A DNA stretch of 64,000 nt from Terriglobia bacterium (GTDB lineage: Bacteria; Acidobacteriota; Terriglobia; Bryobacterales; Bryobacteraceae), in assembly GCA_021325235.1 (NCBI GenBank), contig JAJPHN010000025.1, positions 310,001 to 374,000 on the forward strand. Reading direction: 5' to 3'. The notes under the pieces were generated by a model. The model did not search any database, was not told the DNA's origin, and worked only from the letters and a program-made list of their open reading frames with translations. Positions 1 through 64,000 of the stretch are shown one piece after another (the first letter of the stretch is position 1; the number at the start of each line of letters is the position of its first letter). The translations under genes were made by a program, and so were the position numbers.

Positions 1-1267
1 CAATCGCAGTCTGATCCTGCTCGATCTCCTGCGCCAGAATGCGCAGCGACGAGAGATTATCCTCCACAGCCTGAAAAGCCGAGAGCACCGTCTGCCGATA
101 ATTCGCTACGCCTGCATCGTAATTCGCCTGCGCCTGTTCGTTCTGCCCGCGCCGCGCGCCGCCTTCCCAGATCGTCTGCGAAAGCGTTGGACCCAGCGCC
201 CAGAAGCGGCTCGGCCACGTGAACCACTGCGTAAACGACGAGCTTTCAAGCCCTCCGGAAGCGCTCAGCGTCAGGTTCGGATAGTAGGCCGCGCGCGCCA
301 CGCCAATCTCGGCATTCAACGCAGCAATTTGCCGCTCGGCAGCTGCAATGTCGGGTCGCCGCTCGAGCAGCACCGACGGCAGCGCGACGGGCACCGTCGG
401 CGGCTTGGGCACAAACGGCGCGACTGCTAGCGAGAAATCCGCCGCTGGCTCTCCAATCAGCGTCGCAATCGCGTGCTCGTATTGTGCACGCGCCACGCCC
501 AGGTCCGTTGCCTGCGCAGTGGCCGTGTCGAGTTGTGTCTGCGCCAGCGTAACATCTTCTTCCGAATCGATTCCCGCTCTGTATAACGTCTGCGTCAGAT
601 TCAGCGTGTCGCGATAATTGCGCAGAGTGTCCTCGAGCACGCTCCGCTGCATGTCCAGCGCGCGCACCTGGAAATAGTCCTGCGCGAGCGTGGACTGAAT
701 GCTCAGCAGCGACGTAGCCACGTCCGCCGCGCTCGCCTGCGCCGAATATGCGTTCGCTGCGATCGTGTTGCGGATGCGATGCCAGAAATCCACCGTGTAG
801 GAAACATCGATCGGCAGCGAGAAATCGTTATACGCCTTGCTGAAGCCGCTGCTGCCCGGATTGCCCGGGTTGATCACCTGCGCGCCGCGCGTACCCGAGA
901 TGCGCGAATTCGAGTAAGCGGGAGCCGTGCTGATGGTCGGATACAGCGCAGCTCGCGCCGAGACAACCAGTGCCCGTGCGGCCCGATAATTGGCCTCCGC
1001 CGCCGCCAGCGTCTGGTTGGCCGTGGAGGCGCGTTCTTCGAGCGCGTTCAGTTGCGGGTCGTTGTACATCTCCCACCATTTCGCGCGTATTTTGTCGTCG
1101 CTCGGCTGCGCTACTTTCCAGCCCGCGCCTTCCTTGAACTGCTCGGGCGCCGCTTCCTTGTACGAAACGGGCGTAGGTGCAACCGGCTTCACATACTTCG
1201 GAGCCGGGTTGCAGCTGCTAAACAGCAGCACCGCTGCCATTCCGGTAAACAAAGCCCATTGCCGCAT
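1..1267 (-). CDS. Outer-membrane efflux lipoprotein, NodT/OprM family (3' end outside window)
   Basis: Reading the minus strand from the ATG at 1267 gives an open frame to the window edge (about 422 codons). The N-terminus is a lipoprotein signal (MRQWALFTGMAAVLLFSSC), with Cys19 as the likely lipidated residue. It is followed by the family's 'KYVKPVAPTPVSY' and 'KWWEMYNDPQLNALEERA' segments, and further on by 'LPSVLLERRPDIAAAERQ' and 'NAEIGVARAAYYPNLTLSA', hallmarks of trimeric outer-membrane factors. In tripartite pumps this protein forms the outer-membrane channel. It is the last visible gene of the efflux operon, two bases after the STAS-like gene. The C-terminus is missing because of the window boundary, not truncation. 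Confidence 0.93.
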   Translation of the reverse strand, partial: MRQWALFTGMAAVLLFSSCNPAPKYVKPVAPTPVSYKEAAPEQFKEGAGWKVAQPSDDKIRAKWWEMYNDPQLNALEERASTANQTLAAAEANYRAARALVVSARAALYPTISTAPAYSNSRISGTRGAQVINPGNPGSSGFSKAYNDFSLPIDVSYTVDFWHRIRNTIAANAYSAQASAADVATSLLSIQSTLAQDYFQVRALDMQRSVLEDTLRNYRDTLNLTQTLYRAGIDSEEDVTLAQTQLDTATAQATDLGVARAQYEHAIATLIGEPAADFSLAVAPFVPKPPTVPVALPSVLLERRPDIAAAERQIAALNAEIGVARAAYYPNLTLSASGGLESSSFTQWFTWPSRFWALGPTLSQTIWEGGARRGQNEQAQANYDAGVANYRQTVLSAFQAVEDNLSSLRILAQEIEQDQTAI

Positions 1268-1269
1268 GC

Positions 1270-1560
1270 TTAGTTCTCCAGATCCTCGGAACTCTTCGGC
1301 AGCCAGCTCTTCAGATACACCGGGCAGTTCACCAGCTTCACATCGCGCGCGGCCTGCTGCGAAAAGTATTGAGCCGCTTTGCGGTCCACCAGTGTCACTT
1401 CGCTCAGATCGAGATAAATTCGCCCGCTGGCCTTCCTCGCAGCCGCGAGCGACTGCTCCAGATCCCCAAGCGCGTCCTCGCTGAACTTGCCGTTGAGCAC
1501 CAGCGTGACCGCGTGTTCACCCGGGTGACTCTCGGTCGTGATTTTGTAGAGTTCCTGCAT
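1270..1560 (-). CDS. STAS-domain-like protein embedded in the efflux operon
   Basis: This 96-residue protein has the fold pattern of a STAS/anti-sigma-antagonist domain: a first strand ending 'LVLNGKF', a helix with 'LGDLEQSLAAARKASG', then 'RIYLDLSEVTLVDRKAAQYF'. In classical SpoIIAA/RsbV proteins the last loop reads D-S and the Ser is phosphorylated; here it reads D-R, so no phosphorylatable Ser is present at that place. It lies 15 bases after the RND gene stop and 2 bases before the outer-membrane factor start, so it is almost certainly co-transcribed with the pump. No anti-sigma kinase gene is nearby. The family call comes from pattern reading and is moderate; a role as a scaffold or lipid-transport STAS protein is possible but unproven. 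Confidence 0.7.
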   Translation of the reverse strand: MQELYKITTESHPGEHAVTLVLNGKFSEDALGDLEQSLAAARKASGRIYLDLSEVTLVDRKAAQYFSQQAARDVKLVNCPVYLKSWLPKSSEDLEN

Positions 1561-1575
1561 CTCTCTTTCCTGCCG

Positions 1576-4500
1576 TCAGCCGGCCGCTTCCGCCGGGAAC
1601 TGTTCTCCGCGCAGCCCTCGCAGCCAGATACTCAGGCGATCCATGTAGAGATAAATCACCGGCGTCGTGTAGAGCGTCAGCGCCTGGCTCACAATCAGCC
1701 CGCCCACAATCGTGATCCCGAGCGGCTTCCGCAGTTCCGATCCCGTTCCGGTCCCAAGCGCAAGCGGTAATCCGCCGAGCAGCGCCGCCATCGTGGTCAT
1801 CATGATGGGCCGGAAGCGCAGCAGGCAGGCTTCAAAGACGGCCTGTTTCGGAGGCTTCCGGTTGCGCCGCTCCACCCCCAGCGCGAAATCGATCATCATG
1901 ATCGCGTTCTTCTTCACAATGCCGATCAGCAAAATAATTCCAATGAGCGCAATCACGCTCAGTTCGGTATGAGTGATGAGCAGCGCCAGAATCGCTCCTA
2001 CACCCGCCGAGGGCAGCGTCGAAAGGATCGTGATCGGGTGAATCAGGCTCTCATACAGCATTCCAAGCACGATGTAAACCGCTACCAGCGCCGCTGCGAT
2101 CAGCAGCGGTTCATTCGCCAGCGAAGCTTGAAACGCCTGTGCCGTTCCGGAGAAGCTTGTGTTGATTGTGGTCGGCATCCCCGCTTTCTGCTCCACCGCG
2201 TTGATCGCATCCACCGCCTGTCCGAGCGAAACATTCGTCGCCAGGTTGAACGAAATCGTCACGGACGGAAATACGCCCGAATGGTTCACCGTGAGAGCCG
2301 CCGTCGACGGTCGAAAATGCGTAAAGACATCGAGCGGCACCGCACCTCCGCTCGTCGAAGGCACGTAAACGTCTTTCAACCCCGTCGGATTCTGCCAGAA
2401 CACCGGGTCTACTTCCATCACGATGAAGTACTGGTTCATGCTCGAGTAAGTGCGCGCAATTTCGCGTTCACCAAAAGCGTCGTAGAGCACGTTATCCAGT
2501 GCACTCGGCGTGATGCCGAGCCGCGATGCGGTCGGCCGGTCGATGTCGAGGCTCGCCTCCAGCCCGTTGTTCTGCTGATCGCTGTTCACGTCCGTCAGTT
2601 GTGGCATCTTGCGCATGAGGTTCAGAAGTTTCGGAGCCCAGGAGACAAGCTCGTTCAGGTTGTCGCTCTGTAGCGTGTACTGGTATTGCGCCGCCGCTTG
2701 CCGGCCGCCCATGCGAACATCCTGCGACGCAAGCAGAAAGAGAGTTACCCCCGGCACGCCCGTCAGCTTGGGCCGCAGCCGGTTGATGATCTGGTCTGCG
2801 GTAGCGTGCCGTTCGTCCAGCGGTTTCAGCGCAATGAAGCAGCGTCCTGTATTGGTGGTCGTGCCGCCGCCTCCACCGCTGAATGCCTGCACCGTGGCCA
2901 CCCCCGGATCGCGCTGCACAATCGCCGCCAGCTGCGTAATCTTTTGCTGCATCGATTGAAACGACGTATCCTGATCGCCCATGAACGTGCCGTTCAGCCG
3001 CCCGTTGTCCTGCTGCGGAAAAAAGCCCTTCGGCACGATCACGTACAGATAAACATTCAGCCCCAGCGTCGCGATCGTCACCAGCAGCATGAGCGCCGAG
3101 TGCTTCAACACCCATCCGAGGCTGAGCTCGTACATGCGCAGAATGAAGGCAAAACCGCGCTCGCTCAGGTTGTAAAGCCGTCCGTGTTCGCGACTGTCTT
3201 TCAACAGGCGCGCGCACATGGTCGGTGTTGTGGTGAGCGAAATCACCATCGAGACCAGGATGGTCATCGACAGCGTGACCGCAAATTCCCGGAACAGCCG
3301 TCCCACAATTCCGCCCATCAGCAGGATCGGAATAAACACTGCAACCAGCGAAATGCTGATCGAAAAAACGGTCGAACTGATCTCCGCTGCGCCCTTGAGC
3401 GCCGCCTCCAGCGATCCCAGGCCCTGCTCCCGATAGCGCGTGATATTTTCGAGCACCACGATGGCATCGTCCACCACAAAACCGGTCGAAATCGTCAGCG
3501 CCATTAGCGAGAGATTGTCCACGCTGTAGCCGAGCAGGTACATAATCCCGCACGTCCCGATCAGCGAAACCGGCACCGCCACACTCGGGATCAGCGTGAC
3601 GCGCCAGTCGCGCAGGAAAACGAACACCACCAGAATCACCAGCGCCACCGAGATCATCAGCGTCCGCTCCACATCCCGCACCGAGGCGCGAATCGTGACC
3701 GTCTGGTCGAGCGTAACCGTGAGCTGAATGTCGGGACTGATGCTTGCGTGCAGCTGTGGCAACGCCGCCTTGATGCCGTCCACCGTGTCGATGATGTTTG
3801 CTCCCGGCTGGCGGAAGATGATCAGCAGTGCCGCCCTTTTTCCGTTCGCCAGCCCCAGCGAGCGAACCGTCTGAACCGAATCGGTGACTTTCGCGACGTC
3901 TTTCAGGCGCACCGTCGAACCCGTCCGCAGCACGATGGGCTCGTAGTCCACCGCGTGCAGCAGTTGATCGTTCGCGTCGATCAGCCAGCGGTGATCGCGG
4001 TCCGCGAAACTGCCTTTTGCCAGATTGCTCGTCTGCGAACTGATCGCGCTGCGCACGCTCTCCAGGCTCAGGCCGAAGTGATTCAGCATGGTCGGATTCA
4101 CATCGATGCGCACGGCCGGCGCTGAGCTTCCGCCGACAATCACCTGGCCCACGCCGCGGATCTGCGAAATGCGCTGCGAGAGCACAGTAGAAGCTGCGTC
4201 GTACAGTGCCGAGGGCGGCAGCTTGTCGGAGGTCAGCGCAATAATCGTGATCGGCGCGTCCGCCGGATTGACTTTGCGGTATGTCGGATTGCTGGGTAGA
4301 TCGGCCGGCAGATAGCTGCGCGCCGCATTGATGGCCGCTTCCACATCGCGCGCCGCCGCGTCGATATTGCGATTCAGATCGAATTGCAGCGTGATGCTGG
4401 TCTGGCCGAGCGAGCTCGAAGATGTCATCTCCGTCACCGCTGCGATCCGTCCAAACTGACGCTCCAGCGGCGTAGCAACGGATGACGCCATCGTCTCGGG

Positions 4501-4665
4501 GCTCGCACCGGGTAGCGATGCCGAAACGGAGATCGTCGGAAAATCCACTTGCGGCAGCGGCGATACCGGTAACAGCCGGAACGCCACCGCGCCCGCCAGG
4601 CCCACCGCTACCGTCAGCAGCGCCGTCGCCACCGGCCGCCGGATGAATACCGCCGAGACACTCAT
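1576..4665 (-). CDS. mdtC: RND multidrug efflux permease, MdtC-like
   Basis: The product is 1029 aa, the normal length for HAE1 RND pumps. It starts with the family N-terminus ([17 protein letters not shown], then [16 protein letters not shown]). '[15 protein letters not shown]' in TM4 carries the proton-relay Asp pair and '[15 protein letters not shown]' in TM10 carries the Lys. It is the inner-membrane, proton-driven pump of a tripartite exporter. Its start overlaps the stop of the upstream pump gene by 4 bases (4662-4665), so the two are translationally coupled, as expected for MdtB/MdtC-type heteromeric pumps. The substrate cannot be read from the sequence. The gene name is by family and operon resemblance. 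Confidence 0.93.
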
Positions 4666-7600
4666 CCCTGCGCCTCTTGCGGTGCGTTTCCCGCCGCCTT
4701 CGGCTCAGTTTCTACTCCGCTCGCCCGGTGTTTGGTGAAGCGCGCCGCCAGCTCATCGAAGAACAGATAAATGACGGGCGTCGTGTACAACGTCAGCAGC
4801 TGGCTCAGCAGCAGGCCGCCGATAATCGTGATGCCGAGCGGACGCCGCAGCTCCGAACCCACCCCTTGTCCAAACGCCAGCGGCACGGCGCCGAGCAGCG
4901 CCGCCATCGTCGTCATCATGATCGGCCGGAATCGCAACAGCGAAGCCTGATAGATCGCATCGTACGGAGCCTTGCCTTCTTTGCGCTCGGCCTCCAGTGC
5001 GAAATCGATCATCATGATCGCGTTTTTCTTCACAATGCCGATCAGCAGAACGATTCCGATAATCGCCACCACCGTCAGCTCCTGCCGGCAGATCATGAGC
5101 GCGAGCAGCGCGCCCACTCCGGCCGAAGGCAATGTCGAAAGAATCGTCACCGGGTGTATGTAGCTCTCGTACAGCACGCCCAGCACGATGTACACCGTCA
5201 CCAGCGCTGCCAGAATGAGCAGCGGCTCATTCGTCAACGACGCAACAAAGGCCTGCGCCGTCCCTTGGAACGACGCCTGCATGGCTGCCGGCGGAGGCAT
5301 CTCTTTCTCCACCTTGCGAATCGCATTCACCGCTTCTCCCAGCGCCGCATGCGGAGCCAGGTTGAACGACACCGTCGTCGCCGGGAATTGCCCCAGATGG
5401 CTGATCAGAATGGGCGTCGAAGCATTGGAGAAGCGCGTAATAGCGCTCAGCGGAACCGGCGTTCCTGCCGCCGATTTGAGATACACATCGTGCAGATTGA
5501 AAGGCCGTTGCCGGAATTGCGGCAGAACTTCCAGAATCACGTGATACTGGTTCAGCTGCGTGTAAAGCGTCGATACCTGCCGTTGCCCGAATGCGTCGTA
5601 CAGCGCCTGATCGATCCCCGATGCCGAAAGGCCCACGCGCATCGCCGTATCGCGATCGATGTAGATAGACGATTCCAGTCCGTGCGTCTGCAGATCGCTT
5701 GCCACATCCGCTAGTTCCGGCAGCTGCTTCAGCCGCGTCACAAATCGCCCGACGTAGTCGGCTAGTTCGTTCGCATCCGGGTCTTCAATCGTGTACTGAT
5801 ATTCCGTCCGGCTGACAATGTCTTCCACCGTCAGGTCTTGCACCGGCTGCATGTACAGCGCAATCCCGTCGATTGAAGAAAGCTTCGAATTGAGCCGGCG
5901 TATCACATCCGACGCGCTGATCCCGCGATCCTCGAGCGGCTTCAAATTGATCTGGATGCGCCCCGCATTCAGCGTCGTGTTGGTCGAATCCACCCCGATG
6001 AAAGACGACAGGCTTTCGACCGCCGGATCTTTGAGAATCACCCGTGCCAGCCGCTGCTGCAAATTCGACATTGCGCCGAACGATGTGCTCTGATCCGCCT
6101 CCGAAACGCCCTGAATTACTCCAGTGTCCTGCACCGGGAAGAAGCCTTTCGGGATCACGATGTACAGCAGCACGGTAACGATCAGCGTGGCCAGCGCCAC
6201 CAGCAGCGTCGCCACACGGTGCGCCAGTACGAATTTCAGCGTTCTCCCATAGAACTCTATGGTACGCTCGAAAACGCGCTCGCTCGCACGATAAAAGCGG
6301 CCTTCTTTGGCATCTTTCTTGTGCCGCAGCAGTTTCGCGCAAAGCATCGGTGTCAGCGTTAGCGAAACAAATGCCGAAATCAGAATCGTCACCGCTAGCG
6401 TGATGGCAAATTCGCGAAACAGCCGGCCGGTGATGTCGCCCATGAAGAGCAGCGGAATCAGCACCGCAATCAGCGAAATTGTCAACGAAAGAATGGTGAA
6501 GCCGATCTGCTCAGCGCCTTTGAGTGCCGCATCGAGCGGACGTTCGCCCTCCTCCACGTAGCGCATGATGTTCTCGATCATCACGATCGCGTCGTCCACC
6601 ACAAATCCCGTCGAAATCGTCAGCGCCATCAGCGTCAGATTGTTCAGGCTGTAGCCGAGCAGATACATCACCGCAAACGTGCCAATCAGCGAAAGCGGCA
6701 CGGCCACGCTCGGAATGAAGGTCGCCGCCAGGTTGCGCAGAAAAAGGAAAATCACCGCCACTACCAGCGCGATACAGACCATCAGCTCGAACTTCACGTC
6801 CGAAACCGATGCGCGCACCGTGATCGTGCGGTCCGTGAGCGTCTGAATCTGAATAGCGGAGGGAATCGTGGCGCGCAAACGCGGCAACAGCGCCTTCACT
6901 CGATCGACAACCTGAATAATATTCGCTCCCGGCTGCCGTTGAATATTGACAATCACCGCCGGCGTCGTATTCATCCAGGCCGCCTGCAGCGAATTTTCTA
7001 CGCCATCAACCACATTTGCCACGTCCTTCAGTACCACTGGCGCATTGTTCTTGTACGCCACAATCACCTGTTTGAACTCATCCGCGCTGATGAGCTGATC
7101 GTTGGCGTTGATCTGGTACCCCTGATGCGGTCCGTCGAAGCTGCCTTTGGCCGTATTCACGCTCGTCGCATTGATCGCCGCGTGAATGTCTTCCAGGTTG
7201 ATCCCGTACGAAGCCAGCTGCGTCGGATTCACCTCGATCCGCACAGCCTTCTTCTGGCCGCCGCCGATCGTCACGGCTCCCACACCGGAAAGCTGCGAAA
7301 TCTTCTGCGCCAGCCGTGTGTCCGCGTAGTCTTCCACATCCTGCAGCGCCATCGATTTCGACGTGAGCGCCAGGGTCATGATCGGCGCATCGGCCGGGTT
7401 CGTCTTGTTGTAAATCGGAGGTAGCGGCAGATCCGTCGGCAAAAAGTTCTGCGCCGCGTTGATCGCCGCCTGCACCTCCTGCTCGGCCACATCGATATTC
7501 AGGCTCAACACAAACTGCAGCGTGATGATCGAAGCGCCTTCCGAACTCGTCGAAAGCATCTGGTTGAGTCCGGGTACTTCTCCTAACTGCCGCTCGAGCG

Positions 7601-7796
7601 GCGCCGTGATCGCCGACGCCGTCACCGAAGGGCTCGCGCCCGGATAGAACGTGACAACCTGAATCGTCGGGTAATCCACCTCCGGCAACGCCGAAACCGG
7701 AAGTTGCTTATACGCCACGACTCCGACCAGCAGAATCGCGGCCATCAGCAGCGACGTCGCGATCGGTCGAAGAATAAACGGCCGCGACGGGTTCAC
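4662..7796 (-). CDS. mdtB: RND multidrug efflux permease, MdtB-like
   Basis: A second full-length RND pump of 1044 aa. The N-terminus is [20 protein letters not shown] followed by '[16 protein letters not shown]'; TM4 contains '[15 protein letters not shown]' and TM10 '[19 protein letters not shown]', so the essential Asp/Asp and Lys residues are all present. It overlaps the adaptor gene upstream by 4 bases (7793-7796) and the second pump downstream by 4 bases. Two tandem RND genes after one adaptor is the mdtABC arrangement; in E. coli MdtB and MdtC form a mixed trimer. The C-terminal tail after TM12 is rich in Glu, Lys and Ala and differs from the partner. Confidence 0.93.
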
Positions 7797-8989
7797 TCCG
7801 ATTGTTCCTTGCTACCTGCTGCAGCGGGCGGTTTGTTCCCGCGGACCACAACCTTACTGCCGTCCTGCAGCTTGTCGAAACCATCGGTCACAAGTTGCTC
7901 GCCCGGATTTACTCCCGTCACCGCCGATTGATTGCCGTCCGTCGTCGCTACCTTCACGTTGCGCGATTTGACCGTCTTATCGGCGCCGATCACATATACA
8001 AACGCCACCTCGTTATTGCGCTGTATCGCCGCGTTTGGAACGATATTCACCCCCTGCAGCGTTTTCACCAGCAATCGCGCATTCACAAATTCGTTTGGAA
8101 ACAGCTTGATGTCGCGATTCTGAAAAATCGCACGCGCGCGAACCGTTCCCGTCGACGTATCCACCAGGTTGTCCAACGTCAGCAGCGTGCCTTGCGAGAG
8201 CTCTTCCTGGTTGTCCCGGCTCAACGCGTCCACTCGCATCTTCTTCCCGCCCCGCTCCTGCGTGATCACGTCCGAAATGTAATCCTCCGGAATCGTGAAA
8301 ATAACCGTGATCGGCTGAATCTGCGTGATCGTCATCAGCGGCGCCGTGCCATTCGCCTGCACGATGTTGCCCGGATCCACTGCTCGCAGACCAACCCGTC
8401 CATCAATCGGCGCGCGAATCTGCGTGTATTCAACGTTCACTTTGGCCGCGTCCAGATTGCCCTGATCCACCTTCACCGTGCCTTCGTCCTGATGCACAGT
8501 CGCCTGCTGCGTGGCCAGCGTCTGCTCGGGAATTGCATGCTGCGCAATCGCGAGCTGATAACGTCCCAGATCCAGCTTCGCGTTCGCCAGCACGGCCTGG
8601 TCGCGCTCGAGTTGCCCTTCCGCCTGCACATACGAGGCCTGATAAGGACGCGGATCGATCACCGCCAGCAGATCGCCCTTCTTCACCAGCTGGCCTTCGC
8701 GATAATGAATCTCGGTCAGCTCGCCCGCCACCCGGCTGGTAATCGACGCCGTGTAGAACGACGTCACGGTTCCCAGCCCGCTGATCGTCTCGTCCATGTT
8801 GCCCTTCGCTACCGTTGCCGCTGAAACCGGAATCGCTCCGCCCGCGCCACGCCGCCCCTTCTGAGCGCCGCCTTGCCCGCCTGCACCGGTCTGCGACTGC
8901 CGTTGCGAAAGCAGCACGCCGGCTCCAACCAGCAATAAGGAAGCCGCAATCCACAGAGAGCGGCGCGAGATTCGTCGTAGTCGGCTCAT
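7793..8989 (-). CDS. mdtA: Periplasmic adaptor (membrane fusion protein), MdtA/AcrA-like
   Basis: The frame is open to 9067, but the ATG at 8989 is the better start: it follows a GGGGAT ribosome-binding-like sequence, and the upstream alternative lies inside the palindrome at 9052-9069. From there the protein is about 398 aa. It has an N-terminal membrane anchor ([19 protein letters not shown]), then a lipoyl-type hairpin domain ('[20 protein letters not shown]', '[20 protein letters not shown]') and the matching half '[20 protein letters not shown]'. It links the RND pump to the outer-membrane factor. It is first in the operon, so regulation of the whole pump should act just upstream, where a perfect inverted repeat occurs. 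Confidence 0.93.
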
Positions 8990-9051
8990 CGCTATCCCCG
9001 TTGTACGCATCCGCACCCCTCCCGCGCGACTGCCAAAAGAGCTATCGCCAG

Positions 9052-9069
9052 CTATGCCATTTGGCATAG
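9052..9069. promoter_or_regulatory. Perfect 8-2-8 palindrome between the efflux operon and the sensor kinase (candidate operator)
   Basis: The sequence CTATGCCA-TT-TGGCATAG is a perfect inverted repeat with a 2-base centre. It sits 63 bases upstream of the mdtA start (8989) and 46 bases upstream of the kinase start (9115), so it could serve either divergent gene. Its core can be read as a 7-2-7 arrangement, the geometry known for NarL-family binding sites, and a NarL-family regulator is encoded at 12066. Binding is an inference. Confidence 0.5.
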
Positions 9070-9114
9070 GTTCTTCGTAGGCCCGAATGCCTCGCCGTCT
9101 GACACAATCAAGTC

Positions 9115-12060
9115 ATGCGGGCCTTCCTGTGCGCTCTTCTGCTCGCGCTCCTGTCGGCCGCCGCGCACGCGCTCGATTCCGGTAAATCGCTCACCCAATA
9201 CGCGCATCGCAGTTGGGGCCAGGAAGAGGGTCGGTTTCAGCCGACCATCTATTCCATCCTCCAGACTCGCGATGGTTTCCTCTGGCTTGGCACCCAGGAC
9301 AGCCTCATCCGCTTCGATGGCGTTCGTTTTCACGAATTCGCTGAGGGTAATTCGGCTCTGCATGGCCGCTTGGTCCGCGCTCTCGCTCAGGATACGGACG
9401 GCAATCTCTGGGCCGCATCGCTCGGCGCCGGTGTCGCGCGCATCTCTCCCGGCAACGCTCTGCATTCCTACACCAGGCAGAACGGCTTGAGCAGCGATTC
9501 CGTCTTCTGTCTATCGCCAGGACGCGACGGCTCCATGTGGGCCTGCACCACCGAAGGGCTTTCGCGCATCGCAAACGATCGAATCCGCACCTTCACCACC
9601 CGCGACGGTCTGCCCTCGAACCGCATTCGCGCCGCCTGCCAATCGAACGATGGAACCATCTGGGCCGCCGGCTTCGATTTCGGATTGAGCCGCTCGAACA
9701 ATTCCCGCTTCGTCTCCGTCGACATCCCCGAAATCGGATCGCGCCAGAGTGTTACCGCTCTCAGTTGCGCGCACGACGGTTCGCTCTGGCTCGGTACATC
9801 GCGCGGTCTCGTGCACATGAGCTCGCATGCGATTGAGCGCTTTCCCGCCATCGGCGCTTCGCCCGACAATGAAATTTCGGCATTGCTCGAAGGCCGTGAC
9901 GGCGCGCTTTGGATCGGAACCAGCGATGGAATCGTTCGACTGCGTAATGGCGAGCTCAGCACGTATCGCACCCGCGACGGCCTTTCGCAAAGCCAGGTGC
10001 TCTCGCTCTGCTTCGATCGCGAAGGATCTTTGTGGGCCGGCACCAAGAACGGCCTCGACCAGTTTGCAGATGGGAAAGCCGCGCCCTTCACTGCCAACGA
10101 AGGATTAACCAGCAACGATTCGGGTCCCGTGCTCGAGGACGAACAAGGTCGAATCTGGGTCGGCACCCTCGATCGCGGCCTCAACATTCTCGATGGCAAA
10201 CAGGTCCGCAAAATAACCCGGGCCGACGGATTGCTGAGCGATCGCGTACTCAGCCTCGCCTCCGCCGAAAGCAACGTGATGTGGGTCGGCACATCCGCCG
10301 GCGTCAATCGAATCGTGCACGGCCGCGTCGTCGCCGCCTATTCCGCTCCATCCGGCTTGCCCGGTCCTGTGCGCAGTTTGTTCATCGATCACCAGGGCAC
10401 CGTCTGGGCCGCCAACGGTGCCGACATTCGCAGGCTCGTTGGCCATCGATTTCTAAAGCCCGATATCACAACTAATCAGAACATCGCCCTGGCCGGCGTG
10501 ATTCCCCTGTTTGAAGGCAGCGAAACGCCCGGCGTCTACGCGTTATCGGAAAACCGCGCCATCTTTTCCGCTCTGGATATCACCCACCCCGTCGAATCTC
10601 TTTCCTTCGACCCCGCCAGCGGCTCGCTCTGGCTCGGTACGCTCGGCTCCGGCCTGCTGCGTCTGCGAGCCGGCTCGCTCGCCCACGTCTACGCCAAGGA
10701 CGGACTGTTCGACGCTCGCATTTACAGCATCCTGCCCGATGGCCGCGGTAATCTGTGGCTCGCCTCGAGCAAAGGCATCTTCCGCGTGAATCAAAACGAG
10801 CTGAACGAATTCGCCGATGGCAAACTCCCCTCCATCACCAGCCACCCGTTCTCCACCGGCCAGCTCCACTTCGAATGCAGGTCCGGTGTTCAGCCCGCTG
10901 CCTGCCGTACCCGTGATGGCCGCCTCTGGTTTTCTACCAGCAATGGTCTCGTGGTCATCGACCCGAATCGCATCTCCGGCAACCCCATCCCGCCGCCCGC
11001 CGCTATCACCGCTCTCGTCGCAAACGGAAAGCGTATCGACGCCGGTGCCGCGCCTAGGCTCAAGGCACAGGATGCAAATAATATCGAAATTCGCTATGCC
11101 GGCCTGAGCTTTATCACTCCCGAAAAAGTCTCCTTCCGTTACCGTCTCGGCGGATACGATCGCAGCTGGGTCGATGCCGGCGCACGCCGCGAAGCCTTCT
11201 ACACCAATCTCCCGCCCGGCAGTTTCCATTTCGAGGTCGAAGCGCGCAATGCCGATGGCGTCTGGAGCGTTTCGCCTGCTTTGCTGCAATTCACCATCGA
11301 CCCGCGCTGGTACCAGCGCCGCTGGTTTTTCCCACTTCTGGCTCTGATTCTCGGTCTTGCGATTTTTGCCGCCGTCCGCCTGCGCATACGTCAGATGCGC
11401 ACCCGCTTCGGCCTCGTGCTCGCCGAGCGCACACGCATCGCCCGCGAACTGCACGACACCCTGCTGCAGGGCCTCTCCGGCATCACCATGCAGTTGCAGG
11501 CGCTCGCCATTCGCCTGCCGATCGGCGAAGAAAAGCGGCTGCTCTCCGAGATCATTCGCGATGCTTCCCGCGCCGCTTCCGAAGCTCGTCAGTCGCTCTG
11601 GGGTTTGCGCGGCGGCAGCGCGCCTGAATTTTCCGAGCGCCTGGCCGAGCTCGTGCACCAGGTCGTCGGCACTCGCCACATCTCGGTCGCTCTGTCACTT
11701 GCGCCCGTTTCGCTCGCCGGCCTCCCCGATTGCGAATTTCAGCTCCTGCGCATCGCCCGCGAAGCCCTCACCAACACCCTCAAACACGCCGGAGCTCTGC
11801 ACGTCCGCGTCATTCTGGAGCAGCAGCCCGGTGGCGTTCTCCTGAGTATCGAAGACGACGGCCTCGGCTTCTCCGCTCCCTCGGAAAACTCACTGCATTT
11901 CGGTATGCGCGGCATGCAGGAGCGCGCTCATGAAATCGGCGCCGAACTCAAAGTCGTCAGCTCACCGCAAAGTGGCACCCGCGTCGGCGTCTTCCTGCCG
12001 CTGACCGGTAAGCTTGCCGGCCCCGGTAACCATGTGCCTGCCGGAACGCATCAACTCTGA
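9115..12060 (+). CDS. Hybrid-propeller sensor histidine kinase (Reg_prop / Y_Y_Y / HisKA_3 / HATPase)
   Basis: The protein has 981 aa. A signal peptide (residues 1-20, ending AAAHA) is followed by roughly 13 Reg_prop repeats of the type 'DGFLWLGT..GL.RF', enough for two seven-bladed beta-propellers, to about residue 620. A Y_Y_Y domain (SFRYRLGGYDRSWVDAG) follows, then one membrane helix (FFPLLALILGLAIFAAVRL) near residue 745. The HisKA_3 box 'RIARELHDTLLQGLSGI' has His780 as the phospho-acceptor, and the HATPase domain shows 'NTLKHAG', 'EDDGLGF' and 'GMRGMQER'. The propellers should lie in the periplasm and sense a ligand. The NarL-type regulator begins 5 bases downstream. In Bacteroidetes such kinases sense glycans, but the ligand here is unknown; the divergent efflux operon is a possible target. 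Confidence 0.92.
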   Translation: MRAFLCALLLALLSAAAHALDSGKSLTQYAHRSWGQEEGRFQPTIYSILQTRDGFLWLGTQDSLIRFDGVRFHEFAEGNSALHGRLVRALAQDTDGNLWAASLGAGVARISPGNALHSYTRQNGLSSDSVFCLSPGRDGSMWACTTEGLSRIANDRIRTFTTRDGLPSNRIRAACQSNDGTIWAAGFDFGLSRSNNSRFVSVDIPEIGSRQSVTALSCAHDGSLWLGTSRGLVHMSSHAIERFPAIGASPDNEISALLEGRDGALWIGTSDGIVRLRNGELSTYRTRDGLSQSQVLSLCFDREGSLWAGTKNGLDQFADGKAAPFTANEGLTSNDSGPVLEDEQGRIWVGTLDRGLNILDGKQVRKITRADGLLSDRVLSLASAESNVMWVGTSAGVNRIVHGRVVAAYSAPSGLPGPVRSLFIDHQGTVWAANGADIRRLVGHRFLKPDITTNQNIALAGVIPLFEGSETPGVYALSENRAIFSALDITHPVESLSFDPASGSLWLGTLGSGLLRLRAGSLAHVYAKDGLFDARIYSILPDGRGNLWLASSKGIFRVNQNELNEFADGKLPSITSHPFSTGQLHFECRSGVQPAACRTRDGRLWFSTSNGLVVIDPNRISGNPIPPPAAITALVANGKRIDAGAAPRLKAQDANNIEIRYAGLSFITPEKVSFRYRLGGYDRSWVDAGARREAFYTNLPPGSFHFEVEARNADGVWSVSPALLQFTIDPRWYQRRWFFPLLALILGLAIFAAVRLRIRQMRTRFGLVLAERTRIARELHDTLLQGLSGITMQLQALAIRLPIGEEKRLLSEIIRDASRAASEARQSLWGLRGGSAPEFSERLAELVHQVVGTRHISVALSLAPVSLAGLPDCEFQLLRIAREALTNTLKHAGALHVRVILEQQPGGVLLSIEDDGLGFSAPSENSLHFGMRGMQERAHEIGAELKVVSSPQSGTRVGVFLPLTGKLAGPGNHVPAGTHQL

Positions 12061-12065
12061 TAGCA

Positions 12066-12749
12066 ATGGAGACTCTGAATCCAATGGAGACGCCCCGCCC
12101 GGTACGCATTCTCTCGGTCGATGACCACGAGCTCGTACGCAAAGGCGTAGCCTCCATCCTGGCCACCGAGCCCGGCCTGCAGCTCGTCGCCGAAGCCTCC
12201 AGCGCCCGCGATGCAGTCCGGCTCTTTCGCGAACTGCTGCCCGACATCACGCTCATGGATCTGCGCCTGCCCGATGAGAGCGGCATCGAAGCCACCCGTG
12301 AGATCCGCCGCGATTTCCCCGCCGCCAAAATCATCGCGCTCACTTCCTACGACGGCGATCAGGACATCTATCGCGCTCTCGATGCCGGCGTGCGCGGCTA
12401 CCTGCTCAAAGAAATGGTCCACGCCGATATCGTCCGCGCCATCCGCGTCGTCATGGCCGGAAAGCGCTTCATCCCCAACGAAGTTACCGAGCACCTCAAC
12501 GGCTTCTTCCCCGAGCTCGCTCTCACGCCGCGCGAAGTGCAGGTGCTATCGCTCGTGGCGCGCGGCTTCGGCAATAAAGAAATCGCCGATGTGCTCGGCA
12601 CTGCTCCGGGCACCGTCAAAATGCACGTGCAAAGCATTCTCGGCAAGCTCGGCGCCAAGGATCGCACCCACGCCGTCACCATCGCGCTGCGCCGCGGCAT
12701 CATTCATCTGCATTCGCCCGAAATTGCCGCGGCCATTCTCAACGGCTGA
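12066..12749 (+). CDS. NarL/LuxR-family response regulator
   Basis: The product is 227 aa. The receiver domain carries the acidic pair in 'ILSVDDHELVRKG', the phospho-acceptor Asp65 in 'ITLMDLRLPDESG', the switch Thr in 'IIALTSYDGD' and Lys in 'GYLLKEM'. The C-terminal LuxR helix-turn-helix reads 'LTPREVQVLSLVARGFGNKE' followed by 'TVKMHVQSILGKLGAKDRT'. It is directly downstream of the propeller kinase and is its obvious partner. A second in-frame ATG lies at 12084 with GGAG upstream, so the start may be six codons later. Targets are unknown; the palindrome at 9052-9069 is a candidate site. Confidence 0.93.
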   Translation: METLNPMETPRPVRILSVDDHELVRKGVASILATEPGLQLVAEASSARDAVRLFRELLPDITLMDLRLPDESGIEATREIRRDFPAAKIIALTSYDGDQDIYRALDAGVRGYLLKEMVHADIVRAIRVVMAGKRFIPNEVTEHLNGFFPELALTPREVQVLSLVARGFGNKEIADVLGTAPGTVKMHVQSILGKLGAKDRTHAVTIALRRGIIHLHSPEIAAAILNG

Positions 12750-12761
12750 GTAAACGCCCGC

Positions 12762-13544
12762 TCAGGGCAGATCGCGCACCCAGATGTTGCGGAAACTGAT
12801 CGGCGCGCTCTTGTCGCCATGCGCCTGCAGTTTGATCGGCGCGCTGTCGTAAGCCTTATAAAACGGCTTGCCGATATACAGCGTCTGCCCCTTCAGCTCG
12901 AAGTGATTCTCCACTACCACGCCATTGAAGAATACCGTCGCGTACGCTGGCGTTTTGACTGAACCGTCGCTCGCGAAGGTCGGCGCCGTCCAGATCACGT
13001 CGTAGGTCTGCCACTCGCCCGGTTTGCGCGCCGGATTGGCCAGCGGAATCGCCTGTTTGTAAAGACTCCCGGCCATCCCGTTCACATACGTCTTGTTGTT
13101 GTAAGCATCGAGAACCTGCAGCTCGTACCCGTCATCGCCCGGGCCCGTAGACGCCAGAAACACTCCGCTGTTTCCGCGCGCCTGACCGCTTCCGGTGATG
13201 TCCGCCGGAATCTTCCACTCGATGTGCAGCTGGTAGTCCTTAAACTTCCGCTTGGTCTCGATATTTCCCGTGCTCTTGTCCACCGTCAGGATCCCGTCCG
13301 CTACCTTCCACGTAGCCGGTGAGTGATCCTTTACCGTCACCCATTCATCCAGGTTCTTCCCGTTAAACAGAATGATCGCGTCCGAAGGCGGCGCTCCGCA
13401 CGTCGCTCCCGGTGTCACCACTTTCGGAACCGGTTCCCATACCTCGGTGTCTTCCGGCTTGGGCTTGGTCTCCTGGGCGTAGAGCGTGGCGGCAGCGGCA
13501 AGCAGAGCCGCGGTCGCGAGGAATCGCGAATATTGAGTGGCCAT
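12762..13544 (-). CDS. Secreted DUF1080 (3-keto-disaccharide hydrolase-like) protein
   Basis: I chose the ATG at 13544 over one six codons upstream because it starts a clean signal peptide (MATQYSRFLATAALLAAAAT, then LYAQ). The mature part is one DUF1080 domain with its usual segments: 'AIILFNGKNLDEW', 'GILTVDKSTGNIETKRKFKD', 'WKIPADITGSGQARGNSGVF', 'YELQVLDAYNN', 'GEWQTYDVIWTAP' and 'IKLQAHGDKSAPISFRNIWV'. This is a concanavalin-like sandwich common in Acidobacteriota and Planctomycetes and linked to hydrolysis of 3-keto glycosides. It is about 260 aa, full length. It converges tail to tail with the response regulator 12 bases away. Confidence 0.9.
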   Translation of the reverse strand: MATQYSRFLATAALLAAAATLYAQETKPKPEDTEVWEPVPKVVTPGATCGAPPSDAIILFNGKNLDEWVTVKDHSPATWKVADGILTVDKSTGNIETKRKFKDYQLHIEWKIPADITGSGQARGNSGVFLASTGPGDDGYELQVLDAYNNKTYVNGMAGSLYKQAIPLANPARKPGEWQTYDVIWTAPTFASDGSVKTPAYATVFFNGVVVENHFELKGQTLYIGKPFYKAYDSAPIKLQAHGDKSAPISFRNIWVRDLP

Positions 13545-13613
13545 TACAAGTTGAGAATACAACCATCGCCGCTGGCCCGGACACGCACCGATCCGCCCGG
13601 CCCGCTCGGATAA

Positions 13614-13651
13614 GCAAAAGCCCCGATTCGAGGCTTTCTCGAATCGGAGCT
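13614..13651 (-). terminator. Strong intrinsic terminator closing the chemotaxis operon
   Basis: On the minus strand, 30 bases after the stop of the last MCP gene, a 14-pair stem (arms 13638-13651 and 13619-13632, one G-T wobble) encloses a 5-base loop and is followed by TTTTGCTT. The core arm CCGATTCGAG pairs perfectly with CTCGAATCGG. Position, stem and T-run fit Rho-independent termination of the long minus-strand chemotaxis transcript. Confidence 0.85.
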
Positions 13652-13681
13652 CTTGAACAGAATGCTAGGTTGTCGCCGCGC

Positions 13682-15109
13682 TTAAACCAGCGCCTCGAGC
13701 AATTTCAAACTGTCGCCGATCGCCGCCGCCTGCGACTGCAGTTCCTGGCTCGCCGAAGCGCTCTCTTCGGCAATGGCGGCCGTATGCTGCGTGCTCTCTT
13801 CTATGCTGAGCAGCGCCTTGCCGATCGCCGAAATGCTGATGTTCTGCTGCCGGGCCGCTTCGTCGATTTCGTGCACCAGGCCCGAAGCCCGAATCGCCGA
13901 TTCCGACATCACACGTACCGAACCCACCGCTTCATCCAGCCGTGACTTGCCGGTACGCGAGTTGTTCACCGATTCTTCAATCGACGCCTTGATGTCGTTT
14001 GCCGCACTCGCGCAGCGAGCCGCCAGATTGCGCACCTCGTTCGCCACCACCGCGAAACCCAGCCCGGCTTCTCCCGCGCGCGCCGCTTCCACCGCTGCGT
14101 TCAGCGCCAGAATATTCGTCTGGAACGCGATGCCGTCAATCATCTGCGTAATCTTCGCGATGCGCTCGCCCGAGTCGTTGATCTCGTGCATGCTGGCCAT
14201 CGTCTGCTCCAGCCGCCGGTCGGTGTCCGCCACCTGCGTCTCGGTCTGCCGCATCAGCGACGCCACCGTGTCGCACGCTTCTGCATTACGCTTCGTAGTC
14301 GCCGAAATTTCCTGTGCCGAAGCCGAAGTCTCTTCGAGCGATGCCGCCTGCTGGCTGGCCCGATTCGCCAGATTGTGGCTGGCAATCGCCACCTGTCCGC
14401 TCGCGCTCGCAATCTGGTCGATGCTCTCCCGAATCTCTGAAATCGAGCGATGCAGAATCCGGTTCACATTGCGCACCGTCAGCGTGCCCAGGCCGGCTCC
14501 GATGCCGATCATCATGGCCAGCAATGTCCAGCCGAGTACAGCCGCCCATTGTGCCGTCGAGAGACCAGCGTCCACCGTTGCGCTCGCATGCTGCTCTTCC
14601 AGGCGCACCATGTCTTCCAGTGCCTTACGAAATGCCTTCGATTTCGAGCCGCCGCTCTCGGACCAGAAAGCGCCTGCTTCCTGGCTCTGCCCGTGCAGGC
14701 TCAATTCGCGAAAATGGGTAATCGCGGCGACCAGATCGCGCGTCGCATCCTCGAGCGCATTCACTTTCGGCAGCTCGGCTTCCGGCGCTCCGGCGCGAAT
14801 GGCATCGAGCGAATCCTTCATCTGCTTCTCGAGCTCGCCGAGATGTTTCACCTGGCTGTTCTGATACTTCTCCGACAGCCCCGGTGTTCCGAGCAGCAGG
14901 CTCGTGCCGCGATATTCCAGGCCGATTGCCTGCAGCGTTGCCAGGTGTTGCATTTTCGGCAGCGATTCCTGCGCCACGCCCGTCAGCTGCCCGCGCAATT
15001 TTCGGCTGCTGACCAGACTGACAGCGCCAACGGCTGATCCAAGCAGCACCAGCACCACGCACGTGCCCGCGACACGCTTCCCGATCGACCAAGTTTTCCC
15101 GTACTTCAT
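13682..15109 (-). CDS. Methyl-accepting chemotaxis protein
   Basis: This 475-aa chemoreceptor has a first membrane helix near residues 12-33 ([20 protein letters not shown]), a sensory region of about 150 residues that looks like a four-helix bundle, and a second helix near 190-210 ([20 protein letters not shown]). The cytoplasmic signalling helix hairpin includes '[20 protein letters not shown]' and '[18 protein letters not shown]'. It ends soon after the methylation helix without a CheR-binding pentapeptide. It is the last gene of the chemotaxis operon, after cheB, and ends at a strong terminator. The ligand is unknown. Confidence 0.95.
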
Positions 15110-15130
15110 CTACTTATTCCGTGCTGTAAA

Positions 15131-15150
15131 AGGGCCTAAACTCTCAGGCC
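15131..15150 (-). terminator. Weak hairpin with T-rich tail at the cheB stop (possible attenuator)
   Basis: On the minus strand GGCCT-GAGAGTTT-AGGCC is followed by CTTTT. The cheB stop codon (15144-15146) lies inside the stem. The 5-pair stem is short, so it may reduce rather than stop transcription into the downstream MCP gene. Confidence 0.35.
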
Positions 15151-16199
15151 TTGGCATGGCTTGAAAGCTGTGCCAGCGCCGCCGTCGTGATCTTTTCGAG
15201 CGGCAAGATCTCAGCCGCAGCGCCCATCTCGATGGCAACTTTCGGCATTCCGAACACCACGCAGCTCGCCTCATCCTGCGCGATCGTGAACGCCCCGGCT
15301 TTGCGCAGATCGAGCAGTCCCGCCGCTCCGTCGCTTCCCATGCCGGTCAGCAGAATGCCCGCCACATGCGGCATCTTGGCTTCCGCTACCGATCGAAACA
15401 GCACATCCACTGCCGGCCGCTGATAATGAACCCGCGGCCCGTCCCGCACCACCACCCGCAGCACCCCATCCGCTCGCTTCAGCATCATGTGAAAATCGCC
15501 GGGTGCCACCAGCGCCCGCCCCGGTGCGATCAGTTCGCCGTCCTTGGCTTCTTTCACTTCAATGCGGCACAGCGTATTCAGCCGGCTCGCAAACGCGGCC
15601 GAAAAGACCGGCGGAATATGCTGCGCAATCACGATGGGCGGGCAGGTCTCGGGCATCTGCACCAGCAGCGCCTCAATGGCCTGCGTACCTCCCGTCGAAG
15701 CGCCAATGGCAATGAGTGAACCCGGCAGAAAACCGGTATCGGAGACCCGCGGCGGAGTCGTCACTTGCGCCTGCGCTTCACCCGCCCGCCGTACCCGCGC
15801 CACACACGCCGCCCGTATCTTGTCCGGCAAAATCCTTCCGATGTCGCCCACCGAATACGGACCGTACGGCTTCGGTACGACATCCACGGCTCCCCGCCGC
15901 ATCGCCTCTACCGCCACTTCCGAAGTCGACTGGCTCACCGAGCTGATCACAATCACCGGCACCGGCTGGTAATGCATCACCTTCGTCAGAAACGTGAGCC
16001 CGTCCATGCGCGGCATTTCGATATCGAGCGTGATCACGTCCGGCTTGAGCGCCAGCAGCTTCTCCCGAGCCACAAACGGATCGGGCGCCGCCGCCACCAC
16101 TTCCATGTCCGTCTGCTTATCGATCGATTCGGTCAGCATGCGGCGCACGATCGCGGAATCGTCCACCACCAGGACTCTGATTTTTCTTCCGATCAGCAC
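15144..16199 (-). CDS. cheB: Protein-glutamate methylesterase/deamidase CheB
   Basis: The protein has 351 aa. An N-terminal receiver domain (residues 5-120) has 'VLVVDDSAIVRRM' and the phospho-acceptor Asp59 in 'ITLDIEMPRMDG'. A linker follows, then the methylesterase domain from about 160 with the catalytic Ser168 ('IGASTGG'), His194 ('IAQHIPP') and Asp290 ('LTGMGSDGA'). It removes methyl groups from chemoreceptor glutamates and adapts the signal. It sits 14 bases after the cheX-like gene in the operon. Confidence 0.97.
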   Translation of the reverse strand: MLIGRKIRVLVVDDSAIVRRMLTESIDKQTDMEVVAAAPDPFVAREKLLALKPDVITLDIEMPRMDGLTFLTKVMHYQPVPVIVISSVSQSTSEVAVEAMRRGAVDVVPKPYGPYSVGDIGRILPDKIRAACVARVRRAGEAQAQVTTPPRVSDTGFLPGSLIAIGASTGGTQAIEALLVQMPETCPPIVIAQHIPPVFSAAFASRLNTLCRIEVKEAKDGELIAPGRALVAPGDFHMMLKRADGVLRVVVRDGPRVHYQRPAVDVLFRSVAEAKMPHVAGILLTGMGSDGAAGLLDLRKAGAFTIAQDEASCVVFGMPKVAIEMGAAAEILPLEKITTAALAQLSSHAKA

Positions 16200-16213
16200 G
16201 TTTGCGGGTCCCG

Positions 16214-16654
16214 TCAGGCCCAGGCGAGCGACAGGCGGATCAGTCCTTGTCCCGAATCGAGCCAGCGCACCAGCTGCCCGTCTTCTTCCGAGCTGCCCGG
16301 CGCCGCAATCAAACGCGGCGGCTCGAGATTAAACAGCGCATCCGGCTCCATCCGGCTCAGGGTCGCACCGCAGATCATGTTCGCCAGTTCGCACACCACC
16401 TGCGGAACCGCATCGTCGGGCATCTCGGAGGGATCCATCACGCCCGAAAAGCCGGCAGCCAGTTCCTGGGCAAGCTGCGGATCGAGCTGTACCTCAAACC
16501 GGCCGCTCTCCGCACCATTGAACTCCACCTCGGCTCCCACCGATCCGATCCAGTCTGCCGCCGGCGCGCAGTCCTCCGCGGCCAGGAAAAACATCGTCTC
16601 GAAGATTTCCCGCGCGGCGTCCGTCATCAAGTCAGTGCTGGTTTCAAGCGGCAT
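16214..16654 (-). CDS. cheX: CheX-like chemotaxis phosphatase
   Basis: The product is 146 aa and matches the CheX/CheC-type fold. The phosphatase signature ExxN is visible in 'VVCELANMICGATL'; the acidic N-terminal half includes 'IFETMFFLAAEDCAP'. CheX proteins dephosphorylate CheY-P. Its start overlaps the end of the preceding cheY by 11 bases, so a CheY and its likely phosphatase are made in a coupled way. A second CheX-type protein is encoded at 22789. The family call is good; activity is inferred from the ExxN motif. Confidence 0.8.
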   Translation of the reverse strand: MPLETSTDLMTDAAREIFETMFFLAAEDCAPAADWIGSVGAEVEFNGAESGRFEVQLDPQLAQELAAGFSGVMDPSEMPDDAVPQVVCELANMICGATLSRMEPDALFNLEPPRLIAAPGSSEEDGQLVRWLDSGQGLIRLSLAWA

Positions 16655-17033
16655 TCGACACTCCTAAAACGCGTTCCATTTCTTCCCGCAGCTGCTCCGG
16701 CTGAAACGGCTTGCCCAGGTATCCGCGAGCGCCCAGCCCCGTCATGTGCTCCTTGCGCACCGACGTGGCGTCGGTTGAAATCACAATCACCGGAAGCGAT
16801 TCGGTGAGCCCTGATTCCGACAGCCTCCGCACGAACTCTTCTCCGTTCATGCGCGGCATGTTGATATCCGTCAGAATCACATCCACCCACTCGCGATCGA
16901 GCAGCTCGAGTGCTTCCGCTCCGTCTCCCGCTTCCAGCAAACTCTCGGTTTCGATGCCGGACAAATCCAGCACGCGCTTTATGAACGAACGCATCGCCGG
17001 CGAGTCGTCGACAATCAGTATGCGCAACTTCAT
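16644..17033 (-). CDS. cheY: CheY-type single-domain response regulator
   Basis: The frame is open to 17195, but the true start is the ATG at 17033, overlapping the cheD stop by one base (TGATG) and preceded by AAAGGAGG inside the cheD 3' end. The 129-aa product is one receiver domain: 'ILIVDDSPAMRSFIKRV', the phospho-acceptor Asp in 'VILTDINMPRMNG', the Thr region 'VIVISTDATS' and Lys in 'GYLGKPFQPEQL'. There is no output domain, so it should act on the motor switch or as a phosphate sink. It is the second CheY in the operon. Confidence 0.95.
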   Translation of the reverse strand: MKLRILIVDDSPAMRSFIKRVLDLSGIETESLLEAGDGAEALELLDREWVDVILTDINMPRMNGEEFVRRLSESGLTESLPVIVISTDATSVRKEHMTGLGARGYLGKPFQPEQLREEMERVLGVSNAA

Positions 17034-17536
17034 CAGTTGCCTCCTTTTTTGACAGATAGGATTTGCGGCTCGCCGCCGCCGCTGTTCCAGGAGATGTTGC
17101 CCGTTGAGACATCCATCTTCACGGTCCGGGATATCGAACCTCCGACAGCTTCGCCGTGGATCATCACCCCGGCCACCCAGAGAATCTTTCGGCACGCCAG
17201 ATAATTGCGCTTGCCGATATTAAAAACACCGTTCGGATCCGCCACCTGCGCCCCGCCAATCAGCCGCACCGTCATACGCTTCTTTTCGGCACCCTTGGCA
17301 TACGCCGCATGAAAAAGGTCGGGCACCCCGGTATCGGCAAACATGAAAGGCTGGCGTTTGGCGCGCTCCGGATCGATCGACGATTCCGGCAGCATGAAAT
17401 GCAGCAGCCCGGCGACATTCGCCACCGGATCGTGCACCGCGACCGCAATACAGGAGCCGAGCGCGTGCGTAACCAGCACGCTGTTCGGATCGTCGCTGAC
17501 CCTGCAATCCGCTATGCCCACAGTAATAACGTTCAA
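17033..17536 (-). CDS. cheD: Chemoreceptor glutamine deamidase CheD
   Basis: The product is 167 aa. The catalytic region reads 'LVTHALGSCIAVAVHDP' and 'VAGLLHFMLPES', giving Thr23, Cys29 and His46, the Thr/Cys/His set known from Thermotoga CheD. 'VRLIGGAQV' and 'IGKRNYLACRKIL' are also conserved. CheD deamidates receptor glutamines and, in CheC/CheX systems, interacts with the phosphatase. Its presence with CheX-type proteins fits a Bacillus/Thermotoga-style adaptation circuit. Confidence 0.95.
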   Translation of the reverse strand: MNVITVGIADCRVSDDPNSVLVTHALGSCIAVAVHDPVANVAGLLHFMLPESSIDPERAKRQPFMFADTGVPDLFHAAYAKGAEKKRMTVRLIGGAQVADPNGVFNIGKRNYLACRKILWVAGVMIHGEAVGGSISRTVKMDVSTGNISWNSGGGEPQILSVKKGGN

Positions 17537-17566
17537 AGAGGTTCCTCAGTATGTATGTCGGCAGAT

Positions 17567-18406
17567 TTACGGCTTGCGATAGATGGCCGGCTTCACGAAT
17601 TGAAACGGGTGCTCGATTCCGTTCAGGCTCTCCGAATGCCCGACAAAGAAATGAGCGCCGGGCTCGAGAAACATCGCCATCCGATTCACGATCTTCGCCT
17701 GCGTCGGCTTGTCGAAGTAGATCATCACGTTCCGGCAGCTGATCAATGGAAACACCGTGCCCGGATCGAACGCCTCAATCAGATTCAAACGTCGATATTC
17801 GACAATCCGCGCCACTTCCGGCTTGATCTTGTAGAAGCCCTCCGACGCGCCGTGTCCCCGCAGCAGATACTTCGGCAGCCATTCCCGCGGCACACTCTCA
17901 AATCGCTGAACCGGATACACCGCCGCGCGTGCCTTCGCCAGTGCAGCCGTCGAAATATCCGTCGCCAGAATCCGGCAGCGCGTTGCGGCCTCCGCGCCGA
18001 AATGCTCAAACAGCGTAAAAGCCAGCGAATACGGCTCCTCGCCTGTGGCCGCCGCCGCGCACCAGATCTCGATACGATTCCGCTTCTCGAGCGCAGGCAA
18101 AATCTTCGCTTTCAGAAACTCGAAATGCTGCGGCTCGCGCAGAAACGAAGTAAAGTTCGTCGTGAGTACGTCAATCAGCGCAATCAGCGATTCGCCCGTC
18201 GTATCCGACGTCACCCGGTGCAGATATTCGTCGTAGCTGCGATGCCCCAGTTGCCGCAGTTTCTTGCCGAGCCGCGCCGAAACCAGCGTCTCTTTGCCTT
18301 CCCGCAGATCGATGCCGGCCGTGTCATACACGAGCTTCCGGATCTTTTGAAAGACGACCGGCGAAAGCTCGGGCGGACTCTCCAGCACCGCCTGCGCGTT
18401 AGACAT
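17567..18406 (-). CDS. cheR: Chemotaxis protein methyltransferase CheR
   Basis: The protein has 279 aa. The N-terminal helical domain (to about residue 85) is followed by 'LTTNFTSFLREPQHF', and the SAM-binding core reads 'IEIWCAAAATGEEPYSLAF', where most CheR proteins have C(S)ASSTGEEPYS. 'ILATDISTAALAKAR' and 'FPLISCRNVMIYFDKPTQ' complete the family signature. It methylates receptor glutamates. The start overlaps the cheA stop by 8 bases. Confidence 0.95.
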   Translation of the reverse strand: MSNAQAVLESPPELSPVVFQKIRKLVYDTAGIDLREGKETLVSARLGKKLRQLGHRSYDEYLHRVTSDTTGESLIALIDVLTTNFTSFLREPQHFEFLKAKILPALEKRNRIEIWCAAAATGEEPYSLAFTLFEHFGAEAATRCRILATDISTAALAKARAAVYPVQRFESVPREWLPKYLLRGHGASEGFYKIKPEVARIVEYRRLNLIEAFDPGTVFPLISCRNVMIYFDKPTQAKIVNRMAMFLEPGAHFFVGHSESLNGIEHPFQFVKPAIYRKP

Positions 18407-20444
18407 GCGCGATGTCCCCGAGAATGCCTTCGAGCTCCAGAATCAGTCCAACTCGTCCATCGCCCAGAATCGCGCCGCCCGCCAGCCCCGGCACGCTCTT
18501 GAACGTCTCGCCCAGGCTCTTGATCACGATCTCCTGCTTCCCGATCAGTTCGTCCACAAACAGGCAGAAGCGTTTCCCCGCGCTTTCGGCCACCACCACC
18601 ACGCCTTCGGTAATCTCGCGCGAGCGCGGCTCCACCGCAAATCGTTCATGCAGCCGCACAATCGGCAGCAGCTTGCCGCGCGTCAGCAGCATCTCGTTCC
18701 GGTTCTCAACCGTGAACACCGCATCCGGTTGCGGCCGGAAAATTTCGCGCACGGCAAAAATCGGCAAAATGTACCGCTCCGCGCCGACACCCACCACCAG
18801 CCCGTCAATCACCGCCAGCGTCAGCGGCAGCTTCAGGAAAAACGTCGTCCCCTTACCGGCCTGCGATTCGATATCGATTCGCCCGCGCATCTTCTGAATC
18901 TGCCGGCGCACAACGTCCATGCCTACGCCGCGCCCCGAAATATCGGTGATCTTCTCCGCCGTCGAGAAACCCGGCTCAAAGATCAGATTGAAAACTTCTT
19001 TGTCCGAGAGATGCGCGCCATCCTGCACCAGCCCGCGCTCTTTCGCTTTTTTCAGAATCTTCTCGCGAACCAGCCCGCGCCCGTCATCGGAAATCTCGAT
19101 CACGATATGCCCGGCCTGATGGTACGCCTTCAGCGTGATGCGCCCCGCCGCCGGCTTGCCCGCCTTCACGCGGTCTTCCGGCATCTCGATGCCGTGATCG
19201 GCCGAGTTGCGGATCATATGCACCAGCGGATCCGAAAGATCTTCCACAATCGTCCGATCCAGCTCCGTGTCCTCGCCGAATATTTCCACATCGGCGCGCT
19301 TGCCCGATTTGCGCGTCAGATCCCGCACCAGCCGCACCGATTTCTGGAACAGCTGCCCGATCGGCACCATGCGCATCGACATCGCCGTCTTCTGCACTTC
19401 GCCCGTAATCCGCGAAAGCTGCGCCAGGTTTCGCTGCAGGCTCGCATTCGTCACCGAACTGAGATCGCCGTTGTGCCGGATCATCGACTGCGCGATCACC
19501 AGCTCACCCACCATATCGACCAGAAAATCCAGCTTCGCCGTATCGACCTTGACAATGCGCGATTCCGGAGCTTTCTTCACTTCACGCGCCGGAGGCTCGT
19601 TCGCGCTGACTTCGTGCACCGCCGCCGCCGGTAGCACTTCCGGTTCCACCGCACTGACAATTTCCGGAGTCTTGGCTTCGACCGGCGTCGCTTTCACCGG
19701 AATCAGCTCGGCCGCAGGAGCCGTGCTCTCCACCGGCTTACTCGCCATCAGCGCATGCACCCGCTTGACCAGCGCATCATTCGCAGCCGGCCTCTTCGGC
19801 GCACCACCCGCCAGCATCGATTCGATGCGATTGGTCTCGGTCTTCAGATAATCGGCGCCCGCTAGGATGCCATCCACCATTGCCGGAGTCACCGACAACT
19901 GGCCGTTGCGCACCATATCCAGCAGCGTCTCCACTTCATGCGCCACCGTCTGAATCGCGCCCAGCTCGAGAAAGCCCGCCAGGCCCTTGATCGTGTGATA
20001 TCCGCGGAAAATCGAGTGAACCGCTTCCTTATTCCCCGGATCCTGCTCAAGCGTCAGCGCCTGCGCCTCAATATTCGCCAGGTGATCCCGCGCTTCGACA
20101 ATAAAATCGTTCAGCAGATCGGGATCGCTGCCCAGTGATCCGCTGCTCGCAGCATCTTCGACCGGTGCCGCTTCCGCCGCCTTCTTCGATTCGCTCTCCA
20201 GAACTTTCTGCAGTTGCAGCAAGCCCTGCCGCAGCGAGTCGCCGTCGCTGGCATCCTGACTCAGCTCAAGAGCGGTCTCGCTCAGTGCCGTGCAGCCGGC
20301 AACATCGGCGTGGCTGGCAAGCTGGCTCAATGCCGCCAGCAACGGTGCAATCGCCGCCGGCTCATCATCCACCAGCATGGCCCGCCCGGCCAGATCGTCA
20401 AGCGTTTCGTGCAGGGACGCGAGCGCCCCTTCTGAATGGCTCAT
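18399..20444 (-). CDS. cheA: Chemotaxis histidine kinase CheA
   Basis: The protein has 681 aa. The phospho-accepting Hpt domain carries His150 ('YHTIKGLAGFLEL'). It is preceded by about 105 extra residues that look helical and could be a degenerate second Hpt domain; they contain no HTIKG motif. A Pro/Ala/Glu-rich linker (about 210-300) replaces a recognisable P2 domain. The dimerisation helix starts at 'KLDFLVDMVGELVIAQSMI'. The ATPase has 'VHMIRNSADHGIE', 'ISDDGRGL' and 'ISGRGVGMDVVRRQ', and a CheW-like P5 domain closes the protein. It phosphorylates CheY and CheB. It lies 30 bases after cheW. Confidence 0.96.
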   Translation of the reverse strand: MSHSEGALASLHETLDDLAGRAMLVDDEPAAIAPLLAALSQLASHADVAGCTALSETALELSQDASDGDSLRQGLLQLQKVLESESKKAAEAAPVEDAASSGSLGSDPDLLNDFIVEARDHLANIEAQALTLEQDPGNKEAVHSIFRGYHTIKGLAGFLELGAIQTVAHEVETLLDMVRNGQLSVTPAMVDGILAGADYLKTETNRIESMLAGGAPKRPAANDALVKRVHALMASKPVESTAPAAELIPVKATPVEAKTPEIVSAVEPEVLPAAAVHEVSANEPPAREVKKAPESRIVKVDTAKLDFLVDMVGELVIAQSMIRHNGDLSSVTNASLQRNLAQLSRITGEVQKTAMSMRMVPIGQLFQKSVRLVRDLTRKSGKRADVEIFGEDTELDRTIVEDLSDPLVHMIRNSADHGIEMPEDRVKAGKPAAGRITLKAYHQAGHIVIEISDDGRGLVREKILKKAKERGLVQDGAHLSDKEVFNLIFEPGFSTAEKITDISGRGVGMDVVRRQIQKMRGRIDIESQAGKGTTFFLKLPLTLAVIDGLVVGVGAERYILPIFAVREIFRPQPDAVFTVENRNEMLLTRGKLLPIVRLHERFAVEPRSREITEGVVVVAESAGKRFCLFVDELIGKQEIVIKSLGETFKSVPGLAGGAILGDGRVGLILELEGILGDIAHV

Positions 20445-20474
20445 GGTATTTCGTTTCGGAACGTAAAGCTAAAT

Positions 20475-20990
20475 CTAGGCGGCGATTGAAGGCAGTCGCT
20501 TCAATTCTTCTGTCGCCATTACCCGGTCGATATCGAGCAGGATTTTCACCTTGCCCTTGATCTTCGCCATGCCGAGCAGATACGGTGTCGATGCGCCCAC
20601 CCCGAAATCCGGCGTATCCTCGATATCGCCCGCGCCGATATTCAGCACTTCCGACACGCCGTCCACAATCACGCCCACCAGCAGCAGACCCGCTTCCCCG
20701 CGCACCTGCACCACGATGATGCACGTCCGCGAGCTGTACTCCGCCGCTTCCAGCCCAAACTTTGAGCGCAGGCAGATCACCGGGATCACTTTCCCGCGCA
20801 GATTGATCACGCCCTTGATGTGCGCCGGCATCTGCGGAACCACCGTAATATCCTGCAGCCCCATAATCTCGCGGACCTGCAGAACCCGGATACCGAATTC
20901 TTCCCGCCCCAGTTCGAAGACCAGGTATTTGCCGGCTCGCTCATCGCTGCGAGTGGCTGTCATTTCAAGTGTTGATACAGACTTTGTCAT
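20475..20990 (-). CDS. cheW: Chemotaxis coupling protein CheW
   Basis: This 171-aa protein is a single CheW domain: 'YLVFELGREEFGIRVLQVRE', 'HIKGVINLRGKVIPVICLRS' (the second subdomain signature) and 'IGVIVDGVSEVLNI' all fit. It couples CheA to the receptor tip. It lies between the membrane-bound MCP gene (25 bases upstream) and cheA (30 bases downstream) and is clearly part of the operon. Confidence 0.96.
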   Translation of the reverse strand: MTKSVSTLEMTATRSDERAGKYLVFELGREEFGIRVLQVREIMGLQDITVVPQMPAHIKGVINLRGKVIPVICLRSKFGLEAAEYSSRTCIIVVQVRGEAGLLLVGVIVDGVSEVLNIGAGDIEDTPDFGVGASTPYLLGMAKIKGKVKILLDIDRVMATEELKRLPSIAA

Positions 20991-21015
20991 TTATGAGTTC
21001 TCCTGGCCGGTTCCT

Positions 21016-22647
21016 TTAGAAACTTTTGAAATCGCCTACTTCCACCGCGTCCATCGGAAACGGATCATGTTCGGCGGGCACCGCTACCGGCGTATGCTTT
21101 ACAGCTGTTGCCGCGGGCATCGGCTTTGTTGCGCGCTGCACCGGCGCACTTGCCGGCGTTTTGGCCTTGGCTTTGTTCACAGCCTTTACCGTTGTCGTCT
21201 TTCGAGCCGTATTCGCTTCGCCGCCCACCATCACCTGCAGCGACTGAACCGCTTTGCGCATGCTCTGCGCCTGCGCGCTCAGCTCTTCCGAAGCCGCCGC
21301 GCTTTCTTCCGCACTCGCCGCGGCGCTCTGCGTCACTTTGCTCACCTGCGTCAGCGCCGTCGAGGCCTGCTCGATTCCCTGCGTCTGCTGCTTGCTCGAT
21401 TCGCTCACTTCTTCGGCCAGATTCTTCACCTTGCCGGCGCTCTCCGTAATCGCGCGAATTGCGACTTCCACCTGCTCCAGCTTCTGCGCGCCCTGGTTCG
21501 AGCTCGCGATCGCTTCTTCGATCAGCCCCGCCGTATCCTTTGCCGCTACCGCCGAGCGCTGCGCCAGGTTCCGCACTTCGTCGGCCACCACTGCAAAGCC
21601 CATTCCGGCTTCTCCCGCGCGCGCCGCTTCCACTGCCGCGTTCAACGCCAGAATATTCGTCTGGAACGCAATCTCGTCAATCGTCTTGATGATCTTGGCG
21701 ACCTTCTCGCTCGACGATTTGATCGCCGCCATCGAGTCCACCATCTCGTGCAGCGCGTTGTTCGATCGATCCACCTGCGCCGCCGTTTCCACCATCATTC
21801 CGGTCATCTGCCCGGAGTTCTCGGTGTTCCGCTTCGACATCGCCGTCATCTCTTCCATCGACGCCGACAGTTCTTCAAGCGATGCCGCCTGCTCCGACGA
21901 TCCCTGCGACAGGCTCTGGCTCGTAGCCGCAATCTGCCCCGACGCGGCAGCCACCTGCTCGCTGTTGTTATTCAGATCGGCAACGAATCGCCGCAGCGCG
22001 ACATGAATGTCGTGAATTACCCAAACCACGAGCGCGCTCACCAGCGCCGCAAACAGCAGCGCCAGCGCCATCGTCCACTGACCACGCGTCGCCGCTGCCG
22101 AAGCACTCGCACTCGTCGTTCGAATCAGGTCCAGCTGCAGCTGCTGCATCCCGTCTGTCGCCACGCGCATCTTCGCCAGCGCGCTGGCAAAAGAATTCTT
22201 ATACGCATCCGCTGCTTCCGTTGCCTTGCCGTCTTTGGCCAGCTGCACCAGTTGCGGAGCGGCTGCGCTCAACGGCTCCAGGCTCTTTTGAATTTCGTTC
22301 AGGTATTGACGCCCCTGCGCCGATTCCACCAGCGGATGGATCGTGGCAATGTCTTTACCCAGCACATCGATGCTCTTCGAGAGCTGCTCATTCAGCCCGT
22401 CGAGCGCCGTCTTGTCACCTGCCGCCGCCAGCACAATCGCCTCGGCCTGCGCGCTCAGTTCCTCGGCTCGCGTGCTCAGATCGCCTACTAGAAATTGCTG
22501 GCGCGCGTTTACCGTCGCCAGTTTGTTTACGCTTGCGTTGATCGAGCGTATGGAAATCGAAGAGTACACGCCCGTGCACACCGTCAAGGCGAGTAGCGCG
22601 CCGAAGCTCCCAAAGAGCTTCTTGCCCATAGTCATTTGCTGTTTCAT
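21016..22647 (-). CDS. Methyl-accepting chemotaxis protein
   Basis: This 543-aa receptor has TM1 near residues 8-30, a periplasmic helical region of about 155 residues, and TM2 near 190-212 ([20 protein letters not shown]). The signalling tip contains '[20 protein letters not shown]' and '[20 protein letters not shown]'. After the methylation helix comes a Lys/Ala/Pro/Thr-rich tail of about 65 residues ending in '[11 protein letters not shown]', an acidic-aromatic end that could tether CheR or CheB, although it is not the classic NWETF. It differs in tail and periplasmic part from the second MCP at 13682. Confidence 0.95.
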
Positions 22648-22788
22648 AAGAAATCAGGAACAACGTCCGCGCACGGACGGAACAGCAACCTGGATGATTG
22701 CCTTCGGCGTGTTAGTGCCTGTCAAGCGGCGTTTTTCTCGGAGACCGTGTGCCGGAATCCACGCCGCCTGCCTGCTCCACCGCCATTG

Positions 22789-23292
22789 CTACGCGTGCTT
22801 GGGCGCATGCGCCGGCTGAGTGCTTCGTGCCACGCACACGCGCATCTCGAACTCGTCTTCGCCCAGCTTTAACGGCACCACCACCCACGACGGATTAGCC
22901 GCGCTCCGCACATCGAAGCTGCTGCCCACAATCACCGTCGGAATGCTCAGCTTCAGCGGCCCCAGCTCTTCTTCGAGCTCGGTCTTCACATTGCCAAACA
23001 CCATGTTCGAGATCTCACCGAGCGCATCCCGCACATCGTCGTTCATCTCCGTGTATTCCGCCATCAGCATCGCTGAAGCCATCTTGCAGGCCAGATCCTG
23101 CGACGAATTGATCATGCCGCTGCCCACGTAGTCCCCGCCAAAACCAATCAGCGCCACTACCCGCTTCTCCTGGTCCGCTGCCACTGCGCCGGTACCATTG
23201 CTGGCGGCTTCCGCCACATCCAGTCCCAGCATCGTCGAAAACACTTCCTGCGAATGCCGCAGCAGCGATGATCTCAATCGAATATCGTCCAT
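22789..23292 (-). CDS. CheX-like chemotaxis phosphatase (second copy)
   Basis: The product is 167 aa. The ExxN phosphatase signature lies in 'ALGEISNMVFGNVKTELEEE'. The preceding 'ACKMASAMLMAEYTEMNDDV' and the following 'LSIPTVIVGSSFDV' match the CheX fold. It is the second gene of the chemotaxis operon, about 40 bases after a CheY gene. This repeats the CheY-CheX pairing seen at 16214-17033. It is only distantly similar to that CheX. Confidence 0.82.
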   Translation of the reverse strand: MDDIRLRSSLLRHSQEVFSTMLGLDVAEAASNGTGAVAADQEKRVVALIGFGGDYVGSGMINSSQDLACKMASAMLMAEYTEMNDDVRDALGEISNMVFGNVKTELEEELGPLKLSIPTVIVGSSFDVRSAANPSWVVVPLKLGEDEFEMRVCVARSTQPAHAPKHA

Positions 23293-23333
23293 AATCAGTC
23301 CACCTTTTCACGCGCGGCGCCGGCCGTCCGTGT

Positions 23334-23720
23334 CTAGTTTCCGCCCTCTTTCAGGCAGGTCAGCACCTTCTCCTTGATCTGGTCGCTCGTGAACGGTTTA
23401 CGCACGTAGCCGTTCGCTCCCAGCCGCACCGCGTCCAGCACCTTCTGCTGGCTGCCTTCGGTGGTGATCATGATCACCGGCATCTTCGCCCAGCTGGCGT
23501 TCGCGCGTACTTTGGTCAGCAGCTCCAGCCCGTCCATATTCGGCATATTCACGTCCGAAAGCACCAGGTTTACGTCCTGCGAGCCGAGCACGTTCAGCGC
23601 TTCCACGCCGTCGTTCGCCTCGTGGATCTGGTTGATCGGCAGATCGGCCTGGGAAAGCACCCGCAGCAGAATTTTGCGAATAGCCGCGGAATCGTCAACA
23701 ACAAGTATGTTCAGTTTCAT
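23334..23720 (-). CDS. cheY: CheY-type single-domain response regulator (first gene of the operon)
   Basis: The ATG at 23720 follows AGAGG at a good distance; the longer open frame to 23783 adds only low-quality residues. The 128-aa product is a receiver domain with 'ILVVDDSAAIRKILLRV', the phospho-acceptor Asp in 'NLVLSDVNMPNMDGLELL', 'VIMITTEGSQQKV' and 'GYVRKPFTSDQIKEKV'. The TTEGS segment after the switch Thr is typical of motor-directed CheY. It heads the minus-strand chemotaxis operon and is divergent from fliG. Confidence 0.95.
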   Translation of the reverse strand: MKLNILVVDDSAAIRKILLRVLSQADLPINQIHEANDGVEALNVLGSQDVNLVLSDVNMPNMDGLELLTKVRANASWAKMPVIMITTEGSQQKVLDAVRLGANGYVRKPFTSDQIKEKVLTCLKEGGN

Positions 23721-23933
23721 TGGGGAACCTCTTAAAAATTTGCTTGAGCCCTTGCCCCGAAGCGCGGGCTTTTTCACCGACATAGGGGTATCGGTTAAAT
23801 TCCCGCCGAACAGAAGAGCGGATTTTTCCGATCCCGCCCAAAAACCCGCGCGATAAAGCTCCCGGATTCCCCACTACTCCCGTGAGGAATGGTGCGGCGT
23901 ATCAGAATGTTCCAGATTCCCTGTCGTTTCAAT

Positions 23934-23982
23934 CGCAGATCCGGCCTGCTTTGGGCCGGGGCCGAGGTGGCGCTTTAGCGCA
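23934..23982 (+). repeat. Dispersed double-hairpin repeat, copy 1 (abuts the fliG start codon)
   Basis: The element contains hairpin A (CCGGCC-7 nt-GGCCGG, 23941-23959), a 9-base spacer and hairpin B (GCGC-TTTA-GCGC, 23970-23981). The last base is the A of the fliG ATG. The only Shine-Dalgarno-like sequence for fliG (GAGG, 23964-23967) lies in the spacer. Two further copies occur at 27918 and, inverted, at 44882. Confidence 0.75.
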
Positions 23983-25001
23983 TGAGCGAAGCCGCCCCCG
24001 ATCTAACCGGCCTGCAAAAGGCAGCCGTCATCCTGGTCACACTCGGACCCATCGAAAGTGCTAAGGTTCTCAAGCACATACCGGAAGAGGATGCCGATAT
24101 GCTCGCCCGCAGCATCGCCCAGCTCGACCGTATTGCCCCGGAACAGGTCGAGGAGGTCCTGCACAATTTCATCCTCGAGAGCAATTCCCAGCAGCTCTAC
24201 ATCAAGGGCGGCCTCGATTACGCCGAAAAAATGCTCACCGAAGCCTACGGCGCCGTTACGGCCAAGAAACTCCTCGAGCGCCTGGCAAAATCCTTCGGCA
24301 AGACCGGCTTCGAATTCGATCATTTCCGCAAAACCGACCCCCAGCAGCTCGCCAAACTGATCCAGGACGAGCATCCTCAGACCATCGCGCTCATCCTCTC
24401 GCACCTCGAAGTGGCCCAGGCCGCGGCCCTCCTCAACTCACTCCCGCCCGAAAGCCGCACCGACGTCGCCATCCGCATGGCCGACCTCGACCAGATCTCG
24501 CCCGACGTCGTCCGCAACATCGCCTCCGTCATCGAAAGCAAACTGCGCAATCTCGGCGAGCTCCGCAGCGAAGTCTACGGCGGCGTGCGCGCGGTCGCCA
24601 ACATCCTCAATCGCCTCGATCCCAACACCTGCACCACCCTCATGCAATCCATCGAAGAGGCGCGCCAGCCGCTCTTTGAAAACATCCGCCGCTTCATGTT
24701 CGTCTTCCGCGATCTCGAAAATCTCGACGCCACCGCGCTCACCGCGCTCACCTCTAAAGTTCCGCGCGCGACCCTCATCCTCGCCCTCAAAGGTGCCGAC
24801 GAAGCTCTCCGCGCTAAATTCCTCGCCACGCAGTCCCAGCGCGGCGCCGCCATGATCACCGAAGAAATCGCCGCCCTCGGTCCCGTCAAACTGCGCGACG
24901 TCGATGCCGCTCAGCAGGAGATCATCAGCCTCGCCCGCGAAATGGAAAAAGAAGGCACCATCAGCCTGAAGGGTTCCTCCGATGAGCAATACGTATATTG
25001 A
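23982..25001 (+). CDS. fliG: Flagellar motor switch protein FliG
   Basis: The protein has 339 aa, the normal FliG length. The N-terminal domain reads 'GLQKAAVILVTLGPIESAKV', the middle domain has the EHPQ motif in 'QDEHPQTIALILSHL', and the C-terminal torque domain has 'FMFVFRDLENLDATALTAL' and 'EEIAALGPVKLRDVDAAQQE'. FliG joins the MS ring to the C ring and contacts the stator. It is divergent from the chemotaxis operon and starts a fliG-fliN-fliY-like-fliM cluster. The start codon directly abuts a hairpin repeat, which may influence initiation. Confidence 0.96.
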   Translation: MSEAAPDLTGLQKAAVILVTLGPIESAKVLKHIPEEDADMLARSIAQLDRIAPEQVEEVLHNFILESNSQQLYIKGGLDYAEKMLTEAYGAVTAKKLLERLAKSFGKTGFEFDHFRKTDPQQLAKLIQDEHPQTIALILSHLEVAQAAALLNSLPPESRTDVAIRMADLDQISPDVVRNIASVIESKLRNLGELRSEVYGGVRAVANILNRLDPNTCTTLMQSIEEARQPLFENIRRFMFVFRDLENLDATALTALTSKVPRATLILALKGADEALRAKFLATQSQRGAAMITEEIAALGPVKLRDVDAAQQEIISLAREMEKEGTISLKGSSDEQYVY

Positions 25002-25326
25002 TCAGCCGGACGATTCCGAGCTCGAATCCGCTCAGGATGCGCATCGCGCCCGTCAGCTCGAGGCCTTTGCCGCCATCGGCGACGTCGAAGTTCCCCTGCT
25101 CGCCGAGGTCGATCGCCTCAACGTCTCCGTCCGCGAACTGCTCCGCTGGAAAATCGGCCAGATCATCACGCTCAACCGTCCCACCGGCGAAAACATCGAT
25201 CTGTTCGCCGGCGACGTCCTCATCGGCAACGCCGAAATCCTGATCGTCGATGAAAAACTGGCCGTGCGCGTGGCCGATCTGAAAGATAAGGCGCCCGTCA
25301 TCCACAATCCCGCGCCGCTCGGTTGA
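24982..25326 (+). CDS. fliN: Flagellar motor switch protein FliN
   Basis: The 114-aa protein ends in one SpoA domain: 'EVPLLAEVDRLNVSVRELLR', 'GQIITLNRPTGENIDLF' and 'IGNAEILIVDEKLAVRV' are canonical FliN segments. The start overlaps the fliG coding end by 20 bases, so translation is probably coupled. FliN forms the base of the C ring and binds CheY-P in some species. It is short, with no CheC-like extension, unlike the next gene. Confidence 0.93.
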   Translation: MSNTYIDQPDDSELESAQDAHRARQLEAFAAIGDVEVPLLAEVDRLNVSVRELLRWKIGQIITLNRPTGENIDLFAGDVLIGNAEILIVDEKLAVRVADLKDKAPVIHNPAPLG

Positions 25327-25336
25327 GAATACCCTC

Positions 25337-26104
25337 ATGAGTCAAGCCATCCAGACCTTTCTCGCCACCTGGATCGACGAGTTCAGCCGCGCCGTCGAAA
25401 TGTTTTCCGGCGCGCTCCCGGCGCTTTCTTCCGCTTCTGTCAGCGCCCTTCCCGAAGCCGGCGAAATGCTCTGGTATCACCAGCAATTCTCGAGCAATAA
25501 GGGAGCGTTCACAACCTGGATCGGCGCACCCAGCGAAACTTGGAAGGATTTCGGCAGCGCCGATCCCGACAATCCTCAGTCGATCTATCTCGAAATCGTC
25601 AACCAGGCCCAGACCGGAGCCGCCACCGTTGCCAGCCGCGCTGTCGAAAACCCCATCACGGCCAATCCGGGCGAAGTCGCATCTCTTCCCGATTTCAATC
25701 CAGGCTCTTTTTCGCTCTTCAGTCTCGAGATCGACAACGGCCGCCTCCCGGGTCTCCTGATCGCCATCGAGAACTCCGCCCCCGCCATCCTGCAGGACGC
25801 GGAAGAAGCCGAAACGCCGTCTCCCGGCACATCCAGCCTGCTCCAGGTTCCCGAACCGCTGCTCGATCTGGAGCTGCCCGTCGCCATCTCGCTCGGACAC
25901 GCCGAGTTGCCCATCAAAGCCGTCTTGAATATGAAGCCCGGCACACCCATCGAGCTCAGCACCGAAAATGGCGAAGACCTCGAGCTTCTCGTGCATGGCA
26001 CCGTGATCGCCCGCGGCGAGATCACCATGGTCAAAGGCAATTACGCGCTCAAGATCAACCAGATCGTCGGCGCCGAAGACCGCCTCTCGCTGCTCAAACG
26101 TTAG
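25337..26104 (+). CDS. FliN/FliY-like protein with a C-terminal SpoA domain
   Basis: The protein has 255 aa. The C-terminal 75 residues form a SpoA domain ('DLELPVAISLGHAELPIKAV', 'LELLVHGTVIARGEITMVKG', 'YALKINQIVGAEDRL'). The N-terminal 170 residues ('EMLWYHQQFSSNKGAFTTWI' onward, with 'SLFSLEIDNGRLPGLLIAIE') do not show the ExxN phosphatase motif of FliY or CheX. It begins 10 bases after fliN. It may be a divergent FliY/FliN paralogue forming a mixed C ring; its exact name is uncertain. Confidence 0.75.
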   Translation: MSQAIQTFLATWIDEFSRAVEMFSGALPALSSASVSALPEAGEMLWYHQQFSSNKGAFTTWIGAPSETWKDFGSADPDNPQSIYLEIVNQAQTGAATVASRAVENPITANPGEVASLPDFNPGSFSLFSLEIDNGRLPGLLIAIENSAPAILQDAEEAETPSPGTSSLLQVPEPLLDLELPVAISLGHAELPIKAVLNMKPGTPIELSTENGEDLELLVHGTVIARGEITMVKGNYALKINQIVGAEDRLSLLKR

Positions 26105-26189
26105 CCAGTATGCGGATGCCAACTAAGCCTGGAATCAGAGCCATGAGCGAAGCGATTGGTGCCCTCGAATCCGCTAAATACCTAAACCC

Positions 26190-27134
26190 ATGAACCGCGC
26201 CCTCACTCAACAGGAAATCGATGCCGCTTTCGGTAAAGCCGCCGCCGCCGATCAGGCCCACGACATAGAAGCTTTCGATTTCCGCAAGCTCGATACAATT
26301 CCTAAAAGCCAGCTGCAGGCCCTGCAGATGGTCTACGAAAATTTCGCGCGCAGCTGCGCTTCCAGCTTCTCCGCGTATCTCCGCTCCTACGCCGTCCTGA
26401 ACCTCATCAGCACCGAGCAGATCCCCTACGGCGAATTCCTCGAGAGCGTCTCATCGCCCGCCTGCATGGCCTATATCAGCCTCGCTCCCTACGACGGCAC
26501 CGCGGTCCTCGACCTCAACACCAACCTCGTCTTCCGCTTCATCGAGCTGCTGCTCGGCAGCAAGGATCGTGCCTCCAAGTTCGTCTCGCGCAAAATCACC
26601 GATATCGAGCGCAAGCTGCTCGGCAGCCTCCTGCGCGTCATGCTCCACGACCTCCGCGACTCCTGGAAAAGCGTCGCCGATATCCACTTCGCCGTCCAGT
26701 CCCTCGTCACTGAACCTCAGCTTCTGCACGTGCTCGGGCCATCCGAGGCCATGATCGTGACCACCATCGAAGTGCGCCTCGGCCCCACCTCCGGCGTCAT
26801 GAATCTCGCCATTCCGTCCATCTTCATCAAGCGCCTGCGCAACAACTTCGATCAGCTCCAGAAGTTCCGCCGCGCCGAAGCCAAAGAAGACGACCAGCTC
26901 CACGTCGCCGGCCTGATCCAGGACCTCAAACTCCGCCTCGATGTCCAGATTCCGGGCGGCCTCATGTCGGCCAAGACCCTGATGAACCTCAAGGCCGGCT
27001 CCATTCTGATGCTCGATCAGCCCGCCGACGGACAAGCTTCCGGCCTCCTCAACGGCAAGCCAAAATGGCGCGGCCAGGTACGCGCCGGTACCCGCAAACT
27101 GGTCTTCGAAACCACCGCCCCCAAGCCCGACTAG
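26190..27134 (+). CDS. fliM: Flagellar motor switch protein FliM
   Basis: The protein has 314 aa. It begins with the CheY-P-binding peptide (MNRALTQQEIDAAFGKA, the family's LSQxEIDALF). The middle CheC-like domain follows ('LQALQMVYENFARSCASSFS', 'LIELLLG'-type helix 'VFRFIELLLGSKDRASKFV', 'ITDIERKLLGSLLRVMLHDL'), and the C-terminal SpoA domain has 'DLKLRLDVQIPGGLMSAKTL' and 'NGKPKWRGQVRAGTRKLVF'. It completes the switch complex. Placing fliM after fliN is the reverse of the common fliM-fliN order. Confidence 0.94.
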   Translation: MNRALTQQEIDAAFGKAAAADQAHDIEAFDFRKLDTIPKSQLQALQMVYENFARSCASSFSAYLRSYAVLNLISTEQIPYGEFLESVSSPACMAYISLAPYDGTAVLDLNTNLVFRFIELLLGSKDRASKFVSRKITDIERKLLGSLLRVMLHDLRDSWKSVADIHFAVQSLVTEPQLLHVLGPSEAMIVTTIEVRLGPTSGVMNLAIPSIFIKRLRNNFDQLQKFRRAEAKEDDQLHVAGLIQDLKLRLDVQIPGGLMSAKTLMNLKAGSILMLDQPADGQASGLLNGKPKWRGQVRAGTRKLVFETTAPKPD

Positions 27135-27248
27135 CACCTTCGGTCACAAATTTCCGAAAAAAATCGACCGAACCTTTTCAGCCACTTACTCCCGCTTTCG
27201 CCATTTCTGCGCCTTTCGCCGTGCTACTTCTGTGCGCGGAGGCAGTTC

Positions 27249-27884
27249 ATGTCCACCCAAGCTCAGCTCAACGCCAATCGCGCCAATTCCCAGTTGTCCA
27301 CTGGTCCCAAAACCGCCGAAGGCAAAGCCCGCATCGCTCACAACGCCGTGAAAAACGGACTCACCGGAGCAACCGTCGTGTTGCCCTGCGAAGACGCCGC
27401 TCTCTACGAACAACACGTCGCCAACATCTTCGCCGCCTGGCAACCAGCCGATCATCGCGAGAGGCTCTTAGTGCAGTCCATCGCCGACACGCAATGGCGT
27501 CTGCACCGCATCCCCGCGTTCGAAAGCGCCATCCTGGCCCTCGCCCGTACCCAGAATGCCGACCTGTTCCCGGACAACCCCTTGCTGCTCGAAGCCCACA
27601 TCCTCGAAGTCAAGTCCCGCGAACTCCGCAATCTGCACTTACAGGAGCGCCGTCTCCGCAGCTATCTTGACAAGAACCTCAAGGAACTCAAGGAACTCCA
27701 GGCCGAACGCCGCAAACAACGCGAAGAAGAACTCACCCGCGCCGCCCGCCTTCTGGAACGCTGCAGCGAGAAGCAAATCCCGTTCAACCCGTCAGAATTT
27801 GGCTTTGAATTTTCACTTCCCGAAATCGAAGAAAAACTCATGACCCTCTGGGACCGCAAACCCGCCGAAAAGAGGGCCGCCTAG
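27249..27884 (+). CDS. Orphan protein of the 'NRANSQLSTGPKT' family, function unknown
   Basis: The 211-aa protein starts after a GGAGG sequence (27238-27242). The N-terminus 'LNANRANSQLSTGPKTAEGK' then 'ARIAHNAVKNGLTG' is a motif I recognise as very common in uncharacterised Acidobacteriota proteins, often in many copies per genome. The rest is helical and charged, with a coiled-coil-like stretch (about 125-175, rich in Arg/Glu/Leu). No membrane or signal segments are seen. The short basic N-terminal motif could bind nucleic acid, which is conjecture. A double-hairpin repeat lies about 35 bases after the stop. Confidence 0.7.
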   Translation: MSTQAQLNANRANSQLSTGPKTAEGKARIAHNAVKNGLTGATVVLPCEDAALYEQHVANIFAAWQPADHRERLLVQSIADTQWRLHRIPAFESAILALARTQNADLFPDNPLLLEAHILEVKSRELRNLHLQERRLRSYLDKNLKELKELQAERRKQREEELTRAARLLERCSEKQIPFNPSEFGFEFSLPEIEEKLMTLWDRKPAEKRAA

Positions 27885-27917
27885 CGATATTGTATGGATG
27901 ACCGCGCTGTTCACTCA

Positions 27918-27964
27918 CCGATCCGACCAGCAATTGGTCGGTGCCGAAGTGGCGCTTTAGCGCA
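27918..27964 (+). repeat. Dispersed double-hairpin repeat, copy 2 (supplies the stop codon of the glycosylase)
   Basis: Hairpin A is CCGACCA-5 nt-TGGTCGG (27923-27941), followed by the 9-base spacer TGCCGAAGT and hairpin B GCGC-TTTA-GCGC. Compared with copy 1, a G-C pair of the hairpin A stem has become A-T, with both sides changed, so pairing is preserved. The minus-strand glycosylase stop codon (27957-27959) lies inside hairpin B. Confidence 0.72.
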
Positions 27965-28649
27965 TCAACTCCCGCGCACGCGCAAAGATCCCGCGCAACA
28001 TCTCTCGGGTCAACTTACCCGTAGCCGTATTCTGCTGGCTCGGATGATACGAAGCGAGCACCACCGGCCCGTCCGCGCACGGCCTGTGCTCAACTCCATG
28101 CCCAAACCGGAACGCCGCCCGCGACGTAATCCGTCCGCAGTCTTTCAGCACCGAAAGATACGCATTCAAGCCGATCCCGCCCAGCGTCACCACCACCTGC
28201 ACGCGCTTGAGTATCTCCAGTTCGCGCACCAGGTACGGCCGGCAGTTCAAGATCTCCGATAGCTCCGGTTTATTATCGGGCGGTACACAGCGCACCGGAG
28301 CCGTGATATATGCATCCTGCAGCACCAGTCCGTCCTCGCGCGAAATGCTCTCCGGCTGATTCGCAAAGCCGTTCTCATACAGCGCGCGATACAGAAATTC
28401 GCCCGAGCGGTCGCCGGTAAACATCCGCCCCGTCCGATTTGCGCCATGCGCACCCGGCGCCAGCCCCACAATCAGCAGCCGCGCATCCGGATCTCCGAAA
28501 CCCGGCACCGGCCTGCTCCAGTACGGCTCGCCGCGATACGCCCGCCGCTGCACGCGCCCCACCTCCTCGCGCCAGGCCACCAGCCGCGGACAGCGAAAGC
28601 AGTTCACAATTTCGTCGTTCAGCACGCGCAGCGCTTCCGGCTCGCTCAT
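27957..28649 (-). CDS. Uracil-DNA glycosylase, family 5 (UDGb-like)
   Basis: Starting at the ATG at 28649 the product is about 230 aa (a TTG ten codons upstream also exists). 'VNCFRCPRLVAWREEVG' supplies the first cysteines of the 4Fe-4S cluster, and further Cys are at 'APVRCVPP' and 'ILNCRPYL'. Motif A reads 'IVGLAPGAHGANRTGRMFTG' and the second active-site loop 'LASYHPSQQNTATGKLT'. These are the signatures of thermophile-type UDGb enzymes, which lack the usual catalytic Asp/Asn and remove uracil and other deaminated bases. It converges on the STGPKT gene, with its stop codon formed by the repeat. Confidence 0.9.
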   Translation of the reverse strand: MSEPEALRVLNDEIVNCFRCPRLVAWREEVGRVQRRAYRGEPYWSRPVPGFGDPDARLLIVGLAPGAHGANRTGRMFTGDRSGEFLYRALYENGFANQPESISREDGLVLQDAYITAPVRCVPPDNKPELSEILNCRPYLVRELEILKRVQVVVTLGGIGLNAYLSVLKDCGRITSRAAFRFGHGVEHRPCADGPVVLASYHPSQQNTATGKLTREMLRGIFARARELMR

Positions 28650-28693
28650 GAAAGTTCTCGCTTTATCATGAGGTAGCAATTTCCTAACGACTC

Positions 28694-30772
28694 ATGAGCG
28701 TCTTCCACTTCGCGCGAACCTTCCTGCTCTCGGCCCTCACGCTGCTGCCTGTCGCCGCGGCCGATTTCCGTCCGCCCGCTGTCCCGCTGGTCACCCACGA
28801 CCCGTACTTCAGCATCTGGTCCATGGCCGATCAGATCAATTCCCAGCCCACCAAACACTGGACCGGCACCACTCAATCCATCGCCAGCCTCGCGCGCATC
28901 GACGGCAAGCTCTACCGCATCACCGGCACCGATCCCCACGGGACCCCCGTTCTTGAACAGAACCATCTGCAGGTGCTGCCCACCCACACCATCTACGATT
29001 TCGAAGGCGCCGGAATCGCGCTCACCCTCACGTTTTTCACGCCCGCTCTCCCTGATAATCTCGACGTCCTCTCCCGCCCGGTCACCTACGTCAGCTGGAA
29101 CATTCGCTCAACCGACGGCGGCGGCCACAAAGTAGAAATCTACTTAGATGCCTCTGCCCAGATCGCCGTCAACACCATGCAGGAGCGCGTCGCCTGGTCC
29201 CGCTATCAGCTCGGCGAACTCCAGATTCTCCGCCTCGGCACCCAGCAGCAGCCCATTCTCCAGAAATCCGGCGACGATCTCCGCATCGACTGGGGCTATC
29301 TCTACCTCGTCGCTCCGCCCATCACCGGAACCGCCCAGGCCGCCGTTACCCGTCCCGAAGCCATCGAAACCTTCAGCAAAACCGGCCGCGTCCCGCTCTC
29401 CGACGATCTCAAACTGGACCAGCCCTACGCCCAGGATCTCCCCGTCCTCGCCGATTCCATCGACTTCGGCATGGTCACCGCCACTCCCGTTTCGCACCAC
29501 GTCCTCATCGCCTACGACGATCTCTATTCCGTCGAGTATTTCGAGCGCCGCCTTCGTCCCTACTGGCGTCGCAAAGGTATGGAGATCGATGAGCTCCTGC
29601 GCGCCGCTCTCGCCGACTATCCTTCGCTCGAGCAGAAAGGCGCGGCTTTTGATCGCGAGCTCACCGCCGACCTCACGCGCGCCGGTGGCGAAAAATACGC
29701 GCAGCTTGCCTCGCTTGCCTACCGCCAGACCTTTGCCGCCCACAAGCTCACCGCCGATTTCGACAACACGCCGCTCTTCTTCTCCAAAGAAAACTTCAGC
29801 AACGGCTCCATCGACACCGTCGACGTCACCTATCCGAGCTCGCCCTTCTTCCTGCTCTTCAATCCCACGCTCCTCAAAGCGCAGCTCGAGCCGATACTCG
29901 TCTACGCCGGCCTGCCGCGCTGGAAATTTCCATTTGCCCCGCACGATCTCGGCCGTTACCCGCTCGCCAATGGCCAGCAGTACGGCGGCGGCGAAACCTC
30001 CGAGCGCGATCAGATGCCCATCGAGGAAACCGGCAACATGCTGCTCATGATCGGCGGCATCGCGCACATCGAGGGCAACGCCGATTTCGCCAAAAAATAC
30101 TGGCCGGTGCTTTCTAAATGGGCCAATTACCTCAAAGAGAAAGGGCTCGATCCGGAAAATCAGCTCTGCACCGACGATTTCGCCGGCCATCTCGCCCACA
30201 ACGCCAACCTCTCGATCAAAGCGATTTTGGCGCTCGGCGTCTATGCCAAACTCGCCGCCGATCTCGGCCAGAACGACACGGCGCAGCAATACCACTCCCT
30301 CGCGCAGGATTTTGCAAAGAAATGGGTCTCGCTTGCCAGCGACGGCGACCATTTCCGCCTCGCCTTCGATCGCCCCGGCACCTGGAGCCAGAAGTACAAC
30401 TTAGTCTGGGACCATCTGCTCGGCCTCCATCTCTTCCCCAGGGACGTTGTCGAAAAAGAACTCGCCTTCTACCGTACGCACCAGGACAAATACGGCCTGC
30501 CGCTCGACAATCGCGCCGACTACACCAAGCTCGACTGGCTCGCCTGGACCGCTTCGCTCTCGCAATCGAAAGACGGCTTCGAAGCGCTCTTCGATCCTGC
30601 CTGGACATACGCCGATGAAACGCCAAGCCGTGTCCCGCTCAGCGATTGGTACGACGCAAAAACCGGCAAGCAGGTCGGATTTCAGGCGCGCTCCGTCGTC
30701 GGCGGAATCTTCATCCAGATGCTCTACGATCCCGCCATCTGGAACAAATACGCCGGCCGAGCCGGACGATAA
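28694..30772 (+). CDS. Secreted GtaA-type glutaminase (DUF4965/DUF1793)
   Basis: The product is 692 aa with a signal peptide (FARTFLLSALTLLPVAAADF). 'RPPAVPLVTHDPYFSIWSMA', 'HWTGTTQSIASLARIDGKLY' and 'YVSWNIRSTDGGGHKVEIYL' belong to the N-terminal beta-sandwich. 'LASLAYRQTFAAHKL', 'FSNGSIDTVDVTYPSSPFFL', 'KFPFAPHDLGRYPLANG', 'LCTDDFAGHLAHNANLSIKA' and 'TYADETPSRVPLSDWYDA' belong to the alpha/alpha-barrel. This family includes Aspergillus oryzae glutaminase A; the bacterial substrate is not established. The start is divergent from the glycosylase with only 44 bases between them. Length is normal for the family. Confidence 0.88.
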   Translation: MSVFHFARTFLLSALTLLPVAAADFRPPAVPLVTHDPYFSIWSMADQINSQPTKHWTGTTQSIASLARIDGKLYRITGTDPHGTPVLEQNHLQVLPTHTIYDFEGAGIALTLTFFTPALPDNLDVLSRPVTYVSWNIRSTDGGGHKVEIYLDASAQIAVNTMQERVAWSRYQLGELQILRLGTQQQPILQKSGDDLRIDWGYLYLVAPPITGTAQAAVTRPEAIETFSKTGRVPLSDDLKLDQPYAQDLPVLADSIDFGMVTATPVSHHVLIAYDDLYSVEYFERRLRPYWRRKGMEIDELLRAALADYPSLEQKGAAFDRELTADLTRAGGEKYAQLASLAYRQTFAAHKLTADFDNTPLFFSKENFSNGSIDTVDVTYPSSPFFLLFNPTLLKAQLEPILVYAGLPRWKFPFAPHDLGRYPLANGQQYGGGETSERDQMPIEETGNMLLMIGGIAHIEGNADFAKKYWPVLSKWANYLKEKGLDPENQLCTDDFAGHLAHNANLSIKAILALGVYAKLAADLGQNDTAQQYHSLAQDFAKKWVSLASDGDHFRLAFDRPGTWSQKYNLVWDHLLGLHLFPRDVVEKELAFYRTHQDKYGLPLDNRADYTKLDWLAWTASLSQSKDGFEALFDPAWTYADETPSRVPLSDWYDAKTGKQVGFQARSVVGGIFIQMLYDPAIWNKYAGRAGR

Positions 30773-30824
30773 TCGCAGCTCCGCGCGATCCGGAAAACCG
30801 GATGCGTCAAGATGGTGGCGAGTA

Positions 30825-30830
30825 AGGAGG
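30825..30830 (+). promoter_or_regulatory. Strong Shine-Dalgarno site for the TTG start of the kumamolisin gene
   Basis: AGGAGG lies 7 bases before the TTG at 30838. It is the strongest ribosome-binding sequence in this stretch and decides the start, since no ATG lies nearby in frame. Confidence 0.75.
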
Positions 30831-30837
30831 AGAAGAG

Positions 30838-32412
30838 TTGGCTTTTGAGAACAAAGTACCTTTACCAGGTAGTGAACGGCGTCCCTTTCCGAAAGCGAAG
30901 CAGGTAGGCCCGGTTCCGCCCGCCGAACCCGTGCAGGTCACGGTCGTCCTGCGCCGGCGCGGTGGAAAACCGGCCCATCAGCCCGGCGCCGTGCTACCAC
31001 GCATTTCTTACGCCAGCTTTGCGGAAGAATATGGCGCCGATCCAAAAGACATCGCACTGGTCGAGCGATTCGCGCATCACGCCGGCCTCACCGTCGTCGA
31101 ACACAACGAGGCGAAACGGCGCGTCATCCTGAGCGGGCCCGCCGACGCCGTTGCCAAAGCCTTTGGCGTTCAGGACTTCAGCTGCTGTGTCGTCGAGCCG
31201 CAGGGTCAACAGTTTCGCACCCGCACCGGCAGCCTGAGCATTCCACGCGAGCTGGCCGATGTCGTCATCGCAGTGCTCGGGCTCGATACTCGGCCCGTCG
31301 CACATGCACAATTTCGCGTGCGCCCCGCGCAGCAGGCCGCCGTCAGCTACACACCGCTGCAGGTCGCAGCCATGTACAATTTTCCGACCTCGGGCAACGG
31401 CGCCGGACAGACCATCGGCATCATCGAACTCGGCGGCGGATACAGCGCGAGCGATCTGCAGACTTATTTCAGCCAGCTCGGTGTGCAGGAGCCGACCGTT
31501 ACGGCTGTATCGGTCGATGGCGGCCAGAATTCGCCCGGTTCCGATGCCGATGGCGAAGTCATGCTCGATATCGAAGTAGCGGGCGCCATCGCTCCCGGTG
31601 CCAGCATCGCGGTCTATTTCGCACCCAACACCGACCAGGGTTTCATCGACGCCATCACCGACGCCGTGCACGACACCACCCGCAAGCCTTCGGTGATTTC
31701 CATCAGCTGGGGCGGCCCCGAGGACTCCTGGACGCAGCAATCCCAGACCGCCATGAATGCCGCTCTGCAGGATGCGTCCACGCTGGGCGTCACAGTTGCC
31801 ATCGCCGCCGGCGATAACGGCTCGAGCGATGGCGCGGGCGACGGCAAACTGCACGTCGATTTTCCCGCAGCCAGTCCCTACGCGCTCGCCTGCGGAGGCA
31901 CCACACTCAACGGCTCCGGAACGTCCATCTCTTCCGAAACCGTCTGGAACGAGACCGCGAGCGGCGAAGGTGCCACCGGTGGCGGCGTGAGCAATGTCTT
32001 CGCGCTGCCCACCTATCAGCAGAACGCGAAGGTCCCCGCGCAGCCCGAAACCAACTTCGTCGGCCGAGGCGTCCCCGACGTCTCGGGCAACGCCGATCCC
32101 GCCACCGGCTACCAGGTCCTCTACGACGGTCAGAACACCGTGGTTGGCGGCACCAGCGCTGTTGCGCCCCTGTGGGCCGGCCTGATCGCGCTCCTCAATC
32201 AGCAGCTCGGATCGCCCATCGGCTATCTCAACCCGAAGATCTATGCGCTGCCCGAATCCGACTTCCGCGACATCACGCAAGGCAACAACGACGATAGCGG
32301 CCTCGGTTATTACAGCGCCGGACCGGGCTGGGACGCCTGTACCGGCCTCGGCAGTCCCAACGGTGCAGCCTTGCTGAGCGCCCTCGGCGGTGGTACAACG
32401 TCAGGAGCATAG
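30838..32412 (+). CDS. Kumamolisin-like serine-carboxyl peptidase (S53, sedolisin family)
   Basis: The 524-aa product starts at a TTG after AGGAGG. The pro-domain spans about residues 30-160 ('VQVTVVLRRRGGKPA' to 'VIAVLGLDTRPVAHAQFRVR'), and the catalytic domain begins near 168 ('AVSYTPLQVAAMYNFP'). Catalytic residues are Glu240 and Asp244 in 'DGEVMLDIEVAGAIAPGA', Asp326 in 'IAAGDNGSSDG' and Ser440 in 'VVGGTSAVAPLWAG'. Their spacings match kumamolisin E78/D82/D164/S278 exactly. The Ca site is suggested by 'FRDIT' and 'GPGWDACTGLG'. No signal peptide is visible, as in kumamolisin. It should be an acid endopeptidase activated by self-cleavage. A second pro-domain-only gene follows 4 bases downstream. 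Confidence 0.95.
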   Translation: MAFENKVPLPGSERRPFPKAKQVGPVPPAEPVQVTVVLRRRGGKPAHQPGAVLPRISYASFAEEYGADPKDIALVERFAHHAGLTVVEHNEAKRRVILSGPADAVAKAFGVQDFSCCVVEPQGQQFRTRTGSLSIPRELADVVIAVLGLDTRPVAHAQFRVRPAQQAAVSYTPLQVAAMYNFPTSGNGAGQTIGIIELGGGYSASDLQTYFSQLGVQEPTVTAVSVDGGQNSPGSDADGEVMLDIEVAGAIAPGASIAVYFAPNTDQGFIDAITDAVHDTTRKPSVISISWGGPEDSWTQQSQTAMNAALQDASTLGVTVAIAAGDNGSSDGAGDGKLHVDFPAASPYALACGGTTLNGSGTSISSETVWNETASGEGATGGGVSNVFALPTYQQNAKVPAQPETNFVGRGVPDVSGNADPATGYQVLYDGQNTVVGGTSAVAPLWAGLIALLNQQLGSPIGYLNPKIYALPESDFRDITQGNNDDSGLGYYSAGPGWDACTGLGSPNGAALLSALGGGTTSGA

Positions 32413-32416
32413 CGAT

Positions 32417-32791
32417 ATGGATGCCGGGCGAGTCGAGATTCCGGGCAGCGCTCCGCAGCACGCGGAAAATGCGAGCCGGAGCCCGGTATCGCCCGGCGAA
32501 CCACTCACCGTGAGCGTCATCCTGAACCATCCCGATGCCGCCGACGTTTCGGCGGTCGAGAACTTTGCGCACGAGTACGGGTTGCAGGTGGTCGAAGCTT
32601 CCGCCGAAAAACGCACCGTCAAGCTCGCAGGAACCGCCGCGCAAATGCAGGCAGCGTTCGGCGTCCAACTGGCGCATTACGGCAGCGCCATCAGCTATGC
32701 GGGACCCATTACCGTCCCGGCAGCGCTCGGCGGCAAGATCATGGCTGTGCTCGGTCTCGATCAGCGGCCCATCGCCCGCCCGCGCTCCTAA
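32417..32791 (+). CDS. Stand-alone pro-kumamolisin activation-domain protein
   Basis: From the ATG at 32417, with AGGAG upstream, the product is 124 aa and consists of an S53 pro-domain only. 'LTVSVILNHPDAADVSAVEN', 'FAHEYGLQVVEASAEKRTVK', 'LAGTAAQMQAAFGVQLAHY' and 'IMAVLGLDQRPIARPRS' align one by one with the pro-domain of the neighbouring peptidase. The reading frame closes with a stop right where the catalytic domain would start, and no catalytic sequence follows. Known pro-domains of this family act as folding aids and inhibitors. A role in trans on the peptidase next door is therefore plausible but inferred. A degraded duplicate of the peptidase is the alternative. Confidence 0.82.
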   Translation: MDAGRVEIPGSAPQHAENASRSPVSPGEPLTVSVILNHPDAADVSAVENFAHEYGLQVVEASAEKRTVKLAGTAAQMQAAFGVQLAHYGSAISYAGPITVPAALGGKIMAVLGLDQRPIARPRS

Positions 32792-32794
32792 GCG

Positions 32795-33727
32795 CTAATC
32801 ACCATAGACCCGCCGCACCAGGTATTGCGGCCGCGATTTCGCTTCTACAAAGATGCGCCCGATATACATGCCGATAATCCCGAGCACGCTGATGATGATG
32901 CCGCCCAGAAACCAGAGCGAAACCATCAGCGAAGTGAAACCGGAGAGGATGTACGCCGGCCGCGCCAGCTTGTAAATGAAGAGCCACGCCGCAAACGCGA
33001 GCGCAAGCAGCGTAATGCACGCGCCGAAGACGAAAATGATCGTCAGCGGATAGCTCGAAAACGAAGTCACGGCTTCGAGCGAAAGCGCGATCAGTTTCAT
33101 TGGCGTGTAGGTCGATTCGCTCGGTCGCCGCGTTTTGGTCACAAGCCGCGGCTGTTGCCGAAAACCCGCCCAGCTGAAAAGCCCCATCAGAAAAACATGC
33201 GTTTCGTGAAAGCGATCGAGCGCATCCACGTACGCGCGCCGCATCAGCCGCACCGTACAGCCGTTCGCCGGAATCGCAATATCGGAAACCGCATTGAAGA
33301 TGCGATAGAACAGCGTTCCCGTATGGCGCTTCATAGCAGACCCGGCGCGCAGGCTCTGCACGCCATACACAATGTCTGCCTTCCCGGCGTCCAGATCGTG
33401 CCAGAAATCGGCCAGCCATTCGGGCTTCTCTTCGAGATCGATATCGATCAGGAAAACAAACTCTCCCCGCGCATGCCGCAAACCCGCAAGCATCGCCGGG
33501 TGATGGCCGAAGTTGCGCGAGAGCTCCACCACGCGCACATGCGGATCGGTGTCGGCCAAAGCCAGCGCGCGCGCGAGCGAATCGTCGGGCGATCCATCGT
33601 CCACCAGTATGATTTCGTAATCGGGCGCGATCTGGCGTGCGGCGTCGCTCATGCGCCGGTGGAATTCCACGATGAATTCCGAGGAACAATACATCGTGCT
33701 GACAATCGAGAGTTGCGGCGTTAGCAT
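32795..33727 (-). CDS. Membrane-anchored family 2 glycosyltransferase (DPM1/GtrB/ArnC-like)
   Basis: The 310-aa protein has an N-terminal GT-A domain: 'LSIVSTMYCSSEFIVEFHRR', 'YEIILVDDGSPDDSLARALA', 'VVELSRNFGHHPAMLAGLRH' and 'VFLIDIDLEEKPEWL' (a D-x-D-type site). Two C-terminal membrane helices lie near 232-256 (IIFVFGACITLLALAFAAWL) and 266-295 (SLWFLGGIIISVLGIIGMYI). Such enzymes transfer a sugar from a nucleotide donor to a polyprenyl phosphate. It faces away from the type III PKS gene and its end is 4 bases from the stop of the pro-domain gene. Confidence 0.9.
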   Translation of the reverse strand: MLTPQLSIVSTMYCSSEFIVEFHRRMSDAARQIAPDYEIILVDDGSPDDSLARALALADTDPHVRVVELSRNFGHHPAMLAGLRHARGEFVFLIDIDLEEKPEWLADFWHDLDAGKADIVYGVQSLRAGSAMKRHTGTLFYRIFNAVSDIAIPANGCTVRLMRRAYVDALDRFHETHVFLMGLFSWAGFRQQPRLVTKTRRPSESTYTPMKLIALSLEAVTSFSSYPLTIIFVFGACITLLALAFAAWLFIYKLARPAYILSGFTSLMVSLWFLGGIIISVLGIIGMYIGRIFVEAKSRPQYLVRRVYGD

Positions 33728-33792
33728 GCGCGGCAGTTCTTTTTATTGTCGCGTCCGCGCCGCCGGCGGAATCAGTAAACTGAGGGCAACCT

Positions 33793-34839
33793 ATGCGAAT
33801 CGTCGCCGCCGAAACCGCGCTTCCGCCGCACTACTACTCGCAGCGGGAACTGCTGTCCGCCTTTCGCAAACATTGGGGCGCGCGGCTCGATCGTTTCGAT
33901 GTGCTCGAAAAGCTGCATGCGGCGGCGCAGGTCGATGGACGCTATCTGGCCTTGCCTGTTGAAGAATATCCGCTGGCGAGTTTCGGGCAGGCCAACGATC
34001 GCTGGATTGAAGCGGCTCTCGCGCTTGGTGAAACAGCGATCCGCCGTGCGCTCGCCAGTTCCGGACTCGCGCCCGCGCAGATTGGCGCATTTGTCTTCGT
34101 TTCGATCACCGGAATTTCGAGCCCGTCGATTGAAGCCCGCCTGATCAATCGCATGAGTTTGAGCCGGCGCATGAAACGCATACCAATTTTTGGGCTTGGC
34201 TGCGTGGCGGGCGCCGCCGGCATCGCGCGCGCGGCCGATTATGTCAAAGCGTATCCGCGCGAAGCATGCCTGCTCCTCTCGGTCGAACTGTGCTCGCTTA
34301 CCGTCCAGCCGAATGACTTCTCGCCCGCCAATCTCGTCTCCACCGGCTTGTTCGGCGACGGTGCCGCAGCGGTCATTGTGGCCGGCGCCGAACTCGATCT
34401 GCCCGGTCCTGCCATTGCCGCCACGCGCTCAAATTTCTATGCCGATACCGAGCGCGTCATGGGCTGGGACATTTCGGAAAAAGGCTTCAAAATTGTCCTC
34501 TCGCGCGAGGTGCCCGATGTTGTGCGCGCCAATCTCGGCCGCGATGCCGACGAATTTCTCGCAGAGCACCACCTCTCCCGGAGCGATGTCAAAAGCTGGG
34601 TGCTGCACACCGGTGGCCCCAAAGTACTCGAAGCGACCGCCGATGCGCTCGGCCTCAAAAACGGCGCGCTTGATGCCTCCTGGGACTGCCTCAAGCGCAC
34701 CGGCAATCTCTCGTCGGCTTCCGTGCTGTTTGTGCTGGAAGAAGTGATGAAAAATCGCCGCCCGCAGCAGGGCACATGGGGCATGCTGGCCGCAATGGGA
34801 CCGGGATTCTGTTCGGAACTCGTTCTGATGCGCTGGTGA
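33793..34839 (+). CDS. Type III polyketide synthase (chalcone/stilbene synthase family)
   Basis: The 348-aa product has the Cys-His-Asn triad of type III PKSs: Cys137 in 'IFGLGCVAGAAGIARAADY', His272 in 'WVLHTGGPKVLEATADALGL' and Asn305 in 'KRTGNLSSASVLFVLEE'. The C-terminal 'AAMGPGFCSELVLMRW' equals the family's GFGPG loop region. The His-Thr-Gly-Gly-Pro segment and the dimer-interface region distinguish it from FabH (KAS III). It condenses malonyl-CoA units on an acyl-CoA starter; the product may be an alkylresorcinol or alkylpyrone. The usual methyltransferase and oxidase partners are not next to it. It is divergent from the GT2 gene by 65 bases. Confidence 0.92.
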   Translation: MRIVAAETALPPHYYSQRELLSAFRKHWGARLDRFDVLEKLHAAAQVDGRYLALPVEEYPLASFGQANDRWIEAALALGETAIRRALASSGLAPAQIGAFVFVSITGISSPSIEARLINRMSLSRRMKRIPIFGLGCVAGAAGIARAADYVKAYPREACLLLSVELCSLTVQPNDFSPANLVSTGLFGDGAAAVIVAGAELDLPGPAIAATRSNFYADTERVMGWDISEKGFKIVLSREVPDVVRANLGRDADEFLAEHHLSRSDVKSWVLHTGGPKVLEATADALGLKNGALDASWDCLKRTGNLSSASVLFVLEEVMKNRRPQQGTWGMLAAMGPGFCSELVLMRW

Positions 34840-34848
34840 AACGCGCGC

Positions 34849-34892
34849 GCGCGAACTGAGCCGGGACTACGCGCGAACTGAGCCGCGACTGT
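34849..34892 (+). repeat. Tandem 22-base duplication followed by a CCGC...GCGG dyad
   Basis: GCGCGAACTGAGCCGGGACT and the next copy GCGCGAACTGAGCCGCGACT run head to tail (34849-34870 and 34871-34892). The second copy leads into GTAAGGAGCGG, so CCGC (34883 on) can pair with GCGG. It lies in the 75 bases between the type III PKS stop and the end of the epimerase gene. It resembles intergenic repeats I remember from Solibacter-type genomes, but that link is from memory only. Confidence 0.6.
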
Positions 34893-34914
34893 AAGGAGCG
34901 GTCATTAGGAAGCG

Positions 34915-35895
34915 CTACCCTCTGCCGATCTCGCTCTCGATCCACTCGTACGTCTTGCGCATGCCATCTCGCAGTCGCACCGATGGCTCCCAATTTAAGT
35001 ACTCTCGGATCTTCATGTTATCGCTATTGCGCCCGTTCACGCCTTTGGGCGCGCTGAGATTATAGCTGCGTTTGAGCTTCACGCCGGCGATCTCTTCCAC
35101 GATATCCACCAGCCCGTTAATCGTCACGAGTTCGCTGCTTCCGAGATTGATCGGCTCGCGAATGTCGCTCTCGGTAATCATTTCGGTGCCGCGCAGGCAA
35201 TCGTCAATGTACGTGAAGCTGCGTGTCTGATGGCCATCGCCCCAGATTTCAATCTCGTGTTTGCCGGAGCGCTTGGCTTCGATCACTTTTCGGCAGATCG
35301 CCGCCGGCGCTTTCTCCCGTCCACCGGCGTAGGTTCCGAGCGGTCCATAGACGTTGTGATACCGCGCCACGCGCGTCTCGAGTCCGAAATCTTCCATGAA
35401 ATGACGGCACATGCGCTCGCTGAACAGCTTTTCCCAGCCATAGCCGTCTTCTGGCATCGCCGGATACGCGTCCGCTTCACGCAGCGGAACCACTTCCGGA
35501 TTCTTCTGTTTCTCGGCGTTATAAACGCACGCCGACGAAGAAAAAAAGAATCGCTCGACTCCGGCTTCGCGCGCCGCCATGAGCAGATGCGTGTTGATCA
35601 GCACGCTCAACATGCAGAGCGCCTTGTTGTTCTCGATAAAACCCATGCCGCCCATATCGGCAGCCAGATTGAACACCACCTCGGCCCCGCGCACGGCCTG
35701 CGCGCACGCTTCGCGCAGTTGCAGATCGAGCACAACATTTTCCACTTGCTCCGCGTGCTGATACCATTCTGCGAGCGGCTTCAGATCGACCGCGCGTATC
35801 ACCCGAACGCCTTTGCTCAGAAGGTAACGAACCAGGTGGCCGCCGATGAACCCGCCGCCCCCGCAGACTACGACTTTCCGATCACGCAACTGCAA
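34915..35895 (-). CDS. NAD-dependent nucleotide-sugar epimerase (GDP-mannose 3,5-epimerase-like)
   Basis: The frame is open to 36141, but the first ~80 codons overlap the upstream gene and are not epimerase-like. The TTG at 35895 follows GGAGGAG (35902-35908) and gives a 326-aa protein with the Rossmann start at once: 'KVVVCGGGGFIGGHLVRYLL'. Further hallmarks are 'VFNLAADMGGMGFIENNKAL', 'FFSSSACVYNAEKQ', the catalytic 'YGWEKLFSERMCRHF' (Tyr-x3-Lys) and 'RYHNVYGPLGTYAGGREKAP'. The GGMGFI and N-x-YGP segments resemble GDP-mannose 3,5-epimerases (GME). Substrate is inferred. It is the last gene of a minus-strand glycan/isoprenoid cluster. Confidence 0.85.
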   Translation of the reverse strand: MQLRDRKVVVCGGGGFIGGHLVRYLLSKGVRVIRAVDLKPLAEWYQHAEQVENVVLDLQLREACAQAVRGAEVVFNLAADMGGMGFIENNKALCMLSVLINTHLLMAAREAGVERFFFSSSACVYNAEKQKNPEVVPLREADAYPAMPEDGYGWEKLFSERMCRHFMEDFGLETRVARYHNVYGPLGTYAGGREKAPAAICRKVIEAKRSGKHEIEIWGDGHQTRSFTYIDDCLRGTEMITESDIREPINLGSSELVTINGLVDIVEEIAGVKLKRSYNLSAPKGVNGRNSDNMKIREYLNWEPSVRLRDGMRKTYEWIESEIGRG

Positions 35896-35901
35896 ACGAA
35901 A

Positions 35902-35908
35902 CTCCTCC
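35902..35908 (-). promoter_or_regulatory. Shine-Dalgarno site fixing the epimerase TTG start
   Basis: On the minus strand GGAGGAG lies 6 bases before the TTG at 35895. It supports a start about 82 codons inside the maximal open frame, just before the dinucleotide-binding motif. Confidence 0.75.
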
Positions 35909-35942
35909 AAAGGCGGCAAAAAGCAGTGCCGTCCGCATGGTT

Positions 35943-37208
35943 TCAGTGTAGACGCGCCTCCACCGTCTTCAACACCACCGCTCCGCGCGCACGAAGATGA
36001 CCAAGCGGGCGAACATATTCCAGGCTCAGCACAGCCAGATGGCTGTTTGCCGGCACACGCGTTTCCCACTTGTTTGCCTTTGCCAGATCGGGCGAGGCAG
36101 GTGCGCTCTCTGCATCGCCCGGAACGGAACGCAAATGCCACGTGAGGCCGCTCGGAGTTTCCGCCAGCTCCGGTTCTGCTTTCCAGCTGAAATCGTAAAC
36201 GCCGCCCGGCTGAACCGGCACATACTGCCGCAGCAGAACACAGCTCTCCGGCTCATTGCCGGAAAATTCGATGCGCAGCGTGCCCGTGAGCGGAGACGGA
36301 TCGAAGCGAATGCCCTCCACCGCTTGCGGAACCCAGTCGAAGCCGTGCCGATAAGGCGCGCTGCTGAAATCGCTGTTGGTGATGGGATTTGCGGTGGTCG
36401 GAATCGTGAACGGAATCCAGCGCGCTTTCGACAGCGCCGTCCAGATACGGAGCGCCGGCGCGACCTCTCCTGCTCCGAGCAGCCGGTCTTCAATGGCGGC
36501 CAGCAGATCGTCGCGGCCCCACGCGCGCGGATTACGATTGCCGGCTTTCGCGATGAGCCGTTCCACGATTGCGGGGAGCGTGGCGATCCGGCCCTGGTTG
36601 GACAGAAACCAGGCGTAGGCCAGCAGAGTGCGTGCGCGTTCGGGTATGGCGCGCGCGATGCGTTCGGGATCGCTGCTCATCTCCCACATGTCCGTAAATA
36701 CCGGCTCCGGCGCATAGGGAGTGATCGCGAGCGTCGCCGTCGCCCATCGAAAGAAGGCCTCGGTGCGGCCGTGGCGATAGTAGAAGTTGGTCAGCGTCCA
36801 TTTCGGCAGAAACATCCGGTTCACTTCTTCCGCGCGCAGATAATCGTGCTCGGCCGTAGCCGGATCGTGCTGCTCAAATTCGGCCAGGTACCCGAGTTGA
36901 ATCAGCGATTGATAATCGAACGGATTCAACCGCACCGCACGCTCGAGCAGCTCTCGTTTGTGTGCCGGTTGCCACGAGCCAAGGCGCGAGAGATAGGTCG
37001 CGTTGTAGGGAACCAGCGCCGCCGCTTCGGGAACGCTGCGCGCCGTGTCCTGTTCAAAAAGCCATTCCGCGCGCGCCAGCAGCAGCGCATAGAGCGCGCC
37101 CGCAACCGCCGCCGCGAGGAATACATAACGCGCGATCCGCGGCAGCCGCAACCGCGCAGCGCTTACGCCTTTTGGGAGGCGAGCAGAACCACCGATTGCG
37201 CTTCGCAC
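35943..37208 (-). CDS. Membrane-anchored TPR-like protein with a C-terminal sugar-binding-like domain, function unknown
   Basis: The 421-aa protein (GTG start at 37208, overlapping ispF by 46 bases; a later start is possible) has one N-terminal membrane helix (YVFLAAAVAGALYALLLARA). Helical tandem-repeat sequence follows from about 60 to 250 ('LLERAVRLNPFDYQSLIQLG' is TPR-like). The last ~150 residues look like a beta-sandwich ('VQPGGVYDFSWKAEPELAET', 'LTWHLRSVPGD', 'LAVLSLEYVRPLGHLRARGA') of the carbohydrate-binding type. Between an epimerase and isoprenoid genes, a role in exopolysaccharide export or assembly is a guess. No enzyme motif is visible. Confidence 0.65.
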   Translation of the reverse strand: MRSAIGGSARLPKGVSAARLRLPRIARYVFLAAAVAGALYALLLARAEWLFEQDTARSVPEAAALVPYNATYLSRLGSWQPAHKRELLERAVRLNPFDYQSLIQLGYLAEFEQHDPATAEHDYLRAEEVNRMFLPKWTLTNFYYRHGRTEAFFRWATATLAITPYAPEPVFTDMWEMSSDPERIARAIPERARTLLAYAWFLSNQGRIATLPAIVERLIAKAGNRNPRAWGRDDLLAAIEDRLLGAGEVAPALRIWTALSKARWIPFTIPTTANPITNSDFSSAPYRHGFDWVPQAVEGIRFDPSPLTGTLRIEFSGNEPESCVLLRQYVPVQPGGVYDFSWKAEPELAETPSGLTWHLRSVPGDAESAPASPDLAKANKWETRVPANSHLAVLSLEYVRPLGHLRARGAVVLKTVEARLH

Positions 37209-37654
37209 GACCGACCTTCGCCCACCGGGCCAACCCGCTCGGCGGTCTTGAATTTAACGCTGACGCATTCGGGAGCCAGGCCAACCGTGCGCGCCAGACT
37301 CTCGCGAATCGCGCCGCGAAAGTCCTTCAGCTTCGGACGCTCCAGAATGACTGTCGAATCCACGTTCACCGGGCGGTATCCGCGCTCGGCGGCTAGCTTG
37401 AGTGCATGCTCCAGAAACTGCGCGCTTCCGGCGCCCTTCCATTCGGGTGCGGTATCGGGAAAATGCATGCCGATATCGCCCAGCGCCAGCGCGCCCAGAA
37501 CGGCATCCGTCACGGCGTGAAACAAAACGTCGGCATCCGAGTGCCCGGCCAGTCCGAAGTCGCTGGGAATCTGCACACCTGCCAGAATCAGCGGGCGCCC
37601 CGTTTCGATACGATGCGTGTCCCAGCCCTGACCGATGCGAAACGGCGTTTGCAT
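37163..37654 (-). CDS. ispF: 2-C-methyl-D-erythritol 2,4-cyclodiphosphate synthase IspF
   Basis: The 163-aa protein has the normal IspF length. Asp12 and His14 ('IGQGWDTHRIETG') with His46 ('GHSDADVLFHAVTDAVLGAL') form the zinc site. 'ALGDIGMHFPDTAPEWKGAG' and 'VDSTVILERPKLKDF' are conserved. It forms MEcPP in the MEP isoprenoid pathway. It starts exactly where ispD stops (one-base TGATG overlap at 37654), so it is coupled to the preceding pathway gene. IspE is not in the window. Confidence 0.96.
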   Translation of the reverse strand: MQTPFRIGQGWDTHRIETGRPLILAGVQIPSDFGLAGHSDADVLFHAVTDAVLGALALGDIGMHFPDTAPEWKGAGSAQFLEHALKLAAERGYRPVNVDSTVILERPKLKDFRGAIRESLARTVGLAPECVSVKFKTAERVGPVGEGRSCEAQSVVLLASQKA

Positions 37655-38382
37655 CAGCGGGGAAGCTCGAGCGTTGCGCTTTCGAGACTCAGATACAAGC
37701 GAGCCAGCTCCATGTCGCTTGGCTTGGTGATCTTGATATTGCGATCGGTGCCGAGTACGACCGAAACTTCGACCTGCTCCAGCCGTTCCACCAGCGACGA
37801 TTCGTCCGTGCCGACGAAAAGATCCTTGCGAGCGCGCTCGAAGGCCTGTCGCAGCAGATCGAGTCGAAATACCTGCGGCGTCTGCGTCAAAATCAGACGC
37901 TCTCGCGGCAGCGTTGCACGAACTTTGTTGCGGTGTACCTGCTTTACCGTGTCTACCGGAACGATACCGATGATCGCCGCGCCCGTTTCGGCCGCTTCAC
38001 GAATCACCTTCTCGATCGCCTCGCGTTCAATGAACGGCCGGACAGCATCGTGCACGGCCACCAGATCCGTATCGTCCGAGAGCGAAGCGAGTGCGTTCTC
38101 CACCGACTGCTGGCGCGATTCGCCGCCTTCCACCGTACGCACGGTCTTGGAGAAATGCTGGTTCGCAAAGAGTTCATTGGCCCAGGCGAGATCGTCGCCC
38201 CGCAGCGCAACCACGATTTCATTCACCAGCTCGCAGCTGACGAATTTGCGGATCGTGTGCACCAGGATCGGCGAGTTGTTCAGCAGCATAAACTGCTTGC
38301 GGCTGATGCCTTCCTTTTCGGGCGCACCCCGGCCCATGCGCGTGCCAAGCCCGGCGGCCGGGATGATAACGGTAACTTTCAC
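37654..38382 (-). CDS. ispD: 2-C-methyl-D-erythritol 4-phosphate cytidylyltransferase IspD
   Basis: The frame runs to 38511, but the GTG at 38382 begins the protein at 'KVTVIIPAAGLGTRMGRG', the nucleotide-binding signature, giving 242 aa, the usual IspD length. 'RKQFMLLNNSPILVHTIRKF', 'VEGGESRQQSVENALASL', 'LVAVHDAVRPFIEREAIEKV' and 'LTQTPQVFRLDLLRQAFERA' complete the family pattern. It makes CDP-methylerythritol. It is followed without a gap by ispF. Confidence 0.93.
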   Translation of the reverse strand: MKVTVIIPAAGLGTRMGRGAPEKEGISRKQFMLLNNSPILVHTIRKFVSCELVNEIVVALRGDDLAWANELFANQHFSKTVRTVEGGESRQQSVENALASLSDDTDLVAVHDAVRPFIEREAIEKVIREAAETGAAIIGIVPVDTVKQVHRNKVRATLPRERLILTQTPQVFRLDLLRQAFERARKDLFVGTDESSLVERLEQVEVSVVLGTDRNIKITKPSDMELARLYLSLESATLELPR

Positions 38383-38419
38383 GAACTTATAGGATAGTGG
38401 ACGCGGCGCTGGCGAACAC

Positions 38420-40060
38420 TTACTGCGGATGCAGCGCGGGCTGCCACTCTTGCCCTTGCTCGCTCCACTCGAGTACACGCTGACCTTTCGCGGCCGGCTG
38501 GTTGCCCGCAAGCACCCGCGCCTGATCCGCCTTCACGTGCGAATTCATCTCGACGCAGTACGGAAAGCCGTTCGCGAGAAAGAACACGCCGTTGCGCGTG
38601 ACCGGCAAACCGCGAAAGACGACTTGCGGGTCGCGCGCGATCTCTTCTCCGGCCGCCCGGCAGGCACGTTGGGAGGCGAACGCCGTCTCGCGCCAGATCG
38701 CCTCATTGTGAAGCAGCGCGACGAGTTGAAACAGGATCAGTGCGGCCGCTACACTCCAACGTTTCACGCCGGCCGGTACGCCTGCGACCATCAACCCGAA
38801 CAGCAGCGCCAGCCCCAGCACCGGCAGATAAAGCACGCGCGCTCCGGCCAGGTCCGGGCCGAGCAGCAGCAGATGCTGTACCGGCAGCGACGCCGCCAAG
38901 ACCCACAAAATCGCCCCTGCGAGCAGACGTCTTTCGATGCGCGACCAGGCCAGCAGCGCCGTCAAGGCCAGCAGCACGAGCACAACCGCGAACTTGACCC
39001 ATATCCCGATCTCCGCCGACCAGTTCAGCGGAAAAAAGAGCAGCGCCCATTCACGGAAGAACAGCGCTTTGGCACTATGCAGCGCGTTGAACCGCAGTAC
39101 TTCGGCCTGACCCGGAGCAACGCGATAGCCGCCCACATCGCCCAGCACGCGCAACCTGTACAGCAGCGCAAGCACGTACGTTGCTCCGATCGCTGCGGCT
39201 GCATACAAGGTCCGCCTGCGCGCGGGGTCTTCTTTGAAGATGGCCATGACCGCCGCAAGCAGCGGCAGCGCGTAGGCCGATTCTTTGCTCAACACGGCCG
39301 CAATCGCGCTGAGTATCATCGGCACATACCAGCTCCGGCGGTTCGTTTCCGCATAGGCGTCTACAGCCAGCAGCGCAGCCAGTACAAACAGCGCCGCGAG
39401 CAGGTCGTAGCGCGCCGCCACCCATGCAACCGCCTCCGGCCGCGAACCATGCAGCGCGAACACGAGCCCGGCCATCACGGCTATCCATCGGTCTTTCGTC
39501 AGCCGCCGCAGCAGCCAGTACGCGAGGCAGCTGTTGATCGCATGCAGCACGACGTTGCCCAGATGCCAGCGAAACGGATCCGCTCCCGCCCACTTGCCGT
39601 CCATGTAATACGAGATGTAGCCGATGGGGCGCAGAAACGCCCCGCCGCGCGGAGCAAACGTCTCGAGGACCTGCGCCCAGCTCTCGTGTAGCGCTTCGTA
39701 GACATGCGTGTAGGAATCGTGCAGCAGCGGAGCCGCGACGGTCGGCAGAAACGCCAGCACCGCACAGAGCGTGATCGCGCCCGCCGGCATAAACTCGAAG
39801 CGCGCCGATACATGACGCTCCGTCCGCGCCGCACTCGCACGCATCAGGATCAGCAGCACGAACGCTACGGCCGCGATACTCTCCGCATTCACCGGCGAAT
39901 GCACGGACCAATAGAGCTGGAAGGAACCGTGAAGAGTGAAGGTGAGAAGAAAAGCGGCGGCGGTTCCGAAGAGGATTGTGAGCGGAACGATCAGCGCGCC
40001 TCGCAACAGCCAGAAGCGTCTGATCACTTCGCTTTTTATGCGTGCTCCGCGTCGCGACAA
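38420..40060 (-). CDS. Polytopic membrane protein, GT-C glycosyltransferase-like
   Basis: The 546-aa protein shows about 11 hydrophobic helices. The region 'WHLGNVVLHAINSCLAYWLL' and 'AGLVFALHGSRPEAVAWVAA', with an acidic residue in the first loop ('LLHDSYTHVYEALHE'), resembles GT-C enzymes of the PMT/TMTC type, which have HxxN and HPxxxE segments in these positions. 'VLSKESAYALPLLAAVMAIF' and 'YLPVLGLALLFGL' fit as well. The C-terminal ~90 residues are soluble. It may use a polyprenyl-phosphate sugar such as a GT2 product. Substrate and direction are unknown. It lies 38 bases upstream of ispD. Confidence 0.75.
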   Translation of the reverse strand: MSRRGARIKSEVIRRFWLLRGALIVPLTILFGTAAAFLLTFTLHGSFQLYWSVHSPVNAESIAAVAFVLLILMRASAARTERHVSARFEFMPAGAITLCAVLAFLPTVAAPLLHDSYTHVYEALHESWAQVLETFAPRGGAFLRPIGYISYYMDGKWAGADPFRWHLGNVVLHAINSCLAYWLLRRLTKDRWIAVMAGLVFALHGSRPEAVAWVAARYDLLAALFVLAALLAVDAYAETNRRSWYVPMILSAIAAVLSKESAYALPLLAAVMAIFKEDPARRRTLYAAAAIGATYVLALLYRLRVLGDVGGYRVAPGQAEVLRFNALHSAKALFFREWALLFFPLNWSAEIGIWVKFAVVLVLLALTALLAWSRIERRLLAGAILWVLAASLPVQHLLLLGPDLAGARVLYLPVLGLALLFGLMVAGVPAGVKRWSVAAALILFQLVALLHNEAIWRETAFASQRACRAAGEEIARDPQVVFRGLPVTRNGVFFLANGFPYCVEMNSHVKADQARVLAGNQPAAKGQRVLEWSEQGQEWQPALHPQ

Positions 40061-40085
40061 AACACCGTTTGCCGAGGTTCTGTGG

Positions 40086-42131
40086 TCATTGAATCTTATA
40101 GGCTAGCTCATAGATATCGTCGATTTCGATCCGGCGCAGAAAGACGACATGGCCCTCGTTTGTTGAGGTTATCGAAGGACTGGGTATGATATTCGTCGCA
40201 TCCAGGCGCGTAAGCACTTCAGTTCGACTGTGCGCTACATCTGTCCGAAAAACACGCACGTGACCTGACGAGTCCACGCCGTAGCTGTACACCGTCTCCG
40301 GCGAAATCCATGCGGGATTGTCGAAGTTTCTCGCGCGGCCTATGGGACACCACTTCTGATCCTTAAAGTCGTACTCAGATAAGGAAGTCGAGTCATAGCT
40401 GAGTGCGATCAACCGCTTCTGGTCGGGTGAGACGCGCGGAGTCCAGTACCCTCGCGAATTCGGAAGCTCAGAAATACGTCGAACCGCCAGATCAAGGATG
40501 TGAATCGACATGTTCCGGTCGCGATCGTCGTGATTCAGCCGATCTCCGAACACGATCTCATGGTCTGAAAGCCACGTGGGTACACCCTGATCGGGGCCTG
40601 CCGGAAAGGCCGCGCGTGCCTTCAAGTCACGTACGTCGGCGACCATTACTCGCCACGAAGCTCCCGTCTTGGCCATGAACGCGATCTGTTGTCCGTTGGG
40701 AGAAAAATGCGCCATGTGCGCCTCGGTAAAAGGCCCGCTTACCTTGCGCGCCTGCGAGCCATCGGCCTGAGCCAGCCAGATTTCCCACTGCGGATATTTG
40801 GAATAGACCACCATCTTTCCGTCCTCCGAAAAGGAAGGTTCGGTGGCGGCAATACCGCCCAGAAAGGGTTGAATAAGACCTGTGTGCGGGTTCAACTCGC
40901 TCAATTCGAATCTGTAGGCCTGACCGATGGCATAAAGCCGGTCGGCGAGTCCATCCGATACAACGTCCCGCCAGGTCAGCGCTCCTGGCGTCACTTTGCG
41001 CGCCATCATTCCGTGCAGGACTGAATTGCGTAAAGCCCAGAGATCTCCACTGGGCTGTTGAGACCTGTTGGCGGCGATGAAGATGCGTCCGTCTGGTGTC
41101 CAGGCGCCACCGCACACCTCTTCCGGCGCCGCTTGCAGCGGAACCGGCTTGCGATTGCCTTCCGTGCTGAGTTCCCAGAGAACCGCCGGATGCACGTCGT
41201 CATCCACGCAGAATCGGACGAGCTTGCCGTCAGGTCGCCACCGAGGACCATTGAGTGTACCGGGTATCCAAAATCTGGATTGTCCCAACTGTGAGTCCAC
41301 TCGGCCTTCGCGAGTAAGGTGCACAATGCTAACAAAGTGATCGCCGCCATAGGCGAGTTGCCGGCAATCGGGCGAAAGCCCCGCCGACACCAAACCGGAT
41401 CCTTTCAGCAGGACCTCATTCTGCTCACCGTTCGGTCTGAAAAGCGATAGTACCCGAGAGTTACTGCTGCTACTCATGGCGAGTAACTCACGAGTCGCTT
41501 TGCAGTAGTCCATTAGTTCACTTGCAACCTCTTGTCCGGAGAGGGGCTCGACCTTCAGACTCGAGACAGCAACGCGAGCTGTTTCTACCTGTGGTTCGCC
41601 AGTCTTGACAAGCCGGAAGTAAACGTTGTTCCCATCGAAAACGAGTGGACCAACCTTGATACGCCCATCTTCCGTTAGCTTGCGGAAGGAAGTAATCTCG
41701 ATCTGCCCGGACTTGAATGAGCTCCAAACCGGAATCGCCGCGGCGATCAGGGCAGCCAACAAAGAAAAACGCCAGATACTAACGTGGTGCTTCTTTGTTG
41801 TGGGACCTTCGGGCGATTCCATTACAGCTTCACAGAAGCGATACCCACGGCCCTGCACTGTGCGTATGTAGTTCTCAGCGCCGGGATGTGCCGCGCTTAG
41901 TTTCCGGCGAATCGAACTTAGGTGGGTGGTAAGAGTCGTCTCACCCACGCTTTCTCCCTGCCAGATTGTCTCGGCAAATCTTTCCCTGGCAACTAATTGC
42001 CCGGCATTGTGAACGAGAAGCTCAAGAATGTCAAACTCGCGCGAAGTTAGTCCCAAAAGCTTTCCGCCGGCATACGTCACGGTACGTTTGACGGAATCCA
42101 GACGAAATGGACCAAACTCCAGATTCGGCAT
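40086..42131 (-). CDS. CadC-type winged-helix regulator with a C-terminal TolB-like beta-propeller
   Basis: The 681-aa protein has an N-terminal OmpR/CadC winged-helix domain ('FGPFRLDSVKRTVTYAGGKL', 'LTSREFDILELLVHNAGQLV', 'LTTHLSSIRRKLSAAHPGAE', 'YIRTVQGRGYRF', residues 1-105). One membrane helix follows near 117-137 (WRFSLLAALIAAAIPVW), then WD40/PD40-type propeller repeats ('APEEVCGGAWTPDGRIFIAA', 'PSFSEDGKMVVYSKYPQWEI', 'HFSPNGQQIAFMAKTG', 'VSPDQKRLIALSYDSTS'). The DNA-binding part is cytoplasmic and the propeller should be outside the inner membrane. There is no receiver domain. It is divergent from the PEP-CTERM-like gene, its most likely target. Confidence 0.9.
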   Translation of the reverse strand: MPNLEFGPFRLDSVKRTVTYAGGKLLGLTSREFDILELLVHNAGQLVARERFAETIWQGESVGETTLTTHLSSIRRKLSAAHPGAENYIRTVQGRGYRFCEAVMESPEGPTTKKHHVSIWRFSLLAALIAAAIPVWSSFKSGQIEITSFRKLTEDGRIKVGPLVFDGNNVYFRLVKTGEPQVETARVAVSSLKVEPLSGQEVASELMDYCKATRELLAMSSSSNSRVLSLFRPNGEQNEVLLKGSGLVSAGLSPDCRQLAYGGDHFVSIVHLTREGRVDSQLGQSRFWIPGTLNGPRWRPDGKLVRFCVDDDVHPAVLWELSTEGNRKPVPLQAAPEEVCGGAWTPDGRIFIAANRSQQPSGDLWALRNSVLHGMMARKVTPGALTWRDVVSDGLADRLYAIGQAYRFELSELNPHTGLIQPFLGGIAATEPSFSEDGKMVVYSKYPQWEIWLAQADGSQARKVSGPFTEAHMAHFSPNGQQIAFMAKTGASWRVMVADVRDLKARAAFPAGPDQGVPTWLSDHEIVFGDRLNHDDRDRNMSIHILDLAVRRISELPNSRGYWTPRVSPDQKRLIALSYDSTSLSEYDFKDQKWCPIGRARNFDNPAWISPETVYSYGVDSSGHVRVFRTDVAHSRTEVLTRLDATNIIPSPSITSTNEGHVVFLRRIEIDDIYELAYKIQ

Positions 42132-42218
42132 AGACTTGCCGGTCCGCTGGCGCGTATCTTATCACTCTCTTCAGAAAACTTCACGCGACAAATTCGAGCG
42201 AACGGGGTAAAAACAACC

Positions 42219-42246
42219 TTGCTCGTCACCCTTTACAGGCGAGCAA
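42219..42246. promoter_or_regulatory. Inverted repeat TTGCTCG-14-CGAGCAA upstream of the PEP-CTERM-like gene
   Basis: Perfect 7-base arms (42219-42225 and 42240-42246) with a 14-base spacer end 17 bases before the GTG start at 42264. It may be a regulator site or a 5' leader hairpin. The divergent winged-helix gene starts 87 bases away. Confidence 0.4.
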
Positions 42247-42263
42247 CTTACACAGGAGGGTAT

Positions 42264-43133
42264 GTGACCACCACGATTCGCAGTCAAACAGAAATCGCTT
42301 GTATCTTCGGCCGGCGGCTCCTGGCCGTTGGCCTGCTTTTCATTGGAGCCGGAGCCGCATTAGCCGACAGTGTCATCTTCTCCGACGACTTCAACGGCAC
42401 CACGCTGAATCCGGCCTGGCAAATATTGCCTGGCCAGGGTAGCTACACAGTGGGGAACGGGAACCTGCGCTATTTCAACAGCGGTTCTCAATCCGCGACG
42501 ACCGGTTGGTATAACCCGGCGTTAACTCTTGCGCTCCCTTTCAGCGGAACGCATTGGGAGATTTCAACCAAGGCGACTTACAACCTGTTCTATCTCGATA
42601 GTTCGGGCGTTTCTTCGGGGGCACAAGCGCCCGAGGTTCTGGTGAAGTTCAACCCCGGTGTGACAATCAGCAGCAATGGCGGTCCGAATTATGCCGGAAC
42701 AGATTTCACCAGGATAGAACGCGACATCGACGCGGGCTATGGCTCCAACGTGCTGGAGGCCAATTACGGTTCGGTTCAGGACGTAAACATGCTGAACCCG
42801 GCTGATTCAACCATCAAGAACAACGTAGGAGACGGAACCTATTGGTATCAGATCACGCGCAATGGGGGTAGCCTGACTATCGCTTATAGTTACGACGGAA
42901 CAAACTATACGAATGCCTTCACAACGCAGCTGGCAAATCCCACGGGAACCTACAACGAACTGTTACTTGGTGGATTGACGTGGCAAGGCGTCGGATCCTA
43001 TACGGACTACGACTACGTCCATATCATGGCGACGGCCACGCCGGAGCCGAACACTGCAACCCTGTGGCTCGCCGCGTTGCCGCTCATTGGCGCCGGCCTG
43101 CTTTTCAGAAGGAGGAATCAGGCGCGCGCATAA
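42264..43133 (+). CDS. Secreted protein with a PEP-CTERM-like sorting tail
   Basis: The GTG at 42264 follows AGGAGGG (42254-42260) and is preferred over a TTG at 42219. The ~289-aa protein has a signal peptide (LLAVGLLFIGAGAALADS). The body has no known catalytic motif but shows a lectin/laminin-like beta-sandwich pattern ('DDFNGTTLNPAWQILPGQGS', 'YWYQITRNGGSLTIAYSYDG'). The tail 'ATPEPNTATLWLAALPLIGA' plus 'GLLFRRRNQARA' is a PEP-CTERM signal: Pro-Glu-Pro, membrane helix, Arg cluster. Such proteins are sorted by exosortase/EpsH, usually with exopolysaccharide. No exosortase gene is in the window. Confidence 0.85.
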   Translation: MTTTIRSQTEIACIFGRRLLAVGLLFIGAGAALADSVIFSDDFNGTTLNPAWQILPGQGSYTVGNGNLRYFNSGSQSATTGWYNPALTLALPFSGTHWEISTKATYNLFYLDSSGVSSGAQAPEVLVKFNPGVTISSNGGPNYAGTDFTRIERDIDAGYGSNVLEANYGSVQDVNMLNPADSTIKNNVGDGTYWYQITRNGGSLTIAYSYDGTNYTNAFTTQLANPTGTYNELLLGGLTWQGVGSYTDYDYVHIMATATPEPNTATLWLAALPLIGAGLLFRRRNQARA

Positions 43134-43144
43134 ACAGCACTTGC

Positions 43145-43182
43145 AAATAAAAATGCCGTGGCGGTTTGCGTCCCGCCACGGC
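43145..43182 (-). terminator. Intrinsic terminator after the hspR gene
   Basis: On the minus strand a perfect 10-pair stem GCCGTGGCGG/CCGCCACGGC (43155-43182) with an 8-base loop is followed by ATTTTTATTT, ending the dnaK-dnaJ-hspR transcript. On the plus strand only TTATTC follows, so it may also slow readthrough from the PEP-CTERM-like gene. Confidence 0.85.
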
Positions 43183-43195
43183 TTATTCGCGTAGC

Positions 43196-43618
43196 CTACT
43201 TGGTCCTGCGCTTGGTTTCTGTACCCCGCCGGGTCTCGCGCACGCCCAGCGCATTGATCTGGATAACCGGCACGAGCGATTGCGTGCTCTCGACACGCTG
43301 ATTCGCCACGCGCTGTGACAGTTCTTCATTGAGCGTGCGCATGAAGCCTTCCATCTGCTTCTGCATCGCTGCCATCTTCTCGCGCATGTTGAGGATGATC
43401 TCCACACCGGCGAGGTTCACGCCCAGCTCCCGGGTCAGCTTCAGAATCACTTCGAGCCGCTCGAGATCTTCTTCCGTATAGAGCCTGGTATTGCCTTCGC
43501 TGCGCGAGGGAGCGAGCAGTCCTTCGCGCTCATACAGGCGGAGCGTCTGTGGATGAATCTCATACTGCTCCGCCACGGCCGAGATCATGTATGCCGCTTT
43601 GCCCTTGTTCTTCTTCAT
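43196..43618 (-). CDS. hspR: MerR-family heat-shock repressor HspR
   Basis: The 140-aa protein has the MerR helix-turn-helix: 'YMISAVAEQYEIHPQTLRLY' then 'EREGLLAPSRSEGNTRLYTE' and 'EDLERLEVILKLTRELGVNL'. A C-terminal coiled-coil-like stretch follows ('MREKMAAMQKQMEGFMRTLN'). HspR binds HAIR sites and represses dnaK operons with DnaK as co-repressor. It is the third gene after dnaK and dnaJ, 24 bases from dnaJ, and ends at a strong terminator. This gene order is typical of HspR autoregulation. Confidence 0.94.
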   Translation of the reverse strand: MKKNKGKAAYMISAVAEQYEIHPQTLRLYEREGLLAPSRSEGNTRLYTEEDLERLEVILKLTRELGVNLAGVEIILNMREKMAAMQKQMEGFMRTLNEELSQRVANQRVESTQSLVPVIQINALGVRETRRGTETKRRTK

Positions 43619-43642
43619 ACCGCCCTCGTCCTCTTATGCCTT

Positions 43643-44827
43643 TTATGCGCCCGGTTGCTGCACCTGATCCCAGATGGCATGCCGCGGGTCGGTGGTGTCC
43701 ACCGTCGCCAGCTCTCGCAACAGTTCACGAGTACGCTCGTTGTGCACATCGGGTGCGCGCAGCACGACCTCCACGATCTCGTCCCCGCGCGTATTCTTGC
43801 GCGCGTTGAACACGCCTTTTTCGCGCAACCGAAACTTCTGTCCGTTCTGGGTACCTTGCGGAATTTTGAGCAGCGCGCGTCCGTCGATGGTGGGCACTTC
43901 GATCTTCGCGCCGAGCCCGGCTTCGCTGACCGTGAGCGGCACTTGAACTTCGATGTTGTCGCCGTGCCGTTTGAAAAACGGATGCTCATCGACGCGCACG
44001 GTGATGTAAAGATCGCCCGGCGCACCACCCGCCACACCAGCGTTGCCTTTACCGGCCACGCGCAGCCTCGAACCGGAGGAAACGCCCTGCGGGATACGCA
44101 CCTCAACCGTATCGGTGTGCATGATCCGGCCTTCACCGCGGCACGTGGGGCAGGCATTCTTCAAGCGGCCGGTGCCGCCGCAGCGCGGGCACGTCAGATT
44201 AAACTTCATTGCGCCAGCCATCTGCGTGACAGTGCCGCTGCCGTCGCACTCCGGGCACACCGCGACATTTGAGCCCGAAGATCCCGATCCATGACAGGTC
44301 GGGCAGGTCTCCTGGCGCGTGATGTTCAGCTTCACCTGGGTGCCTCGAATCGCCTGCCAGAAATCGACGTTGAGCCCGTATTCGAGATCCGAGCCGCGCT
44401 CGGGCTGCTGCTGCGCGGTGGCCGTGCGTCCGCGCCCGCTGAAAAAGCTGCCGAAGATGTCGCGGAAAGAACCGCCTCCGAAGCCTTCGCCTTCTTCCGC
44501 GCCCGCCTGCTGCTGCTGACGCATGTATTCGGCGAAATCGAATCCGCCGAATCCGGGTCCGCCGCCCTGGCCGCCGCTGCCATTGGGCGGAATGTTGGGC
44601 GAATAGAATCCGTACTGGTCGTAGACCTTGCGCTTCTCTTCGTCGTTCAGTACGTCGTAGGCTTCCTGAACGTTCTTGAACCGCTCTTCGGCGGCTTTGT
44701 CGCCGGGGTTCAGATCGGGGTGATACTTTCGCGCCAGCTTGCGATAAGCTTTGCGGATCTCCTCCGCATCCGCGCTCTTGGGCACTCCCAGGGTTTCGTA
44801 GTAATCTTTTTTGCTTGCAGCCGGCAT
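43643..44827 (-). CDS. dnaJ: Chaperone DnaJ
   Basis: The 394-aa protein has the J domain (residues 5-70; '[20 protein letters not shown]' with the HPD motif), a Gly/Phe-rich region to about 130, and four CxxCxGxG zinc modules ('CPTCHGSG', 'CPECDGSG', 'CPRCGGTG', 'CPTCRGEG'). C-terminal substrate-binding domains follow. It stimulates DnaK ATPase. It starts 108 bases after the dnaK stop, and that gap contains a dispersed hairpin repeat. No grpE gene lies between the two. Confidence 0.97.
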
Positions 44828-44881
44828 AGAAACTCAATCCATAAACGTCGGGGACACCCGGCCAGAACCGAATGCCCCCTA

Positions 44882-44926
44882 TGCGCTAAAGCGCCATCTC
44901 ACGCCCGGCCAAAACAGGCCGGATCT
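44882..44926 (-). repeat. Dispersed double-hairpin repeat, copy 3 (between dnaK and dnaJ)
   Basis: Read on the minus strand: hairpin A CCGGCC-TGTTTT-GGCCGG, spacer GCGTGAGAT, hairpin B GCGC-TTTA-GCGC. The flank CGCAGATCC is shared with copy 1. It lies in the 108-base gap between the dnaK stop and dnaJ start and would be part of their transcript. Confidence 0.72.
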
Positions 44927-44935
44927 GCGGATGCA

Positions 44936-46855
<1,920 letters not shown>

Positions 46856-46914
46856 GTGTGTTGAATCCTCCGCCGACCGCTGCTACGGCAACCGGCATAA
46901 CTTAGCACACTCTT

Positions 46915-46943
46915 AGTATCGAATATGAGTCGGATATTGTCAA
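46915..46943 (-). promoter_or_regulatory. Promoter of the dnaK operon (TTGACA-N17-GATACT)
   Basis: On the minus strand a perfect -35 box TTGACA (46938-46943), a 17-base spacer and GATACT (46915-46920, 4 of 6 to TATAAT) lie about 60 bases upstream of the dnaK ATG. The -35 box overlaps the first codons of modA on the other strand. Confidence 0.65.
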
Positions 46944-46944
46944 G
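46924..46944 (-). promoter_or_regulatory. HAIR-like HspR operator overlapping the dnaK -35 box and the modA start codon
   Basis: The minus strand reads CTTGACA-N7-ACTCATA. The HAIR consensus is CTTGAGT-N7-ACTCAAG, so both halves match at 5 of 7 bases and the spacing is exact. The half-sites (46924-46930 and 46938-46944) straddle the dnaK -35 region and include the modA ATG at 46925. Match quality is moderate. Confidence 0.55.
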
Positions 46945-47650
46945 TTCTCTGCTCCTTTTTTTGAGCATATCCGTCCCACTGTGTGTTGCTCAGCAAACGT
47001 TGACCGTGGCCACGGCCGCCGACCTGGCCCCGCTCCAGCCCGACCTCCTGAAACTCTATCCTCATCTAAGGTTTGTTACCTCGGCCAGTGCCATCCTCAT
47101 GCAACAGATTGAAAACGGAGCGCCTTACGACGTTTTTCTCTCGGCCAACGCCGCCTATGTCGACCAGCTCGCCCAAAAAAGAAAAATCGAACCGGATTCG
47201 GTCGTGGTGTATGCGGTCGGCCGCCTCGGCCTACTCTGGCGTGACGGTAAGCCACGCGAGTTTAAGGACTTAGCGGATCCGGCAGTTCGTTTGGTAATTT
47301 TCGCCAATCCGAAATTGGCGCCGTACGGCCTGGCCGCGCGCCAGTCCATCGAGCATGCGGGTATCTGGGGGAAAGTTGAGTCGAAGATTGTCTACGCCGA
47401 GAACGTCCGGCAGGCGCTCGAGATCTTCGAAAGCGGCAACGGCGATGCGGTTCTGACCTCTGCCTCGCTGCTGCAAGGCAAACCTGCCCAGCTCGTTCCC
47501 AACGACTGGCACGCTCCGATCGAGCAGAAAGCCGGAGTCGTCTCCGCCAGCCCAAACCAGACCGCCGCGAGGGGATTCCTTAAGCAATTGACCGGTCCGG
47601 CGGGGCAGGCGGTCTTCGCCCGCCACGGGTTTGCCAGGCCGGCGCCATGA
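46925..47650 (+). CDS. modA: Molybdate-type ABC transporter substrate-binding protein (ModA-like)
   Basis: The 241-aa protein begins with a signal peptide (ILSSSLLLFLSISVPLCVAQ) and continues 'QTLTVATAADLAPLQPDLLK' and 'LRFVTSASAILMQQIENGAP', then 'YDVFLSANAAYVDQLAQ'. It also has 'YAVGRLGLLW', 'IFANPKLAPYGLAARQSIEH', 'IVYAENVRQALEIFESGNGD' and 'AVLTSASLL'. These are ModA segments for oxyanion binding. No modB or modC lies nearby; instead an ATP-grasp-like gene overlaps its stop by four bases. A TTG four codons downstream is an alternative start and there is no clear ribosome site at the ATG. Molybdate is the family ligand; tungstate or another anion is possible. Confidence 0.85.
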   Translation: MSRILSSSLLLFLSISVPLCVAQQTLTVATAADLAPLQPDLLKLYPHLRFVTSASAILMQQIENGAPYDVFLSANAAYVDQLAQKRKIEPDSVVVYAVGRLGLLWRDGKPREFKDLADPAVRLVIFANPKLAPYGLAARQSIEHAGIWGKVESKIVYAENVRQALEIFESGNGDAVLTSASLLQGKPAQLVPNDWHAPIEQKAGVVSASPNQTAARGFLKQLTGPAGQAVFARHGFARPAP

Positions 47651-48825
47651 ACCTGAGGCTCGGGCCGCCCCTCGGTCTCTCCGAACTCCGTGGCGTGGAA
47701 CGAGACCTGCATCTCCGCCTCGGAAAGTGGGACACTCAGGTGGGCGATACGCCCGTCCTCTCCTCCCAGCCGCTCGTCTTCCATCGCCAGGAATGGTCTC
47801 GGCTCTGTGCGGCCGCCGAACGACTCGCAGCCGAACTTTGCATGGAAGAGCAAAACGTGCTTGCCACCGAGTCCCTGCAGAGTCGTATTGGAATTCCAAA
47901 GCCCCTCCGCCCTGTCCTGGGCCGGCTTCGGGAACAGTCCGCTCGGACGATGCGCGCGCTGCGCTTCGATTTCCATCCCACTTCCGAAGGTTGGCGCATC
48001 TCGGAAGTAAACAGCGATGTTCCGGGTGGCTGGGGTGAAGCAGAGTCGCTGCCCGCTTTGTTTCAGCGCTACTATCCCGATCTCGTCCCGTCCTGCTCGC
48101 CCTTGCGCGCCTGGGGCGAGGCCGTGGCCAGACTCGCCGATGGCGGTTGCATCGCGCTACTGAGTGCTCCGGGCTTTCTCGAGGATCAGCAGGTCACGCT
48201 TGCATTCCAGCGCGAACTGAGCCGGCGCGCGGTCCGCTCCGTGCTTCTGCAGAATCCAGCCGCCCTGCGAGTAAGACAGCCACGGATTTCCGTACTTGTC
48301 CGCTTTTATCAGATCGAGTGGCTCTGCAAGCTCAGCCGGCGCACGAACTGGCCAACGTTGCTGACGAGCGCGGATTTCGCCGTTGTGAACCCCGCTGTCT
48401 CGCTCATTTCAGAGAGCAAGCGATTTCCGCTTGCATTTTCCAAAGTGGCCGAAGACTCGGCCTGGGCGGAATTCGCGCCCGAAAGCCGTGATCCGCGCGA
48501 GGTATCCGCCAACGACTGGGATAACTGGGTACTCAAGGCGGCCTACTCGAACACCGGCGATCAGGTATATCTCTGCTCCGAACTATCCAAAGGCTCGCTC
48601 GAGCGTCTGCTCCAGGCCGTTCGGCGCGATCCCCTCGCGTGGGTGGCGCAACGCCGTTTTCATACCATTCCACTCGATTCCGTGCGAGGCCCGGTGTTTC
48701 CCTGCGTGGGTGTTTTCGTAGTGAACGGACGCGCAGCCGGCGCCTACGTCCGGCTCTCACGCCGACAGGTGACCGACGGCGCCGCCCTCGAGGCCCCACT
48801 TATGATGGATCGAATCGCGCAATGA
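47647..48825 (+). CDS. Glutathionylspermidine-synthase-like (ATP-grasp) protein
   Basis: The 392-aa protein starts inside an ATGA overlap with modA. The order of motifs fits the circularly permuted ATP-grasp/GSP-synthetase fold: 'ALRFDFHPTSEGWRISEVNS' and 'DVPGGWGEAESLP' (the E-x-N-x-D-x-P-x-G metal/ATP loop, Glu120), then 'NWVLKAAYSNTGDQVYL' (Lys and Gly-rich turn), and at the end 'FVVNGRAAGAYVRLSRRQVT' matching the R-x-S...I-T part. Such enzymes ligate a carboxylate to an amine. Substrates are unknown. The next gene again overlaps by ATGA. Classification rests on motif reading; no search was run. Confidence 0.65.
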   Translation: MNLRLGPPLGLSELRGVERDLHLRLGKWDTQVGDTPVLSSQPLVFHRQEWSRLCAAAERLAAELCMEEQNVLATESLQSRIGIPKPLRPVLGRLREQSARTMRALRFDFHPTSEGWRISEVNSDVPGGWGEAESLPALFQRYYPDLVPSCSPLRAWGEAVARLADGGCIALLSAPGFLEDQQVTLAFQRELSRRAVRSVLLQNPAALRVRQPRISVLVRFYQIEWLCKLSRRTNWPTLLTSADFAVVNPAVSLISESKRFPLAFSKVAEDSAWAEFAPESRDPREVSANDWDNWVLKAAYSNTGDQVYLCSELSKGSLERLLQAVRRDPLAWVAQRRFHTIPLDSVRGPVFPCVGVFVVNGRAAGAYVRLSRRQVTDGAALEAPLMMDRIAQ

Positions 48826-49619
48826 CAATGAGCATTGAGACCGTCTATGATGCATGGCGCCCCGAGTCTTCGATCTGGAGCCGCTGGGTGAAGCCGGTTT
48901 TGTTCTCATACCTGACTCCAGGCGACCTCGTACGCGAGCCCGACGCAGAGCTCGCCCGTGAGTGGAACGTGTCTCACGAGGCGCAAACCGCAGTCCTCAT
49001 CGACCTTCCCGGCGCGGAAGGTCTCCTCGTTGCACTCGCCCTGGCTCGGGCCGGCTGGCGGCCGATTCCGGTTTACAACGCCATACCGTTCCCAACTGAT
49101 GATCCTGAAACCGACCTGCCATTATCGATCACCAGGGTTTCCCGCGTACGGGCCATCACGACCGTCGATCTCGACCCGGTCCTTCGGGCGATTGTCCGTT
49201 TCACTCCCACGCTGCTCGATTGCCATCTCCCGAACGATGCTCCTCCGGCGTTCGTGATCGACCAAAACCGCAAAGGCATGTTTCCCCGCTCACCCGGGTG
49301 TTTTGATAACCGCTCCTTTCTCTCGACGAGCGATTTTCCTTCCGCCGTGTTTCTGAAAGATCACGGCATCCGCAGCATGGCCGTGATCCGGAGCAACATG
49401 CGCCTCGATGATGACGCGCGCTCTGTTCTGTTGTCATGGCAGCAGGAACAAATTTCGATTCGCTTTCAACAATGCTGGGAAGCGTGGGATCCGCGAACCT
49501 GGAGCGTGCCGGGTCCATCGCGTCTTTCACAGTTCTGGCATCACTTTGGCCGATTGCTGGGATACCCGGATCACGAATCGGGTGCCTTCGGCGAATGGCG
49601 GCGGCCGTCGAGCAGCTGA
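48822..49619 (+). CDS. Protein of unknown function coupled to the ATP-grasp-like gene
   Basis: I chose the ATG at 48822, which overlaps the previous stop (ATGA); the longer open frame upstream is the previous gene in another frame. The product is 265 aa, acidic and soluble-looking, without signal or membrane segments. Visible segments are 'LTPGDLVREPDAELAREWNV', 'AVLIDLPGAEGLLVALALAR', 'AGWRPIPVYNAIPFPTDDPE' and 'FPSAVFLKDHGIRSMAVIRS'. I do not recognise a family. No ribosome site is seen, so translation probably depends on the upstream gene. Function with the ATP-grasp protein is implied by the tight coupling, not by sequence. Confidence 0.7.
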   Translation: MTMSIETVYDAWRPESSIWSRWVKPVLFSYLTPGDLVREPDAELAREWNVSHEAQTAVLIDLPGAEGLLVALALARAGWRPIPVYNAIPFPTDDPETDLPLSITRVSRVRAITTVDLDPVLRAIVRFTPTLLDCHLPNDAPPAFVIDQNRKGMFPRSPGCFDNRSFLSTSDFPSAVFLKDHGIRSMAVIRSNMRLDDDARSVLLSWQQEQISIRFQQCWEAWDPRTWSVPGPSRLSQFWHHFGRLLGYPDHESGAFGEWRRPSSS

Positions 49620-49643
49620 TGGGTGGGCTAGAGTAAGTTTCTA

Positions 49644-51146
49644 ATGTTTGTTTCCCGGCGCCAGGCTCTGGCGCAAGTACTCGCCACGGGTGCCGCGTTT
49701 GGCTCGTCGCTGAACCCAGAACGCAGACGCCCCAACATTCTCTTCTTCCTGACAGACGACCAGCGCCGCGACGCGATGAGCGCCTACGGGAACAAGATTC
49801 TGTACACGCCTAACCTGGACCGCATCGCGGCCTCGGGCACGCGCTTCGAGCTGGGGTTTGCTACGAACGCGCTCTGCCGGCCCTCGCGCGCCTCCATTCT
49901 GACCGGCCAGTATTCTCATTCACACCAGGTACTCACGAATGGTGACGGCCGCGATCTGCCCGGGCGCGACGGACTGCGGCGTGACCAGATCACCTTCCCA
50001 CAAATCTTTCGGCAGAACGGCTACTGGACCGCTCTCGCCGGCAAATGGCATCTCGCCAGCGAACCGGGCGGCTTCGATGAGTACGCGATCCTTCCTGGTC
50101 AGGGCATCTATCTCGATCCGCCGATGATCGTCAACGGCGCGCACGTTCAGTTTCGCGGGCACGTCGAAGACGTCGTCGGCGATCAGACCATTCACATGCT
50201 CGAGCACCGGCCCAAAGGCAAGCCGTTCTGCATGCTGTCGCATTTCAAGGCGCCCCATCGCGAATGGATTCCGGCGGCGCGCTTTGCGGATCGTTTTGCG
50301 GATGTGCACATACCGGAACCGCGTACGTTCAACGACACGCTCGCCGGGCGGCCGAAGGCAGTGCGGGATGCGGAGGACAAGCTGGTGGACTTGCCCGACT
50401 TCCGCGATCGCGGCTGCCCGGATTCACTCACCCGTGCCGAACGTAAAGAATGCAATCTGCAACAGCTTGTGAAGAATTACTACCGGGTGCTGCTCGGTGT
50501 GGATGAAAACGTTGGCCGCATTCTCGATTATCTGCAGGATGAAGGAGAACTGGAGAACACGATCGTTGTTTACACCTCGGACAACGGCTTTTTCCTCGGC
50601 GACCACGGGCTGATGGACAAGCGCCTCATGTATGAGGAATCGATTGCGGTGCCGTTTGTGATTGCGTGGCCCGCGGCCATGCCGAAGGGTGTTGTTGATG
50701 ACAAGCACCTGGTGATCAATTGCGATTTTGCGCCGACGCTGCTCGACCTGGCTGGTTTGCCCATACCGGGGTCGATGCAGGGCAAGAGTCTGAAGCCGCT
50801 GCTTGAGGGAAAAAATGTTCCCGACTGGCGCGCTTCGATTCTTTGCGAGTATTTCGAATACCCGGCGGTGCATTGCGTGCGAATGAATCGCGGCATTCGT
50901 ACGCACGACTGGAAGCTCATTCATTTCTGGCAGGATCCGCAGGAATGGGAGCTCTACAACTTGAGAGACGATCCGGGCGAGACGCGCAACCTGGCGGCCG
51001 ATCCGAAATACCGGCAGACTCTGGATGAGCTGAAGCAGCGTTTGCAGCAGCTGCGCGAAGAGACGCACGATGTGGATCTGCCGAGCGCCGACCCAGGGCC
51101 GTGCGAATTCGGCATTTCTGGCGACGGTCCCAAGCGCTCGGGCTGA
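49644..51146 (+). CDS. Sulfatase (type I, formylglycine-dependent)
   Basis: The 500-aa protein starts with a Tat/Sec-like leader (VSRRQALAQVLATGAAFGSS). 'RPNILFFLTDDQRRDAM' supplies the metal Asp pair, and 'ATNALCRPSRASILTGQYSH' carries Cys78 in C-x-P-x-R, the residue converted to formylglycine. 'PFCMLSHFKAPHREWIPAAR', 'VVYTSDNGFFLGDHGLMDKR' and 'LMYEESIAVPFVIAWPAAM' complete the active site. It should hydrolyse a sulfate ester, probably on a polysaccharide outside the cell. No sulfatase-maturase gene is next to it. Length is typical. Confidence 0.93.
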   Translation: MFVSRRQALAQVLATGAAFGSSLNPERRRPNILFFLTDDQRRDAMSAYGNKILYTPNLDRIAASGTRFELGFATNALCRPSRASILTGQYSHSHQVLTNGDGRDLPGRDGLRRDQITFPQIFRQNGYWTALAGKWHLASEPGGFDEYAILPGQGIYLDPPMIVNGAHVQFRGHVEDVVGDQTIHMLEHRPKGKPFCMLSHFKAPHREWIPAARFADRFADVHIPEPRTFNDTLAGRPKAVRDAEDKLVDLPDFRDRGCPDSLTRAERKECNLQQLVKNYYRVLLGVDENVGRILDYLQDEGELENTIVVYTSDNGFFLGDHGLMDKRLMYEESIAVPFVIAWPAAMPKGVVDDKHLVINCDFAPTLLDLAGLPIPGSMQGKSLKPLLEGKNVPDWRASILCEYFEYPAVHCVRMNRGIRTHDWKLIHFWQDPQEWELYNLRDDPGETRNLAADPKYRQTLDELKQRLQQLREETHDVDLPSADPGPCEFGISGDGPKRSG

Positions 51147-51155
51147 AGGCGCGTT

Positions 51156-52034
51156 CTAGGCTTTGGGATGGGCGCGGTCGTAGACGGCCTGCAGATCCCG
51201 CAGCGAGACCTGAGTGTACTTCTGCGTGGTGGAGAGGCGCGCATGGCCGAGCAGCTCCTGGATGGTACGCAGATCGGCGCCGTCGTTGAGGAGATGCGTG
51301 GCAAAAGCGTGACGAAAACTGTGCGGGTGCACGGTGGAATCGCCGGTTGCCACCAGGGCATAGAGTTTCACCAGCCGCCGTACCTGTCGATCGTTGAGAC
51401 GTGCGCCGCGGCTGTTGAGAAAGAGCGCGGGTTCGCCGGGTTGTGGAGCTCGGTTGGCGAGATAGCGTGTGATGGCTTCGGCTGCGCGATCCGCGATCGG
51501 GACTTCTCGTTCTTTATTCCCTTTGCCGCGCACGCGCAACCAGCCCTGCCGGAGATCGATATCGTCGAGATTGATACCAATCAACTCGCTGACACGAATC
51601 CCGCAGCCATAGAGCAGCTCGAGGATGGCGATGTCGCGTTCGGGTGCGGGCTGCTCGGCAGCGGAATCGATGAGCGTGTTCGTTTTTTCCTCGCTCATGA
51701 CCTCCGGCAAGCGCTGCTTGAGCTTGGGAAGACGCAGGCGCGCGCTTGGATTGTCTGTGATCAAACCTTCTTCGAGCAGAAACCGGTACATGGCTCGAAG
51801 CGCGGCCACTTTGCGGCGGACGCTGGTGGCTTCGAGCCCTTCGTCATAGAGAGCGGCGAGCCATTCGCGCAGCAAAGGCAGATCCAGTTGTTCGAACAGG
51901 GGTGCGCTTCCGGCGCGTTCGAAATAGGAAGCGAACTGCTCGAGATCGGAGCCGTAGCTGCGGAGCGTATGCTTCGATGCGCCGCGCCGGCCGAGCTCAG
52001 CCAGATACTTCGCAATAGCTTCGCGTATTTGCAT
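51156..52034 (-). CDS. xerC: Site-specific tyrosine recombinase XerC
   Basis: The ATG at 52034 gives 292 aa. The N-terminal SAM-like domain is 'KYLAELGRRGASKHTLRSYG'. The catalytic set is visible: Arg in 'LLYGCGIRVSELIGINLDDI', Lys in 'RVRGKGNKEREVPI', 'HPHSFRHAFATHLLNDGADL', 'IQELLGHARLSTTQKYTQVS' with the nucleophile Tyr. It resolves chromosome dimers at dif. It lies directly after trmFO with 38 bases of overlap, an order also known in Firmicutes (gid-codV). No phage features are around, so it is a housekeeping recombinase. Confidence 0.94.
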   Translation of the reverse strand: MQIREAIAKYLAELGRRGASKHTLRSYGSDLEQFASYFERAGSAPLFEQLDLPLLREWLAALYDEGLEATSVRRKVAALRAMYRFLLEEGLITDNPSARLRLPKLKQRLPEVMSEEKTNTLIDSAAEQPAPERDIAILELLYGCGIRVSELIGINLDDIDLRQGWLRVRGKGNKEREVPIADRAAEAITRYLANRAPQPGEPALFLNSRGARLNDRQVRRLVKLYALVATGDSTVHPHSFRHAFATHLLNDGADLRTIQELLGHARLSTTQKYTQVSLRDLQAVYDRAHPKA

Positions 52035-53355
52035 CAAGAAATGTTTCGAAGGCTTCTAAGGCGCGGCGGCACACCTCGGCATGCCGGGCTTTTTTGTCGT
52101 GCCGGAAGCGCGCTTTGGTGGCGTCATCGAGGGCGGGCAGCAGATCGAAGGTTATGTTGGCGGGTTGGAAATTGCGGGCGTCGGCCTGCGTAATGTAGTG
52201 AGTCAGGCTGCCGAGCGCGGTTTGGCGCGGAAACGTCGAGGGCTCCCCGCGGCTCGCCAGCGCGGCCGCATTCCGCCCGGCAAGCAAACCGGTGGCGATC
52301 GATTCGGCGTATCCTTCGACCCCGCAGATCTGGCCCGCGAAGAAGACGCACGGTTCGCGTTTCAATTGCAGCGTGGCATCGAGCAGCGCGGGTGAATTGA
52401 TGTAGGTATTGCGATGCATCTGGCCGAAGCGCAGGAATTCGGCGTTTTCCAATCCGGGAATAAGGCGGAATACCCGCGCCTGATCGCCGAAGCGCATGTG
52501 GTTCTGAAAGCCGACCAGATTGTAGCTATCGGCGCGCTGATTCTCCTGGCGCAACTGCAGGGCGGCGTAGGGCCAGCGACCGGTACGCGGATCGGTCAGC
52601 CCGGCTGCTTTCATGGGTCCGAAACGAAGGGTCTGCGGGCCGCGGCGTGCGATCTCTTCGACGGGCAGGCAGGCTTCGAAATACGGCGTCTGATCTTCTG
52701 CGATATGCGGTTCGTAACGCTCGGCCTCGAGCAGCGCAGCGACGAAGCGGTCGTATTGCGGCTTGTCGAGCGGGCAATTGATGTAGTCGTTGCCGCCATC
52801 GAGCGACTTGTTGTAGCGGGAAGCGCGGAAGGCGATGGACATATCGACCGAATCGGCCGCTACGATTGGGCTGATGCTGTCGTAGAAGAAGAGTCGCTCG
52901 GAACCGGTGAGCCGGCTGATTTCTGCGGCGAGCGCATCGCTGGTGAGCGGACCGGAGGCGATGATGACGATGCCGGAATCGGGGATCTGAGTGACTTCTT
53001 CGCGGCGAATTTCGATATTGCGGTGTGTTTCGATGGCGCGGGTAATCGCGCGCGAGAAGAGTTCGCGATCGACCGTCAGGGCGTGACCGCCAGGGACGCG
53101 CGATTGGTCGGCGGCGCGCAACAGCAGCGATCCAAGCCGGCGCGCCTCCTGCTTCAGCAGCCAGGGTGCGGAGTTTAGCTGCTCGCTCTTGAGCGAGTTA
53201 CTGCAGACGAGTTCGCCGAAATCGTCGGTCTTGTGCGCGGGGGTGCGTTTGTGCGGACGCATCTCATAGAGCACGACATGAGCGCCTGCTTCGGCGGCGT
53301 GGAATGCCGCTTCGCAGCCGGCGAGTCCCGCGCCGATGATGTGGATGGTCTGCAA
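51997..53355 (-). CDS. trmFO: Methylenetetrahydrofolate--tRNA-(uracil-5-)-methyltransferase TrmFO
   Basis: The 452-aa protein has the FAD-binding start 'IHIIGAGLAGCEAAFHAAEA', then 'TDDFGELVCSNSLKSEQLNS' (a diagnostic TrmFO block), 'FRASRYNKSLDGGNDYINCP', 'FFAGQICGVEGYAESIATGL' and 'GSLTHYITQA'. It makes ribothymidine at U54 of tRNA using methylene-THF and FADH2. Its end overlaps the xerC start. Family length is normal. Confidence 0.97.
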   Translation of the reverse strand: MQTIHIIGAGLAGCEAAFHAAEAGAHVVLYEMRPHKRTPAHKTDDFGELVCSNSLKSEQLNSAPWLLKQEARRLGSLLLRAADQSRVPGGHALTVDRELFSRAITRAIETHRNIEIRREEVTQIPDSGIVIIASGPLTSDALAAEISRLTGSERLFFYDSISPIVAADSVDMSIAFRASRYNKSLDGGNDYINCPLDKPQYDRFVAALLEAERYEPHIAEDQTPYFEACLPVEEIARRGPQTLRFGPMKAAGLTDPRTGRWPYAALQLRQENQRADSYNLVGFQNHMRFGDQARVFRLIPGLENAEFLRFGQMHRNTYINSPALLDATLQLKREPCVFFAGQICGVEGYAESIATGLLAGRNAAALASRGEPSTFPRQTALGSLTHYITQADARNFQPANITFDLLPALDDATKARFRHDKKARHAEVCRRALEAFETFLDANTRSYCEVSG

Positions 53356-53363
53356 ACTTCAGT

Positions 53364-54125
53364 TTAGAATTTGTCCGGCGCATCTCTCAATCGCAACCGG
53401 ATCAGGAGATCGTTGAGAGCGGCGCGGCTGCGTGGCTCATCGGGCAGGGTAGACCGTTGAGCTGCTTCGGCCAATTCGCCGCGTAGCTGGCTGACTCGCT
53501 TTTCGTGCAGATTGATTTCGGCCTCGCTTAGCTGCTCGTGTTCCGATCCTGATGTCTTGCGCTCAATCAACTCAGCCAGGCCGGGTGAAGGCCGGGTCTC
53601 ATTCAAACGCGGCAGATTCGCCTCCACCTCACCCGTCCGCATCAGATGAATTCCGGTGAGCAATACTCGATACGTATACAAGAGCGGCTTCAGGCGTGGA
53701 GGACTCTTTTGAACCAGCCGCCATTGCGTGTCCGCGAAACCGAGATAGTGGTGAGCATGATGGCGCGTGATGCAGCCTTGGGCGATGTCCTTCAGTTCCT
53801 CGTGCTCGGGCATGGCGCGCACTACCAGAGGCGAGTATAGTTGCTCCAGTACATAGCCGTTACGCTTCAGGAGCATTTCGAAAAATTTCAAGATGTCGTG
53901 GGTGACGTAATCGATCTCGACGCCGTCGCGAACGGTGCTGAGCTCTAGCGTTTCCTTCTTCGGCAATATGGCGAGCGCTTCGGAAGCAGGTAGTATGTGC
54001 GCGCCTCGCAGATCGTAATCCGAATCCGGTGAAGCAAACCCGTAAAGATGAGCGCCGCTGATGGTTGCAAACAGCAAAGGATACGGATGGTGAGCGATTT
54101 CGTCGTGTAGCAGGTCGTGTCTCAT
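53364..54125 (-). CDS. Predicted nucleotidyltransferase (YcgL/COG3541-type), second of a pair
   Basis: The 253-aa protein has the polymerase-beta-type site 'TISGAHLYGFASPDSDYDLR' (G-S/A ... D-x-D) and 'VEIDYVTHDILKFFEMLLKR', 'GYVLEQLYSPLVV'. This pattern belongs to the predicted nucleotidyltransferase family of COG3541. Its target is not known. The start overlaps the stop of the preceding homologous gene by 4 bases (54122-54125). The two proteins share the same fold but are diverged. Its end is 9 bases from the trmFO start, so readthrough between them is likely. Confidence 0.8.
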   Translation of the reverse strand: MRHDLLHDEIAHHPYPLLFATISGAHLYGFASPDSDYDLRGAHILPASEALAILPKKETLELSTVRDGVEIDYVTHDILKFFEMLLKRNGYVLEQLYSPLVVRAMPEHEELKDIAQGCITRHHAHHYLGFADTQWRLVQKSPPRLKPLLYTYRVLLTGIHLMRTGEVEANLPRLNETRPSPGLAELIERKTSGSEHEQLSEAEINLHEKRVSQLRGELAEAAQRSTLPDEPRSRAALNDLLIRLRLRDAPDKF

Positions 54126-54817
54126 CTGGAAATGTAGTGGTCTGAGGCCGCGAGCCGACGTGCTCGCAGCAGCAGTTCATTGGCAGCAGAATAATCGGGA
54201 TTCAGCGGAAGTTTCGTATGCCGGAAGGCTTGATCGAGTTCTTGATGCAGAGCCAGCCGCCAGGCCTCTACTGCATCCCATGGCATCTGACCGTGGCGGA
54301 TGGCGAGGAGTTCTTGGCGGTGCTCATCCATGCGCAAGTCGACAAAGCCGTGCCGCAGAATGGCTGCTCCGGAGAGCAGAAGCCGCATCAGGTGCATGAC
54401 GTGTTTCCAACGGATTTGCCCTTGGTTGCGCAGATCCCGCTCGATTTTCTTGAATTGCGAGAGCACATAGGCGTTGTAGGTTTGGTGCACACGCTGGGAG
54501 AGGAAAATATCGCGCCGGGCGAGGATCTCGATGGCAATCGGTTCGGCCGTTTCGACCAGCGGTGAATAGAGGCACTCCAGCACATTCGGGTTGGCCTTCA
54601 AGGCGAGGCGAATGAATTTCGCAATTTCCCAGTACACTTCTTCTTCAGCAGTTTCGATCTGTTCGGGGACACCAGCGAGCGACCACTGCAAGTCTGCGGG
54701 CGGCAGAAAGAATCCGCGGCGGTCGGTATCGGAGTCGGCCGTTGCCAGGCCATGCGCCTGGGAGCCGACGACGCAGCGGTAGACGACAAACGGAAGAAGC
54801 TGGCTGGTCTCGGCCAT
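54122..54817 (-). CDS. Predicted nucleotidyltransferase (YcgL/COG3541-type), first of a pair
   Basis: The ATG at 54817 gives 231 aa; the open frame continues to 54916 without a good start. 'RCVVGSQAHGLATADSDTDR' is the G-S...D-x-D catalytic site and 'IETAEEEVYWEIAKFIRLAL' with 'NPNVLECLYSPLVET' matches the same family as the next gene. 'GFFLPPADLQWSLAG' is also typical. Pairs of this family are sometimes found together; function is unknown, with tRNA, protein or small-molecule nucleotidylation all possible. Confidence 0.8.
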   Translation of the reverse strand: MAETSQLLPFVVYRCVVGSQAHGLATADSDTDRRGFFLPPADLQWSLAGVPEQIETAEEEVYWEIAKFIRLALKANPNVLECLYSPLVETAEPIAIEILARRDIFLSQRVHQTYNAYVLSQFKKIERDLRNQGQIRWKHVMHLMRLLLSGAAILRHGFVDLRMDEHRQELLAIRHGQMPWDAVEAWRLALHQELDQAFRHTKLPLNPDYSAANELLLRARRLAASDHYISR

Positions 54818-54860
54818 TTCGGGAAAGGTGCTCACTTCCTGCTTATGTGCCAGCCGAATG

Positions 54861-56360
<1,500 letters not shown>

Positions 56361-56363
56361 ACG

Positions 56364-56645
56364 TCAGCGCCGCGCGATACGCCGCGCCGAAAGGAAAGAA
56401 GTGAGAGAGAAGAAGGCCATGACAGCGCCGAAGAAGATCGCGCCGATCAGGCCGGCCTGGTTGTCGCGATGCTGGTACGCCCAGGCGAACAGATACAGCG
56501 CGAGTACGCCGAATACACCGCCGATCGCCTGGTTCCAGATGACGCGCGCGGGGCGAACGACTTCGGGGACGACGTGGGTAGCGAACTTGCGTGCGTGTTC
56601 GGCTTTGACGGTCCTGGCGATTTTTACGGCGTCAGCGAGTTTCAT
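56364..56645 (-). CDS. Small membrane protein, function unknown
   Basis: The 93-aa protein has a basic, helical N-terminus (MKLADAVKIARTVKAEHARK) and two membrane helices (AIGGVFGVLALYLFAWAY and AGLIGAIFFGAVMAFFSLTS) with a basic end (SARRIARR). It begins 14 bases inside the end of the Uma2 gene and ends 3 bases before the mutase gene stop codon's partner region, so it is likely in the same transcript as the mutase. No family is recognised. Confidence 0.65.
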   Translation of the reverse strand: MKLADAVKIARTVKAEHARKFATHVVPEVVRPARVIWNQAIGGVFGVLALYLFAWAYQHRDNQAGLIGAIFFGAVMAFFSLTSFLSARRIARR

Positions 56646-57186
56646 GATTACCGAGTTGCGCGTCCGTTTCGGTGAAAATTTCGCTTAAGGGTATGCTGAT
56701 CTCACTGTTTCCGGAACCGGCCGTCAAAGAGTCCGTAATGCTGACAGGAATCGGTCTCGGGTTACCAATCGACATTTGATGAGCATTCCTTTTTTCCGGA
56801 TCGACAATCCAAACCGAGCCAATTCCCCAATCCAGATAATGCGCCGCTTTCTTGAACGTGTCGATCAAGTTATCACCCGGAGAGAGGATTTCCACACACA
56901 AATCGATGGGCTCCTTCGGGTATGGGCTCCGAAAAGGACCGGGATTGCCGGCTACATCCGGCACCGGATAGGCAACTTTCGAGATCTTCAGTCGAAGTTC
57001 GGTGGCCGATCTCCAACCGCGGCGTGCAAATAGCATTGCGATGACCCATTGCATTACGCTGTGCGTGAGAGTGGGCATCGATTTCTGAATGGCTTCACCG
57101 TACCAGAATTCGAAATATGGCTTAACGCTGTCGGAATAAAGCTGCTCGAACTGCGCGGGAGTGAGGAAGGTATGCGCGGCGGCCAT
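56632..57186 (-). CDS. Uma2-family (DUF820) PD-(D/E)XK-like protein
   Basis: I chose the ATG at 57186; the longer frame to 57306 would run through the tRNA gene antisense and is rejected. The 184-aa product has 'FLTPAQFEQLYSDSVKPYFE', 'SVMQWVIAMLFARRGWRSAT', 'VAYPVPDVAG' and 'EPIDLCVEILSPGDNLIDTF' then 'KKAAHYLDWGIGSVWIVDPE', which is the Uma2 pattern with the nuclease-like D...E-x-L core. These genes are very abundant in Acidobacteriota and Cyanobacteria; the function is unproven. Confidence 0.83.
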   Translation of the reverse strand: MAAAHTFLTPAQFEQLYSDSVKPYFEFWYGEAIQKSMPTLTHSVMQWVIAMLFARRGWRSATELRLKISKVAYPVPDVAGNPGPFRSPYPKEPIDLCVEILSPGDNLIDTFKKAAHYLDWGIGSVWIVDPEKRNAHQMSIGNPRPIPVSITDSLTAGSGNSEISIPLSEIFTETDAQLGNHETR

Positions 57187-57236
57187 GTCGGAAGCGCTCC
57201 AGATCTCAGTATCGCCGATGCTGGGGAGAGGGTCTT

Positions 57237-57312
57237 TGGTGGACCTGGAGAGATTCGAACTCTCGACCTCTTCCATGCCATGGAAGCGCGCTCCCAACTG
57301 CGCCACAGGCCC
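57237..57312 (-). tRNA. tRNA-Ala (anticodon GGC), CCA encoded
   Basis: The minus strand folds as a complete 76-base cloverleaf: acceptor GGGCCTG/CAGGTCC, D arm GCGC/GCGC, anticodon stem CTTCC/GGAAG with loop ATGGCAT, T arm GAGAG-TTCGAAT-CTCTC, discriminator A and encoded CCA. The acceptor contains the G3-U70 pair that identifies alanine tRNAs, confirming the anticodon reading. Confidence 0.97.
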
Positions 57313-57401
57313 ACGCGGAGTGAATTACGTCATGAGAATAGCACAGGCGTACCAGGCCGAAAGTGTGCTCACAAGTACTGTCATTTTTTCTTGTTTTGCT
57401 A

Positions 57402-57431
57402 TTGACGGAGGGCAGGTGGAAGGCGCACAAT
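57402..57431 (+). promoter_or_regulatory. Sigma-70-like promoter upstream of the H-box mini-protein
   Basis: TTGACG (57402-57407), an 18-base spacer and CACAAT (57426-57431) lie about 60 bases before the ATG at 57492. It supports that short start over an upstream GTG at 57363. No second promoter is seen. Confidence 0.4.
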
Positions 57432-57491
57432 CAAACGGTCGAAGGTTCGCCATGGTTTGCTTGCGCGATCCGGCCGACATTCCCAAACTTC

Positions 57492-57752
57492 ATGAACGAC
57501 GCTGTTTCACAAGTACCTTTGGAAGCTTCGCTTTCGGGCCGCGACGAACGGGAAGATCGCCGCGAAACGGGTGTTTACCCTCGCTCCATTGACGATCTGG
57601 CGCATGCTTTGCGCCAGCCGCTGAGCACGATCGAATCGCTTGCCTACTACTTGGAATTGACCACGGAAGACGACCAGATTTGCCGTCACTTGCGGCAGAT
57701 TCGTCTGATGGTGGACCGCGCCAGCCGCATTCTGGAAGACGCTGGGGCCTGA
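57492..57752 (+). CDS. HisKA-like H-box mini-protein (86 aa)
   Basis: The 86-aa product contains 'SIDDLAHALRQPLSTIESLA' followed by 'YYLELTTEDDQICRHLRQIR' and 'LMVDRASRILED', which reads as a histidine-kinase dimerisation/phospho-acceptor helix pair (His in the L-A-H-x-L-R-Q-P-L box). There is no ATPase domain, no sensor domain and no membrane segment. A longer start (GTG, 57363) would add a hydrophobic stretch but lies upstream of the promoter-like sequence. It could serve as a phosphotransfer partner for another kinase. A fragment of a broken kinase gene is the alternative, although no kinase remnant follows: the next gene is convergent lpxD. Confidence 0.6.
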   Translation: MNDAVSQVPLEASLSGRDEREDRRETGVYPRSIDDLAHALRQPLSTIESLAYYLELTTEDDQICRHLRQIRLMVDRASRILEDAGA

Positions 57753-58793
57753 TCAGCGGCCCTGCTGTTCCAGTTCTTTGAGCCTGTGCGCCAGGTCGCG
57801 CACTTGGTTTTTCAGCTCCGCAATTTTATTTACATTCGCGAGGCCTTTCAGATGCTGGCGCAATGGACGCGCGGGCGTGCCCCAGACGGGTTCGCCTGCG
57901 TGGACACGCTGAAAACTTAAGATACCGGCGCCGGAACCGACTACAGCGCGAGCTTCTATGACAGCTTTTTCGCCGATGCCGACCTGACCGCCGATCACGG
58001 CGTAGTCGCCGATGGTGACGCCGCCCGCAAATCCGCTCTGAGCGGCAATGACGACGTGTTTTCCGACCGTGCAGTTGTGCGCGATGTGTACCAGGTTGTC
58101 GAGTTTTGTACCGGTACCGATTCGTGTGACGCCGAGCGCCGCGCGATCGATGCAGCAGTTTGCGCCGACCTCGACGTCGTCTTCGAGCACGACGGTACCA
58201 ACCTGGGGAAACTTTTCGTAGTGGTCGCCGGCGAGCGCGAAGCCGAATCCGTCGGCGCCGATCACGGCACCGGAGTGCAGAATGGCGCGGTTACCGATGC
58301 GGACGCCTTCATACAGAGTAACGTGCGAGTGAATCGTGCAATGATTGCCGATCACCACACGGGCACCGATACGGACGGAAGCATCGATGATGCAGTTATT
58401 ACCAATCTGCGCGCCGTTCTCGATCACGGTATATGGTCCGATGTAACAGCCGGTGCCGATACGGGCTGTCGGTGCGACCACGGCAGTCGGATGCACGGCT
58501 GGAATCTGCTCGGCCGGTGGATAGAGTCTGCGCAGAATCTGCGCGAAAGCGCGGCGTGGGTCGGGAACCTGGATCAGCGTGCGATCCGCTGATGCCTTGA
58601 ATGATGGATCGACCAGCAGACAGCCCGCTCGCGAATGGGTGGCTGCCGTTCGGGCTTTCGGATTCGCGACGAACGAAATATCCTCGGGGCCTGCTGCTTC
58701 GAGCGAACTGGCGCCGCGAATCACCTGCGAGAAATCGCCCTGTGCGGTTCCTCCGCAAAGGTCGGCAATCTCTCGCACGGTCAGCTCAGGCAT
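57753..58793 (-). CDS. lpxD: UDP-3-O-acylglucosamine N-acyltransferase LpxD
   Basis: From the ATG at 58793 the product is 346 aa. The N-terminal uridine-binding part ('MPELTVREIADLCGG', 'AAGPEDISFVANPKA') precedes a left-handed beta-helix of hexapeptide repeats ('IGTGCYIGPYTVIENGAQIG', 'VIGADGFGFALAGDHYEKFP', 'IAHNCTVGKHVVIAAQSGFA' with the catalytic His). It adds the second 3-hydroxyacyl chain in lipid A synthesis. It ends one base after the mini-protein gene and is divergent from lpxA, with 43 bases between the two start codons. A GTG nine codons upstream is an alternative start. Confidence 0.95.
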   Translation of the reverse strand: MPELTVREIADLCGGTAQGDFSQVIRGASSLEAAGPEDISFVANPKARTAATHSRAGCLLVDPSFKASADRTLIQVPDPRRAFAQILRRLYPPAEQIPAVHPTAVVAPTARIGTGCYIGPYTVIENGAQIGNNCIIDASVRIGARVVIGNHCTIHSHVTLYEGVRIGNRAILHSGAVIGADGFGFALAGDHYEKFPQVGTVVLEDDVEVGANCCIDRAALGVTRIGTGTKLDNLVHIAHNCTVGKHVVIAAQSGFAGGVTIGDYAVIGGQVGIGEKAVIEARAVVGSGAGILSFQRVHAGEPVWGTPARPLRQHLKGLANVNKIAELKNQVRDLAHRLKELEQQGR

Positions 58794-58836
58794 GTTCACA
58801 TAGGTAGCATGACGCCGCACGGCATACTGATCATGA

Positions 58837-59649
58837 ATGGCGGTTGATCCTTCTGCTTATGTGGCGCCTACGGCGCGCGTGGATCCGGGCGCCAGCATTG
58901 GGCCGCACACGCGTATCGGCGAATTTTGCGTAATCGAGAGCGATGTCGCCATCGGTGCCGATTGCCTGCTCGAGCCGTACGTGTATGTGAAGCGCTGGAC
59001 GAGCATGGGCGACCGGAACGAGATCTCGGCCGGTACGGTGCTGGGCACCGATCCGCTCGACAAGAACTTCGGCGGGGCGCGCAGCTACCTCGTTATGGGC
59101 AATGACAACAAGATTCGCGAGCACTACACCATTTCGCGCGGCACGCAGCCGGAATCGGAAACTCGCATCGGGGACGGCAACTACATCATGACTTCGGGGC
59201 ATATTGCGCATAACTGCAAGATCGGCGACAACACGGTGATCGCGAGTTGCGCGCTGGTGGCGGGCTACGCCGAAGTCGAGAGCCAGGCGTTTATTTCGGG
59301 CGGCGTGGTGATCCATCAGTTTTCGCGCATTGGACGGCTGGCGATGGTGGGCGGCAATACGCGCGTAAACAGCGATTTGCCGCCGTTTTTTCTTTATTCG
59401 GATTTCAACGTGGCGGCCAAGAGCGTGAACATTGTCGGGCTGAAGCGCGCAGGATTCGCGGCGGACGAGATTCGCGGGTTGAAGACCGTTTACCGGCTGC
59501 TGTTCCGCTCCGGGTTGAAACAGGAAGAAGCGCTGCGGCGGATCGAAGCGGAATGCGATTCCGAGCATGCGCGGCAGGTGGTCGAGTTTGTGCGGCGGAG
59601 CGAGCGCGGGATTTGCCGGGAAAGCCGCGGACGGCACAACGGCGACTGA
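58837..59649 (+). CDS. lpxA: Acyl-ACP--UDP-N-acetylglucosamine O-acyltransferase LpxA
   Basis: The 270-aa protein has hexapeptide repeats from the start ('VDPSAYVAPTARVDPGASIG'), the catalytic His in 'TSGHIAHNCKIGDNTVIASC' and the LpxA block 'VIHQFSRIGRLAMVGGNTRV'. The C-terminal helical part is 'VNIVGLKRAGFAADEIRGLK'. LpxA performs the first lipid A step. It is divergent from lpxD; the common lpxD-fabZ-lpxA-lpxB run is not preserved and fabZ and lpxB are absent here. Confidence 0.95.
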   Translation: MAVDPSAYVAPTARVDPGASIGPHTRIGEFCVIESDVAIGADCLLEPYVYVKRWTSMGDRNEISAGTVLGTDPLDKNFGGARSYLVMGNDNKIREHYTISRGTQPESETRIGDGNYIMTSGHIAHNCKIGDNTVIASCALVAGYAEVESQAFISGGVVIHQFSRIGRLAMVGGNTRVNSDLPPFFLYSDFNVAAKSVNIVGLKRAGFAADEIRGLKTVYRLLFRSGLKQEEALRRIEAECDSEHARQVVEFVRRSERGICRESRGRHNGD

Positions 59650-59656
59650 GGGCAGA

Positions 59657-61180
59657 CTAGCGAGTGGTCGACCGAGCCACCTGCACGTGGCTCAAGGTGC
59701 CGGCGTATTGCTCGATGCCCTTGAGGAGCGCTTCGGCGATTTTCTGCCGCTGATCGGAGCGCCTGAGGAGCCGCTCATCGTGCGGATTGGAGACGAAGCC
59801 GATTTCCGCGAGGATCGACGGCATGCTCGCTCCAATGAGCACCATAAAAGGCGCCTGCCGTACGCCGCGATTGCGGGCGTGGGAGTTCATTTTCAGGGCG
59901 GTCACGGCAAGAGAGGCCTGCACCCTTTGCGCAAACTCGCGCGATTCCTCGCGTTTACTTTCGAGCACGGCTTTGTGCAGCAGATCGTTCAGATCGGAGA
60001 TCGAGCTGGCAGACCCGGCATTCTCGCGTGTGGCCAGATCGAGCGCGGAGCGATCGCCGTTCAGGTTGAAGAAAAATGTCTCGACGCCGCTGGCGCTTGG
60101 TTCGGGCGAAGAATTGGCGTGAATCGAGAGAAACAGATCGGCTTTTTCGTTATCGGCGATGCGCGTGCGCTGCTCGAGCGGGATGAAGACATCGGCTGAG
60201 CGGGTGTAGACGACTTCAGCGCCGAGTTGCTGAGTTATGAGCTTGCCGAGACGAAGCGCGACATCGAGCACGAGGTCCTTTTCCATGAGGCCATTGGGGC
60301 CAATGGTTCCGGTATCGTGGCCGCCGTGGCCGGGATCGATGATGACGCGGCCGAGTTTAAGGCCAAGCACGCGTACGAGGGAGCGCTCGCCGCTCGAATC
60401 GCGGAGTGCGGGTGCGATGGCGCCGTTCGATTTTGTCGGAGTGGTAATTTTCGGCGCGGCTTCATGCGTTCCCGCGAGCGGTTCGGCGGGAGCGGTTTGC
60501 GACGGGGCATGGGCAGTCGAATCCGGGTCGCGGGTAATGGATAACGGGACCTGAGGCGGCGCGTGCACATCGGCAACGGGCGGAGCCGCGCCGGAGGAGA
60601 CCTGATCGCCGGAGGGCTCGGCCTGCTTCACGTCGGGTACAGGATTCTTGGAGTTGGCGAGTACGGTGATGGGCGACTCGCCGCCGGTGGCCGCGACCGC
60701 TTCAGGGGAATTGAGATCGATCCTTCTGGAACCGCTGCGGCTGCGGGCGAGCGAGACGGTCGGCCTGGCCTGTGCACGCGGGCGGATTTCGATCATGAGC
60801 CGGTCAGGATTGACCAGCTGTGAGGAGACCACGTCGACGGGCGCTTCGAGATCGAAGACGACGCGCGTTTTTCCGGGCTGTATCTCGGCAATGCGTATCT
60901 GGCGAACCAGTTTGTCGCGAATCTCGATGGTTTGGATGCCTCGATGGGCGGTGGAGGGCGGACGTAAGCCGGTGAGGTCGAAATAGACGCGCGGCGGTTT
61001 ATCGATCTGGTCCGAATAGAGCTTGTAGTCGCCCTGGGTTTGGATGGCGATGCGTGTGACGTCGCCGAAAGACCAGAAACGGATGGCCTGCACGCGCGCG
61101 GTTTCGGTCTGCGCCAGTAAAGAAGCGGCGACGAATGCGAGCAGAAGAGAGGGAAGAATGCGGGTGGGGAGGCGGCGCAT
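59657..61180 (-). CDS. Secreted N-acetylmuramoyl-L-alanine amidase with AMIN domain
   Basis: Starting at the ATG at 61180 gives 507 aa with a clear signal peptide (LPTRILPSLLLAFVAASLLA). An AMIN domain follows ('VQAIRFWSFGDVTRIAIQTQ' to 'LVNPDRLMIEIRPRAQA'), then a Pro/Ala-rich linker of about 130 residues. The Amidase_3 domain has the zinc motifs 'VIIDPGHGGHDTGTIGPNGL', 'EKDLVLDVALRLG', 'LFLSIHANSSPEPSASGVET' and 'PSILAEIGFVSNPHDERLL'. It cleaves septal peptidoglycan as in AmiC. It is divergent from the LOG-family gene. Confidence 0.94.
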   Translation of the reverse strand: MRRLPTRILPSLLLAFVAASLLAQTETARVQAIRFWSFGDVTRIAIQTQGDYKLYSDQIDKPPRVYFDLTGLRPPSTAHRGIQTIEIRDKLVRQIRIAEIQPGKTRVVFDLEAPVDVVSSQLVNPDRLMIEIRPRAQARPTVSLARSRSGSRRIDLNSPEAVAATGGESPITVLANSKNPVPDVKQAEPSGDQVSSGAAPPVADVHAPPQVPLSITRDPDSTAHAPSQTAPAEPLAGTHEAAPKITTPTKSNGAIAPALRDSSGERSLVRVLGLKLGRVIIDPGHGGHDTGTIGPNGLMEKDLVLDVALRLGKLITQQLGAEVVYTRSADVFIPLEQRTRIADNEKADLFLSIHANSSPEPSASGVETFFFNLNGDRSALDLATRENAGSASSISDLNDLLHKAVLESKREESREFAQRVQASLAVTALKMNSHARNRGVRQAPFMVLIGASMPSILAEIGFVSNPHDERLLRRSDQRQKIAEALLKGIEQYAGTLSHVQVARSTTR

Positions 61181-61357
61181 GCGAGTCAGCAGATCGGAAA
61201 ACCCTAGCTGCTCCTTCGCATAGATTGAGAACGGCGCCGGGCGAGCACTGTCGGAATGCGTGCGCACATAAGACAAAAGACCCGCAGTTTGTTCTTTGAT
61301 TATATCCCGTTAAACGCGTTCGCGAGCTGGGCGAAAGACAGCTTTTAGAGTGAAGAA

Positions 61358-61942
61358 ATGTTCACCAGTGTGTGCGTCTTTTGCGGATCAAACCCTGGTA
61401 CGGGGGAGGTTTACGCACAGGCGGCGAAACGGATGGGCCGATTGCTGGCCGAGCGTGGACTGGAACTCGTTTACGGCGGCAGCAAGCTGGGGTTGATGGG
61501 CATTCTGGCCGATGCGTGTTTAGAAGCGGGCGGCCGGGTGGTGGGCGTGATTCCGCGCGCACTGGTCGAGAAAGAAATTGCGCACACCGGGATTTCGGAA
61601 TTGCACAGCGTGGATTCGATGCACGCGCGGAAGGCGCTGATGGCCGATAAGGCGGATGCGTTTATCGCAATGCCGGGCGGATACGGGACATGGGAAGAGT
61701 TTTGCGAAGTGCTCACCTGGTCGCAGCTCGGTCTGCAGCGCAAGCCGTGCGGGGTATTGAACGTGAACGGCTATTACGAACCGATGCTGGCGATGGCGGA
61801 TCGGGCTGTGGCAGAGGGTTTTCTGAAGAGCGAGCACCGGACGCTGCTGCTGGCGGAAACTGATCCGGAGGAGTTATTGAAGCGGCTCGAGCGTGTTCCG
61901 GTACCGGCGCTAGAAAAGTGGATCGATCGCAGAAACCGATAA
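61358..61942 (+). CDS. LOG-family protein (TIGR00730, YgdH/cytokinin-activating-type hydrolase)
   Basis: The 194-aa protein has 'VCVFCGSNPGTGEVYAQAAK', 'ELVYGGSKLGLMGILADACL', 'HARKALMADKADAFIAMPGG' and the diagnostic 'PGGYGTWEEFCEVLTWSQLG'. Members release the base from nucleoside monophosphates; the bacterial role is uncertain. The length fits family standard. Confidence 0.95.
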   Translation: MFTSVCVFCGSNPGTGEVYAQAAKRMGRLLAERGLELVYGGSKLGLMGILADACLEAGGRVVGVIPRALVEKEIAHTGISELHSVDSMHARKALMADKADAFIAMPGGYGTWEEFCEVLTWSQLGLQRKPCGVLNVNGYYEPMLAMADRAVAEGFLKSEHRTLLLAETDPEELLKRLERVPVPALEKWIDRRNR

Positions 61943-61951
61943 GAAAGAAGC

Positions 61952-62063
61952 GCTCAGGGAATCGGTTGGGTGGGATTTTAGGTTGGGTTTAGTAAGTAGA
62001 CTTCGATTGGATGGGTAGACTGCTGTGGAGTTTGGAAAGCGGAGCAACCATTCTTCCCTGAGC
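61952..62063. other. Long inverted repeat in the LOG-tolC intergenic region (candidate structured element)
   Basis: The perfect 10-base arms GCTCAGGGAA (61952-61961) and TTCCCTGAGC (62054-62063) enclose about 92 bases. Just inside, GGTTG can pair with CAACC (around 62045-62049), extending the stem with a small internal loop. The enclosed sequence is G/T-rich on the plus strand and contains repeated GGTTGGG/GGTGGG-like blocks. The rest of 61943-62214 shows no gene. It may be a 3' UTR structure of the convergent tolC transcript. Confidence 0.4.
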
Positions 62064-62214
62064 TGGTTTCTTTAACAAGACGGCTTAGGGTGAGCATGCC
62101 TGGTGCCAAAACGCGAGCCTGCGCGGGATGGGCGACTTTTCAGATATTTAGCGCAGAGCGAGCGCAGAGGGCCGGCTCGCAGGTCTTACCGGCCCGGTAA
62201 GTTTCTCCAGTGCT

Positions 62215-64000
62215 TTATTGCGCGTCGGGTAATTTTTCCGGCAGAGTGGACCGGCGGGCGACCTGGCCCGAGCTGGCTTCGTCAATCGAGACGTGGTTTA
62301 CCTGAAGGGTGGTACCGAGGGTCTGATCGAGAGCGACCCGGGCGTTGCTGTAGGCGACGAGGGCGGCGACTTCGGTGGACTGGGCGGTGGCGAGATCGCG
62401 CTGCTGCTGGACAACCAGAAAGGTGGTGGACGCGCCGAGGGAGAATTTCTTCTGCTCGGCGTCAAGTAATTGCTGCTGCAGGATGCGATTGTGCACGGCG
62501 GCCTGGTAGCGGGCGCGTGCCTGCCGCAGTCCGATCAGCTGGTTAGAGACATCGACCGCAACCTGGTTCAGATCCTTATGCATCTGCATTTCGGTCTGGC
62601 GCATGGAGAGCTGATCGATGGCGTAGTCGGCCTGCGCCTGGCGATTGCGGGCGTAAGCGGAGAAATAGGCGCCGCCGCTTTGTGAGGGGAAGTCGCGGCG
62701 GATCATCTGGCCGAGCGCTTTGCCGAGGCCGCCGATGAAGTATTTGTCGGGAATCAGATAACAGGTGGCAGGGAACTGTCCCGGAGCATGAGGACAGTCG
62801 ATGCCGGGCGGGATCTCGGGCGTGCCCGGAGTGGTGACGCCGCTGTTGTTCGTGGAACTGCTGTTGCAGTTGAGCACCTGACAAGCGGGCACCGAAACGA
62901 CTTGCGGGGAACCGGAAAGGCCCTGCGTGCTGATGTTTGCTAGTCCGACCAGCAGGGGCAAAACAGCGTTCTCGGTATTCAGGGCGGAAGTTTTTGAGTT
63001 CTCGAGATTCAGCCTTTCGCCTTTCAGGTCGGTGCGATTGGTGAGAGCGGTGGCGACCAGCTGCTTCATGGGGGGCAAGTCGTCGCTTTCCGGCACCACG
63101 ATTCGGTCCACGGGAATAATCTGCACTTCGGCGAGCACCGGATCGGCCAGACCGTTGCGGCTGAGCACATTTTTAAGCTGGACTTCCTGCTGCGCGAGGG
63201 TAGTCTGGGAGACCACCAGATCCTGCTGGCTGGAGGCGACCTGGGCCTCGGCGGTGGTGACATCAATGGGCGCCATGGTTCCGACCTCGACCTGCTTCTT
63301 GTTGTTTTCAAAGAAGCGCTGGGCCACATCGAGCGCACTCTTTTTGGCGCGCAGGTCTTCGTAGTCGGCGGCCAGGCCGTAGTACAGGTTGAGGACGTTG
63401 GCGACGGCACCCATCACCTCGGTCTGGAACGTAGCATCGTCGATCTGCAGATTCCGTTTCTGGATGGTGATGTTGCGGCTGTTCAGCGCCACGCCAAAGC
63501 CGCTCAGCAGGTTGTGCTGGATCGAGATCTGGAGCGTGGTGCCGTTGGTGGGATTGAAAAGGTCTGAGGGCACGTTTTCGTTCAGGTACGAGTTATTGAA
63601 GGTGAGACTGACTGTGCCGCCGCTGATCAGACCCTGACTGATCGAATCGCTGTAGTTGCGCTTGTCCTGAATCCAGTCGATGACGCCGGTTTGACGGATG
63701 TTCGCGCTGGGCGTGGTGAGATGACTGAAGACGTTGCTGCTCTGGAGCACCGGATCGAGCACGGGCGTGACGGAACCGATCTGGGTGACGGTGGCTCCGA
63801 CAGCGTTGCTGCCGTTGCCGTTACCGCCGCCACCGGAAACACCCGCGGCCTGCTGGCTACCGGCGACACCCTGTCCGCTGGCGACCTGCGTGGTCTGACT
63901 GGAGCCGCTCGGCACGCCGGGCAATGCACCGCCGGCTTCCGCGCGCTCCACGTTCCACTGGCCCATGAGCGGGTTGTAGCGATCCAGTTCCAGATCGATG
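62215..64000 (-). CDS. TolC-type outer-membrane efflux protein (5' end outside window)
   Basis: The minus-strand frame continues in-frame to the right edge ('DLELDRYNPLMGQWNVERAE'), so the ATG at 63966 is internal; at least 594 residues are visible. TolC coiled-coil hairpins are recognisable: 'EVMGAVANVLNLYYGLAADY', 'VAQRFFENNKKQVEVGTMAP', 'IDVTTAEAQVASSQQDLVVS', 'NRQAQADYAIDQLSMRQTEM' and 'LASTTFLVVQQQRD'-like 'LGASTTFLVVQQQRDLATAQ'. Near 62740-62900 an insertion carries four cysteines ('VSVPACQVLNCNSSST', 'GIDCPHAPGQFPATCYL'). It forms the outer-membrane channel for an exporter not in the window. Confidence 0.9.
   Translation of the reverse strand, partial: IDLELDRYNPLMGQWNVERAEAGGALPGVPSGSSQTTQVASGQGVAGSQQAAGVSGGGGNGNGSNAVGATVTQIGSVTPVLDPVLQSSNVFSHLTTPSANIRQTGVIDWIQDKRNYSDSISQGLISGGTVSLTFNNSYLNENVPSDLFNPTNGTTLQISIQHNLLSGFGVALNSRNITIQKRNLQIDDATFQTEVMGAVANVLNLYYGLAADYEDLRAKKSALDVAQRFFENNKKQVEVGTMAPIDVTTAEAQVASSQQDLVVSQTTLAQQEVQLKNVLSRNGLADPVLAEVQIIPVDRIVVPESDDLPPMKQLVATALTNRTDLKGERLNLENSKTSALNTENAVLPLLVGLANISTQGLSGSPQVVSVPACQVLNCNSSSTNNSGVTTPGTPEIPPGIDCPHAPGQFPATCYLIPDKYFIGGLGKALGQMIRRDFPSQSGGAYFSAYARNRQAQADYAIDQLSMRQTEMQMHKDLNQVAVDVSNQLIGLRQARARYQAAVHNRILQQQLLDAEQKKFSLGASTTFLVVQQQRDLATAQSTEVAALVAYSNARVALDQTLGTTLQVNHVSIDEASSGQVARRSTLPEKLPDAQ

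Follow-up and report, generated by a model that had tools for sequence, protein, structure and literature searches.

The window, a stretch of 64,000 nucleotides of DNA from a Terriglobia bacterium, carries at positions 46925 to 49619 three overlapping forward-strand genes, which lie between dnaK and a sulfatase gene. The features of the locus are the following.

44936 to 46855, minus strand: dnaK (PF00012, 901 bits), flank and conserved neighbour of modA
46925 to 47650, plus strand: modA (241 aa; TIGR01256, 133.5 bits, cut-off 62.5; PF13531, 159 bits), adjoining dnaK in all 13 relative loci
47647 to 48825, plus strand: circularly permuted ATP-grasp ligase of the YgiC/GspS type (392 aa; PF03738, 44.6 bits; profile matches to YgiC and GspS; residues identical in YgiC)
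48822 to 49619, plus strand: partner protein (265 aa), alpha/beta domain of an unnamed family defined by a family alignment, short type without N-terminal extension
49575 to 49616, plus strand: last 14 codons of the partner gene, ESGAFGEWRRPSSS, a putative relic or variant form of the GFG...Gly tail seen in the family
49644 to 51146, plus strand: sulfatase gene (PF00884, 179 bits), within the extra segment between modA and xerD
51156 to 52037, minus strand: xerD-like recombinase gene (PF00589), flank, found directly after modA in four relative loci

All three frames are open and overlap stop-to-start by ATGA twice, at 47647-47650 (modA and ligase) and at 48822-48825 (ligase and partner), just as the sequence-only reading of this DNA had described; the word “fused” in that reading does not apply, since the genes overlap only. 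The overlaps suggest that the three genes may be translated as one unit. The sulfatase gene starts 24 bases past the partner gene on the same strand. The GC3 of the ligase and partner genes resembles that of the neighbouring genes, and base composition gave no sign of transfer, the ligase/partner segment not being distinguishable from its surroundings.

Judged by the profile scores of its product, the gene upstream of the ligase is a true modA. ModA was found in 48 of 60 genomes searched (the window's own and 59 relatives), with a single match in the window's genome, and we read the modA locus of 13 relatives (10 congeners and 3 members of other genera of the family). dnaK adjoins modA in every one. 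The contig of L108 stops at modA, and the downstream side, readable in the other 12, has the ligase and partner after modA in none; neither they nor the sulfatase gave a match at E ≤ 1e-6 anywhere in the 13 loci. In L101, L106, L107 and L112, xerD stands immediately after modA, at the site occupied in the window by the ligase, partner and sulfatase genes; it lies ~5 kb from modA in L109, and the remaining loci have no xerD in the stretch read. Among the ligase-partner loci that we collected (3 to 19 kb each), ModA turned up nowhere except in the loci from the window's genome itself.

It had been proposed that ModA, the ligase and the third protein form one module for uptake plus ligation or for anion sensing. 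The two ATGA overlaps do make co-translation plausible in the window's genome, but the relatives have modA beside dnaK without the pair, and the loci of the pair collected from other genomes are without ModA. Synteny speaks against such a three-gene module, nothing was found in support of an uptake or sensing role, and we consider the proposal very improbable. The earlier observation that modB and modC are missing holds beside modA but not for the genome, which has modB on another contig (G000:C5:136814-137416; 229.9 bits, cut-off 182.6), where an ABC ATPase gene overlaps it. Given these genes on contig C5 and the linkage of modA to dnaK without the pair in relatives, modA most simply serves that transporter. 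We regard it as a resident neighbour of dnaK and do not judge it part of the ligase-partner pair. The ligase and its partner are a pair of their own. They stand between modA and xerD in the window's genome, and no relative whose locus was read has them there; the pair was either gained behind modA in the window's genome or lost in the relatives.

The second protein had been called ATP-grasp and GSP-synthetase-like, and its score against PF03738 (GSP_synth), 44.6 bits with a curated cut-off of 29.3, confirmed this. The best matches of the ligase family profile among solved structures were YgiC (7uk8, E 7.5e-6) and GspS (2io7, E 1.5e-5). R106, D108, E120, N122, D124, K258, K297, Q335 and R369 of the window ligase are all identical in YgiC, and R106, D108, E120, N122, K258 and K297 are invariant across YgiC and all eight rows of our alignment; these conserved Arg, Asp, Glu and Asn and the two Lys we take to be active-site residues with catalytic roles. 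RefSeq names YgiC and YjfC peptide-spermidine ligases, a naming that traces to Pederick et al. (2023, Biochemistry 62:899), cited in PMC12568646 and PMC10948618. The consulted passages of PMC12568646 term both enzymes peptidylpolyamine synthetases, and those of PMC12506659 state that YgiC has no glutathionylspermidine synthase activity. The literature consulted, in which the primary paper figures as a citation, names no native substrate for either enzyme.

Of 247 genomes searched in the phylum, 9 have a ligase homologue, counting the window's own, and four of the other eight (G148, G160, G171 and G229) encode a homologue of the third protein directly downstream. A search with the window sequence alone, which covered 99 relatives (including 16 congeners), genome contigs, plasmids and viral contigs, found no relative of the partner; the family profile and closer members did reach relatives that this sequence had missed. 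A partner profile search matched 14 of 396 genomes. One match, in G283, was judged spurious, having E 2.3e-4 and five in-frame stops and coming without a ligase, and each of the 13 genomes with a credible partner also has a relative of the ligase. The named records in which relatives turned up are from Blastocatellia, from Pyrinomonadaceae and from MAGs labelled “Acidobacteria bacterium.” In the class to which G444 belongs, the partner occurs in 1 of 193 genomes. In the class of G160 it occurs in 27 of 162; at E ≤ 1e-30, 26 of these 27 genomes have the ligase too, against 0 of the 135 that are partner-free. The single genome with a partner and no ligase, G747, is 89% complete. Of the 26 genomes with both genes, 8 have them side by side and 18 do not: in G331 they are ~40 kb apart and in 17 they are on separate contigs, among them three two-contig assemblies (G193, G220 and G262). 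Fragmented assemblies could hide true adjacency. Trees of 14 chosen ligases and 14 partners mirrored each other (r 0.95; as high in 0 of 2000 permutations), with the window and G444 proteins as sisters in both (support 0.999). The 27 partner-bearing genomes are themselves interrelated, and both the co-occurrence and the tree correlation are inflated by this. Co-conservation, which the sequence-only reading had named as a refuting test, fails for the set of three and holds for the ligase and third protein.

The third protein had been reported as unrecognised, and indeed neither Pfam nor NCBIfam gave a match to it, even at E up to 1; nor did seven further members have a match above a cut-off. 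The analysis thus outlines a protein family that is without a name in either database. We considered whether the partner belongs to DUF1190 (PF06693), but this profile matched neither the window protein (E up to 1) nor the seven others (E up to 5) and was found in 0 of 396 Acidobacteriota genomes. Long partners carry an N-terminal extension in which, by eye, SRR often precedes a hydrophobic stretch; that of G171 resembles, again by eye, a lipoprotein start. The extension, which most members have, resembles a membrane anchor. The idea that long partners are exported by Tat found no support in the TAT model, which was below its cut-off in the sole matching member (11.5 versus 16.7), and a crude hydrophobicity count failed to separate long from short partners and was dropped. 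The window and G444 partners begin at the domain, without the extension.

At the other end, most partners finish in a Gly-rich tail with GFG or GYG and a terminal Gly, a feature defined in this analysis and not taken from a published definition. The motif falls within the last 60 residues of 29 of 32 distinct partners, 29 end in Gly, and 28 do both; the 32, which include L064 and L027, are relatives of one another. L064 was kept in alignment A5 and left out of A6 and A8, as it ceases to resemble the other members ahead of the tail, probably through a frameshift. Among eight DUF1190 proteins (YgiB, YjfM and six chosen from 107 plasmid records with a match), the motif was present in 8, the terminal Gly in 7 and both in 7. 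The loci collected supplied a further 1010 ORFs with a length of 150 aa or more, among which 38 had the motif, 78 the terminal Gly and 2 both; this control includes non-genes, and the counts are a guide rather than a probability. When tails were shuffled in place, the 29 motifs observed in the 32 partners compared with a mean of 8.8 and a maximum of 19, and the 8 of 8 in DUF1190 with a mean of 0.8 and a maximum of 4. An hhalign comparison of partner and DUF1190 tails was not significant (probability 0.7%). What the two sets share is a short motif within Gly-rich stretches, which could reflect convergence of composition, although shuffled tails have it much less often.

Such tails might then be a general trait of Gly-rich, membrane-anchored proteins, independent of any ligase. 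Their low complexity and the lack of significant tail likeness in hhalign fit this explanation, which we nevertheless think rather unlikely, as the motif and terminal Gly come together in so few of the other ORFs and two unrelated tail-bearing families both accompany the same kind of ligase. Within 1.5-kb flanks of paralogous ligases, no convincing tail-bearing neighbour was found except G444's own partner. The partner family and the shared tail appear in none of the titles and abstracts found, subscription papers being outside the scope of that search.

We favour a reading in which the physiological substrate of the ligase is the partner's own C-terminal, Gly-rich tail, to which an amine is joined in a setting like that of YgiB and YgiC, and we hold it about evenly balanced between right and wrong. 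The ATP-grasp enzyme, of the GspS/YgiC type, would activate a C-terminal carboxylate with ATP and join an amine to it, probably spermidine or another polyamine; the carboxylate would be that of the partner's Gly-rich tail. Since most partners have an N-terminal extension like a membrane anchor, the reaction would yield an envelope protein bearing an amine at its C terminus. The setting, often with DUF350 nearby, would parallel that of the DUF1190 proteins YgiB and YjfM with YgiC and YjfC in Proteobacteria, with another domain carrying the tail. A second, unrelated family with such tails goes with ligases of this type, also in genomes that have the two genes far apart, and this points to the partner's C terminus as the substrate.

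The domain ahead of the tail invites a different explanation, namely that it is itself an enzyme acting alongside the ligase; their substrate would be a small molecule or free peptide, and the tail only a linker or surface anchor. Structure prediction, which had been suggested for the 265-aa protein, gave an alpha/beta domain, predicted with confidence in the G160 partner (pLDDT 91.7, pTM 0.88) and more weakly in the window partner (pLDDT 72.3, pTM 0.70), and in a 29-row alignment of the family this well-conserved domain shows Asp, Arg and Asn columns without variation. The conservation and the confident prediction speak for an enzyme. Against solved structures, the best Foldseek E values were 0.43 (window model) and 0.038 (family model), and the best VIA matches had Z 4.8, 118 residues and rmsd 4.0 (window) and Z 5.6, 127 residues and rmsd 4.4 (family). 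Neither model had a clear match, so that no enzyme fold was recognised among the matches listed, though folds beyond these are possible. A partner enzyme would also leave unexplained why DUF1190 proteins, though unrelated, end in a tail of the same kind where they accompany YgiC-type ligases, and we judge it unlikely, if less so than a ligase-independent tail.

DUF350 was sought in 40 chosen genomes: 21 of the 31 known to bear a partner (the window's own included) and 19 without one. Of the 21, 7 (G171, G229, G331, G445, G670, G672 and G685) have it within 2 kb of one of the two genes and 5 elsewhere; it was not found in 9, the window's genome G000 among them (no match at E ≤ 1e-3). In G444, the stretch immediately upstream of the ligase gave a match below threshold (18.1 bits, cut-off 26). 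The 7 genomes with DUF350 close by, an arrangement also found in E. coli and Rhizobium, speak for the substrate reading. Against it count that the presence of DUF350 as such showed no association with the pair (12 of 21 genomes with a partner, 9 of 19 without) and that 14 of the 21 pair-bearing genomes have no DUF350 near either gene.

In the window partner the tail is altered, with GAFG and a terminal Ser, and is an exception to both tail features. With the N-terminal extension, the strict motif, the terminal Gly and DUF350 all missing, the substrate reading is weaker for the window copy than for the family. These same absences, together with the failure to find the pair in 16 congeners, could mean that in the window such a system has fallen idle or is decaying. 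We think this quite improbable: both frames are open, the overlaps are tight, GC3 is like that of the neighbours and the ligase retains its catalytic-type residues. Moreover, the short-type partner of G444 keeps GGFG and a terminal Gly, so that shortness is shared by the two and not recent. On the substrate reading, the reduced copy in the window would still be functional and would act in the cytoplasm.

A broader form of that reading takes the GFG...Gly tail as a portable tag, carried by at least two unrelated families, for C-terminal polyamine conjugation by YgiC-type ligases. We put it forward only tentatively, as rather less probable than the narrower claim about the pair. If true, it would mean a bacterial system of protein-polyamine conjugation, acting on DUF1190 in Proteobacteria and on the new family in Acidobacteriota.

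Set beside known systems, the locus resembles the ModABC molybdate transporter in that the gene upstream of the ligase is a true ModA; unlike it, modB and the ABC ATPase lie off the locus on another contig, and the ModA of relatives is unlinked to the pair. The window ligase shares an ATP-grasp fold family and conserved residues with the GspS domain of E. coli glutathionylspermidine synthetase but has no amidase domain, and its nearest solved relative is YgiC. Passages of PMC11237479 describe PspA-linked operons with a GspS-related ATP-grasp enzyme, DUF350 and DUF1190. As far as those passages go, the comparison covers the ligase, DUF350 and a lipoprotein, in which the Acidobacteriota setting is alike, whereas the partner here is from another family. 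The order DUF350, DUF1190, ligase is found in E. coli (yjfL, yjfM, yjfC) and in Rhizobium; in Sulfitobacter and Loktanella, DUF1190 comes after the GspS-family gene, and in the other three plasmid stretches with DUF1190 the neighbours carry no annotation. From ygiB-ygiC and yjfL-yjfM-yjfC of E. coli the Acidobacteriota pair differs in its partner domain, which is not DUF1190, and the window copy differs further in its altered tail, its missing N-terminal extension and the absence of a DUF350 match from its genome. Yet DUF350 is nearby in the E. coli yjf genes as in 7 of the 21 Acidobacteriota genomes examined, and in the E. coli systems, likewise, a GspS-related ATP-grasp ligase is encoded together with a protein that bears a GFG/GYG...Gly tail.

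Directly 3' of the ligase-partner pair, on the plus strand of the window, lies a sulfatase gene of the SGSH_C type (49644-51146), which has no counterpart in the 13 relative modA loci (modA beside dnaK in relatives of the window's genome) and which may have arrived together with the pair. Elsewhere in the window, we found two tandem minus-strand genes that match PF10127 (RlaP, RNA repair pathway DNA polymerase beta family) and overlap each other, with the following arrangement:

51997-53355, GIDA-type gene, flanking the tandem genes on one side
53364-54125, minus strand, PF10127 gene
54122-54916, minus strand, PF10127 gene
54861-56360, methylmalonyl-CoA mutase gene, flanking on the other side

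The window also carries a putative Uma2-type endonuclease gene (56632-57306, minus strand; PF05685) and a gene for a "possible lysine decarboxylase" protein with PF03641 and SLOG matches (61358-61942, plus strand).

In three Blastocatellia loci, a related-looking small protein is encoded 3' of the pair (L060 12564-13205, L063 9472-10098, and L074 2335-2967); it immediately follows the partner gene in L063 and L074, and the L060 copy matches DUF1517 (32.5 bits).

Further neighbors stand beside the ligases of two other Acidobacteriota genomes, G444 and G148. Directly upstream of the G444 ligase is a gene for a hydrophobic protein (L072 7992-9104, minus strand) that is perhaps a divergent DUF350 protein, the match being subthreshold (18.1 bits). 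The G148 ligase adjoins, in divergent orientation, a Band_7/SPFH gene (L015 10445-11977, plus strand; PF01145, 51.4 bits). Band-7 proteins also occur in PspA-linked operons (PMC11237479).
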